Origin: Dehalococcoidia bacterium
GTDB taxonomy: Bacteria > Chloroflexota > Dehalococcoidia > Bin125
Direction: 5' to 3'
NCBI GenBank assembly: GCA_022825855.1
Contig: JAJDWB010000019.1
Span: 186,001-250,000, forward strand
Length of the DNA stretch: 64,000 nucleotides
Under the pieces are notes generated by a model that saw nothing but the letters and a program-made list of their open reading frames with translations, did not search any database and was not told the origin of the DNA. Shown one piece after another: positions 1 to 64,000 of this stretch. Made by a program: the position numbers and the translations under genes. Within the stretch, counting starts at the first letter, position 1, and each line of letters starts with the position of its first letter.

Positions 1-1533
1 CTCGATCTCTTGGTGGTAGCCGGCATCGATGAGCATCTGCTCAAGCTGCTTCGTCCCGCTCATCACGACCTGCGGGTGAGTCTCCGATAGTTGAACGCCA
101 TCCGAACCAACACAGGCCTTGATCGCGTTGAGGCCGTCTGAGTCATTATCCACGAATGCGATCCAGGGAATCTCGCCAAGATCTTCCAACGCCTCAAGGA
201 CTTTTCTCAGCCACTCCTTGGACTGGCCTTGCATATCGAGGAGTGTCACTCCCAGGCCACTCACGTCACGGCCCAGTAGAGGATCGAGCAGAATCGGAAT
301 CGTGGCCCGCTCGGCGGTGCCGTCTACGAGTATCACAAGTCTCGCGAAGAACAGCTCTCCTAAGGGGCGCGAGATATACCTCCTGAACACAGCGACCTTC
401 CGGACCGTTTCGTGTGTCAAGGTGCCCACTGAGGTTCCTCCGCTGGCTGATCGGATCAACCGTATCGCGTGGAGATCAGCTTCACCAACCAGCACATTGG
501 AGTGCGTGGCGACTAGTGCCTGCCCCGGCAGAGATTGGATCGATCGGTACACGGCCGCTTGTGCCTGTGGGTGCAGGTGGGCCTCTGGCTCCTCCAACAA
601 GGTCACAAGATGCGGGCGGATGCCCTGTTCGACACCGATTCTCAGCTTGCACATCGCGAAGTAGACGCGCAGCGCTGCGAGGCTGCGGCTACCTGATCCT
701 TGAAGGCGCATCGGGAGAGAGGCACTGTCAACCCCGCTTCCAATCACCACATCAACCGAGTGAATCAGGTCTTCCAATTGCTCAGGAAGCGGTCGAATCT
801 CGACCTGCTCAACACTGGATTGGGCACCCCTCATCTCCAGCAGCTCTTCCTCTAGGGTGCTGAGGGTTGAACTCGCCTGCCGCAACGAGCTTCCCAACTC
901 AGCAAGCTGCTCTTCTAGCGCCTCCCGATCCGATACAGAGATCCCAAGCTCGGCGAGAACTTCTCCCCAGTTCGAAGTGCGTCGAGCTAGGTCGGAGGAT
1001 AGATCGCGGGATGCTTCGACCAAGTGTGCCGCCACCAGCTCCATCACCTGCCGGGTCGGGACCAGATTAGATTCCTGCCACTCTCGACCTGCGTCGTCCC
1101 AAGTTAGATACTTCCGGCTCCAGGTAAGGAAAGCCGACTCTCGACTTGGCCGGAGGACCATTCGAATCGAAGTCCATTCGCCCCCGCCTGGGGCGTTCCA
1201 GTAGTTCCCTGCCAGTCGCTGGGCCACGACCTCAGAGAACTCCGTACCGGAAGAGCGGATCACTAGGTCAATAGTCGCCTCGTCGGCGACTGAATCGGAA
1301 GTGCGATGCAAGTCGTCCTGCATCGCCCTACGAAAGCCGCAAGCGGTCGCAACGGCTAGAAGGATGGAGGACTTGCCGGAGTTGTTCTCCCCTACGAGGA
1401 ACGTCGTGCCTCTCTCAAGGGGTATCTGCGCTTCGACGATGCTCCGAAAATTGGCAACTCGAACTTCCTCAATCCAAAGGTCTGCGACTGGCCCAGTCGA
1501 GGTCCCATGCTGCGTTGGCTCGTGGTTTGTCAT
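1..1533 (-). CDS. OLD-family ATP-dependent nuclease (AAA ATPase + TOPRIM), 3' end outside window
   Basis: Translating the minus strand from ATG at 1533 gives 511 residues with no stop before the window edge, so the C terminus is missing. The start MTNHEPTQHG is followed by an SMC/RecF-like N lobe with Walker A (FLVGENNSGKSS, about residues 46-57). Further on come the Walker B/ABC region LLEEPEAHLHPQ and an H-loop VATHSN. The last part is a TOPRIM domain with LVDGTAERATIP and FVDNDSDG. This order is that of OLD family overcoming-lysogenization-defect proteins, which are ATP-driven DNA nucleases; many act in phage defence (Gabija GajA is a member). The usual TOPRIM glutamate (LVEG) reads aspartate here. 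No GajB/UvrD-like partner is visible on the 3' side because the window ends. The ATPase/TOPRIM assignment is firm; a defence role is inferred from the neighbourhood. Confidence 0.88.
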   Translation of the reverse strand, partial: MTNHEPTQHGTSTGPVADLWIEEVRVANFRSIVEAQIPLERGTTFLVGENNSGKSSILLAVATACGFRRAMQDDLHRTSDSVADEATIDLVIRSSGTEFSEVVAQRLAGNYWNAPGGGEWTSIRMVLRPSRESAFLTWSRKYLTWDDAGREWQESNLVPTRQVMELVAAHLVEASRDLSSDLARRTSNWGEVLAELGISVSDREALEEQLAELGSSLRQASSTLSTLEEELLEMRGAQSSVEQVEIRPLPEQLEDLIHSVDVVIGSGVDSASLPMRLQGSGSRSLAALRVYFAMCKLRIGVEQGIRPHLVTLLEEPEAHLHPQAQAAVYRSIQSLPGQALVATHSNVLVGEADLHAIRLIRSASGGTSVGTLTHETVRKVAVFRRYISRPLGELFFARLVILVDGTAERATIPILLDPLLGRDVSGLGVTLLDMQGQSKEWLRKVLEALEDLGEIPWIAFVDNDSDGLNAIKACVGSDGVQLSETHPQVVMSGTKQLEQMLIDAGYHQEIE

Positions 1534-1899
1534 CGCGAGAACTCAACCCTTGGGTATTGCATCAGGCCTTCAAGCGACCTCGGATGCCCGTCAGCCTGTG
1601 GAGCATTTGACCTTCAGCCTACGCCGTTTTGCCGTAGGCACCGACATCAGCGCCAGCAAGCCCAACAGCCTCGTAAACTCCCTTGACTGTCCTGTGAGCA
1701 CGTCTTCTATGCGGACGCGCGACAGTCTTCACTGACGAGCCCTCGTTCTGAATGGCACATGTGAACCACCAACCGACCATCGCCGATTCCTCCGTCACGC
1801 GCGACGAGCGCCGGCTCCCCTGCCAGACTTGCTGGTGGTCAATCCAGTGCACGCCCCTCGATTGATTATCACTGCATGAATGAGGCCCGACGGCAACGA

Positions 1900-2373
1900 T
1901 CAGTCCTTGATGACTGAGAGCGGAGAACTCGGCGCTCTGACGACAGAACGCGGTGGCGGGGGAATTCGGTGGGCGTCGAGCCACTCCTGGCCTGTGATCG
2001 AAACCTGGCCTCTCTGAATCGTCATCGCGTTCATGTCCCGATGTACGGCCACCGTGCCGTACCGAAACGGACGTCCCATCGGGGATTCGTCAGCCAAGCG
2101 AAACACCCGCGAGCAGAGATCGGCCAGATCGCGCGGAATCCGATGAGACTCGTACGCTGTCGCCAGTTCGCTGAAGCGATCCTCGATCTCAATGAGCGCC
2201 GGCTCTGAAGCGAAGCTCGCGACCTCTTTCGCCAAATGCCTGCGCCCCCGGCGCTCCTCAATGGCCCTATGGACTCTGACTCGTAGTCGACCCACGGGAG
2301 CGGTGTTCCAGATGGTGATCACGGCGACGACGATCGCTGCAATGGAGCCCAGGATCGTCAGCACCGTCACCAA
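1900..2373 (-). CDS. Small membrane-anchored protein of unknown function, paralogue of the pseudogene at 8539-9078
   Basis: Starting at GTG 2373 this encodes 157 residues: one N-terminal transmembrane helix (VTVLTILGSIAAIVVAVITI), then a charged, probably helical soluble part and a tail with HRIPPPPRSVV. I do not recognise the family. The second copy 6.5 kb away is clearly homologous along its whole length (TVLTILGS..AAI, SEPAL.E.EDRF, FRLA.ESP.G.PFR, IPPPPR), which supports a real gene. The N terminus looks damaged. Upstream bases 2429-2374 still encode residues matching the other copy (DYAD, then DSTARK), but with an in-frame TGA and a frameshift before the transmembrane helix. Translation from the internal GTG would keep the helix. 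It could be a working short form or a decaying gene. Confidence 0.55.
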   Translation of the reverse strand: MVTVLTILGSIAAIVVAVITIWNTAPVGRLRVRVHRAIEERRGRRHLAKEVASFASEPALIEIEDRFSELATAYESHRIPRDLADLCSRVFRLADESPMGRPFRYGTVAVHRDMNAMTIQRGQVSITGQEWLDAHRIPPPPRSVVRAPSSPLSVIKD

Positions 2374-3048
2374 ACGCCCTTTCTCGCCGTCGAATCAACG
2401 AATTCCCTCTGTCTTCAGTCAGCGTAGTCCCTAGCCGGCTGCGCCCGCGCCGTCTCCTAGCACTAAGTGACGAAGAGCTACTCTTCCAACGCTGGTCCAA
2501 AGCGACGACCATCACCTTCCTGTTGTGCCAGCCGGAGAACCTGCGACTCGGCCGAGCCAGGATCGCTGACCTCTTTGATGTGAAGACCGACGTGCACACC
2601 GGCGCCTCGGAACTGAGCGCAACAACAAGAGAGCAAGGTGCGGCGACACCTATCAGGGCTTGCTCTAATCCAGCTGCGCCCAAAGCAACACTTTCAGTTA
2701 CAGTTGCATCTCGGCTTGCTGCCATTCTCGCCGACCATCGCCTCTTGAACACCGATTGCTCGTTCCGTCGGCTTCTGAGGTGCGTCACCATTCCGCCCTA
2801 ACCATCCATCCGCTTGCATGCACCTCGGCCCCCCAGCAGGTGGCGCGCTTTGGCCATCCAGTTCGCAATTCAGTACATGACGGTCCGAAAAAGTGGGCCG
2901 TCGTGTACCGAACTGCGAGCTTTCGTTTGGGAGTTCGCGCTCTAGCCATTTCTGCCATGCAGACCAAGTCATCTCGGACTTGGAGTCTTGATTCCGCATC
3001 TGCTGTCAAAGAGGGTGGCACCATACGCGAAAGCAAGACTGGGAGCCG
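2374..3048. other. Intergenic region holding a gene fossil and an attachment-site-like inverted repeat
   Basis: I see no convincing gene in these 675 bases; open frames here lack family features. Two things stand out. Positions 2429-2374 (minus strand) are the decayed 5' end of the neighbouring small membrane gene. Positions 2861-2920 form an imperfect inverted repeat whose left arm matches the end of the serine recombinase gene at 35.76 kb. Confidence 0.5.
2861..2920. repeat. Inverted repeat resembling a serine-recombinase attachment site
   Basis: Left arm 2861-2883 and right arm 2898-2920 are inverted copies (19 of 23 positions match) separated by 14 bases (2884-2897). The left arm also matches 35758-35780 at 21 of 23 positions, which is the last part of the large serine recombinase gene next to tRNA-Ile. 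Two symmetric arms around a short centre is how attachment sites of large serine recombinases are built. The right arm would be the inner left-end arm of the island, and the left arm either chromosomal or the end of an earlier tandem insertion. The crossover dinucleotide cannot be read from sequence alone. Confidence 0.55.
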
Positions 3049-4605
3049 TCACGACCTTGTGTTCGTTAGGTGACGGCCTACGTGGCCGATGATCCACTCT
3101 TTCGCATCATCATCCCATTCGAGATAAACGCGAGCGCAGTGCCGGGGATCCCCGGATGTGCCGAAGCGCAAATGGGCTGTCATCGCTCGATGTGAATCGC
3201 CATCGAGAAAACGCCTCTCCTCCCCGAACCGGCCAGAAGTCGTCTGGCTCTCACCCCCAACGTAGTCGACACCTCTCTCCCTCAAGTAGTCAGGGAGGCT
3301 AGATCCTAAGGTTTGACCGGAAGCCAGGATCATGCCCAACTCATTCAGGATCGAAAGCGCTGCGTAGACGCGATCGGGCTGTTCATAGGGCGACTTCTCG
3401 GCTGAAATGAAGGCTGATGGCAAGAGCCGCAGGCGAGGGAAGCGATCGGCGGCCGAAAGAACGACAGCGCCCATTGAGTCGACTTCTTCATCCTCTTCGT
3501 CCACAGCAGAGGAATCTGTTTGCATACTGGTGTCGCGGTAGTTCCGGCGGTGGGTCTCGAGTTCTTCGGCCTGTTCCTGAATTCTCTCGTCGCGAACCTC
3601 GATCTCGAATCGCAATTCTTCGATTGTCTCGTCGCGTCTGCTCAGCGCTGCATCTATGTGCGGAACGATTTCTGGCGGAATCTGGCTGTATGAGGGCAAC
3701 GCTCGAAACTCGGTGTCCAGCTTATGTAGACGGCTGCGTCTGATATCCAGAACCACTTGTTCGATCTCCGACTGACCCGCGTAGCGCGGGAACTGGGTGA
3801 TCAAGACGTGGAGAAGTGTGCCGGACAGGCGTCTGTCCAAGAGCTGAGCATGTTCGAATAGCCATCGACGATGCCTGTATGAAGGATCCTCTGGGCTGCA
3901 GCCGGGCCAGTAGATTCGAACAGCGCCGCCGAAACATGCGAGGTGACGGCCGAGCAGATCTGTCAGTTCCCAGGTTGCCGGCGGTTCAAGGACGGCAACG
4001 GTGGCTAAGCCAGCGAGCCTGTTTTGAAGCACTCTGGAATTCAGGGCCGTCCGACCATCGTCTGTCTGAGATAGCGCGATGATCGGCAGCCTACGCTCGT
4101 GGCTGAGGACCACGTCCTTCACGAACCTGGTCACATTGCTGATAGTCACTTGGGCAGGTACGACGGACAAAGGGTGGCCGTCCAGCTGGCACTCGAATCG
4201 TTCGATTAGGTCGGGGATCAATCGAGGGCGATCCACCGGGTGGCGATCCGGAGTGATTGCCATGCGGCTGTCAATCATCTGCACGTTTGCACGAAATGTG
4301 ACCGACTCGCCCTCGGTGGATGCTTGGCTTGAGACCCGCCAACGGTACTCGCTGTCGTCGCGGTCTGGATGCTCCCACTCAGCGACGAAGTATCCTGCGC
4401 CATCGAGAGCATCGTCTTGGAGGTTTAGAGACTCGCCATTGCCTATCCATTGCCCTGTCCGTTCGGTTGGCATTGGACCTCGGAAGCGGTCTTTGGTCCA
4501 GTCGTGAACCGCTTCACGAACGGAGTCAAGCAATCGGAGACCAGTGAGTTCAGGATTGGCTCTATCGCTCAGAATGGAGAAGCCAATTGTGTAGCGATCG
4601 GCCAT
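3049..4605 (-). CDS. Unrecognised 518-aa protein with central coiled coil and C-terminal IIGHVGRHL motif
   Basis: The start MADRYTIGFSILSD opens a beta-rich N-terminal part. Around residues 165-240 is a segment with VVLSHERRLPIIALS, LAGLATVAVL and GAVRIYWPG, a pattern I associate with uncharacterised proteins of accessory regions. About residues 318-355 are a charged coiled coil (RRDETIEELRFEIEVRDERI), followed by an acidic linker (DEEDEEVD). The C-terminal ~130 residues end in ARVYLEWDDDAKEWIIGHVG and RHL, resembling a small beta domain found at the end of several accessory-region proteins. No signal peptide, transmembrane helix or nuclease motif is evident. It lies 323 bases upstream, in the coding direction, of nothing on its own strand except the small membrane gene, and downstream of the SEC-C nuclease gene, so the two may form a pair. 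Function unknown. Confidence 0.7.
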   Translation of the reverse strand: MADRYTIGFSILSDRANPELTGLRLLDSVREAVHDWTKDRFRGPMPTERTGQWIGNGESLNLQDDALDGAGYFVAEWEHPDRDDSEYRWRVSSQASTEGESVTFRANVQMIDSRMAITPDRHPVDRPRLIPDLIERFECQLDGHPLSVVPAQVTISNVTRFVKDVVLSHERRLPIIALSQTDDGRTALNSRVLQNRLAGLATVAVLEPPATWELTDLLGRHLACFGGAVRIYWPGCSPEDPSYRHRRWLFEHAQLLDRRLSGTLLHVLITQFPRYAGQSEIEQVVLDIRRSRLHKLDTEFRALPSYSQIPPEIVPHIDAALSRRDETIEELRFEIEVRDERIQEQAEELETHRRNYRDTSMQTDSSAVDEEDEEVDSMGAVVLSAADRFPRLRLLPSAFISAEKSPYEQPDRVYAALSILNELGMILASGQTLGSSLPDYLRERGVDYVGGESQTTSGRFGEERRFLDGDSHRAMTAHLRFGTSGDPRHCARVYLEWDDDAKEWIIGHVGRHLTNTRS

Positions 4606-4928
4606 GAACTGCCTCCTTGCGTTTGCGACCGTCCGAAGTGGATAAGACTGGGTCGCAACGCTCGATCCTAGTGCATGACTGACGGCTGAGCGCTCTCTGT
4701 CTCTAGGCTCAGCCAGGGTCCTGAGAATCGATCACTGATCGCTTCCAGTCGTGGAGAATGGGGTAACAGGACAAGGGTTGCGGATCGTGCCTGGCAATGA
4801 CAAGCAATTCGATTCGCGCGTGAAGCCCTGCCGAAGTGGCTCGGCACTGCGCCAGGGCCGTTACTGGACGGGGCCAAGCACCAGCACTTCCACATTCGCC
4901 CATCCAGACAAATGGGACGAACGGATTG
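4606..4928. other. Intergenic gap without identifiable features
   Basis: These 323 bases separate two minus-strand genes. Open frames here are short and overlap each other on both strands. I see no RNA gene or clear terminator. It probably carries the promoter of the 518-aa gene. Confidence 0.4.
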
Positions 4929-7307
4929 TCAGGATTCGCTGGCGAGCCGGAACGCCTGGGTGGCGCCCGGCTCAATCTGGCTGAGGTCCGGTCCGAATCT
5001 CTTCAGGCAACACTTCTTGTACTTCAAGCCGCTCTGGCAAGGGCAAGGATCATTCCGGCCGATTTTGCGTCGAGCCGCACCCGTGGTCTGTTGCCTGCCC
5101 TCGTGATCCATGGAGGCTACTGCTACTCGCTGCTGGCGGAGATGATCAACGTATTGGGCCAAAGCTGAGCGTCGCGACTGGTCGATGCGGTCGAGTCGAA
5201 TCCAGTCCCAATGCACATCGACGAGTCGACCATCTGCATTGGCGACTACTTCGAGAAGCAATCTTCCGGATTCACGGCCCACGATGACCACAGCTTGCGT
5301 GTGTTCTAGCGCCATACCGGGCCTTCGCGCGCCTGTCCATGGAGACCAGCACACGACGGTGATACCCTCTCGCTCGCGTCCGTAGAGCGAAAGTGGAAGT
5401 GGCCTGCGAATCTCCTTCTGCCGCTCGAGCTCATTGCCAATCAGGGAGTCGAACTTAGTCCTGAGATCGCCGCCACTGTCGAGCAGGTAGCTTGCCACAC
5501 GCGCTCGGCCGAGCTGGCCGGAGTTGGCGAGCAAATCCACCAACTCCTCGAACCGAGGAGGCATGTCCTGCCGAAGCGGACCACTGACCTGGCCCCATGG
5601 TGGATGCGGCATGAAGTGCGCATCGACCGTTGCGCGAGCGCCCAGCGCGAATACGGCGTCGAGGTCCCGCCCATCTGCATCGTCTCGCGCGTATGCCCCG
5701 TAGTCGTTGTGACCGAGGTAGAGACCCAAGTGATCGAGTTCGTCGTTGAGCCAGAGTTTCTCGAGGGTTGCTGCCGCCAGACGGGTCTCCAGATAGTGGA
5801 GGAAGATCAAGGGATTGTCGAAGATGTCCGCGCAGAGCCTAAGGTCATTCACCGACACCACCCACGCGGGAGGCAAGTCGTCGCCGATTCCAATGTCGAC
5901 TAGCTGAAGGATCTGTGCGGCGAACTCGGTGAACGGAGACAGCGTGACTGCAACTGGCGATACCCGCCGGTAGTCAGACCTGACAATGGTGCCGATCCGT
6001 TTCCGCGAGCGCCGAGAATTGCCGTCGAGTAGTTCGATCTGGCCATTGGCGTCCAACGTGTCGATGAAGCGCGCGCCTTGTCGCACAGGGCCTTCACCAA
6101 GCTCTCGGGCCGCTTTGATATGACTCTCGAAGTCCACCGCCGGCGAAGCAGGTGAGAAGGCGCCGCTCTTCGACTCGACAACAAGCAGGTGGTCGTCGTA
6201 AACAATGAGCGCGTCAGTTTCCCAGGTCTTGCCGTCGCAGTCCCAATACACGCTGCGCTGGACGCTCGCTCCCGGCAGTAGGGAGCACAGGTATCTCACC
6301 GCAAGATCCTCAGTGAGTTCGGTCTGGATCTCGCGCCAGTCGTTATCTAAATCGGGTCTCCGATGTAGCACTCCCCGCTTCAGGGCAACGGGAAAGCGAT
6401 CTGCCAGGAGATACGGATCAAAGCAGTAGTAGCGTCCATCGAGCCGAACGAAGGGGCGCGAGAAGGTAGGCCATTCGCGAAGCGGCCAACCGCTCATGTC
6501 TCCCATCCCGTAGAAGTCGGAATGCTCCCCCCGAGACCAGCTCAGGTCTTCTAGCAGGTTCTCGGGAAACTGCGCGACTCGGCCAACATCGAAGATTCGC
6601 AAGCCCGCCAATGTCTCGAACACCAACTCAGCATCGTCGTCGAGTCCGAAAGTGGCGACATAGGACTGCAGAGCTTCTTGAGGGGTCGTGATTCCTTCGG
6701 GCAGACCTCCTTCGCCGCCGGAAAGAGCCTGACGAATGCGCTCGAAAGCCTCCTGCATCTCTGCCAATCCGTCGATGGTCGCTCGGTGGATTCGCTGGAG
6801 CCCTGCGATCACCTCTTCGCTCGATATGCCGTAGACCTCATCGAGCATATCTGTGTAGGGCCCCAGCACGTCCTCGTAGTGCGAGTAGAAATGGACCATG
6901 TAGTTGTGCCCACGGGAGCCTAGCCACTGCAGCGACAGGAGGAACTTGAGCCAATCACCACGACCGCGATGTCCCTTGGCGCTCTCCCGTGATTCCGTGA
7001 AGAGGTAGGCCTCGATCTTGGCGAACAACGAATCCACCATGGACACGAGCCGGATCCATTCGTCTTCATCGACCCTCTCTGCCTGGGCAGCCGCGGGAGG
7101 CACCGAGACAATCACGCTCTGCAGGTATTCGACGAGGCGCAAGGCAGAAATCTGATCCTGGCGGATGTCAAGGTCGGTCTCGACTTCCTGAGTCTCGGCG
7201 ACTGCATGCCAGTGCGCTCGCATCAAGAGCTGGTCCGGCGGAAGTCCGGCAACCAGTTCACTGATAGCGCGCACCTGCGAATCGATTTCGGTTCGAATGT
7301 TCTGCAT
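4929..7307 (-). CDS. PD-(D/E)XK nuclease-like protein with C-terminal SEC-C zinc motif
   Basis: I place the start at ATG 7307 (MQNIRTEIDSQ) because AGGAG lies 8 bases upstream; a longer frame reaching 7541 has poor coding character. The product is 792 residues. About residues 340-440 hold VYWDCDGKTWETDALIVYDD and LLVVESKSG, the D..ExK pattern of a NERD/PD-(D/E)XK nuclease fold. The last ~45 residues carry RNDPCPCQSGLKYKKCC, a classic SEC-C metal-binding motif. The N-terminal half is helical. SEC-C is found in SecA and in many stand-alone proteins, where it binds zinc and often contacts ribosomes or nucleic acid. With a nuclease core in a defence-rich region, a nucleic-acid-cleaving defence role is likely but not proven. 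A run of ten G residues lies 65-74 bases before the start. Confidence 0.8.
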   Translation of the reverse strand: MQNIRTEIDSQVRAISELVAGLPPDQLLMRAHWHAVAETQEVETDLDIRQDQISALRLVEYLQSVIVSVPPAAAQAERVDEDEWIRLVSMVDSLFAKIEAYLFTESRESAKGHRGRGDWLKFLLSLQWLGSRGHNYMVHFYSHYEDVLGPYTDMLDEVYGISSEEVIAGLQRIHRATIDGLAEMQEAFERIRQALSGGEGGLPEGITTPQEALQSYVATFGLDDDAELVFETLAGLRIFDVGRVAQFPENLLEDLSWSRGEHSDFYGMGDMSGWPLREWPTFSRPFVRLDGRYYCFDPYLLADRFPVALKRGVLHRRPDLDNDWREIQTELTEDLAVRYLCSLLPGASVQRSVYWDCDGKTWETDALIVYDDHLLVVESKSGAFSPASPAVDFESHIKAARELGEGPVRQGARFIDTLDANGQIELLDGNSRRSRKRIGTIVRSDYRRVSPVAVTLSPFTEFAAQILQLVDIGIGDDLPPAWVVSVNDLRLCADIFDNPLIFLHYLETRLAAATLEKLWLNDELDHLGLYLGHNDYGAYARDDADGRDLDAVFALGARATVDAHFMPHPPWGQVSGPLRQDMPPRFEELVDLLANSGQLGRARVASYLLDSGGDLRTKFDSLIGNELERQKEIRRPLPLSLYGREREGITVVCWSPWTGARRPGMALEHTQAVVIVGRESGRLLLEVVANADGRLVDVHWDWIRLDRIDQSRRSALAQYVDHLRQQRVAVASMDHEGRQQTTGAARRKIGRNDPCPCQSGLKYKKCCLKRFGPDLSQIEPGATQAFRLASES

Positions 7308-7371
7308 GACCACAACTCCTGTTGCGGAAGGGCATCCTGGTGCTCGGCTTCGTGCGCTCGGCGATCCAGAC

Positions 7372-7381
7372 GGGGGGGGGG
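7372..7381. repeat. Homopolymer run of ten G
   Basis: Ten consecutive G on the plus strand (C10 on the coding strand of the SEC-C nuclease gene) lie 65-74 bases upstream of its start. Tracts of this length are prone to slippage and could alter promoter spacing. It could equally be incidental. Confidence 0.6.
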
Positions 7382-7590
7382 CAGACTCTTCCCCATGCGC
7401 GCGTGAGGGCCCATTCAACTTACCCAGATGGGCCCCTGGATGGACGAGGGAACATTGGCTCCTACTGTGGGCGTGTTGACACAGTGAGGACCGCGTCCGT
7501 CCATCGCACGCGCCGGTCGCTGCATCGCGCCTCGCAACCAAACCACCTGGTGGATGCAGGGGCGGCCTGCGACATCGCCCTTGGACTCTT

Positions 7591-8349
7591 TCAGTCAGAG
7601 TCTGTGTGTCGCATCACGAATACCACGAGGGCGAGAATCATGAACCCGGGTGCGACGGCAAAGAAAATGCCGTGCTCCCTGAATGGTCGATCCCATAGGC
7701 CGGTAAGCGCCTCCCAGAACTCTTGTACCAATATCCCGGTCGTCAACCACGTGACGAACAGCGCGCCCAAGACCAGCACCAAGACGATCATGCGGCCGAA
7801 CCTTCCTTGAATCACGGCAGTGAGGATCAGAGCGATTCGCGTCATAAGGTTTGTCGCCAGAACCAAGGGGATGAGTGTGGTCCTTACCGCCCAGGCGCTG
7901 CGGCGACGCCACCAAGAATGGCTGAATCGCTCGGATTCATTACCGAAATCCTGTGCCAGCGCCATGCTGATCAGCGGGCCAACGGACACCTTCAATTCTG
8001 GAAAAACTGGGTCGTCCCTCCAGATCTCGTGTAAGTTGCCAACCTGGACACCCGCGCCGTTCAAGAACGCATCTGCGAGCCCGTTGACGGGGTAGTACAT
8101 CCCGTTCGCAATGGCGAAGACTGCTCCCGGCCCACCGTTGCACAGCTCCACAGAATCGACCGTCAAGGGCCATGCGTCTCCCAAGTCCGATCGGCTCACG
8201 ATTGCAGATCGGGCGTCATCTACTCGCTCCATGTGCGACGAGATCCAGATGGCTCGTCCCAAGATTCTCGCGGCAATCTGATCGAGTACCACCCTTACCT
8301 CCCGATGACATTGCAGAGCCAACCCCTCGATTGGTTTGGCGAGATGCAC
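7591..8349 (-). CDS. Membrane protein with N-terminal DUF2511-like domain
   Basis: The frame encodes 252 residues from ATG 8349. Residues about 58-110 contain DAWPLTVDSVELCNGGPGAV and YYPVNGLADAF, which resembles the DUF2511 (YebY-like) small domain, normally secreted or membrane-linked. The C-terminal half has three probable transmembrane helices (about TTLIPLVLATNLMTRIALIL, MIVLVLVLGALFVTWLTTGI and FFAVAPGFMILALVVFVM). No signal peptide precedes the domain. The true start may be one of several downstream codons. It ends 283 bases before the SEC-C nuclease start on the same strand. Function unknown; the domain assignment is from memory of the pattern and should be checked by profile search. 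Confidence 0.6.
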   Translation of the reverse strand: MHLAKPIEGLALQCHREVRVVLDQIAARILGRAIWISSHMERVDDARSAIVSRSDLGDAWPLTVDSVELCNGGPGAVFAIANGMYYPVNGLADAFLNGAGVQVGNLHEIWRDDPVFPELKVSVGPLISMALAQDFGNESERFSHSWWRRRSAWAVRTTLIPLVLATNLMTRIALILTAVIQGRFGRMIVLVLVLGALFVTWLTTGILVQEFWEALTGLWDRPFREHGIFFAVAPGFMILALVVFVMRHTDSD

Positions 8350-8538
8350 CGATCCACGCTAGAGCCCGTCCGGGTCCTTAGCATCCGGCGACGGCAGTTG
8401 TCCGCTGCGAGAGAAGGACTTCAATTGGCAACAGGTTGACTACGGCGTTGCAGTGGCGACAATCGAGAAGTCCCTCGCCAAGCCACTGCAGCCTGCGCTG
8501 CGACGACCTCTGGTGGTGACACGGTCCCAATGCCTTCC

Positions 8539-9078
8539 TCACACGTTCACTGTTGGGATGAAAACACTGGGCGGTTTGACCTCAGGGCGCGGCGGAGGGG
8601 GAATCGTGTAAGGGTCGAGCCTAGTCCGCCCCCTAATCGACACCGAACCATCGCCGACGCTGATCACGTTCATGTCCTGATTCGCGACCAACTCCCGACA
8701 GCGAAACGGCATTCCTGCGGGCGATTCGCCAGCCAGGCGAAACGCCCGGGCCCAAAGGGCGGCGAGAGCATCCGGAATTCGCTTCGCCTAGTACGCCTTC
8801 AGCAACTCATCGAACCGGTCTTCGAACTCGACCAAGGCTGGTTCCGAGGCCAAGGTCGCGGCTTGCTTCGCCAACTGCGTCCGCGCCTGGCATTCGCGGA
8901 TGGCGCGTTGCACTCTGAGCCATTGCCGGCTGACGGGAGCCGTGTTCCAGATGGTGAGCACGGCAACGATGATCGCCGCGACAGAGCCGAGAATCGTCAG
9001 CACTGTCAGTTCTATGCTCCGTCTCGCAACTGAATCAGCGCGTTCAGCCGAGCCTGATTCAGCGTAGTCCGAATTCAT
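8539..9078 (-). pseudogene. Second copy of the small membrane protein, interrupted by an in-frame TAG
   Basis: From ATG 9078 (MNSDYAESGSAERADSVARR) the frame runs through a transmembrane helix matching the paralogue at 1900-2373 and reaches TAG at 8790-8788. The same frame continues past the stop for another 82 codons (RIPDALAALWARAFRLAGES, IPPPPRPEV) to TGA at 8541-8539, still aligned to the paralogue. The stop sits where the paralogue has GAG (AY-E-SHRIP versus AY-stop-AKRIP), so one G-to-T change explains it. The sequence on both sides is well conserved, so the mutation is recent or the stop is read through. Together with the damaged 5' end of the other copy, neither copy is intact. Its 5' end overlaps the 3' end of the SwmB pseudogene by 20 bases. 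Confidence 0.75.
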
Positions 9079-11019
9079 CTGCGGAGGGCTGAACGGGTAC
9101 AGGGCATGGAAACAGGGAGTTGCGCGTCGCAGCCGGCTCGCTGTTCCTGCTGGCCGACAGCGGAGAGTCCGCCCGCGCGCGCCGTTCACCGGCGAGCGCA
9201 CTGCCTGGATGGGGCCGGACCAACCCGCAACCCTGCGCCGCTCGCAGCAAGGACGCCTCGTCTTCCGGCGCAAGCACCAGCGCCAACCACGCGACCTGCA
9301 CCGTGTCGGCGCAGACCATCCCGTCCTCGACCGTCGTCTCCAGCACCGTCCAGTCAGGATCGAGCCGGCCCTTGACCGCCAGCCGCACCCGCTCCGCCTC
9401 CCTCGACGGTGCGGGCAAGCAGATCTCGACCGGTTCGGTCAGGCGGTTGTCCAGCCTCGGCAGGAACGTATCGCCGAGCAACTCGATCGAGTTGTGACCG
9501 CTGTCCGGGCGGTAGTAGACCTGCCAGATCTTGACCAGCAGCAGCGACGAGCTGGCAACCACTTCGTAGCGCTCACCGTCCCCGGCGGCGAGCCAACGCG
9601 AGCCGCCGGTCGCCCTTCGTACGAGCGAGGGCTGCTCATCGAGACCGAACACCCGCGTCGTCAGGTAGTAGCCGCGCGAGTGCGATTGAAACTCCTCGCG
9701 CACCGAGGCCGCGATCGTGCTCAGGTCGAGTGATCCCGACGCGCCCGAGGGCTTACTCGCGCCGATCTCGCTGATCGAAGTCGGCAGCGCCTGCATCCCG
9801 CCCTCGGGACTCCAGTCGACCGGGTTACGGGCGAAGTTGGACGGGTCCGGCGGCGGCTGCGTCGCCCGAGGCTGACTCGAACCCGGACTGCCTCCGCCCG
9901 GCGTCGAGGGCGGCGGCGGCGCGGCGCTGATCACGATGTTGAAGGTATCGCTGACCGATGCGACCGCGTCGCTGGCCGTGACCGTCAACGACGCCATACT
10001 CGCGGCCGTCGGCGTGCCTGAGAAGCTGCGCGTGGAGCCCGTGAACGGCAGCCACGCAGGCGTCGTCGCGGTGTTGGTCGGCGGCGTCAGCTGGCGGTCC
10101 ACCTTGTGGTTCGCATTGTGGCCCAGCCCGGAATGCGCCAGGATCGCGTCCTTGTTCGACGACGAGGCCGACTTGATCGTGCCGCCGTTCAGCTGGAGCG
10201 TGTTGGCCAGCACGGCGATGCCCGCCGTGGAGACGTTCATCGGCACCACCGTGTAGCTGAGGTCCAGATCGGTCGAGCCACTCCCGCTGGCGTAGTTCGC
10301 CCAGAACTCGCCGTAGTTGGGGTCCATCTTGATCTTCGGGCGCGGCGTGCCGCCGGTCGTGACCACGTTGACGGCGGCGCTGAACGTCCGCCGCACCTGG
10401 ATCGCCTCGCCGTTCCCGTATGTCTCGTTCGTGCCGTCGTTGTCTGCGCTGAGCCGGGGCGTCGAGACGATCGCCACGCCCGTCGCCACCGGCCCGCTGT
10501 TGTTGGTCACCGACTGGCCGGAGATGGTCGCCACGTCGTTGCCGGTCGCGTCCTGCAGCGGATTCGCAGTGGGTTTGGTGTAGCCGACCGTTACGTCTGG
10601 CCCTCGCCCGCCGCTGCGGACAGGGTCAGCGTCACCGCGCTGCCGGCTATCGCCACGCCGCTCACCGTCCGGCTCGAACCCGCCACGCTGACCGCAAAGG
10701 CCGAGGCGGCCGGCTTCGACGCCGCGTCCAGCACCTCGTTGAAGGTCAGCGTCAGCGCCGTCCCGTCCACCGCCGCGCTGGACGGCCTGGGCGCGGTGGT
10801 GTCCGCCGTGTCGTTGGTCACCGCCTGGTTGGTGAGGCTGGCGACGTCGTTGCCGACGGCGTCCTGGATCGGCTTACTGGACGGCACCGTGTAGCTCACC
10901 GTGAAGGTGTCGCTGTCGCTGGCTCCCCGGCTCAGGGTGAGGCTGACCACCTGACCGGAGACGGACACGCCGGAGGAGTACTGTTTGGCGCCGATGACCT
11001 TGACCGTGAAGGCGGACAT
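9059..11019 (-). pseudogene. SwmB-repeat surface/adhesin protein fragment, frameshifted near 10595
   Basis: Two minus-strand frames together encode one repeat protein. The first (11019-10591) reads SwmB-type repeats (VDGTALTLTFNEVLDAASKP, QDAVGNDVASLTNQAVTND) and stops at GQT-stop. Shifting frame by one base at the same point continues the repeat (VTVGYTKPTANPLQDATGND) into the second frame, which ends at 9059. Then follow a repeat with GIAVLANTLQLNGGTIKSA, an Ig-like domain, a Pro/Gly linker and a unique C-terminal domain. SwmB-like repeats build long secreted adhesins. There is no signal peptide and the 5' part is missing, so this is a decayed fragment. Base composition is richer in GC than the flanking defence genes and closer to the backbone. 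Confidence 0.75.
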
Positions 11020-11397
11020 CGCCGGGGTGGAGTCCTCGTCCAGCGCCTCGCGTATTCGCCGCCTGATGCAACGGAACTCGTTGTCCTTGGTGGCGGTGCG
11101 GTAGCTGACCTCCAGCCGCTCGCCCCCCTCGACGATGCCCTGCTCCTCGACTAGTCGGTCCAGCGCCTCCAGCGATTGGCCCGCCCGGACAGAAGCTCAG
11201 CCGCGTCGACGGCGCCCCATTGTTTCCAGCTCCCGCCAGCACGACATCGGCCTGAGTCGCACCTGCGGGGCCAAGCCTCCCTGAGCGCCAGGTGAGTCTG
11301 GGCTCGCTCCGCCGTCTTCCCCGCTCCGGCCGGACGAACCTCACATGATCGTCGCGCCGAGCCTGGGTTAACCGGAAGCGCCCGTCTAGCCTCCGGA
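11020..11397. other. Gap with degraded coding traces
   Basis: In frame with the SwmB fragment the minus strand reads on upstream as EVSYRTATKDNEFRCIRR and QSLEALDRLVEEQGI, which does not look like SwmB and suggests fusion to an unrelated gene remnant. I could not find an intact start. No RNA gene or terminator is evident. Confidence 0.35.
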
Positions 11398-12378
11398 TCA
11401 GGGCGAGTTTTCGCCGGTCGTCCCAGACTCACCACCGCCGCGGTCCGCATGCGGGTCGGCCGGTCCCGGCCAGCCCCAGGCCCCCAGTGTCACCAGGCGC
11501 AACCCGCCGTGCAGCAGCCGCGTCCAGACCAGCTGCCACCACACACGGCGATACGCGTTCTCGCACCAGACGAGTTCCTGCTGGCGTTCGGAAGACGACC
11601 AGGGACGGTTGGTGGGTGGCAGGGTGAGCTCGAACTCGCCGATCAGCCGCTGCTCCAGTTCCAGCCGCCGCCGTTCGATCCGCAACCAATCGAGCGTGTA
11701 CTTCACCCGCTGCCGCTCCTTCCAGGTCCCGCGCCATTCCTCGATCAGCGCCAGGACCGCGCCGTAGACCCGCCCGTCGTCGGCCGCCGGCTCGCGGGTG
11801 ACCAGCTCGGGGAAGGTCCGCGGCGGGAAGTAGTCGGAGCGGGTGTGCGCAGCCGGGGGGCCGCCGGTCGAAGCGGCGCTCCGGTCCAGTGCGGCGACGC
11901 TCTCTCGCAGCCCCTCGACCTCCGCCTGCAGCCGTTCGGTCTGTTCCGTCGCTCCCTGCCGCCAGGTGTCCAGCTCACCGCCCAGCTCGTCCAACCGCTC
12001 GCCCATGGTCTGCTCCAGCCGCCCGAAGCGCTGATCCAACTGGCGCATCAGCTGCCCCGCCGCCCCTACTTCCGCTCGCCGGGGCTGTTCCGGCTGTCTC
12101 GGTTGCTCCCGTTGTTCCCGTCGCTCCTCAGGCGCAGACCTCGGCGGTCCTGCCGCATGTCGCCGGTCCCGCTCTCGCAGCAGCGCCTCGGTCATCCGCC
12201 GGCTCAGGTGCCGGTCCGTCAGCGTCCGACGGATGGTCCGCTCACTCAGGCCCAGCCGCTCAGCCGCCGCATCCCGGCCCTCCCGCTCCACCAGGTCCTG
12301 TAGGAGGGCCCAGAGCTGCCCCTCCCCCGTCACCGGGCCCGGCCCCGCCCCCCGCTCTGTCGACGTATCACCGTTCAT
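11398..12378 (-). CDS. HTH and coiled-coil protein of unknown function
   Basis: 326 residues from ATG 12378. Residues about 20-60 form a helix-turn-helix resembling resolvase/Fis-type DNA-binding segments (AAAERLGLSERTIRRTL). A Gln/Glu/Arg-rich linker follows, then a coiled coil (about 105-165: LMRQLDQRFGRLEQTMGERL). The C-terminal third (about 180-300) is a Trp- and Arg-rich helical region. It is divergently transcribed from the replication-relaxation gene with 318 bases between them, a typical layout for a regulator and the gene it controls, or for two parts of a plasmid-like module. GC content is high and matches the relaxation gene but not the defence genes nearby. A DNA-binding role is likely; no family name can be given. 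Confidence 0.7.
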   Translation of the reverse strand: MNGDTSTERGAGPGPVTGEGQLWALLQDLVEREGRDAAAERLGLSERTIRRTLTDRHLSRRMTEALLRERDRRHAAGPPRSAPEERREQREQPRQPEQPRRAEVGAAGQLMRQLDQRFGRLEQTMGERLDELGGELDTWRQGATEQTERLQAEVEGLRESVAALDRSAASTGGPPAAHTRSDYFPPRTFPELVTREPAADDGRVYGAVLALIEEWRGTWKERQRVKYTLDWLRIERRRLELEQRLIGEFELTLPPTNRPWSSSERQQELVWCENAYRRVWWQLVWTRLLHGGLRLVTLGAWGWPGPADPHADRGGGESGTTGENSP

Positions 12379-12696
12379 CCCGACCCCCTATCTGTCCGGC
12401 AGTGCTTGCCGCTGTCCAAGCTCCATGCAGCCGGCCCGCGCAACATCTCCCCGGCCGACTGCACGCCGGGCACCGCGTTCGCCCGGTAAAACACTGCTTG
12501 CCGTCGCTTCGTGGACACTGGCCAACTACCTCTATCTCCTGTACACGATTCGCGTGCCGCGGCCTGGACAGTCCGTGTCCGGCGGCGGCCAATGTTGTCT
12601 ACATAGCATATCCGTTCGTATAGGCTTTGGCGCATCCTGAGACACACTTCCGGTCGCAGGGAATGGATCGAATCGGCCCTGATGGGAGACCCGTAG
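12379..12696. promoter_or_regulatory. Divergent control region with a GGACA/TGTCC dyad
   Basis: This 318-base spacer lies between two divergent genes and has no coding signal. At 12562-12583 is an inverted repeat built on GGACA-5 bases-TGTCC with GC-rich extension, a plausible operator. The segment TGCTTGCCG occurs twice (about 12412 and 12499). No clear sigma-70 hexamers could be fixed. Confidence 0.35.
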
Positions 12697-14346
12697 ATGA
12701 GAGAGATCGAGCGGGACCTGCTGCGCCTCGTGGCCGAGCTGCCGCTCGCCGACCGGATCGAGCTGGCCTGTTTCTCGCGCTGGTCCGAGCGCGCCGTCTA
12801 CCAGCGCCTCGGGAATCTGCGCCGCTCGGGCCTGGTCGAGGACCTGGCTCACGCGTCAGATCTGATCCGCCCGACTCGGCGTTTCCTGCTCACGGCGGAC
12901 GGGGTTGAGCAACTGGCGCTCAACCTGGGCCGGAGCCGCGAGGCCGTCCTGCGCGACTATCCGGTCTCCGAGCGCTGGCGTCAGACGTTGCTCCGGCGGA
13001 TCGACGCGGTCGCCGTGATCTACCGGCTCGGCTCCGCCCTGGCCGAGGTCGCAGGACCGCCGCGGCTGCGCTGGTACCGCTCGCGGCCGGCCGACGCGGC
13101 GTTCGCCTTGACCGGCGGCCGCACGCTTGCGGTGGTGCGCTGGGGCCGTGCGCTGGACCGGACCGCGTTCGCGGTGCGCATCAGCCGGCTGCGCCAGGGG
13201 CCGGCCTACTCGGGCGCGCTCGTACTCGTCCCCGACGAGGTCCGCTTCCGTCAGGCCCGCCGATTACTCCGAGGCATGCCGTTCATCTGCTTCCTGGCGC
13301 TCGAGGGGGAAGCCGCTCAGCCGTCGAGCGAGTCGCGCATCTGGCGGGCGCCGTCGGGCGGCGCCCGGCTCAGCCTCCGCGACGTCCTCTACTACCTCCG
13401 GCCCGAAGGCCAGTGGGCCGTAGAACGGGTCCCTCAGCGAAGTCTTCCTCCTCGGTCGCTGGCCGGTCGGCCGGAGACTCGCGAGCCGGACTGGCTGCTC
13501 CCGGCCCGGCTCAAGACATCGGAGAAGCGAGCGCTCGGCCTGATCGGCGACTGGCCCTGGATCCGGCCCGACCACCTGGCGAAGTTGCTCGGCGTCGCCC
13601 GCCGCCGGGTCTCGCAACTGACTTCCGGGCTGGAACGATTCGAACTGCTGTTGGCGCCGCGGATCGAGGGCCAGCGCCGGCTCGCGCTCACGGATCGCGG
13701 CTTGGCCCTGATTGCCCGGCGGGACCGCGCCTCGGTCGGGGCCGCGCGTACACGCTGGAGCGCCGCGCCGCTCGACCCCGAAGCGCCGTTCGGCTGGCGC
13801 AACCTGCGCGGCCGCCGAACCCGCCAGCTCCTGCGCCATCTCGCCCACACCGAGTCGGTGCATCGATTCCTCGCCGCGCTCTCGGAACAAGCCCGCCTAA
13901 AGGGCGCGGAGCTGATCCAGTTCGACCCGCCGCAACGTGCCTCGCGCTACTTCCGCCTCGACGGCACCCTCTACTCGGTCCAGCCCGACGCCTTCGGCGT
14001 GCTCCGTCTGGATGGACGCGATCGGGCGTTCTTTCTCGAGTGGGAGCGCCGTGCGATCCGGCCCTCGACGATGGCCGCCAAGCTCGCTCCCTACCAGCGC
14101 TACTACCGCAACCACCGGCCGACTGATGACCACGGCGCGTGGCCGCTTGTGCTGGTCGCGTTCGACGATGAGTTGGCATCCGATCAATTCCTGCGCATCG
14201 TGGACAGTCGGACAAGTCGCGCCGGAGTCGATCTACCTCTGTACGTCTCGAACCGGCAGCTCTTGGACCGACACGGACCGCTAGGACCTGCGTGGAGGTG
14301 CGTCAACGACTTGCGACCAGGGATTGCATTCGCTGCGAGCGCCTAG
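12697..14346 (+). CDS. Replication-relaxation family protein
   Basis: 549 residues from ATG 12697. The N terminus has a winged-helix segment (ELACFSRWSERAVYQRLGNL followed by RRSGLV); a second lies about residues 275-340 (LGLIGDWPWIRPDHLAKLL, RRVSQLTSGLERF). The C-terminal region (about 400-480) contains YSVQPDAFGVLRLDGRDRAF and FLEWERRAIRPSTMAAKL, the conserved block of replication-relaxation proteins (Pfam Replic_Relax), which I read as a PD-(D/E)XK-like fold (D..ExE). Such proteins occur on plasmids and integrative conjugative elements and are linked to relaxase or replication functions. No relaxase, coupling protein or T4SS gene is present here, so the element cannot transfer on its own from what is seen. 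It is divergent from the HTH gene and shares its high GC. Confidence 0.7.
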   Translation: MREIERDLLRLVAELPLADRIELACFSRWSERAVYQRLGNLRRSGLVEDLAHASDLIRPTRRFLLTADGVEQLALNLGRSREAVLRDYPVSERWRQTLLRRIDAVAVIYRLGSALAEVAGPPRLRWYRSRPADAAFALTGGRTLAVVRWGRALDRTAFAVRISRLRQGPAYSGALVLVPDEVRFRQARRLLRGMPFICFLALEGEAAQPSSESRIWRAPSGGARLSLRDVLYYLRPEGQWAVERVPQRSLPPRSLAGRPETREPDWLLPARLKTSEKRALGLIGDWPWIRPDHLAKLLGVARRRVSQLTSGLERFELLLAPRIEGQRRLALTDRGLALIARRDRASVGAARTRWSAAPLDPEAPFGWRNLRGRRTRQLLRHLAHTESVHRFLAALSEQARLKGAELIQFDPPQRASRYFRLDGTLYSVQPDAFGVLRLDGRDRAFFLEWERRAIRPSTMAAKLAPYQRYYRNHRPTDDHGAWPLVLVAFDDELASDQFLRIVDSRTSRAGVDLPLYVSNRQLLDRHGPLGPAWRCVNDLRPGIAFAASA

Positions 14347-14382
14347 ATTGCGCTGTGGCGGTAGAGCCTCGGCGGCGTTCGA

Positions 14383-14429
14383 CGCTAGCGCTCGGCCGGC
14401 GACATGACCTAGTTCATCGCTAGCGCTCG
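14383..14429. repeat. Pair of 12-bp direct repeats
   Basis: CGCTAGCGCTCG occurs at 14383-14394 and again at 14418-14429, 35 bases apart, in the spacer between the replication-relaxation gene and the YhcG gene. It could be an iteron or a regulator site, or chance. Two copies are too few to call an origin. Confidence 0.4.
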
Positions 14430-14537
14430 TTCCGCTCGCTGACGTCAGCGGTTGCGATCTGATGTGGCATGATCGATGGCAGGGAACGATACGGTGTGAA
14501 GTCGTGTGCGAGCGCTCCTCCGTCACTGAGAGCAGGA

Positions 14538-15773
14538 ATGATGTCGGACCAAGACGTTGAGCAGGAACCACAACCTGCGGGCAGTCTCGGCGAACGCGAT
14601 CCCTCCTACCAGGCCGTCGTCGGAGATGTCGCGGCAATCATTGCGGCAGCGAGGGACTCCGCCGCGCGCTCAGTGAACGCCGCTCTCACGGTCGCGTACT
14701 GGCTGATCGGACAGCGACTCGTGGAGTATGAGCAGTCGGGTCAGGATCGGGCCGAGTACGGAATCGCGCTGATTGAACAGCTTGCGGGTGACCTGGCGAC
14801 CCGATTCGGGCGCGGTTTCTCTCGCCAGAATCTGCAGTACATGCGCCAGTTCTACCTTGCCTACCCACCCAATCGAATTCGCCAGACAGCGTCTGGCAAA
14901 TCGGAATGGACTACCCCTATGTCAATTCGCCAAACAACGTCTGGCGAATCCAACGCCTCGCCCATCACCATGCGCTTCCAGGAGTTGGTCGATGCCTTCC
15001 CGCTCCCTTGGTCCGCGTACGTGCGACTCTTGTCCATTCCGAACGAACAGGCGCGGGAGTTCTACGAAGTCGAGGCATTGCGCGGTGGCTGGACCGTCCG
15101 TCAGCTCGACAGACAGATCTCAACACAGTTCTATGAGCGCACCGCACTCTCGAAGGACAAGGCCGCGATGTTGCTCAAGGGGCAGCAGGCATTGCCCGAA
15201 GACACGGTGCAGCCCGACGAGGCCATCAAAGACCCGTTCGTCTTGGAGTTCCTCGACCTCAAGGATGAGTATTCGGAAAGCGATCTGGAAGACGCCCTCG
15301 TGCAACATCTCCAAGCGTTCCTGTTGGAACTCGGCGACGACTTCTGTTTCGTCGGGAGGCAACGGCGCCTACGCGTTGGCGACCAGTGGTTCAGAGTGGA
15401 CCTGCTGTTCTTCCATCGGAGCTTGCGTTGTCTCGTGGTCATCGATCTCAAGATCGGGAGATTCTCCCACGCCGACGCCGGCCAGATGCACTTCTATCTC
15501 AACTACGCTCGCGAGCACTGGGTGCGAGAGGGCGAGAACCCGCCCGTTGGACTGATCCTGTGTTCAGAGAAGGACGAGACGGTCGCTCACTACGCGCTTG
15601 AGGGCCTGCCGAACCGGGTCATGGCCGCCGAGTACCAGTTGACGTTGCCGGACGAGGAGGCTCTCGCCGCCGAACTTGATCGGACCCGGCAAATGATCGA
15701 GCTACGCTCTTCTGCGACGTCCGGCTCACCGACAGCGAGTCTCGAGCCAGAGGTCAAGGAACGGGAACGCTGA
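14538..15773 (+). CDS. YhcG family PDDEXK nuclease (DUF1016)
   Basis: I start at ATG 14538 (MMSDQDVEQ), preceded by GAGCAGGA; a longer frame begins at 14469 but adds no family sequence. The product is 411 residues. The N-terminal DUF1016_N domain (about 25-125) has AAALTVAYWLIGQRLVEYEQ-like and FGRGFSRQNLQYMRQFYLAY sequence. The C-terminal PD-(D/E)XK domain (about 225-380) has QWFRVDLLFFHRSLRCLVVI followed by DLKIGRFSHADAGQMHFYLN. YhcG proteins occur in restriction-modification and other defence neighbourhoods and are predicted nucleases; the exact target is not established. Between the domains the protein carries two IRQT(A/T)SG(K/E) segments encoded by palindromic DNA (see repeat at 14877-14949). 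The gene stands alone, with 190 bases before it. Confidence 0.88.
   Translation: MMSDQDVEQEPQPAGSLGERDPSYQAVVGDVAAIIAAARDSAARSVNAALTVAYWLIGQRLVEYEQSGQDRAEYGIALIEQLAGDLATRFGRGFSRQNLQYMRQFYLAYPPNRIRQTASGKSEWTTPMSIRQTTSGESNASPITMRFQELVDAFPLPWSAYVRLLSIPNEQAREFYEVEALRGGWTVRQLDRQISTQFYERTALSKDKAAMLLKGQQALPEDTVQPDEAIKDPFVLEFLDLKDEYSESDLEDALVQHLQAFLLELGDDFCFVGRQRRLRVGDQWFRVDLLFFHRSLRCLVVIDLKIGRFSHADAGQMHFYLNYAREHWVREGENPPVGLILCSEKDETVAHYALEGLPNRVMAAEYQLTLPDEEALAAELDRTRQMIELRSSATSGSPTASLEPEVKERER
14877..14949 (+). repeat. Two in-frame 25-bp palindromic repeats inside the YhcG gene
   Basis: 14877-14901 and 14925-14949 share one 25-base unit, 48 bases apart (16 codons). Each unit is an 11-bp inverted repeat (ATTCGCCAGAC / GTCTGGCAAAT form) around 3 bases. 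They encode IRQTASGK and IRQTTSGE. The spacing keeps the frame. Confidence 0.85.
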
Positions 15774-15924
15774 CGTGCTCTCGGAATCGGGGGGAAGTAA
15801 GACCGTGCGCCACCCATCAGCACGAAGGCTCTGCGCCTTGCTTGGCTCGAGCACGAATTGCTTCCGATCGTCAATGGCCCAGCCAAACTAGATCCCATCT
15901 CTGTAACCCGTGCGGACACCGTCC

Positions 15925-16590
15925 TCATGCGGGAACAACTACCTGGTAGCAGACCACGATAGGGTCGCCGGGCTGGATCGGTGTCGGGGGCGAAGGCAGG
16001 GACACGGCGCTCAAGCGCAACTCCTCGACCAGCTTTACGATTCGCGTTGCGCACTCCCGCACGCTCATATCGCCCTCGGTGTGCTCGCGTCGCAGGGCGG
16101 ACAGCGCATGTCTCACCCGCGCGGTCTGCGGCATGGCAAGAACGTCTGCAGCCTGGTTGTATTCGTCGCCCGCCGGGGCATCGGGAGTGCCAAGAATCTC
16201 CGTCAACGCCCAGGGCTGGCTGGTCGGAGTGTTCGGGCTTGGCGCCGACTCATTGTGACACTCGCAGTTGTGCTCCGCAGCGGTGGCGGATAGTGGTTCG
16301 AGGTCGAGGTTCTGAGGAGTCGGCACGGAATGATGTCCGTCAGGATCGATGATCTGCAACATCGGCAGATCGCCGCGGAGCAGAAATTCTGGGAACCCCA
16401 AGGCGACTCGCCAGATGTACTGGTGGCCGATCGCTTCCTGCGCATCGCTCGGGAAGAATGGGCCCGAGGAAGGGTCCGCGTCCCCTTCATTGTCAGCGAC
16501 TGTGACACTCTCGCTCAGCGCGGCCTGCTTGGCTCTGCTAGGCGTGCAGAAAACCAGATGATGGCCGGGCCCGTGTTCGTCTAGTCTCAC
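15925..16590 (-). CDS. Hypothetical 221-aa protein
   Basis: From ATG 16590 the frame encodes 221 residues (MRLDEHGPGHHLVFCTPS). Visible features are LRGDLPMLQIIDPDGHHSVP, a Ser/Pro-rich middle and a C-terminal helical stretch (ARVRHALSALRREHTEGDMS) ending in IVVCYQVVVPA. I do not recognise it. The composition on this strand is more protein-like than the overlapping plus-strand frames. It follows the PD-(D/E)XK gene of the Hma-like operon in the same direction, 195 bases downstream, and could be a fifth member. It could also be the remains of a longer gene. Confidence 0.4.
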   Translation of the reverse strand: MRLDEHGPGHHLVFCTPSRAKQAALSESVTVADNEGDADPSSGPFFPSDAQEAIGHQYIWRVALGFPEFLLRGDLPMLQIIDPDGHHSVPTPQNLDLEPLSATAAEHNCECHNESAPSPNTPTSQPWALTEILGTPDAPAGDEYNQAADVLAMPQTARVRHALSALRREHTEGDMSVRECATRIVKLVEELRLSAVSLPSPPTPIQPGDPIVVCYQVVVPA

Positions 16591-16785
16591 TGCCGCAGGG
16601 CTTCGTAGACGTTAGGGGCAAAATGGGAATGGGCGCCAAGTGAATATGTTGGGGCGTGGTGAAACGGCCATGTGTCGACGACGAGATTTGCGGGACGAGC
16701 CGTCGTTGAGGAACCGATGGTCAAGATGGAATCTAGCCGCTACCGACCTCCGCCCGGGGTCTCTGCAACTGCGAGTCGCTGCGAT

Positions 16786-18105
16786 TCAGACAATCGACTC
16801 AGACGGGCCCGTTCGACGTCGGGGATTCCAAAGGCCAGGAGAGCTGCCTACTAGCTCCTGCACGGCGTCTTCTACGTTCCGATCGCCTGCCTTGATATCG
16901 GCCCATCGCTTGTACAGATCCGCCGAGAGCACATGAACCGCTTCGACGTTTCTCGCAGCCTCTTCAACGTTGCTGCCAGGGCGCGGACGGGACGACGGAT
17001 CCATTTGGCGGAACGGATTCGTCACCCACATCGTCAGGTCGGGAGGCCTCCCGTTCTCGACAATGTACTTGTCTCGGTGCTCCCGAACTTGACGGGCGTC
17101 GTTAGTCCTAGTTCCGTTGGTATAGCCCTTGACTTCGACGATTGCTTCCCAAGCGGGCCGGGTCGGATGCGTGAGGCGCAGATCCTCTTTTCTCGGCTCG
17201 TTCGGCTCTAGGTCAGCGTCCATGTCATGAACGCCGAAACCCAGGTCGGAGAAAATCCTGCTCACCGCCGTAACCAGCTCGTCGCCGTCTCCAAAGATCG
17301 CTTGCCGTATGCCCTTGTCAGCCTGCTCACCTTCCTGTTCCAGCTGCGCTTGGAGCTGCTCGTACTCCGCGTTCTGCCGCATCACTTCTAGCCGGTTTGC
17401 CTCCATTTGCCCAGCCAGGGCTCGCTCCTCTGGTGTGTACCAATCGGATGGAACGCTGAACTGCGGTGGGCTATGGGGAACCCGCTGAGGGTCGATCTTA
17501 TGGACGTGAAACAAGAACGCGCGGAACCAAGCCTGAAGATCGGCCGCTTCCGGCAATACGAGGATCGCGAAGCCTTGTTGCGAGGGGTTTGTTTCCGTAT
17601 GGCGGTGCGAGAGAAGAAACTGCATCGCGACCGGTTTGTTCGAGGTCGTGGCTACTAAGACACTCCGTTCGACGACGACAGGAAGGCCAGAAGAGTCGTC
17701 GATGACGTGGGGAGGGATCGTGGCGCCCCGAATGTCACTCAACAGTCGATCGGCGAGCGACTTGTAACGGTCGGGGCAGTCGTAGGCGATAGAGACCTCC
17801 CGCTCGGTGTTGGCTATGTCCGTACGAATGCGCCTCGAAGCAGTCTGATTGCCTGGACCGAATGTCCCGCCCAGCGGCCAGTTGAACCGCGAGCGGCCGA
17901 TCGACAGTAGGTGCACGCCGCCGCTAACCACCGCTCCTTCTAGCCCGCGGGAGACCACAATGTCCGTCTCGGTCCAGTCATAGTCCTGGAGATACTCGTC
18001 CAACTTCTTTGCTGTTCGCATATGCCCACAAAGCTGGGCAATGGAATGGATCTGGGAGTCGTCCAATCCAATGGCAGCGACCCGCGGCCGATTCGCGGTC
18101 GTCAT
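16786..18105 (-). CDS. PD-(D/E)XK nuclease-like protein downstream of the Hma-like genes
   Basis: 439 residues from ATG 18105 (MTTANRPRVAAIG). The N-terminal two thirds are of unknown fold, with a helical charged segment about 230-275 (MEANRLEVMRQNAEYEQLQA). The C-terminal domain (about 285-390) reads KEDLRLTHPTRPAWEAIVEV then KGYTNGTRTNDARQVREHRD, i.e. E-D-L...VEVKGY, the signature of a PD-(D/E)XK nuclease fold, followed by P-DLTMWVTNPFR. It lies 188 bases after the DUF499 gene on the same strand and so may be the effector or an accessory nuclease of that operon. The described Hma type has three genes, so a fourth nuclease gene is a variation worth testing. The nuclease fold is likely; the link to the system is inference from position. 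Confidence 0.7.
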   Translation of the reverse strand: MTTANRPRVAAIGLDDSQIHSIAQLCGHMRTAKKLDEYLQDYDWTETDIVVSRGLEGAVVSGGVHLLSIGRSRFNWPLGGTFGPGNQTASRRIRTDIANTEREVSIAYDCPDRYKSLADRLLSDIRGATIPPHVIDDSSGLPVVVERSVLVATTSNKPVAMQFLLSHRHTETNPSQQGFAILVLPEAADLQAWFRAFLFHVHKIDPQRVPHSPPQFSVPSDWYTPEERALAGQMEANRLEVMRQNAEYEQLQAQLEQEGEQADKGIRQAIFGDGDELVTAVSRIFSDLGFGVHDMDADLEPNEPRKEDLRLTHPTRPAWEAIVEVKGYTNGTRTNDARQVREHRDKYIVENGRPPDLTMWVTNPFRQMDPSSRPRPGSNVEEAARNVEAVHVLSADLYKRWADIKAGDRNVEDAVQELVGSSPGLWNPRRRTGPSESIV

Positions 18106-18293
18106 ACGTCACCTCGTTTGCGCAGCTGCCCATACTGGGAGACCCAAATGAGACAAGTCACAGCGAATCGTACGAGTAATCGCCCACCGGTTAGGAGGCG
18201 ACTGGGGCGTCCTGCTGTCAGGAACTGGTGTGGTCGGGTAGCGCTTGACTCTGGCAGTCGAGACGCATCCCGGTAGGCGCTTCACAGCCAGAA

Positions 18294-21200
18294 TCATCCC
18301 TCCGCCCACTCCACCTCGATACCGAGCTGGTCGAACCCTTCGACGATCCGCCGTTCGAGCACGTCTTCGCCGATGCCAGCCTCACTGGACACTTGAATCG
18401 TGAGTTGAATCTCTGCGCCTGCGTCCGCATCCTGCAGCGCTCTGAAGAGATAAGGCTGGAGATTGCTGGTCTTGGCGACCGCGAGATTGGGCACACTCAG
18501 CCGGACACGCCGGAATCGTCTAGACGGCGCGGGAATCCCGGGGTCGCCGTGCGGCTCGTCTGTTCTGGGATCTGATTCGGTGACCGGATCCTCAGCGACC
18601 GCCGTGCTGCCCTCAGTCTCGGGCTCTTCCGTCCGTAGCTCCTCCCGAATGAGGTCGCGCATGTCCCCCTTGACGAGTGATGCCGAGCCGTCGAGCAGGA
18701 CGTGCAGCAAGTCGAACTCATCTGCAGTCTCGATAAGCTGCTGATATCGAGCCGCGTCCGGGTCGCCAATGGCGACCGCCCACAACTTGCTGGCGACGCC
18801 CTCGCGGATGCAGTTGCGCAGGGTGGTCTCCCGATCGGGCAGGATCGGCAGGAACGTCCACTCTGGGAAGCGACGGAGCGCGTGCGAAAGGTCGAGCGGC
18901 TCCGACTCATCCCTCCAGAGACGAGAGGCGACCTTCGCGTTGAAGTAGATCGCTCCCATTCCCGACAGTACTTTGGGATCGCCGTAGTCCTGACTCGACA
19001 ATCTCTCCACGACTCGCTGGGCAATCTTGTCCTTCGCGGTCGCCGGGACGGCGAGCGACGCGTGCGCCAAGCCACTCGCGTCGGGGAAGTACACCCAGCG
19101 AAATGCCGTGACGACGCTGGTAGCCAGGCTGTCGTTCTTGTCCTTGGCGCGACTGGCGAGGTCCTTCCTCTCCAGTTCGCTCAAGTTCTCTAGGTTCGAC
19201 CCGAGCACCTGGTCGTATGCGAGTACTTCGCGAACCGCATCGCGCGCGCGATCCCACAGTTCCTGGTCGGGAGCGACCAGAACCAGGGCGTTCCTCCACT
19301 GCCGCAAGCCACCGCCGACTCGGTCCCACAGTTGCTCGACTCTGTCCGATCCGTTGGGAGACGCGTCGCCTAGGGGACTGCCAACCGTGAATCGCGGCGA
19401 CAGAACCGCGATCGTCGGATCGGGATTGTCCGGAATCTGATCGTCCGTTGCCGCCCACGCCAAAGACCTGAACCCCGGCTGCGCGCCAACCACGCTTTCG
19501 ACCTCTGCGCGGAGACGTTCGTCGACCGTTGAACTTGGCTGCCCGCTCGCGTTCTGAGCGATCATTCGGTAGATGTTCGGCTTGGTCTGGAAGCGCAGCC
19601 GGTCGCCTTCCTTGTGTACGTACCAAAGCGTCTCGTCGAGCGAGGTCAGCACCTCGGAGACGTACTCGGGGCCGAGGTTCGGCGCGACCGTCCCGAGTCG
19701 TAGCTCCTGGCTCGTGGCGCCGCTACGTTCCAGCCCGCCGAACGAGTGCATGAGCAGCGTGGTGGCCACGCCCCGCGACACGTGCAGGGACTCGTAGTCT
19801 CCGCCGCGGCGGGCGTCCTCGCGATTGGCGTGACCGTCGCCGCCGATGATGTCGGCGGCGACCACGGCGTCGTATCCACCGGCTGAACCGGCTGCGCTGA
19901 CGATCCGGGTACGGATACGCTCGCGCTCCAAATCGACATGAGCAGGCTGGATCATGTGGGCCTCGCGGCGATGACGCCACTGGTCCGCGACGACCGAAGC
20001 AAGTAACTGCAGAGTCGCCCGCGTCCGAGGAAAGTCCGACGCCGTGGACCATTTCTTGTAGATCACATCGAGCAGCTCAGGATGCAGCGGGTACGCATCC
20101 TCCATCCGCGCCAGATAGTCCGGCGACGTTACCGCCGCGTCGTAGCTGGCCGGCGTCCGTTCGTAGACCGCCCGGTACTCGCGGGCCACCCTCTGCGCCG
20201 CCTCTTGATCCACATGCTGAAACAGACGACGGCGCGTGAGACTGTAGATCTCTTCGTCGTTGACCGGCGTGCGTTTGGAAACGACCCGGTCGGCTCGTGG
20301 CTGGAGTTCGTCGAGAACGGTCAACTCGTGCTGCAGCGTTGCGGGGTCGAGTCCCCCGTACTCGCGCTTGCTCTTGGGCAGTGAGATCAAGATGCACACG
20401 CCGTCAACATTTCCGGCGAGCTGCAAGGTCTCCTGCAGGAATTGAACAGTTTGGCGGTAGAGATTTTGCGTGCGTCTGGTGTTTGAGAAACGCAGCTTGA
20501 CGAGGTAGCTGACAAGTTCGTCGAGCAGAATGAGGCAGGGCGAAGCCGCTTCCAACACTTGGCGGAACAGTTCGTTGCCAGGCGCCGTTCCGCGGCCGTC
20601 CGACTCCTGGACCAACGACCAACAGCCGGCCTGGTGCGCCAACTCACCCCAGAGTGTCGAGACTGAGGCGAGGTCCTCCTTGTTGACCGGTGTATCTGCG
20701 CCGACCTCCTGGCCGTCGAAGACAAGAACCTGCGATCGATCGGGCACACGAAGGTCACCCATCGCGACGCTCACGCTATCAATGGACTGAGCGACCGCAG
20801 GGCTGTTGATGATGTGGTAGAGCGTCAGCAAGGCGTGGGTCTTGCCTCCGCCGAAGGGAGTCTGAACTTCGGTGACGGCCGCTCCAGCTCCGCCATTCAT
20901 CCGGCTGAGCACGTCGCCCAGCATGAGAGTCAGGTTTTCGGTGAAGTAGGTCTGCGAGAGGAATCGCTCGGGTTGGAGATACTCATCTCGCGCCGAGCCT
21001 GCGAAGACGCCGCCAAGCGTGGCGGCAAACAGTCCTTCGTCAACGTGTCCCGGATCGCGGAACCCTTCGCGCGGTTCGCAGGTTTGCCACCAGTAGGGCA
21101 GCCCAGTGCGTGGAGTTGCCGGTGCAGGAGATTCGATAGCTGCAGGACGCGAATCGTCCAGTTCCATCATCAGGACCTGCTTGCGCAGTGCTTCGAGCTC

Positions 21201-21629
21201 CTCGGCTTCTGGAAGCTGGGCCCGTTCGAGAAGCTGGATCATCACGTAGAGCGACTGACCGGCGTCGTCTGCAGGAATGTCGCCGCTGCGCGAGTGCGCA
21301 GCGAGCATGTTTCGTGCTTCTGCGGCCTGCATCAGAAAGGACTGCGTTTGTTGGTAGTTCGGAAAGAGATGCTCGAAGGTGGCTGGGTGCCTTGCGACGA
21401 TCGCGGGGAAGTGGATCGCATCCAGGTAGTCCTCTGATTCCCGATCCGGGTCCTTCCTCATGCTGCGCCGGATGTTGTTGGCTTGCGGTCCCTTCAGCTC
21501 CTTGAGCACGCCGCGGTCGAACCAGTTGCTGGGAAACTGCTCGATCAGCAGATCCTTGATCAACCGGCGCATGGCGTCGGTGTAGAGCTTGAGGCCCTCG
21601 GCCAGGGCGGCGTAGTTACTCTGTGCCAT
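18294..21629 (-). CDS. DUF499 ATPase of an Hma-like defence system
   Basis: I take ATG 21629 (MAQSNYAALAEGLKL), which overlaps the end of the methylase gene by 14 bases; the frame stays open further upstream but that part is the shadow of the methylase. The product is 1111 residues. Walker A is EVQTPFGGGKTHALL (about 253-267) and Walker B LILLDEL (about 366-372), both typical of DUF499 proteins. The N terminus is helical (LYTDAMRRLIKDLL) and the C-terminal ~120 residues form a separate acidic and beta domain. DUF499 ATPases occur beside DUF1156 methylases and DUF3883 helicases. They probably act as large ATP-driven switches or DNA-handling motors; the mechanism is not known. Operon order is helicase, methylase, ATPase. 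Confidence 0.88.
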   Translation of the reverse strand: MAQSNYAALAEGLKLYTDAMRRLIKDLLIEQFPSNWFDRGVLKELKGPQANNIRRSMRKDPDRESEDYLDAIHFPAIVARHPATFEHLFPNYQQTQSFLMQAAEARNMLAAHSRSGDIPADDAGQSLYVMIQLLERAQLPEAEELEALRKQVLMMELDDSRPAAIESPAPATPRTGLPYWWQTCEPREGFRDPGHVDEGLFAATLGGVFAGSARDEYLQPERFLSQTYFTENLTLMLGDVLSRMNGGAGAAVTEVQTPFGGGKTHALLTLYHIINSPAVAQSIDSVSVAMGDLRVPDRSQVLVFDGQEVGADTPVNKEDLASVSTLWGELAHQAGCWSLVQESDGRGTAPGNELFRQVLEAASPCLILLDELVSYLVKLRFSNTRRTQNLYRQTVQFLQETLQLAGNVDGVCILISLPKSKREYGGLDPATLQHELTVLDELQPRADRVVSKRTPVNDEEIYSLTRRRLFQHVDQEAAQRVAREYRAVYERTPASYDAAVTSPDYLARMEDAYPLHPELLDVIYKKWSTASDFPRTRATLQLLASVVADQWRHRREAHMIQPAHVDLERERIRTRIVSAAGSAGGYDAVVAADIIGGDGHANREDARRGGDYESLHVSRGVATTLLMHSFGGLERSGATSQELRLGTVAPNLGPEYVSEVLTSLDETLWYVHKEGDRLRFQTKPNIYRMIAQNASGQPSSTVDERLRAEVESVVGAQPGFRSLAWAATDDQIPDNPDPTIAVLSPRFTVGSPLGDASPNGSDRVEQLWDRVGGGLRQWRNALVLVAPDQELWDRARDAVREVLAYDQVLGSNLENLSELERKDLASRAKDKNDSLATSVVTAFRWVYFPDASGLAHASLAVPATAKDKIAQRVVERLSSQDYGDPKVLSGMGAIYFNAKVASRLWRDESEPLDLSHALRRFPEWTFLPILPDRETTLRNCIREGVASKLWAVAIGDPDAARYQQLIETADEFDLLHVLLDGSASLVKGDMRDLIREELRTEEPETEGSTAVAEDPVTESDPRTDEPHGDPGIPAPSRRFRRVRLSVPNLAVAKTSNLQPYLFRALQDADAGAEIQLTIQVSSEAGIGEDVLERRIVEGFDQLGIEVEWAEG

Positions 21630-24425
21630 CGCCTTCGTCCATTCCGAGGCTGAGCTGCGGGCTCGGAGCGGGAGCTTCCGTAGGTCGCACGGTAGCGCCC
21701 AGCAGCCCCAGAATGACGCGGCGGTCCTCGTCGCCCTCTGGCAGGCACGAAGCGACGGCCTGGCCGAGCGTGAGCAGCGCTGACCAGCGAGACTCGCCCA
21801 GTGCCGCGCGATACTTGCCGAGCCGGTCGCTCTGGTTCTGTCCCCACAGCCACGCGGCGCACTGGAGCTGGTCAATCAACGCGGCGGTTCGGCCGGACGA
21901 TTCGCCTCCCAGATCGTCGTCATCTCGAGCGCGTTCGGCGATGGTGCGCAGCTTGACGAGCTTCTTGCTTCGCTGCTTCGCAGCCACGGCGATGGAATGG
22001 TCGCGAGTGACATCATCGAGACGAGTGCCAGTGGCGAGACAGAGCGCCAGCGCTTCCCCGGCGTCGAGCGCAGCCCGGGAGTAGCTCCACACCCAGGTCA
22101 CGTACTGCTGCGTCAGCGAATCGACCATGCCCAGGTCGGTGCCCTGAAGTACCTGTTCCAACGCCACCTTAGTCGATTCCTGACGCACGATATCGAGGAA
22201 GTCGCGTGCAGAAACCTCGGAACCATCAGGATTGAGCACACGCAAATGGCGGCCGAAGACGGAAAGCGCGGGGCCAATCGCTGAGATAAAGAAATCGGCT
22301 CCGCGAATCCCCTGGCCCCAGAAGTACAGCAGACGCTCTCTAATGACTGGCCGCATCTCATCCAACACGTCGCCGCGAAATGCATCCGTCGGCTCATCTT
22401 CGCGCTTGCGGCACACCATCCAAACGGATGTCTTGAGCCGAGCCTGAGCCGAGCCCGCAGTCCGTGACTCCATCTCCGTATCGATAGGCCAGGAGGCATC
22501 CGGGACCAGCCCGGCCGCCATGAGTCCCTCGATCAGGGTGCTCCATGCATCCGGGTCGGTATGGGCAAAGACCACGCCGGTGAGACCTCCGGGGTCGAGC
22601 GAACGAGCAATCGCTATGAAGGCCTCCTCCATTAGACCGACATAGCGCTGACGTTCTTCTGAGTCTTCGCTTTCCGACGCCATGATTGCTTGACGCGTCT
22701 TCGGTGTGAGTGGTAACTGCAATAGGTCGGGAAACAGAGGACCGATAGACCGCTTCAGCCAGACGTAGAAGAAGTCCGCCAGCCCCGCGTAGTCCATCGA
22801 GTTGTAGTAGGGGGGATCAGTCACCACGATGGAGAGCCCGTTTGGTGATGCCGTCGTCGCGTCTCGCTGAGCCACGGTTGCTGCGCGACCAGCAGGCGTG
22901 ATTGTTCCTACCACCTGCTTCAACGCACTGTCAAAGCTCCCACTAGAACTCGACAGCGGATTGATCTCGCAATAGTCCCAGACCATAGAAAGGGCTTGGC
23001 GCGTGAAGGTGTTGCCGACAGCTTCTCGGCTTGGTTGTACCCGAGAGAGTGTTGAGTTGTAGTCGGCGAGCTTGTCAAGCGCAAATGCCAGATAGATGGC
23101 GATAGCTTCAGTGTGTTGGTCTTCCAAGCCCCAGCTCTTCATTGCTGCGGAAGCCTCACCAACCAGCCGCGCAAATGTTGCCAGCGCTAGCTGTTGACGA
23201 TCGTTGAAGAGCTGGCCCCAATCTTCCAACCCGAAGGCGTCTATGCGTAGCCCCAAGGTCTTTCGGTCAATGGGCTCCGTGGGAACTAGGTCCAAATCAT
23301 CGACATGTGTGGACTGCTCCGTACGGAGTCGCCGAGCGGCCGCCTGGTAGATGTTTCCGTCTTGTCGAGTGTCCGGTCGATACGACTTGCCTTTTGTTCC
23401 TTCGTTCGTCAAAACTACTGCCGTCAGAGTCGCATCGAGACGACCATTTCTAGATAGCCGTCGGACCTCCGATCCCTTGACAACCTGGTCACAGAGCAGG
23501 CACCTAGTGTCTCCCCGCGATGTAGTCGCCTGTCCAGGACTGCCAGTGACGTCTTCGCCATCCACAACGCCAAAATCGACTGTTCCAACCTCGCGATCGA
23601 TGACTGGCTCGAGCGCGACCCTTTTCTTCAGCTTACGGGCGAGCCAATACTGACGAATCAGCGGCATGTCTGCCTCGCAACTGGGACAGGGAATCGTCCG
23701 GCTCCAGAGGTAGGCAACGGGCACGCTGCCATCGGGATCGGACGGATAGAACTCTGCAAGTTCCTCGCGCGCCCGTCCCAGCACCCATTGACCCCAGTAA
23801 CGCACGTTGGTGGCGAGCGGGTTGCGCTGATACTCTGCGGTCCATTCCCCAGCCGCGAGACCTGGTTGTTCGGACTCCCGATCGGCCTCCAGAATGTATT
23901 CGGGCACGTCGCGGCTGTTTGGATGGCCAAACTTCTGCGGATACACCAGCGTGCCCTTGAGGATCAGGACCGCGACCGGATTAAGATCGCTTGCTTCCAC
24001 ATCCAGCCCCAAGCGCAACCCTTCCAGGGGAATAGCCCCTCCGCCCGCGAACGGATCGAGCAGCTTCGGCGGCTTGCCGTCGTTGCAGGCGAGAATGCGT
24101 TCCCGCGCCCGTTCCAGGAGCTCTCTACCCGTTAGGCCGGTGCCGCCTTCATCCTCGCTCCGAACTACGCGATCCGGATACCGAACCGCGACCCACTGTG
24201 CGAGATCGGCGACCTCACGGAGCAGCGCATCGCGTTCTTTGTCGGTGCCGGGATCGTCGACCAGAGACGCATAGATAAATGCGCGGCACGCAGCCAAGGG
24301 CCTTCGCGCCCACCATTTGTGGAGAGTTTGTGGGTGTGGACTGCCCCTGTTCGAGTCCTTGCGCGAATCGTTGGAGACCTCCTCCAGCGGAAAGGCAACT
24401 TCGATCAGCCGCTTCCGGCGTTCGC

Positions 24426-24429
<4 letters not shown>
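21616..24429 (-). CDS. DUF1156 DNA methyltransferase of an Hma-like defence system
   Basis: ATG 24429 overlaps the helicase stop as ATGA, which fixes the start (MSERRKRLIEVAFPLEEVS); 937 residues. The DUF1156 N terminus is clear (HPQTLHKWWARRPLAACRAF, about 32-51). The SAM-binding motif DPFAGGGAIPLEGL is at about 125-138. A CPSC..(about 250) and CLLC pair suggest a zinc ribbon inserted in the fold. The catalytic motif IVVTDPPYYNSMDY (about 535-548) fits an amino-group (N6-adenine or N4-cytosine) DNA methyltransferase. It presumably marks host DNA so that the companion helicase/ATPase proteins spare it. The target sequence cannot be read from the protein. Confidence 0.92.
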
Positions 24430-27809
<3,380 letters not shown>

Positions 27810-28067
27810 CGACGGTGAGGCCTGTCGTCTACATCCCGCGACTACGGTAACCCTCAGCGTCAAATGTGGGCTGAAGAGTGCTCGCTTCTGGGATCATCGC
27901 CCGATAGGACCGCACGCTCAAGACTGACTTGACCTGGTTGGCAGAGGACGAAGGTCGCGCAATGCGAGAGATTCAGGCTGCCACGAGCAGTAGGTCACTA
28001 TTCGGGCCGCGCCGGAGCTTCTGGTTAGCGACTAGATGCTGGGAGTCGTGAAGCTGGTCCAGTTAGA

Positions 28068-28754
28068 TTATCCAAGCTTCAACCCCAACACCGAGAGCGC
28101 GCGAGTCACGTCGGGATCGTTGGGTTGGAGCGGTTCCACAGCGAGCGAGCGCAAAGGCCCAGACGACCCCGGAGCCGGCTCGAAGATCGCCCAGTTGGAA
28201 GTGTGATCGTCAAGGCGCGACTGATACTGGATGCCGGCGAGTGGTTGGTCCTCGGCACCGCACTCGTAGACGAGCCGTGAAACCTCCTGGGTGAATCCGC
28301 GAGGCGCGGTGAGGCGAATGGCGGCTGCGTCAATGTCTGACAACCCGTAGTGGACCGCTCTCGCTGCGAGTCGGGAGCGCACGACCGACAAGGAGGCAGC
28401 GGCACCGACGTCGGCATAGATTCCAGCAAGTTCGGCAACACCCATCAGCCGATCCTCAAACCACTCGCGCGGAACAGTTCCGGCTTCGATCGAATCAGCT
28501 TCGCCGTCGATTTCGCTCAGACCCGCAACGACAGCGAGGTCTGGACGGAACGGTGCAAGCGTCTCGATCAGTGCGCCGAAGCGGGTCGAGCTGGCGTAGA
28601 GGACACGGTACTCACCTTCGGGATCATCCCATCGATTGCCAAAGGTTCCGTCGAGACCAGCCCGACTCCAGTCAGGCCAAACCCAAGGCTCTGGAACGCG
28701 TGCAACGCGGAACGCCGGACCTTCGACGATTACAGTGTCCAGATCGCAAGTCAT
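28068..28754 (-). CDS. RES-domain toxin
   Basis: 228 residues; ATG 28754 overlaps the antitoxin stop as ATGA. The RES domain shows as FRVARVPEPWVWPDW, GTFGNRWDDPEGEYRVLYAS and a later E (LIETLAPF), i.e. the R..Y..E set. RES toxins such as MbcT and ParT modify NAD+ or a host enzyme (NAD+ phosphorolysis or ADP-ribosylation) and halt growth unless bound by their Xre-type partner. Typical size is 160-230 residues, so this one is full length. It sits 258 bases upstream of the Hma-like helicase and could act as an addiction unit for the island or as a back-up defence. Confidence 0.85.
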   Translation of the reverse strand: MTCDLDTVIVEGPAFRVARVPEPWVWPDWSRAGLDGTFGNRWDDPEGEYRVLYASSTRFGALIETLAPFRPDLAVVAGLSEIDGEADSIEAGTVPREWFEDRLMGVAELAGIYADVGAAASLSVVRSRLAARAVHYGLSDIDAAAIRLTAPRGFTQEVSRLVYECGAEDQPLAGIQYQSRLDDHTSNWAIFEPAPGSSGPLRSLAVEPLQPNDPDVTRALSVLGLKLG

Positions 28755-29143
28755 CCACCAGCCAAGAAGGAGCGCGCGGCACCGATAACTTCCGGCCCCA
28801 CTTCATCGATATCGCCTTCACGGAGAAGGCGCAGCGGCGAGCGATCGCCAAGCTGCGGGTTGAGGCCCTGGAACCAAGCCTGCGCGACGGCGGCGGAGTC
28901 GGCACCGGCGATTGGCGCAGCGGCCTGCAGGGCAGTGCGCAGCCGCCGCTGCACTTCAGCGTTCGGTTTGCGCGACCCATCCGCCCACTGGTTGACGGCA
29001 CGCGTTTCCTTAACGGATCCCAAGTAGGCGCAGAGTTTGGCGCCGAGAATCTCGCGCACTTCACGGGCAACTTCAGGGAACGTGGAGCGGGTAGCGAGCA
29101 CATGCGCGTCGTAGTCCGGGCGCGAAACTGAGGTTGTTGCCAC
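28751..29143 (-). CDS. Xre/MbcA/ParS-type antitoxin of the RES pair
   Basis: 130 residues from GTG 29143, with GGAGG six bases upstream. The N-terminal half carries a Xre-like HTH (AYLGSVKETRAVNQWADGSR, about 38-57), with the rest forming the toxin-binding C-terminal part typical of MbcA/ParS/Xre antitoxins (NPQLGDRSPLRLLREGDIDE). It precedes the RES toxin with a 4-base overlap, the standard order for this TA type. It probably represses its own promoter; ATATCT-rich sequence just upstream (about 29165-29175) could be the -10 region. Confidence 0.83.
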   Translation of the reverse strand: MATTSVSRPDYDAHVLATRSTFPEVAREVREILGAKLCAYLGSVKETRAVNQWADGSRKPNAEVQRRLRTALQAAAPIAGADSAAVAQAWFQGLNPQLGDRSPLRLLREGDIDEVGPEVIGAARSFLAGG

Positions 29144-30143
29144 GGCGCACCTCCTCTGTCCACCTAAGATATACCAGCTCTAATGCCCAGTCGGATCACA
29201 GTAAGATCACCAATCTGTAGGCTATCCCTCAGAGCACCGCGGAACCCTCGCACTCTCCCCTCTCTGCTCATTTCCCCAGGACTCCACCGGATACTGAGAA
29301 CCCGACGATCAGGACGCTTTACATGCGTGCAGACCCTCGTTGACGTCGCAGCTAGCCTCAACCACGCCACGTTCGTAATTGGCCACACCGACGTGCTCGC
29401 CAGGCAAGGGGTCCTGGGCGAGTCCAGGCGCCTGCAGCGCCTGCAGCCGCCCGGACGGCGGTCGCTGGATGCCGTCTGGCCTGTCCAAACGTCTCCATCC
29501 GCCCGTCAATGCTTCCGGTAGGGGTGCCCCTCCCCACTCCCTGTCCCACATCTGCCCAGCCCAGTACCCTCCGTTCTGCGCTGGCAATGCTGCGTCCACG
29601 CGCCAGGGATGTCCGGCCTTTGTCCAGCCGCACATCTCGGCCAGGGCACCTGTGAGCGATCATGGGAGAGGTGTTGTAGGCAGAATCCAATGGGAGCTTC
29701 ACGAATTCGAGCGAATTAGTTGTCTGCTTTCATCGCCGACGCCTAACGGCTTCGCCGGCGCGAATTGTGAGGGAGCCAACAGGTCAGTCTCCAGAGCGCG
29801 CCTCTGTAGAAACCAGCGCGAAGTCAGTCTCGCTGATTACTCCTGTCAGCGGTGCCAGAAACCGATGGGGGCCTGCCTGAGTTTCTCGAAACAAGACTCA
29901 GTCTGTCCGATGAGCAAACAGACTTCACCGGCTCCAGATCCACGCGAGCGCACTTCGTGACGGCGATGTGGTGGAAAGAACGGACTTCCGGATCCTCATC
30001 TGCTTTGGTAGTTCCAGATCCCGTCAAAACGACCAAGCCAGAATTGACCGTCCACCTTGGCTCATCCCATGGTTCGGAAGGGGCAGGGACCATCGCCAGA
30101 TGCCGTCAGCAGATAAGCTGGAGGAAGGAGCAGTGGATAGCCG
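29144..30143. other. 1-kb gap between divergent defence genes
   Basis: Only short mutually overlapping frames occur here on both strands and none shows a recognisable domain. The first ~60 bases contain the promoter region of the TA pair, and the last ~40 contain an AGGAAGGAG stretch before the nuclease-STAND gene. The middle may be the remnant of a lost gene; I see no RNA gene. Confidence 0.4.
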
Positions 30144-33100
30144 ATGACTCATCCATTTGAAATCACCGCCGGCGACATCGGGCAGCTGCGGGATGACAGT
30201 ACCTTGTTCGCAAATGTCGTCTCCGAACTTGCGGAGGACGAGGTCATACGTTCTGGTTTGCGCAAATCGAGGGTCAGGTTCTCGCACAACCAAAGTGCAC
30301 CCGATGGTGGAATCGACATTCGCATTGATGCGACCGGAGCTGCGGGAAGCGAGTTCCTTCCGGACCGGGACAGCATTTGGCAATGCAAGGCAGGGACGTT
30401 CGAGCCAAAGGATCTGGAGGGAGAGCTAAAGAAAGGAGAGGTCAAGGATGCGATCGCCGGTGGCGCAACTTACGTTCTCGCCCAGACAGCAGATCTGACC
30501 GCTCAAATGATTAAGAACCGTCGAGAGAAGGTCGAGGAGGTGATTCCGGGAACGGACTTCAGGATTCTGGGAGCTAGGGATATCGCCGATTGGGCGTCGA
30601 GCCACCCCCAAGCCCTGAGGCGATTCAAAAGATCGCGTGGAGGGTTCGAGTTCGCGGAAGAGTGGCTGGACAGGCAGGATCTTCACCGGATCCGCTACCA
30701 CTGGACACCGACAGCTGAGGCTGTTCGCGACGCACTACTGGAGTGGGCCGAGCAGGAAAATGGGTCGAGAGTCATACGACTCTTTGGCCGCCCCGGCGTT
30801 GGAAAGAGTCGGCTCGCACTTGAGACATTTCGTGATCATCAGTCTGGTCCGATATACGCCGCCAAAGCGGCTCAGATTGCGCCGGACTTCTGGATGCAAA
30901 TCCGCCATCGGCGTGACATGTCAGGGATCTTGATCGTCGATGAGTGCAGCGCCGAATCAACAGAAGAAATCTCCCAGCGGGTTCAGATGGCAGAAGGAGA
31001 CTTTCGGGTAATCGCCATCGGGCATGACCGAGTCCCAGGCCCCTTCGAACACCTCCAGATCGAGCAGCTGACGCATAAGGAGCTACAGGACTTTCTGAGG
31101 AGCACGTATCCGCAGTTGACCCCAAGGCAGATGCTGTGGATCGCCGACCTCGTGGACGGGTACGTCCGATTGGCGCATGAACTGGCAAAACGAGTGGCCG
31201 AGGCTGGACTTGGTGCCCACTTGGTGGGAATGCAACTGTCGGACATCGTAGGGAAACTGATCCCAAAATCTCACTTAAACGTGATGAAGGCGTTATCGCT
31301 ACAGACTGCTGTCGGATGGGAGAAGGACCTGGCCGATGAGGGAAAAGCCTTGTGCGCGCACATGGGACTTGACAACTGGGCTGATGCCCGCCGTCAAGTC
31401 GCGGAGATGGAAGAAATCGGGTACGTCAACGATGCCGGGAGAATGCGATACGTGACGCCTGAGCTTCTTGCCGTTTGGCTTGCCGCGCAAGAGTGGCAGA
31501 TTAACAGTGAGCTTCTTCTCCAGTTGCGCCCCAAGCTCTCAATCCAGGCGCAGGGGCGATTTGACGCTCGACTAGGAAGTATGGACGGCGTTGAAGGTGC
31601 GAACGAATTTGTCCAGGAGGTGCTCAGCGGGCGGGGTCCCTTTCGGGACCTGAGCGTGCTGGACGATGTCAGCAACTCAAGGCTTCTGCTCGAACTTGCG
31701 AAAGTCTCACCTGACGCAGCTCTGGCGGCGCTGCACAGAATTCTCGATCCCTGCTCACTGGACCAACTCCGATCCTTCCATCGCGGTCGTCGTCATACCG
31801 TGTTCGCGCTGGAGCGACTCGTAAGCGTCCGACGTCGCTTCCCCGGCGCGGCATCGCTGCTCCTTCGCCTTGCAGCCGCGGAGAACGAGCGATACGCAAA
31901 CAACGCGACCGGCGTTTTCACAGGATTGTTCAACCCGCTGTCGGGACCGACCGAAGCGACTGGTGATGAGCGTCTTGCTCGGCTCGCCGAGGCTCTGCAT
32001 AGCACGCACATCGAAGAAATCTTGGTTGCTGTTTCGTCATTGAATAAGGCCTTGGATCTCAGTAGGTCCGGTGTAATTGTCGATGCTTCGGCAGGCGTCA
32101 AGCCACGTCCCTATTGGCGAGTTCAATCCTATGACGAGCGGCGCAGCTATCGTCTTGGCGCTCTGGACCTATTGAATCAAGCATCGGCTGATTCTCGCCC
32201 AGAGATACGTCAAGCTGCCCACAGTGTGTTCTTCGAGCGGTTCACGATGCTGTTTCGCGTTGGTCTCGGCGATGAAGCTCTCGATCTTGCTGAATCATCC
32301 ACTTTTGACGAGCCTGAGCAGCGGGTGCTTTGGAACAATGCCGCCCAAATTCTTCGGCGATCTGAGGGGGAGTTGGCCCTCTCTGCGGAACAGACCGCTC
32401 GCCTTGAGCAGCTACAGCGCGCGATCTTCGGCGATACGCTCGGGGACCGACTGCGAAGGGGACTTGGATCACAGGTCGAGGTGTCGAAAAGTCGGTCGAC
32501 TGAAGAGCGCCATCAACTGATTGCAGAATTGGTCGAGGATGCCCTCGCGCAGCCGGATGAATTGGAGGCTGAACTCCCCTGGCTCGCTTCAACAGAGGCG
32601 ACTTTTGCCTATGGCTTCGCATCAACCCTCGCTGCGCGGGATAGCGGCCGCCACTGGCAGCAATCGTTCTTCGGTGCAGCGAGGGACGCCGCGAACCCGC
32701 CGTTAGCCACTGGGTATCTTGTTGGCCTGCATGAAGCAGGAACCATCTCATCTCTCGAACTTGAAGCCGTTCTTGACGATTGGGCACGAGACAGGGCGAC
32801 CGCTTCATTTGTCGTGTCGGTCACGGCCATTCAGGGCATGACCCAGGAGCGCGCCGATCTTCTCCTAACGATGCTTGGCAATGACATGCTGGATGCGCGC
32901 CAACTCGCGCCACTTGTCATGTCTCAGCCAGATGCCGATCTCTCATTCACCACAGTGACCGATCTGGTCCGTCCACTGGTCGGGGGCGACTCTCAGCTTG
33001 CCAGCGCGGGCTGGATGATTGCGAGGCGTGCTTTCGAACGCGAAAGAGAATCAGAACAGGGCTCTGTAGCAGACTCTGTCGCGACGCTTCTTGACTTGGT

Positions 33101-33761
33101 GACCTGTGATGCCGCATTGCCGAGCGGGTACCGTGATGCCTTTGACGAACACACGTGGGCGCAATGCGTGTTTCTCCTTTTGCCCGAGAAGGCGTCACCG
33201 ATCGCGACGGCGATCATGACCGCTGTAGCCACGCGGGAAATGATGCTGCCCGAAGACGGCGAGGCCGGCAATGTGTTGAGGTCCTGCATCAAGAGTGATC
33301 CAAGGACCATCTGGCCAGATCTAGCGCGGACCATTGAGAAAGCGAAAGGCTGGGGCGGTCAAGAACTGACCCATTGGGCGGCCCAGGTTCGGCTAACTGA
33401 CACTGTCCCTCTCGGCTTCCTTCGAGACTGGGTGGGCTCGCGCGGGCAAGAGTCGGAGGGTAGCGCAATGCTTCTTAGCCGACTCACGAACTTCGAGCGG
33501 GTGCTTACGCCACTAATGCGTTGGCTTATCGAGGAGTATGGCGCAAGGAGCAAGGTCGCCGAGCGGATCATGATCGATACCGGCGTCAAGTTTTGGTCAG
33601 GTAGCGCTGCAGCAGCCGAACAACCTCGGATCGAGGCATTGAAGTTGCTCGCAAGTGATGAATCTGGAGAAGTCAGAAGATGGGCAGAGATATTCATCGA
33701 GGACATCCAAGCCCATACCACGCAACTTGACAAGCGGAGCGAAGAGGCGCGCTTCGGATAA
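30144..33761 (+). CDS. PD-(D/E)XK nuclease-STAND ATPase, Avs-like antiviral sensor
   Basis: A single 1205-residue protein from ATG 30144. Residues about 1-160 form an N-terminal nuclease domain with GGIDIRID (D58) and IWQCKAG (Q80, K82), the D..QxK form of PD-(D/E)XK. Residues about 205-400 are a STAND/AAA NTPase: Walker A FGRPGVGKSRLALETF (about 213-228), Walker B ILIVDEC (about 261-267), then a helical arm and winged-helix part (LQIEQLTHKELQDFLRS). The remaining ~780 residues are all-helical, resembling a solenoid sensor. This order (effector nuclease, STAND, long helical sensor) is that of Avs proteins, which bind phage terminase or portal proteins and then cleave DNA. No TPR-like periodicity is obvious, so the ligand is unknown. 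It stands alone as a one-gene unit. Confidence 0.85.
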   Translation: MTHPFEITAGDIGQLRDDSTLFANVVSELAEDEVIRSGLRKSRVRFSHNQSAPDGGIDIRIDATGAAGSEFLPDRDSIWQCKAGTFEPKDLEGELKKGEVKDAIAGGATYVLAQTADLTAQMIKNRREKVEEVIPGTDFRILGARDIADWASSHPQALRRFKRSRGGFEFAEEWLDRQDLHRIRYHWTPTAEAVRDALLEWAEQENGSRVIRLFGRPGVGKSRLALETFRDHQSGPIYAAKAAQIAPDFWMQIRHRRDMSGILIVDECSAESTEEISQRVQMAEGDFRVIAIGHDRVPGPFEHLQIEQLTHKELQDFLRSTYPQLTPRQMLWIADLVDGYVRLAHELAKRVAEAGLGAHLVGMQLSDIVGKLIPKSHLNVMKALSLQTAVGWEKDLADEGKALCAHMGLDNWADARRQVAEMEEIGYVNDAGRMRYVTPELLAVWLAAQEWQINSELLLQLRPKLSIQAQGRFDARLGSMDGVEGANEFVQEVLSGRGPFRDLSVLDDVSNSRLLLELAKVSPDAALAALHRILDPCSLDQLRSFHRGRRHTVFALERLVSVRRRFPGAASLLLRLAAAENERYANNATGVFTGLFNPLSGPTEATGDERLARLAEALHSTHIEEILVAVSSLNKALDLSRSGVIVDASAGVKPRPYWRVQSYDERRSYRLGALDLLNQASADSRPEIRQAAHSVFFERFTMLFRVGLGDEALDLAESSTFDEPEQRVLWNNAAQILRRSEGELALSAEQTARLEQLQRAIFGDTLGDRLRRGLGSQVEVSKSRSTEERHQLIAELVEDALAQPDELEAELPWLASTEATFAYGFASTLAARDSGRHWQQSFFGAARDAANPPLATGYLVGLHEAGTISSLELEAVLDDWARDRATASFVVSVTAIQGMTQERADLLLTMLGNDMLDARQLAPLVMSQPDADLSFTTVTDLVRPLVGGDSQLASAGWMIARRAFERERESEQGSVADSVATLLDLVTCDAALPSGYRDAFDEHTWAQCVFLLLPEKASPIATAIMTAVATREMMLPEDGEAGNVLRSCIKSDPRTIWPDLARTIEKAKGWGGQELTHWAAQVRLTDTVPLGFLRDWVGSRGQESEGSAMLLSRLTNFERVLTPLMRWLIEEYGARSKVAERIMIDTGVKFWSGSAAAAEQPRIEALKLLASDESGEVRRWAEIFIEDIQAHTTQLDKRSEEARFG

Positions 33762-34200
33762 AGCAGCAGGAGTTGGTCACGGATTCAAGAGCCACGCTTG
33801 GTCCATGGCTGGACAACTAGCTGGGTGTTTTGCCGAGGCTTCGTATGTCTGCCCGACTTCCCAGGTTTCCATCCCCCCCTCGTCCAGATCAAGGGGCGAT
33901 GAAGCGCTCTGGTCGTCATCGGTGTAATGGTGCCCTCGACAGCTGGCTGACTGGAACACTTCATTCGGGCATTCAGGTAAGGCCGGGTGCCCCCACTGAT
34001 GCTCTGTTGAAGGGCATCGTGTGCCGTTCCGTCAAAATCTCTCCATTGGTGAACCGGATCAGGTAGATGCCTCTACCGTCGGAGGCCCGATCTGCCTAGT
34101 GCACCGCTATCATGTTCCGAACATAGATCGCTGAAAGCGATGGACTTCTGTCCGACAGGTCCTTCCTGAAGCGACGAGTTCGAACCAGAAGGCAACGCAT
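33762..34200. other. Gap before the serine recombinase gene
   Basis: 439 bases with no convincing gene. A 60-codon minus-strand frame (33959-33777) has no recognisable feature. The recombinase promoter should lie in the last 150 bases, but no clear hexamers could be fixed. Confidence 0.35.
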
Positions 34201-35835
34201 ATGAACACTCAACCCTCCCGGATCTCGGCCGCTCTCTACGCCCGCGTTTCCTCCGACCGACAGGACGTTGACCTCTCCGTCGCGGCGCAGCTTCGGGCCC
34301 TGCGCGACTTCGCCGAGCGCAACGGCTACCGCGTCGTGCGGGAGTACATCGACGAGGCCGAGTCAGGACGAGTCGCCGACCGGCCGCAATTCCGCAAGAT
34401 GTTGGACGAAGCCTCGGAGACGGAGTCGCCCTTCCAAGAGATCCTGGTCTGGAAGTTCTCCCGCTTTACCCGCAAGCGCGAACACGCGGTCGCCTTCAAG
34501 TCTATGCTCAGGCGGCGCGGGATCCGGGTCACCTCGATCACCGAGCACGCCGACGACACGCCCACGGGCAAGCTGATGGAAGCGATCATCGAGAGCGTCG
34601 ACGAGTTCTACTCAGAGAACCTCGCCCAGGAAGTCCGCCGGGGGATGCGCGAGTCGGCCTCGCGCGGCTTCTACCTGGCCTCGCACGCACCGCTCGGCTA
34701 CCGCAAGGTCTACGTCACGGACGGCGGCAAGCAGCGGCCCCGGCTCGAACTCGACCCGCCCAGGGACGCCGTCGTGCGGCGCATCTTCGAGATGGCGCTG
34801 CGCGGACAGAGCATCCTCGAGGTCGTGAAGACGCTCAACTCAGAAGGCATTCCCTCGGCCAAGGGCAAGCGCTGGCTCAAGACCGCAGTCCACAAGATCC
34901 TCTCCAACGAGGTCTACAAGGGCACCCTGGTCTGGGGACTCAAGGCGACCGACGGCTCGGAGCCGGTCCGGGTCGAGAACGCCGTGCCCGCGATCGTTTC
35001 GAAGGAAGAGTTCGAACAGGTGGGGGCGATGCTCGAAGCGCGGGCGCCGGCCAAGTCCAACCCGCGCCGCGCGTCCAGTCCCTACCTGCTCTCCGGCCTG
35101 GTCGGCTGCGCACTCTGCGGCAAGCAGTTGACGGCGTCCGAGGCCAAGGGCGGGCGGTACTCGTACTACGTCTGCGGCTCCCTGCTCAAGCGCGGCGCGG
35201 GCAGCTGCGAGACGCCCAGGCTCAATGCCAGGCGGTTCGAGACCCTGATCCTCGACCAGCTCCGCGACCACGTGCTGACGGAGAGCAACATCCGCGAGTT
35301 GGTCAAGATGCTGGACGAGGAGATGGACGGCGCCGCCCGCCAGGAGCGCGAACGGCTGGAGATGATCGAGGCGGAACTGCGCGAGATTCGGCTGATGCTG
35401 GACCGCATCTGGCGGGTGATTGAGAAGACCGACCTGGAGATCGACGACGCCGCGCCGCGCATCCGCGAGCACATGGCGCGCAAAGAGCAGTTAGAGACAG
35501 CCGCCGAGCGGGCAAGGAAGGCTCTGGCCGAACGGCGCGCGCTGCTGGACAAGGCTGAGGTAGTGGCCGAGTTCGCCGCCGACATGGCCGAGTTCCTGCG
35601 CACCAGCGACATCACCGAGTCGAAGGCGTTCCTCCGCACGTTCATCAAGCAGATCGACGTGGAGCCCGGGCGGGCCGTGATCAACTACACGATCCCGATG
35701 CCGGAAGACAGTCCGATTGGCCGCAAAGATGCCGCCGAGGTGGCGCTCGCAGAAGGAGTTCGCAATTCGGTACATGATGGTGGGCCATCCTGGACTCGAA
35801 CCAGGGACCTCAGTCTTATCAGGACTGCGCTCTAA
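34201..35835 (+). CDS. Large serine recombinase (integrase of the island)
   Basis: 544 residues from ATG 34201. The N-terminal resolvase domain has the catalytic serine in ALYARVSSDRQ (S17) and later arginines (KFSRFTRKREHA). The recombinase domain follows (ASHAPLGYRKVYV, LNSEGIPSAKGKRWLKTAVH). A zinc ribbon is present (LVGCALCGKQL ... YVCGS ... CETPRLNA), then a coiled coil (about 385-450), as in phage and ICE integrases. The last ~18 codons (from GGPSWTRTRDLSL) are the antisense of tRNA-Ile, so the natural C terminus has been extended by the insertion junction. The gene lies at the edge of the element, pointing at the tRNA, as expected for an integrase next to its attachment site. No excisionase was recognised. 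Confidence 0.93.
   Translation: MNTQPSRISAALYARVSSDRQDVDLSVAAQLRALRDFAERNGYRVVREYIDEAESGRVADRPQFRKMLDEASETESPFQEILVWKFSRFTRKREHAVAFKSMLRRRGIRVTSITEHADDTPTGKLMEAIIESVDEFYSENLAQEVRRGMRESASRGFYLASHAPLGYRKVYVTDGGKQRPRLELDPPRDAVVRRIFEMALRGQSILEVVKTLNSEGIPSAKGKRWLKTAVHKILSNEVYKGTLVWGLKATDGSEPVRVENAVPAIVSKEEFEQVGAMLEARAPAKSNPRRASSPYLLSGLVGCALCGKQLTASEAKGGRYSYYVCGSLLKRGAGSCETPRLNARRFETLILDQLRDHVLTESNIRELVKMLDEEMDGAARQERERLEMIEAELREIRLMLDRIWRVIEKTDLEIDDAAPRIREHMARKEQLETAAERARKALAERRALLDKAEVVAEFAADMAEFLRTSDITESKAFLRTFIKQIDVEPGRAVINYTIPMPEDSPIGRKDAAEVALAEGVRNSVHDGGPSWTRTRDLSLIRTAL
35758..35780 (+). repeat. Right-end attachment arm of the island
   Basis: These 23 bases match 2861-2883 at 21 positions and, inverted, 2898-2920 at 19. 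They lie inside the 3' end of the recombinase gene and stop exactly at the CCA end of tRNA-Ile (35778-35780). I read them as the element-derived arm of the right junction. Confidence 0.55.
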
Positions 35836-35854
35836 CCTGCTGAGCTAATGGCCC
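35778..35854 (-). tRNA. tRNA-Ile(GAT)
   Basis: A full cloverleaf on the minus strand: acceptor GGGCCAT/ATGGCCC, anticodon loop CTGATAA (GAT), T-loop TTCGAGT, encoded CCA. It lies 247 bases downstream of 16S, the normal spacer position in an rRNA operon. Its 3' end abuts the recombinase gene. Confidence 0.96.
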
Positions 35855-36070
35855 GGGATGGCGGTCGGCGTCGCCGGACCCCGTGGCTGACGGGCGGCGG
35901 CCTTAACCGTTGAAGAGCGGAAGCCAATGCAATCGAGGAGCCGGACACGCCGTTGACCTCGCGGCCGCCACCCGGGTTAGGGGTCTTGGCCTTGAGGCGT
36001 CCCCGACAGAATCGGAGACTGGCGGATCGACCTGGGAGCTCAGCCGGCGATGGGATCGCCGGTCGGCATT

Positions 36071-36089
36071 CCCCGCATCGAGTGCGGGG
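36071..36089 (-). other. Hairpin in the 16S-tRNA spacer
   Basis: CCCCGCA-5 bases-TGCGGGG forms a perfect 7-bp stem just 3' of 16S. There is no T tract after it, so a processing or spacer structure is more likely than a terminator. Nothing else was seen in the 35855-36101 spacer. Confidence 0.5.
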
Positions 36090-36101
36090 AGTTCTCCCTA
36101 G

Positions 36102-37601
<1,500 letters not shown>

Positions 37602-37843
37602 ATCAGCCGGTCTTTGCCGGCTGCAAAGGTAGAGATTGTTCGGACCTCGTCGCCGCCATCGCTCCCGCACAAGGCGCAAGCGCGACCGCTCCGAGTCCGG
37701 ACTTGGGGGGGCTCCCCAAGCACACTGGACTTCCGCTCTTCAATTGTTAAGGCCTGCCGTCCGCCTGACGCCTCGGTCTCTGGCCGAGAAGTGCGCCCTG
37801 CTTTTGCGCAGACCCACATCGTAAACCGCCGCGATCCGCGCTG
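37602..37843 (-). promoter_or_regulatory. 16S rRNA leader
   Basis: About 210 bases between the promoter and mature 16S. It contains a stem CTTGGGG-AGC-CCCC(CC)AAG on the minus strand (about 37701-37721). The other half of the usual RNase III processing stem around 16S could not be fixed. Confidence 0.5.
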
Positions 37844-37847
37844 TCAA
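37818..37847 (-). promoter_or_regulatory. Sigma-70 type promoter of the 16S gene
   Basis: On the minus strand TTGACA (37847-37842) is followed after 18 bases by TACGAT (37823-37818). The -35 box includes the tilS stop codon TGA (37846-37844), so rRNA transcription starts right at the end of tilS. Confidence 0.65.
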
Positions 37848-38869
37848 CCGCAACCGCCCGCCGGTGGACAAGCCGATTTGAACCCCATTGTGCCGCCCGC
37901 CACAGAGAGCCGCACGCCCCCGGGCAGTTCCACCACCCCGTGACCGTGGTGAATCACCTGCAGCGCCGCCGCCGTGCGTTCCGCGCTCAGCGTCACGCCC
38001 TGCCCCTGGCAGAAGGCCCGGATTACCCGGACCTGCAGCGGTCCGGGCAGCGCCAGGAACGACCGCCGCGCCATCGCGCCGTTCGCATCCACGAGTTGTG
38101 ACAGCGTCTCCCGGCCAATCAGCTCCAGCAACTCGCGGTCCGCCGCGACTGAGCGGGCCAGCTGCGCCAGCCGGCCGCCGACCCCCGGGTGGATTTCGTC
38201 CATCAGCGGCAACAGCGAACGCCGAATCCGATTCCGCCTGTGCGCAGGATCCTCGTTGGATGGATCCTGAATCGGCGCCCAGCCGTAGGCGCGACAGACC
38301 GCCTCGGTTTGCGACCTGGTCACTTCGAGCAGCGGTCGCACGAGCCGCAGATCGTCGCCCAGCGCCCGCAGCGGCGGCATCCCGCTCAGGCCGTCCAGCC
38401 CCGAGCCGCGCAGGAGGTGCAGCAGCACCGTCTCGGCCTGGTCGTCCAGCGTGTGTGCGACCGCGACGGCCGGCGCGCCGCGTTCCCGTGCGAGTTCCGC
38501 CAGCGCGTCGTAGCGCACCCATCGGGCGGCCGCCTCGAGCCCATCACCCGACCGCTCCGCTTCTGTTCGAGCGTCTGCCTGCAGCATGTCCAACGGCACG
38601 CCCGCGACCGCCGCCAGCTCTTGTGCCGCCCGGCGGAACCGCCCGCGGACCTCATTCGACTGGATCCCATGGTCCACGTGCGCCGCCCGGACCCGCCATC
38701 CGTGACGCGACTGCGTGTCCGTCAACACCAGCAGCAGCGCCGACGAGTCGGCCCCGCCCGAGACGGCGACGACCAGCGGCTTGCCGTGGCCCTGTCCCAG
38801 CTGGTCGACCACCGACCTCGCGGCCGTGCGCGCAATCTCGCGAATTCTTCGGTCCGTGGGTAGCGTCAC
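37844..38869 (-). CDS. tilS: tRNA(Ile)-lysidine synthase
   Basis: 341 residues from ATG 38869. The PP-loop motif SGGADSSALL (about 36-45) and the later HTLDDQAETVLLHLLRGSGL (about 139-158) and DPSNEDPAHRRNRIR (about 200-214) are diagnostic. TilS attaches lysine to C34 of tRNA-Ile(CAU) so that it reads AUA codons, using ATP in the cytosol. Length fits the short form, with only a reduced C-terminal region. It is the last protein gene of a minus-strand run, 21 bases after the FtsB-like gene, and its stop overlaps the 16S promoter. Confidence 0.95.
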   Translation of the reverse strand: MTLPTDRRIREIARTAARSVVDQLGQGHGKPLVVAVSGGADSSALLLVLTDTQSRHGWRVRAAHVDHGIQSNEVRGRFRRAAQELAAVAGVPLDMLQADARTEAERSGDGLEAAARWVRYDALAELARERGAPAVAVAHTLDDQAETVLLHLLRGSGLDGLSGMPPLRALGDDLRLVRPLLEVTRSQTEAVCRAYGWAPIQDPSNEDPAHRRNRIRRSLLPLMDEIHPGVGGRLAQLARSVAADRELLELIGRETLSQLVDANGAMARRSFLALPGPLQVRVIRAFCQGQGVTLSAERTAAALQVIHHGHGVVELPGGVRLSVAGGTMGFKSACPPAGGCG

Positions 38870-38890
38870 GGTCGGCGCTCCAGGCGAGCG

Positions 38891-39325
38891 CTATTCCACG
38901 CCCTCGGGCAGCAGGTTGGCCCACCAGGGTGAGCGATTGACTTCCAGTTGTCCCCGACCCGGCGCGTGGACGGCGAACGCCTCCTCGCCGGGCCGGACCA
39001 TGCCCAGGTCTTCGCGGGCGATCCGTTCGATGTAGGCATCGGAATCCAGCCAGGCAATCAGCGCGGCGAGTTGATCGGCGTCGCGCCGCAGCTCAACGAT
39101 CTCGGCCCGCGTCTCGGCGATTCGGTCGTCCAGGCCGTTGGCCTGGACCAGGCCCTCGACCCCGCTGAAGACGACGAAGCCGACCAGCAGCAGCGAGCCG
39201 ACAAAGGCAATCCGGCGGATCAGCCAGGCCAGCGGGGCGGGTCCCGCGGCGGAAGTGACTGCCGGCTCCGTCGTCAGGACATGCTCAACCGGCGCCTCGG
39301 CCGTTGTGCGATCCAGATCGTCCAT
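38891..39325 (-). CDS. FtsB/DivIC-like septum formation initiator
   Basis: 144 residues from ATG 39325. A cytosolic N terminus is followed by one transmembrane helix (IAFVGSLLLVGFVVFSGV, about 39-56), then a coiled coil (DDRIAETRAEIVELRRDADQ, about 66-85), and the YIERIAREDLGMVRPGE box (about 97-113) typical of FtsB/DivIC. These bitopic proteins join FtsL and FtsQ at the division septum. It lies directly before tilS, a common neighbour in many bacteria. Confidence 0.85.
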   Translation of the reverse strand: MDDLDRTTAEAPVEHVLTTEPAVTSAAGPAPLAWLIRRIAFVGSLLLVGFVVFSGVEGLVQANGLDDRIAETRAEIVELRRDADQLAALIAWLDSDAYIERIAREDLGMVRPGEEAFAVHAPGRGQLEVNRSPWWANLLPEGVE

Positions 39326-39400
39326 GCTGCGCGATGCGCGCCGCCGCCGTTGGCACTCTACACCCCCGGCCGGGCCGGCGCGCAGCGGCCTGGAAGCGGC

Positions 39401-40015
39401 CTAGAGGTGGCGCAGGTGGTGCCGATCGTTGAGCCGCTCGACCGCCGGCGCGCCGTCGGCGATCCGGAACGAGGTGATCCCGCAGAGTCCCGTATCGACC
39501 CGCCGCCAGGCCCGCGGCGGCATCTCCAGCGCGTGCACGACCAGCATCTTGACCACGAAGTTGTGCGTCACGATCACGCCTGCGCCCTCGGTCTCGTCCT
39601 TGACCAGCTCGTCAAACGCGGCCCGCGCCCGCTCGAGCACGTCCAGCAGCGACTCCCCGCCCGGCATCGGCACGCGCACAGAGTCGTCGCCTCGCCAGTC
39701 GCTCAGGAATGCGCCGAACCGCTCGCGCACGATCGGCCACTCGACCCCCTCCAGCTCACCCACGTCCAGCTCGATCAGACCCTCGCAGGACTCGGCTGCG
39801 AGTCCGTGGGACTCCGCGATCCCCTCGGCCAGCAGCCGCGCCCGAGACAGCGGACTGGTCAGCACCCGAGTGACCGGCTCGTCCTCCAGCGCCTGGACCG
39901 TCGCATTCAGTTGCCGCAGCCCCAACTCGGTCGGCGGGGAATCGGCGCGCCCCAGACCGACGCCCGAGCGGTTCGCCTCCGACTCCACGTGACGGATCAA
40001 CAGAATCCGGTTCAT
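39401..40015 (-). CDS. Histidine phosphatase family protein
   Basis: 204 residues; ATG 40015 overlaps the preceding stop as ATGA. The catalytic RHxE-type motif is LIRHVESEANRS (His9), with LTSPLSRARLLAE (about 51-63) and the second histidine in VIVTHNFVVKML (about 147-158). This is the phosphoglycerate mutase-like superfamily; candidates include a cofactor-dependent mutase-like phosphatase or alpha-ribazole phosphatase (CobC). The B12-dependent genes upstream make CobC tempting, but the family cannot be split on motifs alone. Confidence 0.87.
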   Translation of the reverse strand: MNRILLIRHVESEANRSGVGLGRADSPPTELGLRQLNATVQALEDEPVTRVLTSPLSRARLLAEGIAESHGLAAESCEGLIELDVGELEGVEWPIVRERFGAFLSDWRGDDSVRVPMPGGESLLDVLERARAAFDELVKDETEGAGVIVTHNFVVKMLVVHALEMPPRAWRRVDTGLCGITSFRIADGAPAVERLNDRHHLRHL

Positions 40016-40689
40016 GCCGGCACCGGCTCGGCCGAGAGTTCGATGGCGGTGCGATGAATCCGCGTCGGCTCCGAAGTCGCACCCAGTGCTAGCGCCACCT
40101 GCTCCGGACGTCCCGCGCCCTGCTCGTCGTTGCGCAGACGCATCGTCAAGGTCGCTGTGCCGTCCATTGCCGCAACCACATCGAGATCGAAGATCAGCTT
40201 GCGCAGGTCGTACGACTTGGTCTCCTTGCCGCGCTGGTGACTCCAGGGAATCTCAGCCCTGGAGAGCAGCTCCGCGATCGCCGTTTGCCATTCGTCCGTC
40301 GTGCGACCGTCTGGCACGTCGACGACATACACGGCCGCCTTCAGCATCGACTGCAGCGACGCCTGCTTCAGCGGCCCCTCGCGCACCTCGAGAATCGTCA
40401 GTCCCGCCGTCAACTCGGCCGACAGCCGCCGCAGCGTCGTCGCCGGGTCCACGCGTTCGGTCAGCAGCAGGTCCAGCAGTTCCGCTTCCGACGTGACCCC
40501 GACCGCCAGCGGCGCCGCCAGCGCGATCTTCGGCCGCGGCGAGAATCCGTGCGAGGTCGCCAGCGGCAGACCTGCGCGCTTGCAGACTCGCTCCCAGACC
40601 CGCATCAGATCGAGGTGCGAAACGTACTTCAGGGGTCCGTCGGCGCCGAAGCGGATCTGCAATCGCTGCACCGGTTCGGGATGATTCAT
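40012..40689 (-). CDS. Radical SAM-linked protein (TIGR03936/DUF2344)
   Basis: 225 residues from ATG 40689, which overlaps the meaB stop as ATGA; a longer frame upstream is the shadow of meaB. Diagnostic sequence: LQIRFGADGPLKYVSHLDLM and GLPLATSHGFSPRPKIALA with PLAVGVTSEAELLDL. Proteins of this family are usually encoded next to, or fused with, a B12-binding radical SAM protein and RNase E/G; that partner is not next to it here. Its function is not established; an RNA-related role has been suggested. Co-transcribed with meaB and the histidine phosphatase. Confidence 0.9.
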   Translation of the reverse strand: MNHPEPVQRLQIRFGADGPLKYVSHLDLMRVWERVCKRAGLPLATSHGFSPRPKIALAAPLAVGVTSEAELLDLLLTERVDPATTLRRLSAELTAGLTILEVREGPLKQASLQSMLKAAVYVVDVPDGRTTDEWQTAIAELLSRAEIPWSHQRGKETKSYDLRKLIFDLDVVAAMDGTATLTMRLRNDEQGAGRPEQVALALGATSEPTRIHRTAIELSAEPVPA

Positions 40690-41663
40690 GACTCGCCCAG
40701 CCAGGCCGCGGCCGCCGTGTGCGGGTCGGCCTGACGGTTGGCGACCGCGCCGCTCAGGTCGGCTAGACGCTGCTCGCCCGTCTCCGTGCGCAGCCGGTCG
40801 AGCACGTTGGCTCGAGCCAGCGCCGTGATCTGCTGCCGCGCCCGCTCCAGCTCGCCCGCCTCCAGCTTGCCCGACGTCTGCAACTCCTCGAAGTGCGAAT
40901 CGCAGGCCTCGGTCAGTTGCTCGATGCCCTCGCCCTGGGTCGCGACGACCCGTACTACCGGCGGATCCCAACCTCGATCCGGATTCAGAGAGAGCAGTGC
41001 CTTGAGCGCCGAGACCATCCGGTCGGCGCCGGGCAGGTCCGACTTGTTCACTGCCAGCACATCGGCGATCTCCATGATCCCGGCCTTGAGCGTCTGTACC
41101 TCGTCGCCCATGTTCGGCGTGTTGATCAGGATTGTGGTCTGCGCCGCGCCGGCGATATCGACCTCGTCCTGTCCCGCGCCGACGGTCTCAATCAGGATCA
41201 CGTCCTTGCCGTAGGCGTCGAGGACGTGGACCACATCCTGGGTCGCCGCCGAGAGTCCGCCCAACGCTCCCCGCGAGGCCAGCGAGCGGATGAACACGCC
41301 GTCGTCCGAGTACAACTCCGTCATCCGCACGCGGTCGCCGAGAATCGCCCCCATCGTGTAGGGCGACGACGGATCGATAGCGACGATGCCGACCGTCTGT
41401 CCGCGCTGACGGAAGGACTTGGCCAGTTCGTTGGTGACCGTGCTCTTGCCCGCGCCGGGCGAGCCGGTCAGCCCGATCGTGCGGGCGCGTCCGCTGCGCG
41501 GATAGAGCGCGCGCAGCATCTCGCGGCCGCGCTCGTCGCCGCTTTCGACCCAGCTCAGCACCCGCGCCAGCGCCCGCCGATCCCCAGCAAGCAGCCGCTC
41601 CTCGAGTTCGGCAAGTCGGCCGCTCAGCTCGCTCTGCGGCGCGTCGGCCGTCTCGGTGGTCAC
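40686..41663 (-). CDS. meaB: Methylmalonyl-CoA mutase-associated GTPase MeaB
   Basis: 325 residues from GTG 41663, whose GTGA overlaps the stop of the small mutase subunit gene. G-domain motifs: [20 protein letters not shown] (P-loop, about 57-76), [13 protein letters not shown] (G3), and [11 protein letters not shown] (G4, NKxD). MeaB (ArgK/MMAA) gates adenosylcobalamin delivery to methylmalonyl-CoA mutase and protects the radical enzyme. The direct coupling to the B12-binding subunit fits that role. Confidence 0.95.
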
Positions 41664-42091
41664 GAGCGGTCGAGCTCGGGCACCTGCGCGCGGACGAACT
41701 CGGCGATGTCGCCAGTGTGCGCGCCGGGACCGAAGATCGCCGAGAATCCCGCCTCTTTCAGCCGGTCCGCGTCCTCGTCCGGAATGATCCCGCCGCCCAG
41801 GAACAGCGTGTTCTCCGGCGTGATCCCGCGCTGCCCGCACGCCTCGACGACCCGCGGAAACAGCTCCAGGTGCGCGCCCGACAGCACCGACAGCGCGACC
41901 ACGTGCACATCCTCCTGCAGCGCCGCTTCCGCGATCATGTCCGGCGTCTGCCGGATCCCCGTATAGATCACTTCCATGCCGGCGTCGCGAAGCGCCCGCG
42001 CAACAATCTTCGCCCCCCGGTCATGCCCATCCAACCCCGGCTTCGCCACCAGGACTCGGATCTGTTCTGTCATGGTCGCTGTGTCGCTCAC
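41660..42091 (-). CDS. Methylmalonyl-CoA mutase, B12-binding subunit
   Basis: 143 residues from ATG 42091. The cobalamin-binding signature is [20 protein letters not shown] (DxHxxG, about 18-37), followed by [11 protein letters not shown] (SxL) and [16 protein letters not shown] (GG). This is the stand-alone C-terminal domain that pairs with the catalytic subunit encoded at 45204-43534. Two-gene mutases of this layout occur in archaea and Chloroflexota. The gene lies between the epimerase gene and meaB, and its stop overlaps meaB. Confidence 0.95.
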
Positions 42092-42144
42092 GGTCTCAGC
42101 CTCCGATCGGCGTCAGGGTCCACCCTGCGAGATCAGCGTTCAGC

Positions 42145-42960
42145 TTACGCCTCCGACAGCCGCAGGCGGGCGCCCTGGGTGTGCTTCGGCGAGATGAAGC
42201 CGCCGGCGTTGGCGTCGGTGACCGTCCAGCCCAAGTCGCGCAGATGGTCGACCGTCGCTGCCGCGTCGCGGACGGTCAGGGCGAGCATGAACATCCCCTC
42301 GCCCGACGTCTCCAGCTTGCGCGGCAACGGCCCGCCGCTGCCTTCCAGCGGCCGCACGAGCTCGACGTCGGTCGCGCCGAGCTTGAGGAACTGAGCCTCC
42401 AGGCCCAGCGCCTCCGACTCGATGTGACGGTCGACGCTGAAACCGAATCGCTCCGTCCACTCGTCGACGACGGGAGCAATCTCGTTGACGGCGATCGTCA
42501 TGTGATGCAAGGCATGCGGATAGGGGCCCTCGGCGGGGCCGTGATGGACGGGCGCGTCGTCGGGCGGTTGGGCCAGCTCGATCAGCACGCCGTGATTGGA
42601 TCGCGGGTGGATGAAGCCAATCATGCCGGCCAGACCCTCGCGCGGCTCGGTGTCGATCATGGTCATGCCGTTGGCTTCCGCGGTGCGCAGCTCGTTCGAC
42701 ACGTCGTTCGTGCCGAGGCACAGGTGGTGAAACCCCTCGCCGTTGGTCTCCAGGAACTTGGCGATGCCCGTACCCTCGCGGATCGGCTGCAGCAGTTCGA
42801 TCTCGGAGTTGTCCAACGGGAAGACGATCCCCCGCACGCCCTGGTCCTCGACCACGCGGTCCACCGCCTTGGTCAGGCCAAACGTGTCGCGCCAGAGCTC
42901 GGCTGCCTTGTCCGCGTCGCGGACGACCATGCCGATGTGATGTACGTGGGTCAGGGTCAT
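42145..42960 (-). CDS. Methylmalonyl-CoA epimerase-like protein with two VOC domains
   Basis: 271 residues from ATG 42960 (MTLTHVHHIGMVVRDADKA); frames further upstream lack family sequence. The first VOC domain (about 1-130) has VHHIGMVV, IELLQPIREGTGIAKFLETN and GEGFHHLCL, the epimerase signature. A second VOC domain follows (about 145-265: ALHHMTIAVNEIAPVVDEWT, VELVRPLEGSG, SGEGMFMLALTV). Typical epimerases are about 140 residues and dimerise; here two copies are fused, the second more diverged. It would interconvert (S)- and (R)-methylmalonyl-CoA for the adjacent mutase. Whether both halves are catalytic is unclear. Confidence 0.85.
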   Translation of the reverse strand: MTLTHVHHIGMVVRDADKAAELWRDTFGLTKAVDRVVEDQGVRGIVFPLDNSEIELLQPIREGTGIAKFLETNGEGFHHLCLGTNDVSNELRTAEANGMTMIDTEPREGLAGMIGFIHPRSNHGVLIELAQPPDDAPVHHGPAEGPYPHALHHMTIAVNEIAPVVDEWTERFGFSVDRHIESEALGLEAQFLKLGATDVELVRPLEGSGGPLPRKLETSGEGMFMLALTVRDAAATVDHLRDLGWTVTDANAGGFISPKHTQGARLRLSEA

Positions 42961-42979
42961 AGCGTTCTCGTCTCGCTCA

Positions 42980-43513
42980 TCAAGCTGAGTCGTCCGGCGC
43001 AATCGAGCCGAACCTCGCTTCGAGTTCCTGTCGATGCTCCCGGTCGTGTTCCAACGCCACACCCAGCAGGATCCGCGCGGGGTTCCCCTGCGTGTTCAGA
43101 TCCGAGTCCGGGATGCGCCCCACCAGCGTAGACGTGCGACCCCGCAGGTCCTGCAACGCCCGAATCAGGGCCGACAGTCGCCGGTCGCCCAGCGAATCTA
43201 CCGCCGCCGCGTTGGTCGAGTCGATCCGGCCGTTGGGAAAGTCGAGCAGCGACGGAAACGCGCCGCCCAGGTGCTCCTCGATCGCCGCCCGCTCCTCCGC
43301 CTCCCAGAACAGCCGGTGCGCGGCCAGGCCCTGCGGCGACCAGGCGCCCTCGCCGAGCGGCGCGTCGGCCGCCTCCGACGGGACCGCGCCCAGCGACTGC
43401 AGCAGCAGTTCCCGCTCGGCCTGCCACCAGTAGCGCAGCCGCTGCGCGTCCGACCACTCCTGCTCCGGCTGGCCGGCCGATCTGCGTCTCACGGCTCTTC
43501 TTCCAAACGGCAC
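42980..43513 (-). CDS. DinB-like four-helix protein
   Basis: 177 residues from ATG 43513. Histidines in AHRLFWEAEERAAIEEHLGG (about 71-90) and ALEHDREHRQELEARFG (about 153-169) fit the metal-binding set of the DinB/YfiT family (DinB_2), a metal-dependent fold often involved in thiol-linked transferase reactions. The stop lies 19 bases before the epimerase start and the gene follows the mutase gene by 20 bases, so it belongs to the same transcript. No substrate can be named. Confidence 0.78.
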   Translation of the reverse strand: MPFGRRAVRRRSAGQPEQEWSDAQRLRYWWQAERELLLQSLGAVPSEAADAPLGEGAWSPQGLAAHRLFWEAEERAAIEEHLGGAFPSLLDFPNGRIDSTNAAAVDSLGDRRLSALIRALQDLRGRTSTLVGRIPDSDLNTQGNPARILLGVALEHDREHRQELEARFGSIAPDDSA

Positions 43514-43533
43514 GGCGCGATCCTGGACTGCTC

Positions 43534-45204
43534 CTAGACGACGATCCGCTCCCGGTACTCGCCCCAGACCGCGCGCAGCGCGTTGGAGATCTCGCCCAGG
43601 GTCGCCGACTGCTTGACCGCGTCGAGCATCAACGGGACCAGGTTCTCGTCCGTCGACGCCGCCTGCTGGATCGCATCCAGCGATGCCGACACCGCCGTCG
43701 CGTCGCGCGAGTCCCGAAGCCGTTCGAGCTTCTCGATCTGGCGTTCGCGCACGCTCGGGTCGACGCGCACGATCTCGACGTCGCTCTGCTCGTCCGTCTC
43801 AAACCGGTTGACGCCGACGATTACGCGGCCGCGCGTGCCCGCCGAGCGGTCACCCTCGCGGGCCGCTTCCGACTCGGTCTCGACCTCGCGCTGGAACTGC
43901 GAAGAGGCCTCCAGGATCTCGGCCTGCTGATAGCCCTGCTCGATCGCCGAGACGGCCCCGCCTAGCGCGTCGATCTGATCGATGTAGTTGCGCGCTTCCG
44001 CCTCCAGCGCGTCGGTCGTTTGCTCGACGTAGTAGGAGCCGCCGAGCGGATCGATCACGTCGGCGACGCCCGACTCGTAGCCGATCACCTGCTGCGTCCG
44101 CAGCGCAATCTCGACCGCGTGCTCCGAGGGCAGCCCCAGCGCTTCGTCCAGCGAGTTCGTGTGCAGCGACTGCGTGCCGCCCAGCACCGCCGCCAGCGCC
44201 TGCAGCGTAGTGCGGACCACATTGTTGTCGGGCTGCTGCGCCGTCAACGTCACGCCGCCGGTCTGCGTGTGGAAGCGCAGCATCTGCGCGCGCTGATTCT
44301 CCGAACCGAACCGCTCCCGGGCGATGCTCGCCCACAGCCGCCGCGCCGCGCGGAACTTGCTGACCTCCTCCAGGAAGTTGCTGTGGCAGGCGAAGAAGAA
44401 CGAGAGCCGCGGGCCGAAGCTGTCGAACGCCATGTCCTGTTCCAGCGCCGCCTCGACGTAGGCAATCGCGTTGGCCAGCGTGAAGCCGATCTCCTGCGCC
44501 GCCGTGCAGCCCGCTTCACGCATGTGATAACCCGAGATCGAGATCGTGTTCCAGCGCGGCACCTCGCGCGTGCAGTAGTCGAAGCTGTCCGTGATCAGCC
44601 GCATCGACGGCTGCGGCGGATAGATGTACGTGCCCCGCGCGACGTACTCCTTCAGGATGTCGTTCTGGACCGTGCCGCCAATCCGGTCGCGGCCCACGCC
44701 CTGCTCTTCGGCCACCGCCGCGTAGAGCGAGAGCAGGATGTTCGCCGTCGAATTGATCGTCATCGAGGTCGTCACCCGATCGAGCGGGATCTGATCGAAC
44801 AGCGTGCGCATGTCCTCGATCGAGTCGATCGCCACGCCGACCTTGCCCACTTCGCCCTCGGCCATCGCCGCGTCCGAGTCGTAGCCGATCTGCGTGGGCA
44901 GATCGAACGCGACAGAGAGGCCCGTCTGACCCTGGTCGAGCAGGAATCGGTAGCGCCGGTTGGAGGCTTCGGCGTCTTCCTGCCCGGCGTACTGCCGCAT
45001 CGTCCACAGCCGCCCGCGATACATCGTCGGCTGGATCCCGCGCGTGTACGGATACTCGCCCGGCAGCGGGTCCTCGTCGCCGTTCACATAGATCGGCGCC
45101 AGCGGATCGCCCGAGGATCGATGAAACGCCTCGCGCCGCTCGGGAAACCGATCCGTCGCCTTGGTGTACGGCCCGTCCAGCCAATCCTGGAGTTTCGAGG
45201 ACAT
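43534..45204 (-). CDS. Methylmalonyl-CoA mutase, catalytic (large) subunit
   Basis: 556 residues from ATG 45204 ([11 protein letters not shown]), with GGAGG ten bases upstream; a GTG two codons earlier is possible but too close to that site. The TIM-barrel domain is clear: [77 protein letters not shown] and [10 protein letters not shown]. The cobalamin domain is missing and is supplied by the separate small subunit gene. With the epimerase and MeaB it converts methylmalonyl-CoA to succinyl-CoA in propionate metabolism. It is the first gene of the long minus-strand run ending in 16S. Confidence 0.95.
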
Positions 45205-45341
45205 CGGCACGCTCCCTCCGGCGCACGTGGATACCCAGAGGCTACGTAGACCCCGTCAGCAGGTCAACGTTCTGCGCCGGCTCGGCTGGTCTGAGATACT
45301 GTGGCTGCAGAAGCCGCGCAACTGCGGCCCGGAAGAACGCC

Positions 45342-45617
45342 ATGAAGAAGATCACCGTCACCGTTGACGAACAGACGTATCGTCGAGTTCACGCCCGAGC
45401 GGCCCAATTGAACGAATCCGTGTCGGAGCTCGTGTGCAGCTACCTGCGCGATCTTTCGCAGCAGGCCGAGCGAGAACCGGAGAGCGAGAGCGAGAAGGCT
45501 CGACGAATGCAGCGGCTGAACAAGGTGATTGAGGACATCAACAAGAACCATCCTGACTTTGACATGGCAGAGAATCTGCCTCGCAACGAGCTGTACGACC
45601 GTCGTGCGATTCGTTGA
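45342..45617 (+). CDS. Ribbon-helix-helix type antitoxin (VapB-like)
   Basis: 91 residues from ATG 45342. The start KKITVTVDEQTYRRVHARAA is a typical ribbon-helix-helix DNA-binding N terminus; the rest is a charged helical toxin-binding tail. The gene overlaps the PIN toxin gene by 14 bases in the order antitoxin-toxin. It is divergent from the mutase gene with 137 bases between starts, and probably represses its own promoter there. Confidence 0.83.
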   Translation: MKKITVTVDEQTYRRVHARAAQLNESVSELVCSYLRDLSQQAEREPESESEKARRMQRLNKVIEDINKNHPDFDMAENLPRNELYDRRAIR

Positions 45618-46023
45618 TACCAATGTGCTGCTCTATGCAGCGCTTGCAGGTGCGCAGCCAGTCGGCAAGAAGCGCGTCGCGCGCCGGATCCTCGAGTCCG
45701 ACGATCTGGCGTTATCCACTCAGGTACTGCAGGAGTTCTACTACCAGGCTACGCGTCCAACCCGAACCGACGCGTTGTCGAGCCGCGAGGCCGTCGAGTT
45801 CCTGGAACAGTTCGACTCGTCTCCTATCCAGCCAGTCACGCCTGAACTGTTTCGTGAGGCCGTGCGCTTCAGTGTGCGCTACCAGCTCTCCTACTGGGAC
45901 GCGGCAATCCTCGCCGCCGCACTGGCCATGGACTGCGACGCGGTCTACTCCGAAGACCTCAGCGACCGTCAAGACTACGCCGGCTTGCGCGTGATCAACC
46001 CGTTCAGGGTGATTAGCAGTTGA
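45604..46023 (+). CDS. PIN-domain toxin (VapC-like)
   Basis: 139 residues from GTG 45604 (VRFVDTNVLLYAAL). The PIN acidic set is present: D5 in VDTNV, E44-region LQEFYYQ, D98-region SYWDAAILAAA, and D in YSEDLSD. VapC toxins are Mg-dependent RNases that cleave tRNA or rRNA. The long frame starting at 45529 is the antitoxin shadow. Its 3' end overlaps the convergent metallo-hydrolase gene by 11 bases. Confidence 0.88.
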   Translation: MRFVDTNVLLYAALAGAQPVGKKRVARRILESDDLALSTQVLQEFYYQATRPTRTDALSSREAVEFLEQFDSSPIQPVTPELFREAVRFSVRYQLSYWDAAILAAALAMDCDAVYSEDLSDRQDYAGLRVINPFRVISS

Positions 46024-46672
46024 AACGCTTGCGCAGACTTTCGATCCGACCGTCGATCGCCTCGCGCCAGGCATCGGGAGTCGTCTCGACGACGCCGCTC
46101 TCCCCGCCGTAGGCGCTGCTGACGATCAGGTCGGCCGACTGATCGCGGAGCATGTTCAGGCTCTCGACTAGGTCTGAGGCGTCTCCTTCGATCTCCGGGT
46201 ACACGCCCGTCGCCCAGCTTGCTCCGTTCGGCACGATCGTGTCGCCCGTGAACAGGTACGACTTGCCGTGCGGCGACTCGTATCGCAGGCAGACGCTGCC
46301 CGGCGTGTGTCCCGGCGTATGCAGCACGTCGATCCCCTCCAGCGCCGGATCCGCGCAACCGGCGCCGACGTGTAGGTCGGCCTCGGCGTCGCCCCGAATC
46401 GCGTGATCGTCCGCCTCGTGGTAGGCCAGCCGCGACGAGAAGCGCTCGCGGATTTGCTCCAGCGCCGGACCCGCCTCGTCGCGGTGACTCAGCACCTGTA
46501 CCGCCACACCGCCCAGTTGCTCGATCGCGACAAGGTCATCCTGCTGATCCTCGCCGAGGCTGTAGATCAACAGGTTTCCCTGCGGTCTGGTCAGCAGGTA
46601 GGCGTGCGAATGCACGCCGTCCAGCAGGCGGCGCTTCGAGGTCTGCCAGAGATCGGCTTCAAGTTGTTTCAT
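46013..46672 (-). CDS. Metallo-beta-lactamase fold hydrolase with atypical first metal motif
   Basis: 219 residues from ATG 46672. HTPGHTPGSVCLR (about 118-130) and FTGDTIV (about 141-147) are the later metal motifs of the MBL fold. The usual HxHxDH is replaced by LSHRDEAGPA, so one metal site is changed or lost. The substrate is unknown; a hydrolase or a non-catalytic form is possible. The gene converges on the PIN toxin and is 101 bases from the divergent acetyltransferase gene. Confidence 0.8.
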   Translation of the reverse strand: MKQLEADLWQTSKRRLLDGVHSHAYLLTRPQGNLLIYSLGEDQQDDLVAIEQLGGVAVQVLSHRDEAGPALEQIRERFSSRLAYHEADDHAIRGDAEADLHVGAGCADPALEGIDVLHTPGHTPGSVCLRYESPHGKSYLFTGDTIVPNGASWATGVYPEIEGDASDLVESLNMLRDQSADLIVSSAYGGESGVVETTPDAWREAIDGRIESLRKRFNC

Positions 46673-46773
46673 GTCGGTGTCCGTTTCTTGCTCCCTGATA
46701 CATCAGATTGAGCATACGTCCTCTGACAACTGCGTTGCTGCCATCCGGCGCTCCGCCGGGTAGGCATCGCAGC

Positions 46774-47289
46774 ATGCAGATCGACATCGGCCCTTGGCAG
46801 ATTCGCAACTACCGCGCCGGCGACGAGGAGGCCCTCGCGCGCAACGCCGACAACCGCAACGTGTCGCGCAACATGCGCGACGCCTTCCCCTATCCCTACC
46901 GACTCTCCGACGCCCGCGAGTGGATTGAGTTCGCCACCAGCCAGTCGCCGCAGACCAACTTCGCGATTGCCGCCGACGGCGAAGTGATTGGCGGCATCGG
47001 TCTCGTCCTGCAGTCCGACGTCAACCGCCGCTCGGCCGAGATCGGCTACTGGCTCGGCGAGCCGCACTGGGGTCAGGGCATCGCCACCGCCGCCCTGCGC
47101 GCGATGACCGAGTGGGCTTTCGCCGAGTTCGACCTCGTCCGCATCTACGCTGAGGTCTTCGAGTGGAACCCCGCCTCGGGCCGCGTCCTGGAGAAGGCCG
47201 GTTACCAGCTCGAAGGCCGCCTGCGCCAGAGCATCACCAAAGAGGACCAGACGATCGACGCGTTGCTCTACGCCACGATCCGCGAGTGA
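46774..47289 (+). CDS. GNAT family acetyltransferase (RimJ/RimL type)
   Basis: 171 residues from ATG 46774 (MQIDIGPWQIRNYRAGDEEA); the open frame starts earlier at 46708 but the extra part lacks family sequence. Characteristic: RSAEIGYWLGEPHWGQGIAT then AALRAMTEWAFAEF and NPASGRVLEKAGYQLEGRLR. RimJ/L-like enzymes acetylate protein N termini or small molecules with acetyl-CoA. Substrate unknown. It faces the convergent DUF1801 gene. Confidence 0.9.
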   Translation: MQIDIGPWQIRNYRAGDEEALARNADNRNVSRNMRDAFPYPYRLSDAREWIEFATSQSPQTNFAIAADGEVIGGIGLVLQSDVNRRSAEIGYWLGEPHWGQGIATAALRAMTEWAFAEFDLVRIYAEVFEWNPASGRVLEKAGYQLEGRLRQSITKEDQTIDALLYATIRE

Positions 47290-47327
47290 TTCAGGCGCAG
47301 CGCCCCAGAGATGCCGCCGCTGGACAG

Positions 47328-47738
47328 CTAGAACCCGTCCCAGCCCGGCAAGGCCGCCGACTGACGGATCCACTCCCGCAATTGCGCTTCGTCCAGTTCA
47401 TCCTCGTGGATGTTGACCCAGCGTGAGTCCGGGTCCTTGCCCGAGCCCGGAGGCTCCGGCGACAACTCCGCGCCATTCAGGAACGTCACCTTCACGTACT
47501 TCGTGAACACGTGGGTGCTCAGGAACCAGCCTTGACCTTCGACCCCGTACCAGGGCGAGTTCCAGCGCACCGCCTTGCGCACCTCCGGCACCGCCTCCAC
47601 GATCAGCCGATCCAGCCGCCGGCCCAATGCCGACTTCCAGCCGGGCATCGCGGCGATGTAGGCCTGCACCGGCGCGTCGCCGTCGCCCTTGGCAATCTGC
47701 GGATTGCCGCCCGATAGCAGCCGGACCTGCTCAGCCAC
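47328..47738 (-). CDS. DUF1801 domain protein
   Basis: 136 residues from ATG 47738. AYIAAMPGWKSALGRRLDRL, VRKAVRWNSPWYGVEGQGWF and KYVKVTFLNGAELSP match the DUF1801 (YdhG/YjhG-like) fold, a small protein often called iron chaperone-like by distant homology. Function not established. The start lies 24 bases from the 3' end of tRNA-Val(TAC) on the same strand. Confidence 0.83.
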   Translation of the reverse strand: MAEQVRLLSGGNPQIAKGDGDAPVQAYIAAMPGWKSALGRRLDRLIVEAVPEVRKAVRWNSPWYGVEGQGWFLSTHVFTKYVKVTFLNGAELSPEPPGSGKDPDSRWVNIHEDELDEAQLREWIRQSAALPGWDGF

Positions 47739-47761
47739 GCGGTTCCTCCGTTGAGCGGCGC

Positions 47762-47838
47762 TGGTGGGCGATGGAGGGCTCGAACCTCCGACCTCCCGGG
47801 TGTAAACCGGACGCTCTGGCCACCTGAGCTAATCGCCC
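47762..47838 (-). tRNA. tRNA-Val(TAC)
   Basis: Minus-strand cloverleaf: acceptor GGGCGAT/ATCGCCC, anticodon loop TTTACAC (TAC), T-arm GGAGG-TTCGAGC-CCTCC, encoded CCA. Confidence 0.95.
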
Positions 47839-47871
47839 GTGCCGCTTCATACTGCGGCCTGCTGCTGCCCG

Positions 47872-49047
47872 TTACTGAGTATCTATCACACCCAGCAGAT
47901 TCTCGGCGGCGCCCTCGAATGTCGCCCGGAAGGTCTCGAACAGCGTCACCGCGACCTCCAGGTCGGACTCGTTACCGTTCTCGACCGCGCCCCGCACGAG
48001 CGGACCGGCCGCGTTGGCGATCTGCGCCAGCGCATCGCCGACCTTGCCGTGCAGCTCGTCCCACTGCGCCGGCGGACTCAGTCCCGCGAACTGCTCGTTC
48101 AGGTCCGACCAGATCGTGACCTGAGCCAGCATGTTCCGCTGCCAGCCGGGATCGCCGAACACGGCCGCGTCCGCGCGCCAGCGCTCGATCTCGCCTGCGG
48201 CGGTCGTGTAGTTCGCCGTCGCCGACTCGATCAGCTCGCGCACCGCCATGCCGTAGTCGCCGGTACTCTGATCGTCCTCGCTCTCCTGGACCTCTTCCCC
48301 AGTAAGCTCGGCGACCAACTCCCGCATCTGCTTGATGTTCAGAATGCCCACCCAGAGATCCTTGATGATCCCGTCCGCGCCGATGAAGAAGGTCGTCGGA
48401 CGCCCGACCAGCGGATACGGACCGTCCGTCATTGAACTGGTCGGGTCCAGCAGCACCAGGTAGCTGACGCCGGTGACTTCGTAGGCGAACTCTCGCGCCG
48501 TCTCCAGGCTCTCGCCGTCGTTGACGCCGATGAACGTCACCCGCCCCGCGCTCTCCTGGCTGACCTCCTCGAACTCGGGCATCTCCTCGATGCAGGGCTC
48601 GCACCAACTGGCCCAGAAGTTGAGCACGATCGGCCCGGAAATCTCCGACAGCCGGTGCGGCTCGCCCTCAAGGTCCAGCAGACGGAAGTCCGGCGCCAGC
48701 GCCCCCTTGTCCGAGGCGTCGCCCTCTCGCTCCAGGTAACCGAGCTGCGTGGCGTCCTCCAGTTGCATAATCCGCGCGTCGAGCTCGTCCGAGCCGCCCT
48801 CGAGGTCGCGCTCCGCACGCAACTCCTCCAGCTCCGCCAGTTGAGCGCTGAACGCCTCGCCGGCGCCCTCCGCCGCGTCTCCGCCGCGACCGCCGATGAA
48901 AATCGGCGCGACGATCGCCGCCGCCACCGCCGCAACGACCAGCCCGCGACTCGCCGCGTCGCGCACCGTGCGCGGCCGGCGCAGGAATGTGAACAGGATC
49001 CACGACTGTTGCCTGCGGCGAAGCCGGCTCAGGATGCTGTCGGCCAT
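47872..49047 (-). CDS. TlpA-like membrane-anchored thioredoxin-fold protein
   Basis: 391 residues from ATG 49047. The N terminus has a basic segment and one transmembrane helix (GLVVAAVAAAIVAPIFIGG, about 35-53), then a coiled-coil linker. The thioredoxin-like domain (about 118-255) starts APDFRLLDLEGEPHRLSEI and carries the active site NFWASWCEPCIEEMPEF (CxxC). The cis-Pro region is VGRPTTFFIG. A helical C-terminal domain (about 275-391) is extra compared with ordinary TlpA. It should reduce or exchange disulphides outside the membrane, for example in cytochrome maturation; no ccm genes are adjacent. A tRNA gene lies just downstream. Confidence 0.9.
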   Translation of the reverse strand: MADSILSRLRRRQQSWILFTFLRRPRTVRDAASRGLVVAAVAAAIVAPIFIGGRGGDAAEGAGEAFSAQLAELEELRAERDLEGGSDELDARIMQLEDATQLGYLEREGDASDKGALAPDFRLLDLEGEPHRLSEISGPIVLNFWASWCEPCIEEMPEFEEVSQESAGRVTFIGVNDGESLETAREFAYEVTGVSYLVLLDPTSSMTDGPYPLVGRPTTFFIGADGIIKDLWVGILNIKQMRELVAELTGEEVQESEDDQSTGDYGMAVRELIESATANYTTAAGEIERWRADAAVFGDPGWQRNMLAQVTIWSDLNEQFAGLSPPAQWDELHGKVGDALAQIANAAGPLVRGAVENGNESDLEVAVTLFETFRATFEGAAENLLGVIDTQ

Positions 49048-49100
49048 CGCTCGATCCTCCTCCCGCCCAATGCCGCCGGTCGACGTCGCCTCTGGGGCAG

Positions 49101-49724
49101 CTAGTTGTCCTGCACCGACGGCCCGTCGATGGCCCGTACCCCTTGTCCGCTCGCGGCGGCGCTGGAGGCCTGGTTCCAGAGCGTGGCCGGATCGCTGGTC
49201 AACGGGTCGAACGCCTCATGGTCCAACACCAGCCAGCCGCCCGCCTGGATCTCGCCCTCCAGTTGTCCCGCCGTCCATCCAGCGTATCCCGAGTAGATGC
49301 GCACATCGCGCACCACCCCCACCAACTGCGACGGTTCTGCGCCCAGGTTGACGATTCCCAGCTCCCGGCCCGGTTGCGTGATCGACAGCGAGAACCAGCT
49401 CTGCTCGGGGTCGAACGCCCCGCTCGGCCGCGCCAGGCCGATCGCCGCCGTGCGCTCCACCGGTCCGCCCTGGAACACCACCGCCGGCTTCGCCACCAGT
49501 TCCGACCAGGTCGGCACGACCTCCGCGATCGCCACCGCCGTCGGCCGGTTCAGCACCACGCCCAGCGCGCCGTCGCCGTGCTCGAGAATCAACACCACCG
49601 TGCGGAAGAAGTTCGGATCCGACAGGTGCCGCGAGGCGACCAGGATCGCCCCCGAGAGAGTCGAGTCAGGATCGTTGGGCCGCCATTCGAGGGACACGAT
49701 CGCCAGTCTCCGCAAAAGCTCCAC
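49101..49724 (-). CDS. YqgE/AlgH family protein
   Basis: 207 residues from ATG 49724; a GTG nine codons in is an alternative start. Diagnostic sequence: LSGAILVASRHLSDPNFFRT, VVLILEHGDGALGVVLNRPT and VFQGGPVERTAAIGL, with IYSGYAGWTAGQLEGEIQAG. This is the UPF0301 fold; molecular function is not known. It lies 53 bases upstream of the TlpA-like gene on the same strand. Confidence 0.93.
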   Translation of the reverse strand: MELLRRLAIVSLEWRPNDPDSTLSGAILVASRHLSDPNFFRTVVLILEHGDGALGVVLNRPTAVAIAEVVPTWSELVAKPAVVFQGGPVERTAAIGLARPSGAFDPEQSWFSLSITQPGRELGIVNLGAEPSQLVGVVRDVRIYSGYAGWTAGQLEGEIQAGGWLVLDHEAFDPLTSDPATLWNQASSAAASGQGVRAIDGPSVQDN

Positions 49725-49840
49725 AAAGCGCCGCTCTGCTCAATCTGCCACAGAGTATGCGATTCGGTCCCGCTCAGCCGCGCCCGTGACGCATCCGGCG
49801 CAGACAGTGGAGCGGCGCGTGAGATACGCTGATCCGACGT

Positions 49841-49916
49841 GGCAGCGTAGCTCAGTTGGCAGAGCAGGGGACTCATAAGCCCCGTGTCGCAGGTTCGAGT
49901 CCTGCCGCTGCTACCA
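49841..49916 (+). tRNA. tRNA-Met(CAT)
   Basis: Cloverleaf GGCAGCG...CGCTGCT-ACCA; anticodon loop CTCATAA (CAT); T-loop TTCGAGT. First pair is G-U and 31-39 looks unpaired. No C1-A72 mismatch, so more likely elongator Met than initiator; Ile2 (lysidine-modified) cannot be excluded. Confidence 0.9.
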
Positions 49917-49929
49917 CTTACACCAACGG

Positions 49930-50006
49930 GGGCGATTAGCTCAGCTGGCTAGAGCGTTCGGTTCACATCCGAGAGGCCGCAGGTTCAAGTCCTGCATCGC
50001 CCACCA
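49930..50006 (+). tRNA. tRNA-Val(CAC)
   Basis: Acceptor GGGCGAT/ATCGCCC; anticodon loop TTCACAT (CAC); T-loop TTCAAGT; CCA encoded. 14 bases after tRNA-Met. Confidence 0.94.
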
Positions 50007-50091
50007 CACATGTCCGGCCGCGATCCTCCGATAAGCTGGCCGGTACCGGAACGCGAGACAGATTGGGGTCCCTCTCCGGCGTGGTTTCCTG

Positions 50092-50178
<87 letters not shown>

Positions 50179-50216
50179 CCGCTCGAAGAACCCGACTCCA
50201 CCGTTCCATCCCCCAC

Positions 50217-50293
50217 GCGCCCGTAGCTCAGCGGATTAGAGCGCTGCCCTGCGGAGGCAGAGGTCGCAGGTTCAAGTCCTGCCGGGCGCGCCA
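50217..50293 (+). tRNA. tRNA-Arg(GCG)
   Basis: Acceptor GCGCCCG/CGGGCGC; anticodon stem CTGCC/GGCAG around CTGCGGA, giving anticodon GCG; T-loop TTCAAGT; CCA encoded. Most bacteria read CGN codons with ACG (inosine), so GCG is unusual. Confidence 0.9.
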
Positions 50294-50656
50294 CCCATCC
50301 TCCCCCCTTTCGTCATTCCTGCGAAGGCAGGAACCACGAACCTCCCAACTCCGCCACCTGTAACACCCTCAGCCGTCCCTCCTCCCGTCGCCCCGCGCCC
50401 CGCCTGCCCCTGGCTTGAACAGGGGACGCGGGGCCCAGACCTCGATCTCCGAGCGAAGTACCGAGGTCCGCCTCACCTCAGGATTCCGCGCCTTGGTCAA
50501 GCCAAGGGCAGGCTGCGCGGGGCCCCCGCCTGCGCGGGGGCGACTTCGTTTGCGGGAGAGGGAGCCCTTCCACTCCGCAAACCACGACACAACACCGAAC
50601 ACCCATTCATGTATAGTGACAAGAACATCTGTCTGGCCAAGAAGGAGAGTTCAACC
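50294..50656. other. Repeat-rich spacer before the HTH gene
   Basis: Contains a hairpin TTCCTGC-GAAG-GCAGGAA (50316-50333), one copy of a ~36-bp unit also found at 51413-51448 (here 50402-50437), and the left 65-bp inverted repeat. A TATAGT at 50612-50617 could be the -10 box of the HTH gene. Confidence 0.55.
50402..50437. repeat. Direct repeat copy 1 (pair at 51413-51448)
   Basis: GCCTGCCCCTGGC then (TT or GC) GAACAGGGG and a GGGGCC tail occur here and at 51413-51448 in the same orientation, flanking the HTH gene. Six or so positions differ. It partly overlaps the right inverted repeat of the mobile unit. Confidence 0.65.
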
Positions 50657-51424
50657 ATGCACATCTCGCCCAAACGACGCCGGCGCTGCCTCAACATCCA
50701 CCATCTCAGCATGCAGGGCCACTCCCAGCGCCAGATCGCCAAGCGACTCGAAGTCTCGCACGCCACCGTCCGCGCCGACCTCCAACTGATCGAGACCCAC
50801 TGGTCCGACATCGCCGCGCCGGCCGCCGACGACCTGCTCTTGGAGCAGCTCCACCTGATCCGCGAGCAGACCGCTCGCATCACCGAGTTCAACATCATGG
50901 AGACCTTCGGCAAGCACATGACGATCTCCGAGTACCTCAAGGCCTGCGACGACCGCGACGCCCGGGTCCTCGCCTACATCCGCGAGGCACGCCGCACGAT
51001 CGAGGCCGTCCACCGCCGCGCCGGCGAGCGCGAGGCCCAGCCCGACCTCTACGAGGACGCAGAAACCGAGACAAACCCGTCAGAAACCAGCACCAAATCT
51101 GACATCACTGTCCAGCCCAATTCGGTTTCGCCGCAGCCAGAGCTGGAGATCGTCGCCGCAGACCCTCCACAGGAAAAAAATCCGCCCGAGACCGCTCAAC
51201 CGGACCCCGATCCCCTGCTCGACCCCATAATCCAGGAGGCCATCGCCCTCTTTCCCCAGCTCAAGGGCAAACCCACCGAAGAAATCCTCACCTTCCTCGA
51301 CCAACTCACCGACCCAGCCAACGAGCAACCCCTCCAAACCGCCGCCGCCGGCTAACTCCGGCTCCCTCTCCCTCAAACAAAGTCGCCCCCGCGTAGGCGG
51401 GGGCCCCGCGCAGCCTGCCCCTGG
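50502..51424. mobile_element. HTH gene flanked by 65-bp inverted repeats
   Basis: Arms 50502-50566 and 51360-51424 are inverted copies identical at 61 of 65 positions. Each arm also contains its own internal palindrome (GGGGCCCCCGCC...GCGGGGGC). They enclose one gene and nothing else (923 bases). The pattern resembles a small mobile or REP-associated unit. No transposase is encoded, so it would need help from elsewhere. Target-site duplications are not evident. Confidence 0.65.
50657..51355 (+). CDS. HTH protein inside the inverted-repeat unit
   Basis: 232 residues from ATG 50657, with AAGGAG nine bases upstream. The N terminus is basic and carries a helix-turn-helix (SMQGHSQRQIAKRLEVSHAT, about 15-34) of the kind seen in transposase/terminase-small-subunit-like and LuxR/resolvase-tail DNA-binding proteins. 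A helical middle (about 55-120) follows, then an acidic, Pro- and Gln-rich tail (about 125-200) and a short C-terminal helix (IIQEAIALFPQLKGKP). It lacks an obvious nuclease or transposase catalytic domain. It may bind the flanking inverted repeats. Family not recognised. Confidence 0.75.
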   Translation: MHISPKRRRRCLNIHHLSMQGHSQRQIAKRLEVSHATVRADLQLIETHWSDIAAPAADDLLLEQLHLIREQTARITEFNIMETFGKHMTISEYLKACDDRDARVLAYIREARRTIEAVHRRAGEREAQPDLYEDAETETNPSETSTKSDITVQPNSVSPQPELEIVAADPPQEKNPPETAQPDPDPLLDPIIQEAIALFPQLKGKPTEEILTFLDQLTDPANEQPLQTAAAG

Positions 51425-51462
51425 CGCGAACAGGGGGCGGGGGCCCCGCTCGGGTTCCGGCC

Positions 51463-51483
51463 CCCTCTCCCTCTGGGAGAGGG
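51463..51483. repeat. CCCTCTCCC/GGGAGAGGG hairpin
   Basis: A perfect 9-bp stem with TCT loop 81 bases upstream of uvrC, followed by CTGGGGTGAGGG. This looks like a common intergenic REP-type sequence. It could also end transcription of the HTH gene, but no T tract follows. Confidence 0.6.
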
Positions 51484-51563
51484 CTGGGGTGAGGGTCCGG
51501 GGCGGGGTGGTCCGACCGCTCAGGAGAGCTCCTCCACCCTCGCGCCTTCGCTAATCTGAAGCC

Positions 51564-53522
51564 GTGACCAGCAACGCCCCCGACCGGACCGACCCGACCG
51601 CGACCGATCAGGCCCGCGCCCAGCTCCAGGCGCAGGTTGCCGCCATGCCGGCCCGGCCCGGCGTCTACACCTTCCGCGACGCCAACGACCGCGTCATCTA
51701 CATCGGCAAGGCCGCCAATCTCAAGTCCCGCGTGCGCAGCTACTTCGGTTCGCCCCGCTCACTCGAAGGCAAGACCCGCGTTCTCGCCCGCCGGATCGCC
51801 GCGCTCGAATACGTCACCACCCGCACCGAGCAGGACGCCCTCCACCTCGAGGCGACCCTGGTCAAGCGCCACCAGCCCTTCTTCAACGTCCGGCTCAAGG
51901 ACGACAAGCACTACCCCTACCTCAAAATCGACGTCGACGCGCCCTGGCCGCGCGTCACCATCACCCGCCGCGTGGCCAAGGACGGCAGCCGCTACTTCGG
52001 CCCCTACGCCTCGGCCAAGTCGGTCCGCACCACGCTCGACCTGGTCAAGAAGCTGTTCCCCTGGCGCTCCTGCGACAAGGTGATCACCGGCTCCGACCCG
52101 CGCCCCTGCCTCGAGTACTACATCCGCCGCTGCATCGCGCCCTGCACCTCCTTCTGCACGCCGGACGAGTACCAAGAGGTGATCGATCAGACCATGCTCT
52201 TTCTCGACGGCAAGAGCGAAACCGTCGTCAAGCAGCTCAAGACGGCCATGACCGACGCCGCCGACGAGCTCAACTTCGAGCGCGCCGCCCAGCTCCGCGA
52301 CCAGATCACCGCCGTCGAGCGGGTCACCGAAACCCAGCTCACCGCCGACACCGCCGCCGCCGAGATCGACGTCTTCGGCCTCGCCGTCGACGGCGACGAA
52401 GCGGTCGTCCAGGTGCTCTTCATCCGCGGCCAGAAGATGGCCGGTTCCGACCACTTCACCCTCGCCGGCGTCAAGGACGAGCCGACCGGTTCGGTCATCG
52501 CCTCGTTCCTCCGCCAGCACTACGAGAGCGGCCTGCAGCCGCCCCGGCTGGTGCTGATCCCCGACCAGATCGACGACCTCGATCTGCTCCAGGACTGGCT
52601 CTCCGAGAAGCGCGGCACGCGGGTCGAGGTCCGCCATCCGCGCCGCGGCGACAAGCGCCGGCTGGTCGAGATGGCGGCTGAGAACGCCTCCGAGACGCTG
52701 GCCATGTCCCGCGTGCGCTGGATGGCCGACCGCGGCCGCACCGACGCCGCCCTGGCCGAACTGGAAGAGGCGCTCAGCCTGCCCGCTCCGCCGCGCCGCA
52801 TCGAGTGCTACGACATCTCCAACACCCAGGGCGCCAACGTCGTCGCCTCGATGGTCGTCTTTCTCGACGGCCGCCCCGCGACCAGCGAGTACCGCCGCTT
52901 CCGGATCAAGACGGTCGACACGTCCGACGGACCGAACGATTTCGCCTCGATGGCCGAGGTCATCCAGCGCCGCTTCAAGCGGCTCGGCGAGCAGCGCCGG
53001 GCCGAGCGATCCGAGGGCTACGACGTGCCCGAGGAGCCGCCCATCGCCGGGTCCGGCGACGAGGATCAGTCGGACTCCGAGTCCGAGGGCTGGGGCGCGG
53101 TGCCCGACCTGGTCATCGTCGACGGCGGCAAGGGCCAGGTCTCGGCCGCTCACGATGTGATGCGCAACCTCGCCGTCGACGACATTCCGCTGACCGGACT
53201 GGCCAAGCGCGAAGAACTGCTCTACCAGGTCGATTCCGCCGATCCGGTTCGGCTCGACCGCCGCTCGCAGGGCCTCTACCTGGTCCAGCGCATTCGCGAC
53301 GAGGCGCACCGCTTCGCGATCAGCTATCACCGCCGCCTGCGCGCCCGCCAGACCTCGCAGAGCACGCTCGACCGGATCAAGGGAATCGGCCCGCGCCGCA
53401 AGAAGGCGCTGCTGAAGAAGTTCGGCTCGCTCCAGGCCATGCGCGAGGCTGAGGTCAACGATCTCGCCGCCACCCCGGGCATGACCCGCCGACTGGCCGA
53501 GCAGCTCAGGGCCGAGCTGTGA
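51564..53522 (+). CDS. uvrC: Excinuclease ABC subunit C
   Basis: 652 residues from GTG 51564. Domains in order: GIY-YIG nuclease (RPGVYTFRDANDRVIYIGKA, about 30-49, with LKSRVRSYF), Cys-rich part (RPCLEYYIRRCIAPCTSFC, about 178-196), UvrB-binding UVR motif (ELNFERAAQLRDQI, about 233-246), RNase H-like C-terminal nuclease (ECYDISNTQGANVVASMVVF, DLVIVDGGKGQ) and helix-hairpin-helix end (IKGIGPRRKKALLKKFGSL). UvrC makes both incisions in nucleotide excision repair with UvrA and UvrB. An acidic insertion about 485-505 is unusual but in a linker. It converges on eno with only 7 bases between stops. Confidence 0.97.
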   Translation: MTSNAPDRTDPTATDQARAQLQAQVAAMPARPGVYTFRDANDRVIYIGKAANLKSRVRSYFGSPRSLEGKTRVLARRIAALEYVTTRTEQDALHLEATLVKRHQPFFNVRLKDDKHYPYLKIDVDAPWPRVTITRRVAKDGSRYFGPYASAKSVRTTLDLVKKLFPWRSCDKVITGSDPRPCLEYYIRRCIAPCTSFCTPDEYQEVIDQTMLFLDGKSETVVKQLKTAMTDAADELNFERAAQLRDQITAVERVTETQLTADTAAAEIDVFGLAVDGDEAVVQVLFIRGQKMAGSDHFTLAGVKDEPTGSVIASFLRQHYESGLQPPRLVLIPDQIDDLDLLQDWLSEKRGTRVEVRHPRRGDKRRLVEMAAENASETLAMSRVRWMADRGRTDAALAELEEALSLPAPPRRIECYDISNTQGANVVASMVVFLDGRPATSEYRRFRIKTVDTSDGPNDFASMAEVIQRRFKRLGEQRRAERSEGYDVPEEPPIAGSGDEDQSDSESEGWGAVPDLVIVDGGKGQVSAAHDVMRNLAVDDIPLTGLAKREELLYQVDSADPVRLDRRSQGLYLVQRIRDEAHRFAISYHRRLRARQTSQSTLDRIKGIGPRRKKALLKKFGSLQAMREAEVNDLAATPGMTRRLAEQLRAEL

Positions 53523-53529
53523 CCTGAGT

Positions 53530-54864
<1,335 letters not shown>

Positions 54865-55788
54865 CTAGCTGGCGCGCGGATGCGCCCGATCATAGACGTC
54901 GCGCAGGTGTTCGTCGGTGAGCTGGGTGTAGAGTTGGGTGGTCGAGATGTTCGCGTGGCCCATCAGCTCCTGCACGTTGCGCAAGGGCGCCGAGCCGCGC
55001 AGCAGGTGGGTGGCGAAGCTGTGCCGCAGCGTGTGCGGCGTCACGCCCTTGATCCCGGCCTCCTCGGCGTAGTGCTTGATGATCAGCCAGACGCCCTGGC
55101 GGGTCAGCCGCTCGCCGCGCCTGTTGATGAACAGCGCCACTTCGCGCCGGCCGCGCGCGAGCTTGGGCCGCGCTTCCTGCAGATAGTGATGCAGCGCAGC
55201 GACGGCGGCCGAGTGGATCGGAATCAGCCGCTCGCGCCGGCCCTTGCCGACGCAGCGCACCGAGGCCCGCTGGCCCTGCAGTTCAATCGAAGAGAGGTCG
55301 AGCGAGACGAACTCCGAGACCCGCATGCCGGTCGCGTAGAGCATCTCCAGCATCGCCTGGTCGCGCGCCGCCTCGGGCGTGTTCCAGCGGCTCGGCTGCT
55401 CCAGCAGCGCGTCGACTTCCTGGATTGTCAGCGTGCGCGGCAGGCTGCGCCCGACACGCGGCGAAGTGAGCTGCTCGGCCGGGTTGTCCTGGATCAGCCC
55501 CTCGCCGTGAAGGTAGCTGAACAGGCTCTTGACCGCGGCAACCTTGCGCGCCACCGTCGCCGCCGCGTACTGCTGCTCCCGGAGGTGGACGATGTAGCCC
55601 TGCAGGTGCTCGGTGTCGATCCGCTCGATCGGCACGCTGCCGGACGGATCGTCGCTGCCGCTGTAGGCCTGCTCGACGAAGTAGGCCCGGAGCTGGGCCA
55701 GATCGTTACGGTAGGCCGAGATCGTGTTGGCCGACGCTCCGCGTTCGGCCGCCATGTAGGTCAGAAACTGCTGGATTTCGTGTTCCAT
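54865..55788 (-). CDS. xerD: Tyrosine recombinase XerC/XerD
   Basis: 307 residues from ATG 55788. N-terminal SAM-like domain (FLTYMAAERGASANTISAYR), then the catalytic domain: first Arg in LYATGMRVSEFVSLDL, Lys in GKGRRERLIPIH, HxxR in TPHTLRHSFATHLLRG, second His in LMGHANISTTQLYT with the nucleophile Tyr. This is a chromosomal Xer-type recombinase resolving chromosome dimers at dif. Its genomic place next to eno suggests a housekeeping role rather than a mobile-element integrase. XerC cannot be excluded. Confidence 0.93.
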   Translation of the reverse strand: MEHEIQQFLTYMAAERGASANTISAYRNDLAQLRAYFVEQAYSGSDDPSGSVPIERIDTEHLQGYIVHLREQQYAAATVARKVAAVKSLFSYLHGEGLIQDNPAEQLTSPRVGRSLPRTLTIQEVDALLEQPSRWNTPEAARDQAMLEMLYATGMRVSEFVSLDLSSIELQGQRASVRCVGKGRRERLIPIHSAAVAALHHYLQEARPKLARGRREVALFINRRGERLTRQGVWLIIKHYAEEAGIKGVTPHTLRHSFATHLLRGSAPLRNVQELMGHANISTTQLYTQLTDEHLRDVYDRAHPRAS

Positions 55789-56003
55789 GTCGCTGCGTCA
55801 TCTCCTTCAAGAGCGTCCGTCGGCCGCTTGCTGGGCATTGGCGGCGCCGGCAACAGGCGCCGGCGCTGGATCCGCTCTAGCAAGCGCCGGAACTCGTCCG
55901 CGTGGCCGATCGGTAATGCCAGTTATCTGTTGTTCCAGCTAACGCTGCGGCAACATTCGCACCCGCCTTTCGGCGTACAGAATTGCTGCGATAACCTTGC
56001 GAT

Positions 56004-56555
56004 GTGCCCTCTTCGATCTCACCCGACTCCGGCGTCAGCGATTCCGCGCATCCCCGCCACGAGCGCCTGCGAGCCTGGTGGGAAGCCGGCTCCGGCGGGG
56101 CGATGGTCTACAACGAGCTGCGCCGCGTGCCTCGCCAATCGTGGGACGGCGCGCTGGAGCGTCTGCCCGAGGACGACGGCCCCGAACCGGTCCCGCCGCC
56201 CGATCGCCCGCCGGCCCGCGTGGTCGATCTGCCCGAGGTCCTGGCGCTGCGCGCGCTGCTCATGGATCGGCGCGTCGCCTTCGACACCGTCGAGCGCTGG
56301 ATCCGCGCGCTGACCCAGACCACGCGGATGCTCGAGTACGAGCGTCCCCTGGTCTGGACCGCAGACCATGTCGCCGCCCGGCTGATCCAGATCGCGGAGG
56401 GCGGCGAGGGCAGCATGTGGTCGACGCTCGAAGTCGTGCGCGAACTGTGGGAGTGGCATCCGGACCATCCCTACATCGAGGTCCAGTCGGAGCGGCTGCT
56501 GAGCTGGCTGGAGATGTTGCTCGCCTCGCCGCAGTCCGGATCCGCGAAGTCATGA
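56004..56555 (+). CDS. Hypothetical 183-aa protein
   Basis: 183 residues from ATG 56004 (MPSSISPDSGVSDSAHPRHE). Helical with WWEAGSGGAMVYNELRRV, a Pro-rich linker (PVPPPDRPPARVVDLPE) and several Trp residues in the C-terminal half (RELWEWHPDHPYIEVQSERL). No family recognised. Its stop overlaps the start of the next gene as ATGA, so the two are co-translated. The codon use matches the backbone. Confidence 0.68.
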   Translation: MPSSISPDSGVSDSAHPRHERLRAWWEAGSGGAMVYNELRRVPRQSWDGALERLPEDDGPEPVPPPDRPPARVVDLPEVLALRALLMDRRVAFDTVERWIRALTQTTRMLEYERPLVWTADHVAARLIQIAEGGEGSMWSTLEVVRELWEWHPDHPYIEVQSERLLSWLEMLLASPQSGSAKS

Positions 56556-57430
56556 CCGACGATCCGCCCCGTCAGCGCATTTCGCCAATCACCTTCCCGT
56601 CCGATACGCCCGAACTGCATCGACCGGGAGACGACGAACCGCAGCATCGGCGCGACGCGTTCCGCGAGACCGGCTTCGCGCTGGCGCTCGATCTGCAGTG
56701 GCTGCAGGCGGCCTTCAGCCTGCAGCGCAAGATCGTGAAGCAGTCTTATGCCTCCTCGTTCCGCAACCGCCGTTATGCCTCGGCGTTAATGTTCTGGTCG
56801 CGCGTCTACAGCGGCGGGATCGAGGCTCGGGCGCTCACGGCGCGCGGTTCGTACTCCTCGGCGCTGGCGCTGATGCGGGCGACGATGGAGTGGCTGGGCG
56901 CGGAACAGGCCGTGGTTGGCGAGGAACAGGTCGAGTTCGAGGACTGGCTGCGCGAGGCCTGGTCGAACCACGCGGAACATCACGCCACCGAGATCGGCAT
57001 GGGCCAGTACATGGCCGGCCAGCAGATCGCGATGGCGCCGGAGACGGCCGACGCCTATCGCGCCGTCTCGGAGCTGTCGCGCTCGCACTTCGGCGCCTCG
57101 GCGCTGTTGACCGCCGACGGATCGCACGACAAGCGCTTCCTCGTCAACTGGGCCGACGAGGCGTTTCACCTCGGCTGGGCGCAGTTGCTGTTCGGCTGGC
57201 AGATCACGATCCAGGATCGGCAGTGCCGCTTCGCGGTCGGCAGCGGACTGTTCGGCGTCGAGTCGGTCGACCGGCAGGAGTATCAGCGTCTGCATCGGCA
57301 GAGCCAGAGCATCCTCGAGGATCCGCGGCGCTGCCGCGCCGAGTGGATCGTCGAGCAGGGCCGCCACCGGTTGCTGATCGACGGCTACCGCCGCCAGCCC
57401 TCGGGCGCGCCCAAGCGCATCCTGCTCTAG
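56552..57430 (+). CDS. Hypothetical 292-aa protein
   Basis: 292 residues from ATG 56552, coupled by ATGA to the preceding gene; the longer frame starting at 55997 is that gene's shadow. The central part is helical: FSLQRKIVKQSYASSFRNRR, SALALMRATMEWLGAEQAVV, DWLREAWSNHAEHHATEIGM. This resembles proteins with helical His/Glu-rich bundles, but no metal set is certain. Function not recognised. Conserved only in the sense that both genes are long, overlap-coupled and have clean coding character. Confidence 0.72.
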   Translation: MTDDPPRQRISPITFPSDTPELHRPGDDEPQHRRDAFRETGFALALDLQWLQAAFSLQRKIVKQSYASSFRNRRYASALMFWSRVYSGGIEARALTARGSYSSALALMRATMEWLGAEQAVVGEEQVEFEDWLREAWSNHAEHHATEIGMGQYMAGQQIAMAPETADAYRAVSELSRSHFGASALLTADGSHDKRFLVNWADEAFHLGWAQLLFGWQITIQDRQCRFAVGSGLFGVESVDRQEYQRLHRQSQSILEDPRRCRAEWIVEQGRHRLLIDGYRRQPSGAPKRILL

Positions 57431-57436
57431 CGGCGC

Positions 57437-58822
57437 TCACGACTGGCAGACGGGTTCGTAGACGTAGCGGAAGGGCTGCAGGTAGGCGAGCGCCAGCTCC
57501 AGACCCTCGATCGTCTGGGATCGTTCGCCGCCGCCGTCGTGCAGGATGACGACGCGGCCGTGCGCCGCGCCGCCGACGATCCGATTGGCGATTTCGAGCG
57601 CGCCGGGCGAGGTCCAATCGCGCGGGCGGATCTCGCCCATGACGACTTTCAGGCCCATCTGCGCGGCGCGCGACTCGGTGTGCTCGTCCATGCTGTAGTA
57701 GGGCGGCCGCATGCAGGCGGTGGCGTCCTCGCCGAGCAGTTCCTGGGTGCTGGCCAGCGTGTCGAAGAACTCGTCCTCCTCGATCCCGGCCAGCGAGTCG
57801 TGGTTCCAGGTGTGATTGGCGAGCGTGTGGCCCTCGCGCACGATGCGGTCAATCAGCTCGGGGTGAGCGGCGGCGCTGGAGCCGACGACGAAGAACGTGG
57901 CGCGGGCGTCGTAGCGGGCGAGCACGTCGAGGACCCGGGGCGTGAACTCGGGATGCGGGCCGTCGTCGAAGGTCAGGTAGAGGCGGGCGGCGGGAATCGA
58001 GAACTCGAACTCGTCCACGATCCGGCTCAGCTCGGGCGCGCAACTCCGTTCATCCGCTGCGCAGCCGCTGCGGGGACTGAAGGCGACCGCGACATCGGCG
58101 CCGGGCTCGGCCTGCACGGTGACGCGGAAGAGATCGTGGCGGCCGTCGACGCGGTCGATCCCGCTGACGCGGCCGTTGGCGACCTGGAAGGCGCGGTCGC
58201 GCAGCTCCTGCAGGCCGGCCCAGACCGGCTCGCTGAGTTCGAGCAGGAACTCGATCGAGGCCTGCGCCGTGTGATGCGTGGGCGGCTCGACCACGCGCGC
58301 GGCGACCGGCGGACCCGGGACCGTGGCGGCGGTCAGCGGGGCGCTGCAGTATGAGGCCAGGGCGTGACAGGGGACTCGCCGGACCAACCCGACATCAACG
58401 CTGCGACGGCCCTGCGGCGCGATCGTCGCGGTCCACTCGACGCCGGCCGGATCGTTGCGGGCGAGCGTGCGGACTTCGCCCGACTGGACGACCAGCGAGT
58501 GCGGCCAAAGGGAGAGCGGCGTGTCGCCCAGGGGCTGGGCGAAGCGGATCGTGACGTCGAAGTCGGCGCCGCGGTGGCGGACCGGGGAGGAGACGATGGC
58601 GGCCGGCGGCGAGCCGTGGGGCCAGAGCAGGCGCATGAGCGCCGGCTCCGACTCGGCGATGAAGTGCGGGCCGACCGCCTCCGGCGGCGCGCCGGGCGTG
58701 AGCAGAGAGACGGCGGTGGGATCGGACGGAGCGCCGGGTTGGCGGGAGTCAATGCCGGGCATGGGGAACCACCAGTGGGCCAGGATGCAGAAGCCGATGA
58801 GGGTCACCGCCGCACCCAGCAT
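57437..58822 (-). CDS. Polysaccharide deacetylase (NodB domain), membrane-anchored
   Basis: 461 residues from ATG 58822. An N-terminal hydrophobic segment (LGAAVTLIGFCILAHWWF) is a signal anchor. The middle (about 60-270) is a beta-rich Ig-like part of unknown role. The NodB domain occupies about 275-455: LTFDDGPHPEFTPRVLDVLA (catalytic DD), ANHTWNHDS (metal H-x3-H), MRPPYYSMDEHTE, and VVILHDGGGERS. Such enzymes remove acetyl groups from surface or peptidoglycan sugars outside the cell. It converges on the preceding hypothetical gene with 6 bases between stops. Confidence 0.93.
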   Translation of the reverse strand: MLGAAVTLIGFCILAHWWFPMPGIDSRQPGAPSDPTAVSLLTPGAPPEAVGPHFIAESEPALMRLLWPHGSPPAAIVSSPVRHRGADFDVTIRFAQPLGDTPLSLWPHSLVVQSGEVRTLARNDPAGVEWTATIAPQGRRSVDVGLVRRVPCHALASYCSAPLTAATVPGPPVAARVVEPPTHHTAQASIEFLLELSEPVWAGLQELRDRAFQVANGRVSGIDRVDGRHDLFRVTVQAEPGADVAVAFSPRSGCAADERSCAPELSRIVDEFEFSIPAARLYLTFDDGPHPEFTPRVLDVLARYDARATFFVVGSSAAAHPELIDRIVREGHTLANHTWNHDSLAGIEEDEFFDTLASTQELLGEDATACMRPPYYSMDEHTESRAAQMGLKVVMGEIRPRDWTSPGALEIANRIVGGAAHGRVVILHDGGGERSQTIEGLELALAYLQPFRYVYEPVCQS

Positions 58823-58995
58823 CCCTGGATCCTCTCTGGTCGGTTCTTGACGTAACGAGGATACAGGGCATTATGGCATGTCCCGGAACACCGGGCTCGA
58901 CGGCGGGCCGGCAGTCGAACGGCTCGGCGCCCTGGCGGCGGACCGTGAGCCGGAATGGGGCCGGCGCGGCGGGAGGCGGTAGGCTGGAGTTCCCG

Positions 58996-59070
58996 GGGCC
59001 GTAGCTCAGCCGGGAGAGCGCTGCCCTTGCACGGCAGAGGTCAGGGGTTCGAATCCCCTCGGCTCCACCA
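58996..59070 (+). tRNA. tRNA-Ala(TGC)
   Basis: Acceptor GGGGCCG/CGGCTCC; anticodon loop CTTGCAC (TGC) between CTGCC and GGCAG; T-loop TTCGAAT; CCA encoded. Confidence 0.95.
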
Positions 59071-59460
59071 CGCCTGTTCCCTGGAATCTTGGCGAAGTGA
59101 GCGGCGCTTGCTTCGTTGTGATCCGCGGTCCGGCGGGTGCCGCTGCCTGTGGATGTGGTCGCCTGGGTGGTTGGTAGAAGTTTTTTCTTCCGGGCGCCGT
59201 CGAGAAAAACGTGCGTCCGACCGCGTAAAACACTGGGTTTTCGGCGATCTCGGGTGGTTGGAAGTGGTTAGCTTTGGTTGGCTTTGGCAAGCCGCGGTTG
59301 GCTGCCCAGGGGCGGGGTTGGCTGTCGGTCATGTCGCTCCCTCCGCATTGCGCTATTGGGTGATTGTATGCGGACTGATGTTCGGTCGCGTGGTTGGTGT
59401 GTCGGAGGTGACGGTTGGAACGTAGACTGGCGGTGGCGGATGGTACGAACGGAGGCTGAC
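59071..59460. other. Gap after tRNA-Ala
   Basis: 390 bases without a recognisable gene. A repetitive GGTTGGCT-type stretch occurs around 59262-59330 (several GGTTGG units). GAGAAAAACGTGCG and similar sequence at 59190-59220 is less GC-rich than its surroundings. No function assigned. Confidence 0.4.
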
Positions 59461-59877
59461 GTGGGCGAGATCGTTGTCGAGATGGAGTTGGAAAACATCG
59501 AGGACCGCAACCTGGTGCGGGCTGGCGTTCGGGCCGAGGCCGACGTACGCCGGGAGACGATACAGGCTGTGGCGGATACCGGGGCGATGATGCTGGCGTT
59601 GCCAGCGGATGTAGTGGAGCGGCTCGGCGTTCCCGTCGTGGATTCGATCACCACGACCTACGCCGACGGGCGACGAGGCGATTTGCCAGTGACCGACACG
59701 CTGAGGATCCGGATTGGGGATCGGGAAATGGGGACGGAGTGCATCGTGGTGCCAGAGGGCGCGGAGGCGCTGGTCGGTGTCCTGGTGATGGAGCGACTGG
59801 ACTTGATCGCGGACCCGGTCAATCAGACGCTGGGTCCGAGGCCGGAGTCGCCGGATCGGCCGTTGTTGCGGGTGTGA
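59461..59877 (+). CDS. Retropepsin-like clan AA aspartic protease
   Basis: 138 residues from GTG 59461, with GGAGG five bases upstream; an in-frame ATG lies seven codons further. The catalytic motif is AVADTGAMMLALPADVVERL (D-T-G, with the hydrophobic flap-like follow-up), and the later VGVLVMERLDL matches the second conserved Leu/Gly block of small bacterial retropepsin-like proteins (TIGR03698 type). They act as homodimers. A substrate is not known. It is followed by the restriction-modification pair. Confidence 0.8.
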   Translation: MGEIVVEMELENIEDRNLVRAGVRAEADVRRETIQAVADTGAMMLALPADVVERLGVPVVDSITTTYADGRRGDLPVTDTLRIRIGDREMGTECIVVPEGAEALVGVLVMERLDLIADPVNQTLGPRPESPDRPLLRV

Positions 59878-60007
59878 GGTTGTGAGAGGTTCATACCAGC
59901 TTCGAAAGATGCATCAGACTGAACGAGGGATGTCAACAACATTCTCACGTTGGCACTAATGTGTTGTATTCTCAGCCAGCCGGTTGAGATGGGTTGAGGA
60001 ACGAGTG

Positions 60008-60961
60008 ATGGTCCAGCAGCGCGAGCTTGCGGATTTGTTGCCGAGGCATCTCCTTGACTTGGAGGACCCTCGACGGGATCTGCCGCGGATTGCCAAGGAC
60101 GAGCTGACGACGGCCTGGATTTCCTCGACGATTGCTTCGCTACCGACAGATCACCGGCTGATTGAGGGGAACGCTACGGACCCGGACGAGTGGCGCGAGC
60201 AGGTTGGGGATGTGGACCTGGTGGTGACCTCGCCGCCGTACTGGAGCCTCAAGGAGTACCCGCGCCGCGACGGACAGCTTGGCTGGACGGAGGACTACGA
60301 GGAGTTCCTGGCCAGACTGCGTCCGGCGTGGGAGGCGTGCTACGAGGCGCTCGTCCCGGGAGGGCGGTTGATCGTCGTGGTTGGCGATGTCTGTCTGTCG
60401 CGGCGACAGAATGGCGGCCGGCATACGGTGGTTCCGCTGCATGCGTCGATCCAGGAACAGTGCCGCGATATCGGCTTCGACAACCTCGCGCCGATCATCT
60501 GGTACAAGATTGCCAATGCACGGATGGAGTCAGAGGGCAACGGGGCCGGCTTCCTGGGTAAGCCGTACGAGCCAAACGCGGTGATCAAGAACGACATCGA
60601 ATACATCCTGATGCAGCGCAAGCCGGGGGGGTATCGGTCCGTGGGGATCGAGCAGCGGGTGCTGAGCGTGATCCCGAAGGCGCAGCACAGCGAGTGGTTT
60701 CAGCAGGTCTGGCACGGCCCGCCGGGCGCGTCGTCGCGAGAACATCCGGCGCCGTACCCGGAGGAACTGGCGGAGCGCCTGATCCGAATGTTCAGCTTCG
60801 TCGGCGACCGCGTGCTCGACCCCTTCATGGGTACCGGCACGACTCTCGTGGCCGCGGCGCATACGGGCCGCAACGGGATCGGTATCGACATCGAACCGGC
60901 GTACGTTGAATATTCCAGACAGCGGTTGTGTGGCGTGTCGACAGCGCGAATCGTGTCATGA
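60008..60961 (+). CDS. Type II DNA methyltransferase (N4-cytosine/N6-adenine)
   Basis: 317 residues from ATG 60008 (MVQQRELADLLPRH), with GAGGA seven bases upstream. The catalytic motif is DLVVTSPPYWSLKEYPRRD (TSPPYW, about 76-94), which favours N4-cytosine, and the SAM-binding motif VLDPFMGTGTTLVAAAHTGR (about 276-295) comes after it, i.e. beta-class order. It overlaps the next gene as ATGA, forming a restriction-modification pair next to the 5S rRNA gene. The target site cannot be read here. Confidence 0.92.
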   Translation: MVQQRELADLLPRHLLDLEDPRRDLPRIAKDELTTAWISSTIASLPTDHRLIEGNATDPDEWREQVGDVDLVVTSPPYWSLKEYPRRDGQLGWTEDYEEFLARLRPAWEACYEALVPGGRLIVVVGDVCLSRRQNGGRHTVVPLHASIQEQCRDIGFDNLAPIIWYKIANARMESEGNGAGFLGKPYEPNAVIKNDIEYILMQRKPGGYRSVGIEQRVLSVIPKAQHSEWFQQVWHGPPGASSREHPAPYPEELAERLIRMFSFVGDRVLDPFMGTGTTLVAAAHTGRNGIGIDIEPAYVEYSRQRLCGVSTARIVS

Positions 60962-61545
60962 TCTCGATTCACGACGCCATTGCGGAGCTGCATCGGATCG
61001 TCTACATCGAAGGGAAGCCGACGTCGCCGGCGCGATTGAACGCATTAGCGGACTTCTGCATTCAGGAGCTGGAGGCTCGCGGGATGAGCGGGACCACGAA
61101 AGAGTCTAGGGTGCCCGGATTCGGCCGCGAGAAGAATTGGGACGTGGTCTGGAGCTATGACCGCAAGGTGCGGCTTGCGATCTCGTTGAAGTCGATACTG
61201 AGCAACATCGCGGGGACGGTGCCTAACCGCGTTGACGATTTGATGGGTGAGGTGGCGAACGTCCAACTCCAATCGCCCGAGGTGGTGCTGGGCTACGTGA
61301 TGATCATCAACCGCGAGGGCGACACGGAAGATGGCAGATGGGCTCGGCGGCTTAGGGAGTCCCTCGCCGGGCTTTCGGGTCGCGGCGCGCCTGCCTGGGC
61401 GCCGGGGACGATCGAGGCGTATGCGCTGGTTGAAGCGACGTTCGATCAGACGCCATCCGTGGTTGCCGGCGCAGATGGTTTCGACGCGTTCTTCAATACG
61501 CTCGCGGCTCGAGTGGCCGAGCGTAATCCAGGTCACCTGACCTAA
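60958..61545 (+). CDS. Type II restriction endonuclease
   Basis: 195 residues from ATG 60958, coupled to the methylase by ATGA. The sequence RKVRLAISLKSILSNIAGTV then PNRVDDLMGEVANVQLQSPE resembles type II restriction enzymes that pair with TSPPYW methylases, with the catalytic set probably D..(AISLK) of a PD-(D/E)XK fold; DVVW upstream may supply the first acid. The neighbourhood is the main evidence. It ends 45 bases before 5S rRNA. Confidence 0.82.
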   Translation: MISIHDAIAELHRIVYIEGKPTSPARLNALADFCIQELEARGMSGTTKESRVPGFGREKNWDVVWSYDRKVRLAISLKSILSNIAGTVPNRVDDLMGEVANVQLQSPEVVLGYVMIINREGDTEDGRWARRLRESLAGLSGRGAPAWAPGTIEAYALVEATFDQTPSVVAGADGFDAFFNTLAARVAERNPGHLT

Positions 61546-61590
61546 GCAGTCCGGCAGTTCTTGTCGCGTTCTCGTGCTAGGATTTCTTGT

Positions 61591-61712
61591 GAGCTGGTGA
61601 TTGGAGCGCGGTGGGACCACCCGTTCCCATCCCGAACACGGAAGTGAAACGCCGCAGCGCTGACGATACTGGGGGGGCAACCCCTTGCGGAAAATAGGCC
61701 ATTGCCAGCTCA
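61591..61712 (+). rRNA. rrf: 5S ribosomal RNA (isolated)
   Basis: The terminal stem GAGCTGG/CCAGCTC closes about 122 bases with the 5S core: CCCATCCCGAACACGGAAGT, GAAACGCCGCAGCGC and CTTGCGG. No 23S gene is within the window; the upstream neighbour is the restriction enzyme gene. Confidence 0.92.
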
Positions 61713-61727
61713 CTCCTCCTGACCTGA

Positions 61728-61760
61728 CCGCCCGACCTGGTGTCGGGCGGTTTTCGTTTC
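61728..61760 (+). terminator. Rho-independent terminator after 5S
   Basis: CCGCCCGAC-5 bases-GTCGGGCGG, then TTTTCGTTT. A 9-bp perfect stem and T-rich tail. Confidence 0.9.
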
Positions 61761-61867
61761 GCCGAGGCGCGGCGAGCGGCTGTGATACGATTCGGCAAAC
61801 CCCAGAAAGGAGAGGGGCCGGGGCAGCGCCTTAGGCGCGAATTGACCGGTCCCAAACCACCACACCC

Positions 61868-63292
61868 TTGACGACTTCCAGCACCGAAATTGACCCGACG
61901 ACCGCCGAGGCGCCAGCGCCGGAGGCGGCCCTACCACCTGCATCCCCCAGCGAACCCACGACGATGGACGAGCTCCTGGCCGAACCAGGCCGCGAGCCGC
62001 TCAATCCTCGGCGCGGCGACATTGTCGAAGGCATCGTCGTGCACTGGTCCGGCTCGGCGTTGATCGTCGATGTCGGGGCCAAGTCCGAGGGCGTGGTGCA
62101 CATGGAGGAGATGCGCTCGCTGACGGATACGGAGCGCGAAGCGCTGAAGACCGGCGATCCGGTGCACGTGTTCGTGACAGACTCGGAGTCGGAGGGCGGC
62201 TCGCTGGAGCTGTCGATCGACCGGGCGCGTGGCGAGCAGGGCTGGCACGAGTTGCAGCGCCGCTTCGATGAGAACGAGGTCTTCGACGCGCGGGTGACCG
62301 GCTCGAACAAGGGCGGTCTGCTGGTCAATGTCGAGGGCGTGAACGCGTTCGTGCCGCTGTCGCAGATCGTCGAAATCACGGGCGACCGCGAGCAGGCGAT
62401 TGCGCAGCTCTCGGAGTACGAGGGGCGCACGCTGCGTTTCAAGGTGATCGAGATCAACCGCCGCCGCAACCGCGTGATTCTGTCGGAGCGAGCGGCAGTG
62501 CAGGAATGGCGCGCCGAGCAGAAGGAGCGCCTGCTGGACGAGTTGCAGGAGGGCGAGATTCGCACCGGGCGGATCACGAGCATCCGCTCGTTCGGCGTGT
62601 TCGTCGACCTGGGCGGGGCGGACGGCCTGGCGCATCTCTCCGAGCTGAGCTGGGAGCGGGACGTCGATCCGGAGACGATGTTCAGCATCGGCCAGACGAT
62701 CGACGTCTACATCACCAAGATCGACAAGGAATCGAAGAAGATCGGCCTCTCCGTGCGTCGGGCGTCGCCCGAGCAGTGGGACGAGGTCGTGGGCAAGTTC
62801 GAGGTCGGCGACATCGTGCCGTCGGTGGTGACCAAGCTGGTCACGTTCGGCGCGTTCGCGCGGCTCGAGGGCCCGGTCGAGGGCCTGGTCCACGTATCGG
62901 AACTGGCCGACCGGCGGATCACGCATCCGCGCGAGGTCGTGCTTGAGAACGACGTGATTCCGGCGAAGATCGTGCGGATCGAGCGCGATCGGCATCGGCT
63001 GGGCCTGTCGCTGCGGCAGGCGCGGACGGACGCCGAGCGTCTGGGCTGGGTGTTCAACCACGAAGGCGGGATCGCGAGGATGCCGGACGACGTGGCCGAG
63101 CGCTTCGGCATTGCCCAGGAGCCGGCGCCGGAGCAGCCGCCCGAGCCGGAACCGTCGGAAGATCCGTCGCGCGGAGCCGACGAGGCTCAGCCGCAAGAGG
63201 CGCCGCAGGAGCCGGTGCGGGCCGTGTCGGCGATGCAGGAGGCGCTGGAGCGCGCCGGCGTCACCGAGCAGGACTTCGGCGGCGAGCGCTAG
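61868..63292 (+). CDS. rpsA: 30S ribosomal protein S1
   Basis: 474 residues from TTG 61868; no strong ribosome-binding site, and ATG 61963 is an alternative start after an Ala/Pro-rich N terminus. Four S1 (OB-fold) repeats: about 48-118 (GDIVEGIVVHWSGSALIVDV), 136-205, 222-292 (GRITSIRSFGVFVDLGGADG, LAHLSEL) and 308-377 (VTKLVTFGAFARLEGPVEGL, VHVSEL). A Pro/Glu-rich tail follows. S1 binds mRNA leaders on the 30S subunit. Four repeats is the usual number outside Proteobacteria. Confidence 0.94.
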   Translation: MTTSSTEIDPTTAEAPAPEAALPPASPSEPTTMDELLAEPGREPLNPRRGDIVEGIVVHWSGSALIVDVGAKSEGVVHMEEMRSLTDTEREALKTGDPVHVFVTDSESEGGSLELSIDRARGEQGWHELQRRFDENEVFDARVTGSNKGGLLVNVEGVNAFVPLSQIVEITGDREQAIAQLSEYEGRTLRFKVIEINRRRNRVILSERAAVQEWRAEQKERLLDELQEGEIRTGRITSIRSFGVFVDLGGADGLAHLSELSWERDVDPETMFSIGQTIDVYITKIDKESKKIGLSVRRASPEQWDEVVGKFEVGDIVPSVVTKLVTFGAFARLEGPVEGLVHVSELADRRITHPREVVLENDVIPAKIVRIERDRHRLGLSLRQARTDAERLGWVFNHEGGIARMPDDVAERFGIAQEPAPEQPPEPEPSEDPSRGADEAQPQEAPQEPVRAVSAMQEALERAGVTEQDFGGER

Positions 63293-63455
63293 CCAGAAGC
63301 GCGACGGTCGGAAGCCCCCACTCTGCCTGTCCAAACGGGTCCCGGCGCACAGGCCGAGGCTGGGGAACAACGGGTTTGAACGCGGTTGGCTCTGATAGGC
63401 TGACCGTATCTCGCGAGCGGCCGGGTTGCGGCTGCATCGTGTACTGGAGACTGCC
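63293..63455. promoter_or_regulatory. Spacer between rpsA and clpC
   Basis: 163 bases with no gene. GGAGA five bases before the clpC start serves as its ribosome-binding site. A promoter TTGGCT-17-18-ACCGTA-like sequence (about 63386-63408) is only weakly supported. Confidence 0.35.
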
Positions 63456-64000
63456 ATGGCAGACCGATTTGACAAGTTCACCGAGCGCGCCCGGCGCGTC
63501 CTGACCCTCGCCCAGGAAGAAGCCCAGCGCTTCAACCACAACTACATCGGCACCGAGCACCTGCTGCTCGGGTTGGTGCGCGAGGGCGACGGAGTCGCGG
63601 CCAAGGTGCTCTCCAATCTGGGCGTCGAGCTGGGCAAGGTGCGTTCGGCGGTCGAGTTCATCATCGGACGCGGCGACCGCGCCGTGCTGGGCGAGATTGG
63701 TCTGACTCCACGGGCGAAGAAGGTGATCGAACTGGCCGTGGACGAGGCTCGGCGGCTGAATCACCACTACATCGGGACCGAACACTTACTGCTGGGTCTG
63801 GTGCGCGAGGGCGAAGGTATCGCCGCGGGCGTGCTGGAGTCGCTGGGCGTCAACCTGGAGCGGGTGCGGGCCGAGACGACGCGGATTCTCTCGCAGAGCG
63901 GTCCGGCGACGGCCGGCGCCGGTGCGGGCGCGAGCAGCGGCTCAGGTTCGCGCTCGGCAACGCGGACGCCGACGATCGACCAGCTTGGCTTCGACCTGAC
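63456..64000 (+). CDS. clpC: ATP-dependent Clp protease ATPase subunit ClpC, 3' end outside window
   Basis: Starts at ATG 63456 (MADRFDKFTERARRVL) and stays open to the window edge, giving about 181 residues. The two Clp_N repeats are complete: HNYIGTEHLLLGLVREGDGV and HHYIGTEHLLLGLVREGEGI. A Gly/Ala/Ser-rich linker follows (about 150-170), then TPTIDQLGFDLT, the start of the first AAA module. ClpC unfolds proteins for ClpP; McsB/CtsR partners are not seen here. Confidence 0.95.
   Translation, partial: MADRFDKFTERARRVLTLAQEEAQRFNHNYIGTEHLLLGLVREGDGVAAKVLSNLGVELGKVRSAVEFIIGRGDRAVLGEIGLTPRAKKVIELAVDEARRLNHHYIGTEHLLLGLVREGEGIAAGVLESLGVNLERVRAETTRILSQSGPATAGAGAGASSGSGSRSATRTPTIDQLGFDL

Follow-up and report, generated by a model that had tools for sequence, protein, structure and literature searches.

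The question raised by this locus is what the two-armed site at 2861-2920 represents, its arms resembling the end of a recombinase-bearing element that lies beside a tRNA-Ile gene. The window (the whole stretch of DNA analysed, 64,000 nucleotides, C22:186001-250000) belongs to a Dehalococcoidia genome of 2.82 Mb in 22 contigs. As judged from sequence alone, the site is very likely the seam at which one mobile element adjoins another behind tRNA-Ile, each with anti-virus genes of its own; a 5.2-kb Gabija element without recombinase would contribute its right end, followed by a GG crossover and the left end of a 33-kb element bearing a large serine recombinase (LSR). The evidence included no circular form, no reads, no recombination assay and no pair of strains with and without one of the units.

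When re-read from the sequence, the arm at 35758-35780 was identical to 2861-2883 at 21 of 23 positions and to the inverted arm at 2898-2920 at 19 of 23, with 14 bases separating the two left arms; positions, identities and spacing all held as an earlier sequence-only reading had given them. No further position of the window matched the right-end arm with five mismatches or fewer. A 22-bp consensus (up to three mismatches) matched only the three arm places in the window and displayed no match in 100 dinucleotide shuffles of it. The whole genome contained seven arm matches, all at element ends, while a reversed control gave none. The sequence-only reading would have been refuted by an arm occurring at many unrelated places; this was not met, as the arm did recur in the genome and in relatives, but at element ends and tRNA genes.

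The 23-bp arm could be refined to a half-site of 24 bp. Site 2861-2920 consists of 24 bp (2861-2884, plus strand), 10 bp CCGAAAAAGT (2885-2894, plus strand), GG (2895-2896, plus strand) and another 24 bp (2897-2920, minus strand). The first is the right-end arm of the left element, as indicated by arm comparison, junction scan and shuffle control; the extra 10 bp between arm and crossover has versions of 9-11 bp in congeners; GG, aligned with 78 tRNA junctions and with canonical 24-GG-24 junctions, is the inferred crossover dinucleotide of the element-element junction; and the last is the left-end half-site of the 33-kb element, matching in type the outer left end (C22:183659-183682). The right end is laid out as 24 bp (35758-35781), GG (35782-35783) and tRNA-Ile. 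The first arm of the two-armed site is thus placed 10 bp further from the crossover than the usual spacing. Scanning the window with 21 known arm types for further half-sites inside the 33-kb element yielded, at best, 6 mismatches of 24.

The 33-kb element (2897-35781) carries HEC-07-like, PDC-S02-like, HmaABC and PD-Lambda-4-like genes, with the recombinase at its right end. The Hma system (18294-27863, minus strand) comprises HmaC (DUF499), HmaB (DUF1156 methylase) and HmaA (SNF2 helicase), with PADLOC E-values of 5.1e-123, 5.8e-129 and 3.8e-219, respectively. The LSR (34201-35835, plus strand; 544 aa) displays the Resolvase, Recombinase and Zn-ribbon domains that define its class (Pfam E=4.5e-33, 1.8e-23 and 3.1e-11). 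The right-end (P) half-site of the element (35758-35781, plus strand) supplies, with its last four bases TGGT, A73-CCA of the insertion target tRNA-Ile(GAT) (35778-35854, minus strand), which lies downstream of 16S rRNA. As inferred from junction alignment, the crossover GG (35782-35783, plus strand) corresponds to tRNA positions 71-72. The last ~17 LSR codons lie beyond the crossover, antisense to tRNA-Ile; since the frame crosses into the target, each integration alters the C-terminal tail, as also reported for the recombinase DsiB (PMC3146451). The predicted attP of the element is GTTCGCAATTCGGTACATGATGGT-GG-GCCGTCGTGTACCGAACTGCGAGC. The 16S rRNA gene was found with tRNA-Ile on C22 (36102-37601) and LSU rRNA on contig C20 (L015 365-3353), and 16S and 23S thus appear unlinked.

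A tandem junction at 2861-2920 implies a further single outer end on the left, and this was present at C22:183657-183682 as GG-ACCGTCGTGTACCGAACTGCGAAC, adjoined by a chromosomal flank ending in TGATGGT. The left element covers C22:183659-188894 (1-2894 within the window), is 5.2 kb long and starts 2.3 kb left of the window. Its gajA-like gene (1-1533, minus strand; whole gene -272 to 1533) encodes an OLD-type AAA ATPase of 601 aa (PADLOC GajA E=5.1e-88), and gajB, a UvrD helicase gene (PADLOC GajB E=2.6e-92), lies just left of the window; no recombinase gene is present. Adjacency of gajA and gajB, the criterion for Gabija, was met, the anti-phage activity itself being only inferred, and the OLD nuclease of the sequence-only reading was hence refined to GajA of a Gabija pair. 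A small ORF with a hydrophobic N-terminus (1900-2373, minus strand) is located near the right end of this unit. Region ~1927-2369 displayed a 70% DNA match to 8566-9008 in the 33-kb unit and also matched G001, G013, G003 and G008; this likeness possibly marks a lost element boundary near 9.0 kb.

The outer flank ends in TGGT-GG, and TGGTGG is the reverse complement of CCACCA; it is inferred to be the 3' end displaced from tRNA-Ile by insertion. The displaced half differs from the empty-site sequence of congener G010. The flank, whose gene appeared thymidylate-kinase-like by eye, matched G010:C2:64759-66106, with tRNA-Ile and the 16S leader region at 68106; the distance from flank to tRNA-Ile is ~2 kb in that genome, where tRNA-Ile appears unoccupied, versus 38 kb here. 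The 3' side of tRNA-Ile was compared in eight congeners (ARAGORN): G000 and G004 have recombinase ends there, G005 a B-type right end, G008 a different end-like sequence and G003 what may be a relic, while G010, G006 and G001 look empty.

The Gabija unit itself occurs elsewhere, in G013:C43 (77% DNA match; left end ~66470, extended right end 71385) and in G001:C30 (78% DNA match; directly right of another extended two-armed site), with neighbours differing from those here. As it lacks its own recombinase gene, it presumably moved in trans, although no transfer was observed. Its predicted circle junction would be its right end followed by GG and ACCGTCGTGTACCGAACTGCGAAC. Together, the outer left end, the Gabija unit elsewhere and the swapped end partners described below support the claim that the site joins tandem elements. 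The further claim that the left element is the older one goes beyond what the sequence shows, since either insertion order yields the same product and the age order cannot be told.

LSR homologs (E<=1e-40) were found in 76 of the 294 sampled Dehalococcoidia genomes, and for most type-A genes the terminus coincides with a tRNA 3' end. Among 86 distinct LSR-tRNA junctions, 78 could be aligned directly via the encoded CCA, and the tallies given here cover those 78, which span 19 anticodons (Ile, Ala, Met, Glu, Gln, Arg, Val, Asn, Leu, Lys, Tyr). The 24-bp element half-site starts with GTTC, GTTA or GTAC in 75 of them; its 3' bases are TGGT (67/78) or TGGC (11/78), the latter all at Gln and Asn tRNAs, base 73 then being G. 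The two following bases, tRNA positions 71-72, are GG (56), TG (7), AG (6), AC (5) or TC (4), a fixed tRNA position. In all 78, the end of the T-loop GAAC (GTTC on the tRNA strand) lies 18 bp out. The right half-site is one and the same in the three LSR copies of this genome, which are 96-100% identical and sit on Ile, Met and Ala tRNAs. The GTTC-type motif (GTTC/GTTA/GTAC) lies at 21-24 bp in the element versus 15-18 bp in the tRNA; this 6-bp shift resembles that of LI integrase, whose outer (ZD) motif is 5 bp nearer the centre in attB than in attP (PMC3783163). The T-loop would be the motif recognised by the LSR, an inference without support from any recombination assay.

The nearest named relatives are Dehalococcoidia/Chloroflexi metagenome-assembled genomes. 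Two contigs titled Bryobacterales (Acidobacteriota; L032, L043) carried the same recombinase family, possibly through inter-phylum transfer or mis-binning. Some recombinase copies contained one in-frame TAG or TGA (e.g. G001:C20, G003:C29, G008:C3). Several such copies lie at tRNA-Glu, and either gene decay or a stop codon located in the tail may be the cause.

Scanning of the fetched loci revealed that half-sites are modular. Left ends GG-RCCGTCGTGTACCGAACTGCGAAC were found after chromosomal halves, A-type right ends, B-type right ends (GTTCTCGATTTTGTCCAGTTTGGT) and extended right ends, the latter being composed of the arm, about CCGAAAAAGT, and GG. Extended right ends join A-type left ends in the window, L198, L197 and L205, a variant left end in L259 and, in L244, a B-type left end with its own recombinase of a second LSR type; these ends and their swapped partners are directly observed. 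A related extended end with a different spacer is placed directly on tRNA-Glu in L265 and L253, while no CCGAAAAAGT-type extended end was seen directly on a tRNA in 15 congeners. The arm at C20:63640 was considered as a left end and ruled out, the alignment identifying it as a right end with another spacer on tRNA-Glu. In G005 (L209) a B-type right end directly abuts tRNA-Ile, and in several loci such ends adjoin A-type left ends. In many loci a single junction separates two recombinases that face each other: type A terminates at its own right half-site and type B, a separate clade present only on the left-end side, at its own left half-site. Canonical 24-GG-24 junctions were encountered in L200 and L201; with their matching half-sites they fulfil, as far as sequence can tell, the ~50-bp attP form of two inverted half-sites around a dinucleotide. 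The recurrence of similar two-armed junctions in congeners supports the suggestion that the site is used repeatedly and that elements pile up as an array.

The extra bases in extended right ends amount to 9-15 bp; it is no more than a guess that they may stop the displaced arm from working as an attP half, locking the unit or making its end a target. Recombinase-less units lying between a left end and a right end of the extended kind gave matches to DruE and DruF of Druantia (G001:C4) or encoded Druantia-, DISARM- and Dpd-like proteins (G001:C30), this defence cargo being known from a handful of units without a survey. At tRNA-Arg in L256 (G010:C2:161172), the adjoining left-end arm is turned the opposite way from usual, possibly through a reversed insertion.

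In the mechanism proposed here, a tRNA gene would be joined at its 3' end by the LSR to a 50-bp attP, which is built of 24 bp, a dinucleotide and 24 bp, its two arms being inverted. Crossing over would fall at tRNA positions 71-72; the right half-site of the element would provide CCA and the discriminator base, while the acceptor stem and T-arm would make up the part of attB that lies in the tRNA. The next element would be added at the same tRNA, producing the order left end, element, right end-left end, element, right end-tRNA. That the LSR found here does the joining, as members of its class do between attP and attB without host factors, is inferred, as no recombination was observed. Site 2861-2920 is not an exact attP x attR product because its first arm lies 10 bp too far from the crossover; and since serine integrases usually do not target attR or attL (PMC3783163), how the second element was added remains open. 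A bolder reading, which could as well prove wrong as right, is that of a class-wide family of serine integrases that specialise in tRNA genes as such and build arrays of defence cassettes. The near-universal T-arm and CCA end would be read as one attB half, allowing one enzyme to serve many tRNAs, and the arrays would be interchangeable cassettes, many without their own integrase and moved in trans.

Two alternatives to the seam were considered very unlikely. In the first, the whole 38 kb would be a single element and the palindrome an accessory site within it, either with a regulatory role or acting as a recombination enhancer. It is favoured by the arms and spacer forming one compact inverted repeat that recurs whole in congeners; however, in G013 and G001 the Gabija unit is delimited by ends of its own and flanked by different neighbours, more than one left-end type is found joined to the first half (L244, L259), and the halves of canonical two-armed junctions are not alike. 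According to the second, the site is an attP-like product of an unresolved dimer or of integration of a circular form, and not a junction of unrelated elements. The junctions with two A-type arms in L200 and L201 do resemble intact attP, but the two units here differ in cargo, the LSR is in the right unit with none in the left, and the spacing at 2861-2920 is not attP-like. A bidirectional terminator or other hairpin with only incidental likeness to recombinase ends was all but excluded: 71 nt around the arms form a long hairpin whose loop has 8 nt (-18.9 kcal/mol, z = -5.5), but this follows from the arms being inverted repeats, no T-run is found after the stem, and the same arm marks element and tRNA borders genome-wide with no control matches.

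The preferred reading, a seam of stacked elements, has its nearest precedent in the ssrA islands of Dehalococcoides, which are tandem and in which the 540-aa CcrB-like recombinase DsiB always overlaps att at its 3' end (PMC3146451); 15 of 31 such islands are without the integration module, a set of six genes that includes dsiA, parB and mom (McMurdie et al. 2011, PMC3146451). Bacterial class, a recombinase gene overlapping att, tandem units and recombinase-less units are common to both. The ssrA islands, however, target ssrA with an inferred T-loop crossover and a 20-bp direct repeat, whereas many tRNAs are targeted here at their 3' ends, with a crossover at 71-72 and only TGGTGG repeated; integration at ssrA, the mark of those islands, was not met. 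Recombinases near ssrA in related genomes were only 24-29% identical to this LSR and formed a separate clade with 100% support, which is why membership of the DsiB family is not claimed. Dehalococcoides tRNA-Ala islands, described in 2009, have repeated 3' fragments and an adjacent site-specific recombinase gene (PMC2764846); likewise, members of the present family were found at tRNA-Ala in single-contig genomes of one related family (f14). The relevant sections of that paper contain no half-site rules, multi-tRNA range or defence arrays.

The best NCBIfam match of the LSR was CcrB, at 134 bits versus a cut-off of 900, and it does not qualify as an SCC/Ccr ortholog; SCC uses serine recombinases as here, but targets rlmH instead of tRNA genes. 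SCC occurs as tandem composites, including recombinase-less ones. Multi-targeting LSRs, of which one type uses several genomic sites, have been described (PMC10083194); the word tRNA is absent from the main text of that paper, while the common target here is one structural tRNA position. Islander tRNA islands also insert at the tRNA 3' end and restore the gene, but with tyrosine integrases (PMC4383910); the recombinase at this tRNA border being a serine recombinase, the locus is not such a tyrosine-integrase island. In the open-licence literature searched, the Dehalococcoides papers came closest to tRNA-targeting serine integrases in Chloroflexota.

Transfer RNA genes are classic targets of tyrosine integrases, and according to a 2014 paper no serine integrases were then known to specify tRNA genes (PMC4383910). 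That picture would be widened by a large family of serine integrases following fixed rules at tRNA ends, and the family would also supply integrases that may address conserved tRNA sites. The rule of 24 bp plus a dinucleotide at tRNA 71-72 would delimit the defence cassettes of Dehalococcoidia, including recombinase-less ones that are probably missed by other island finders.
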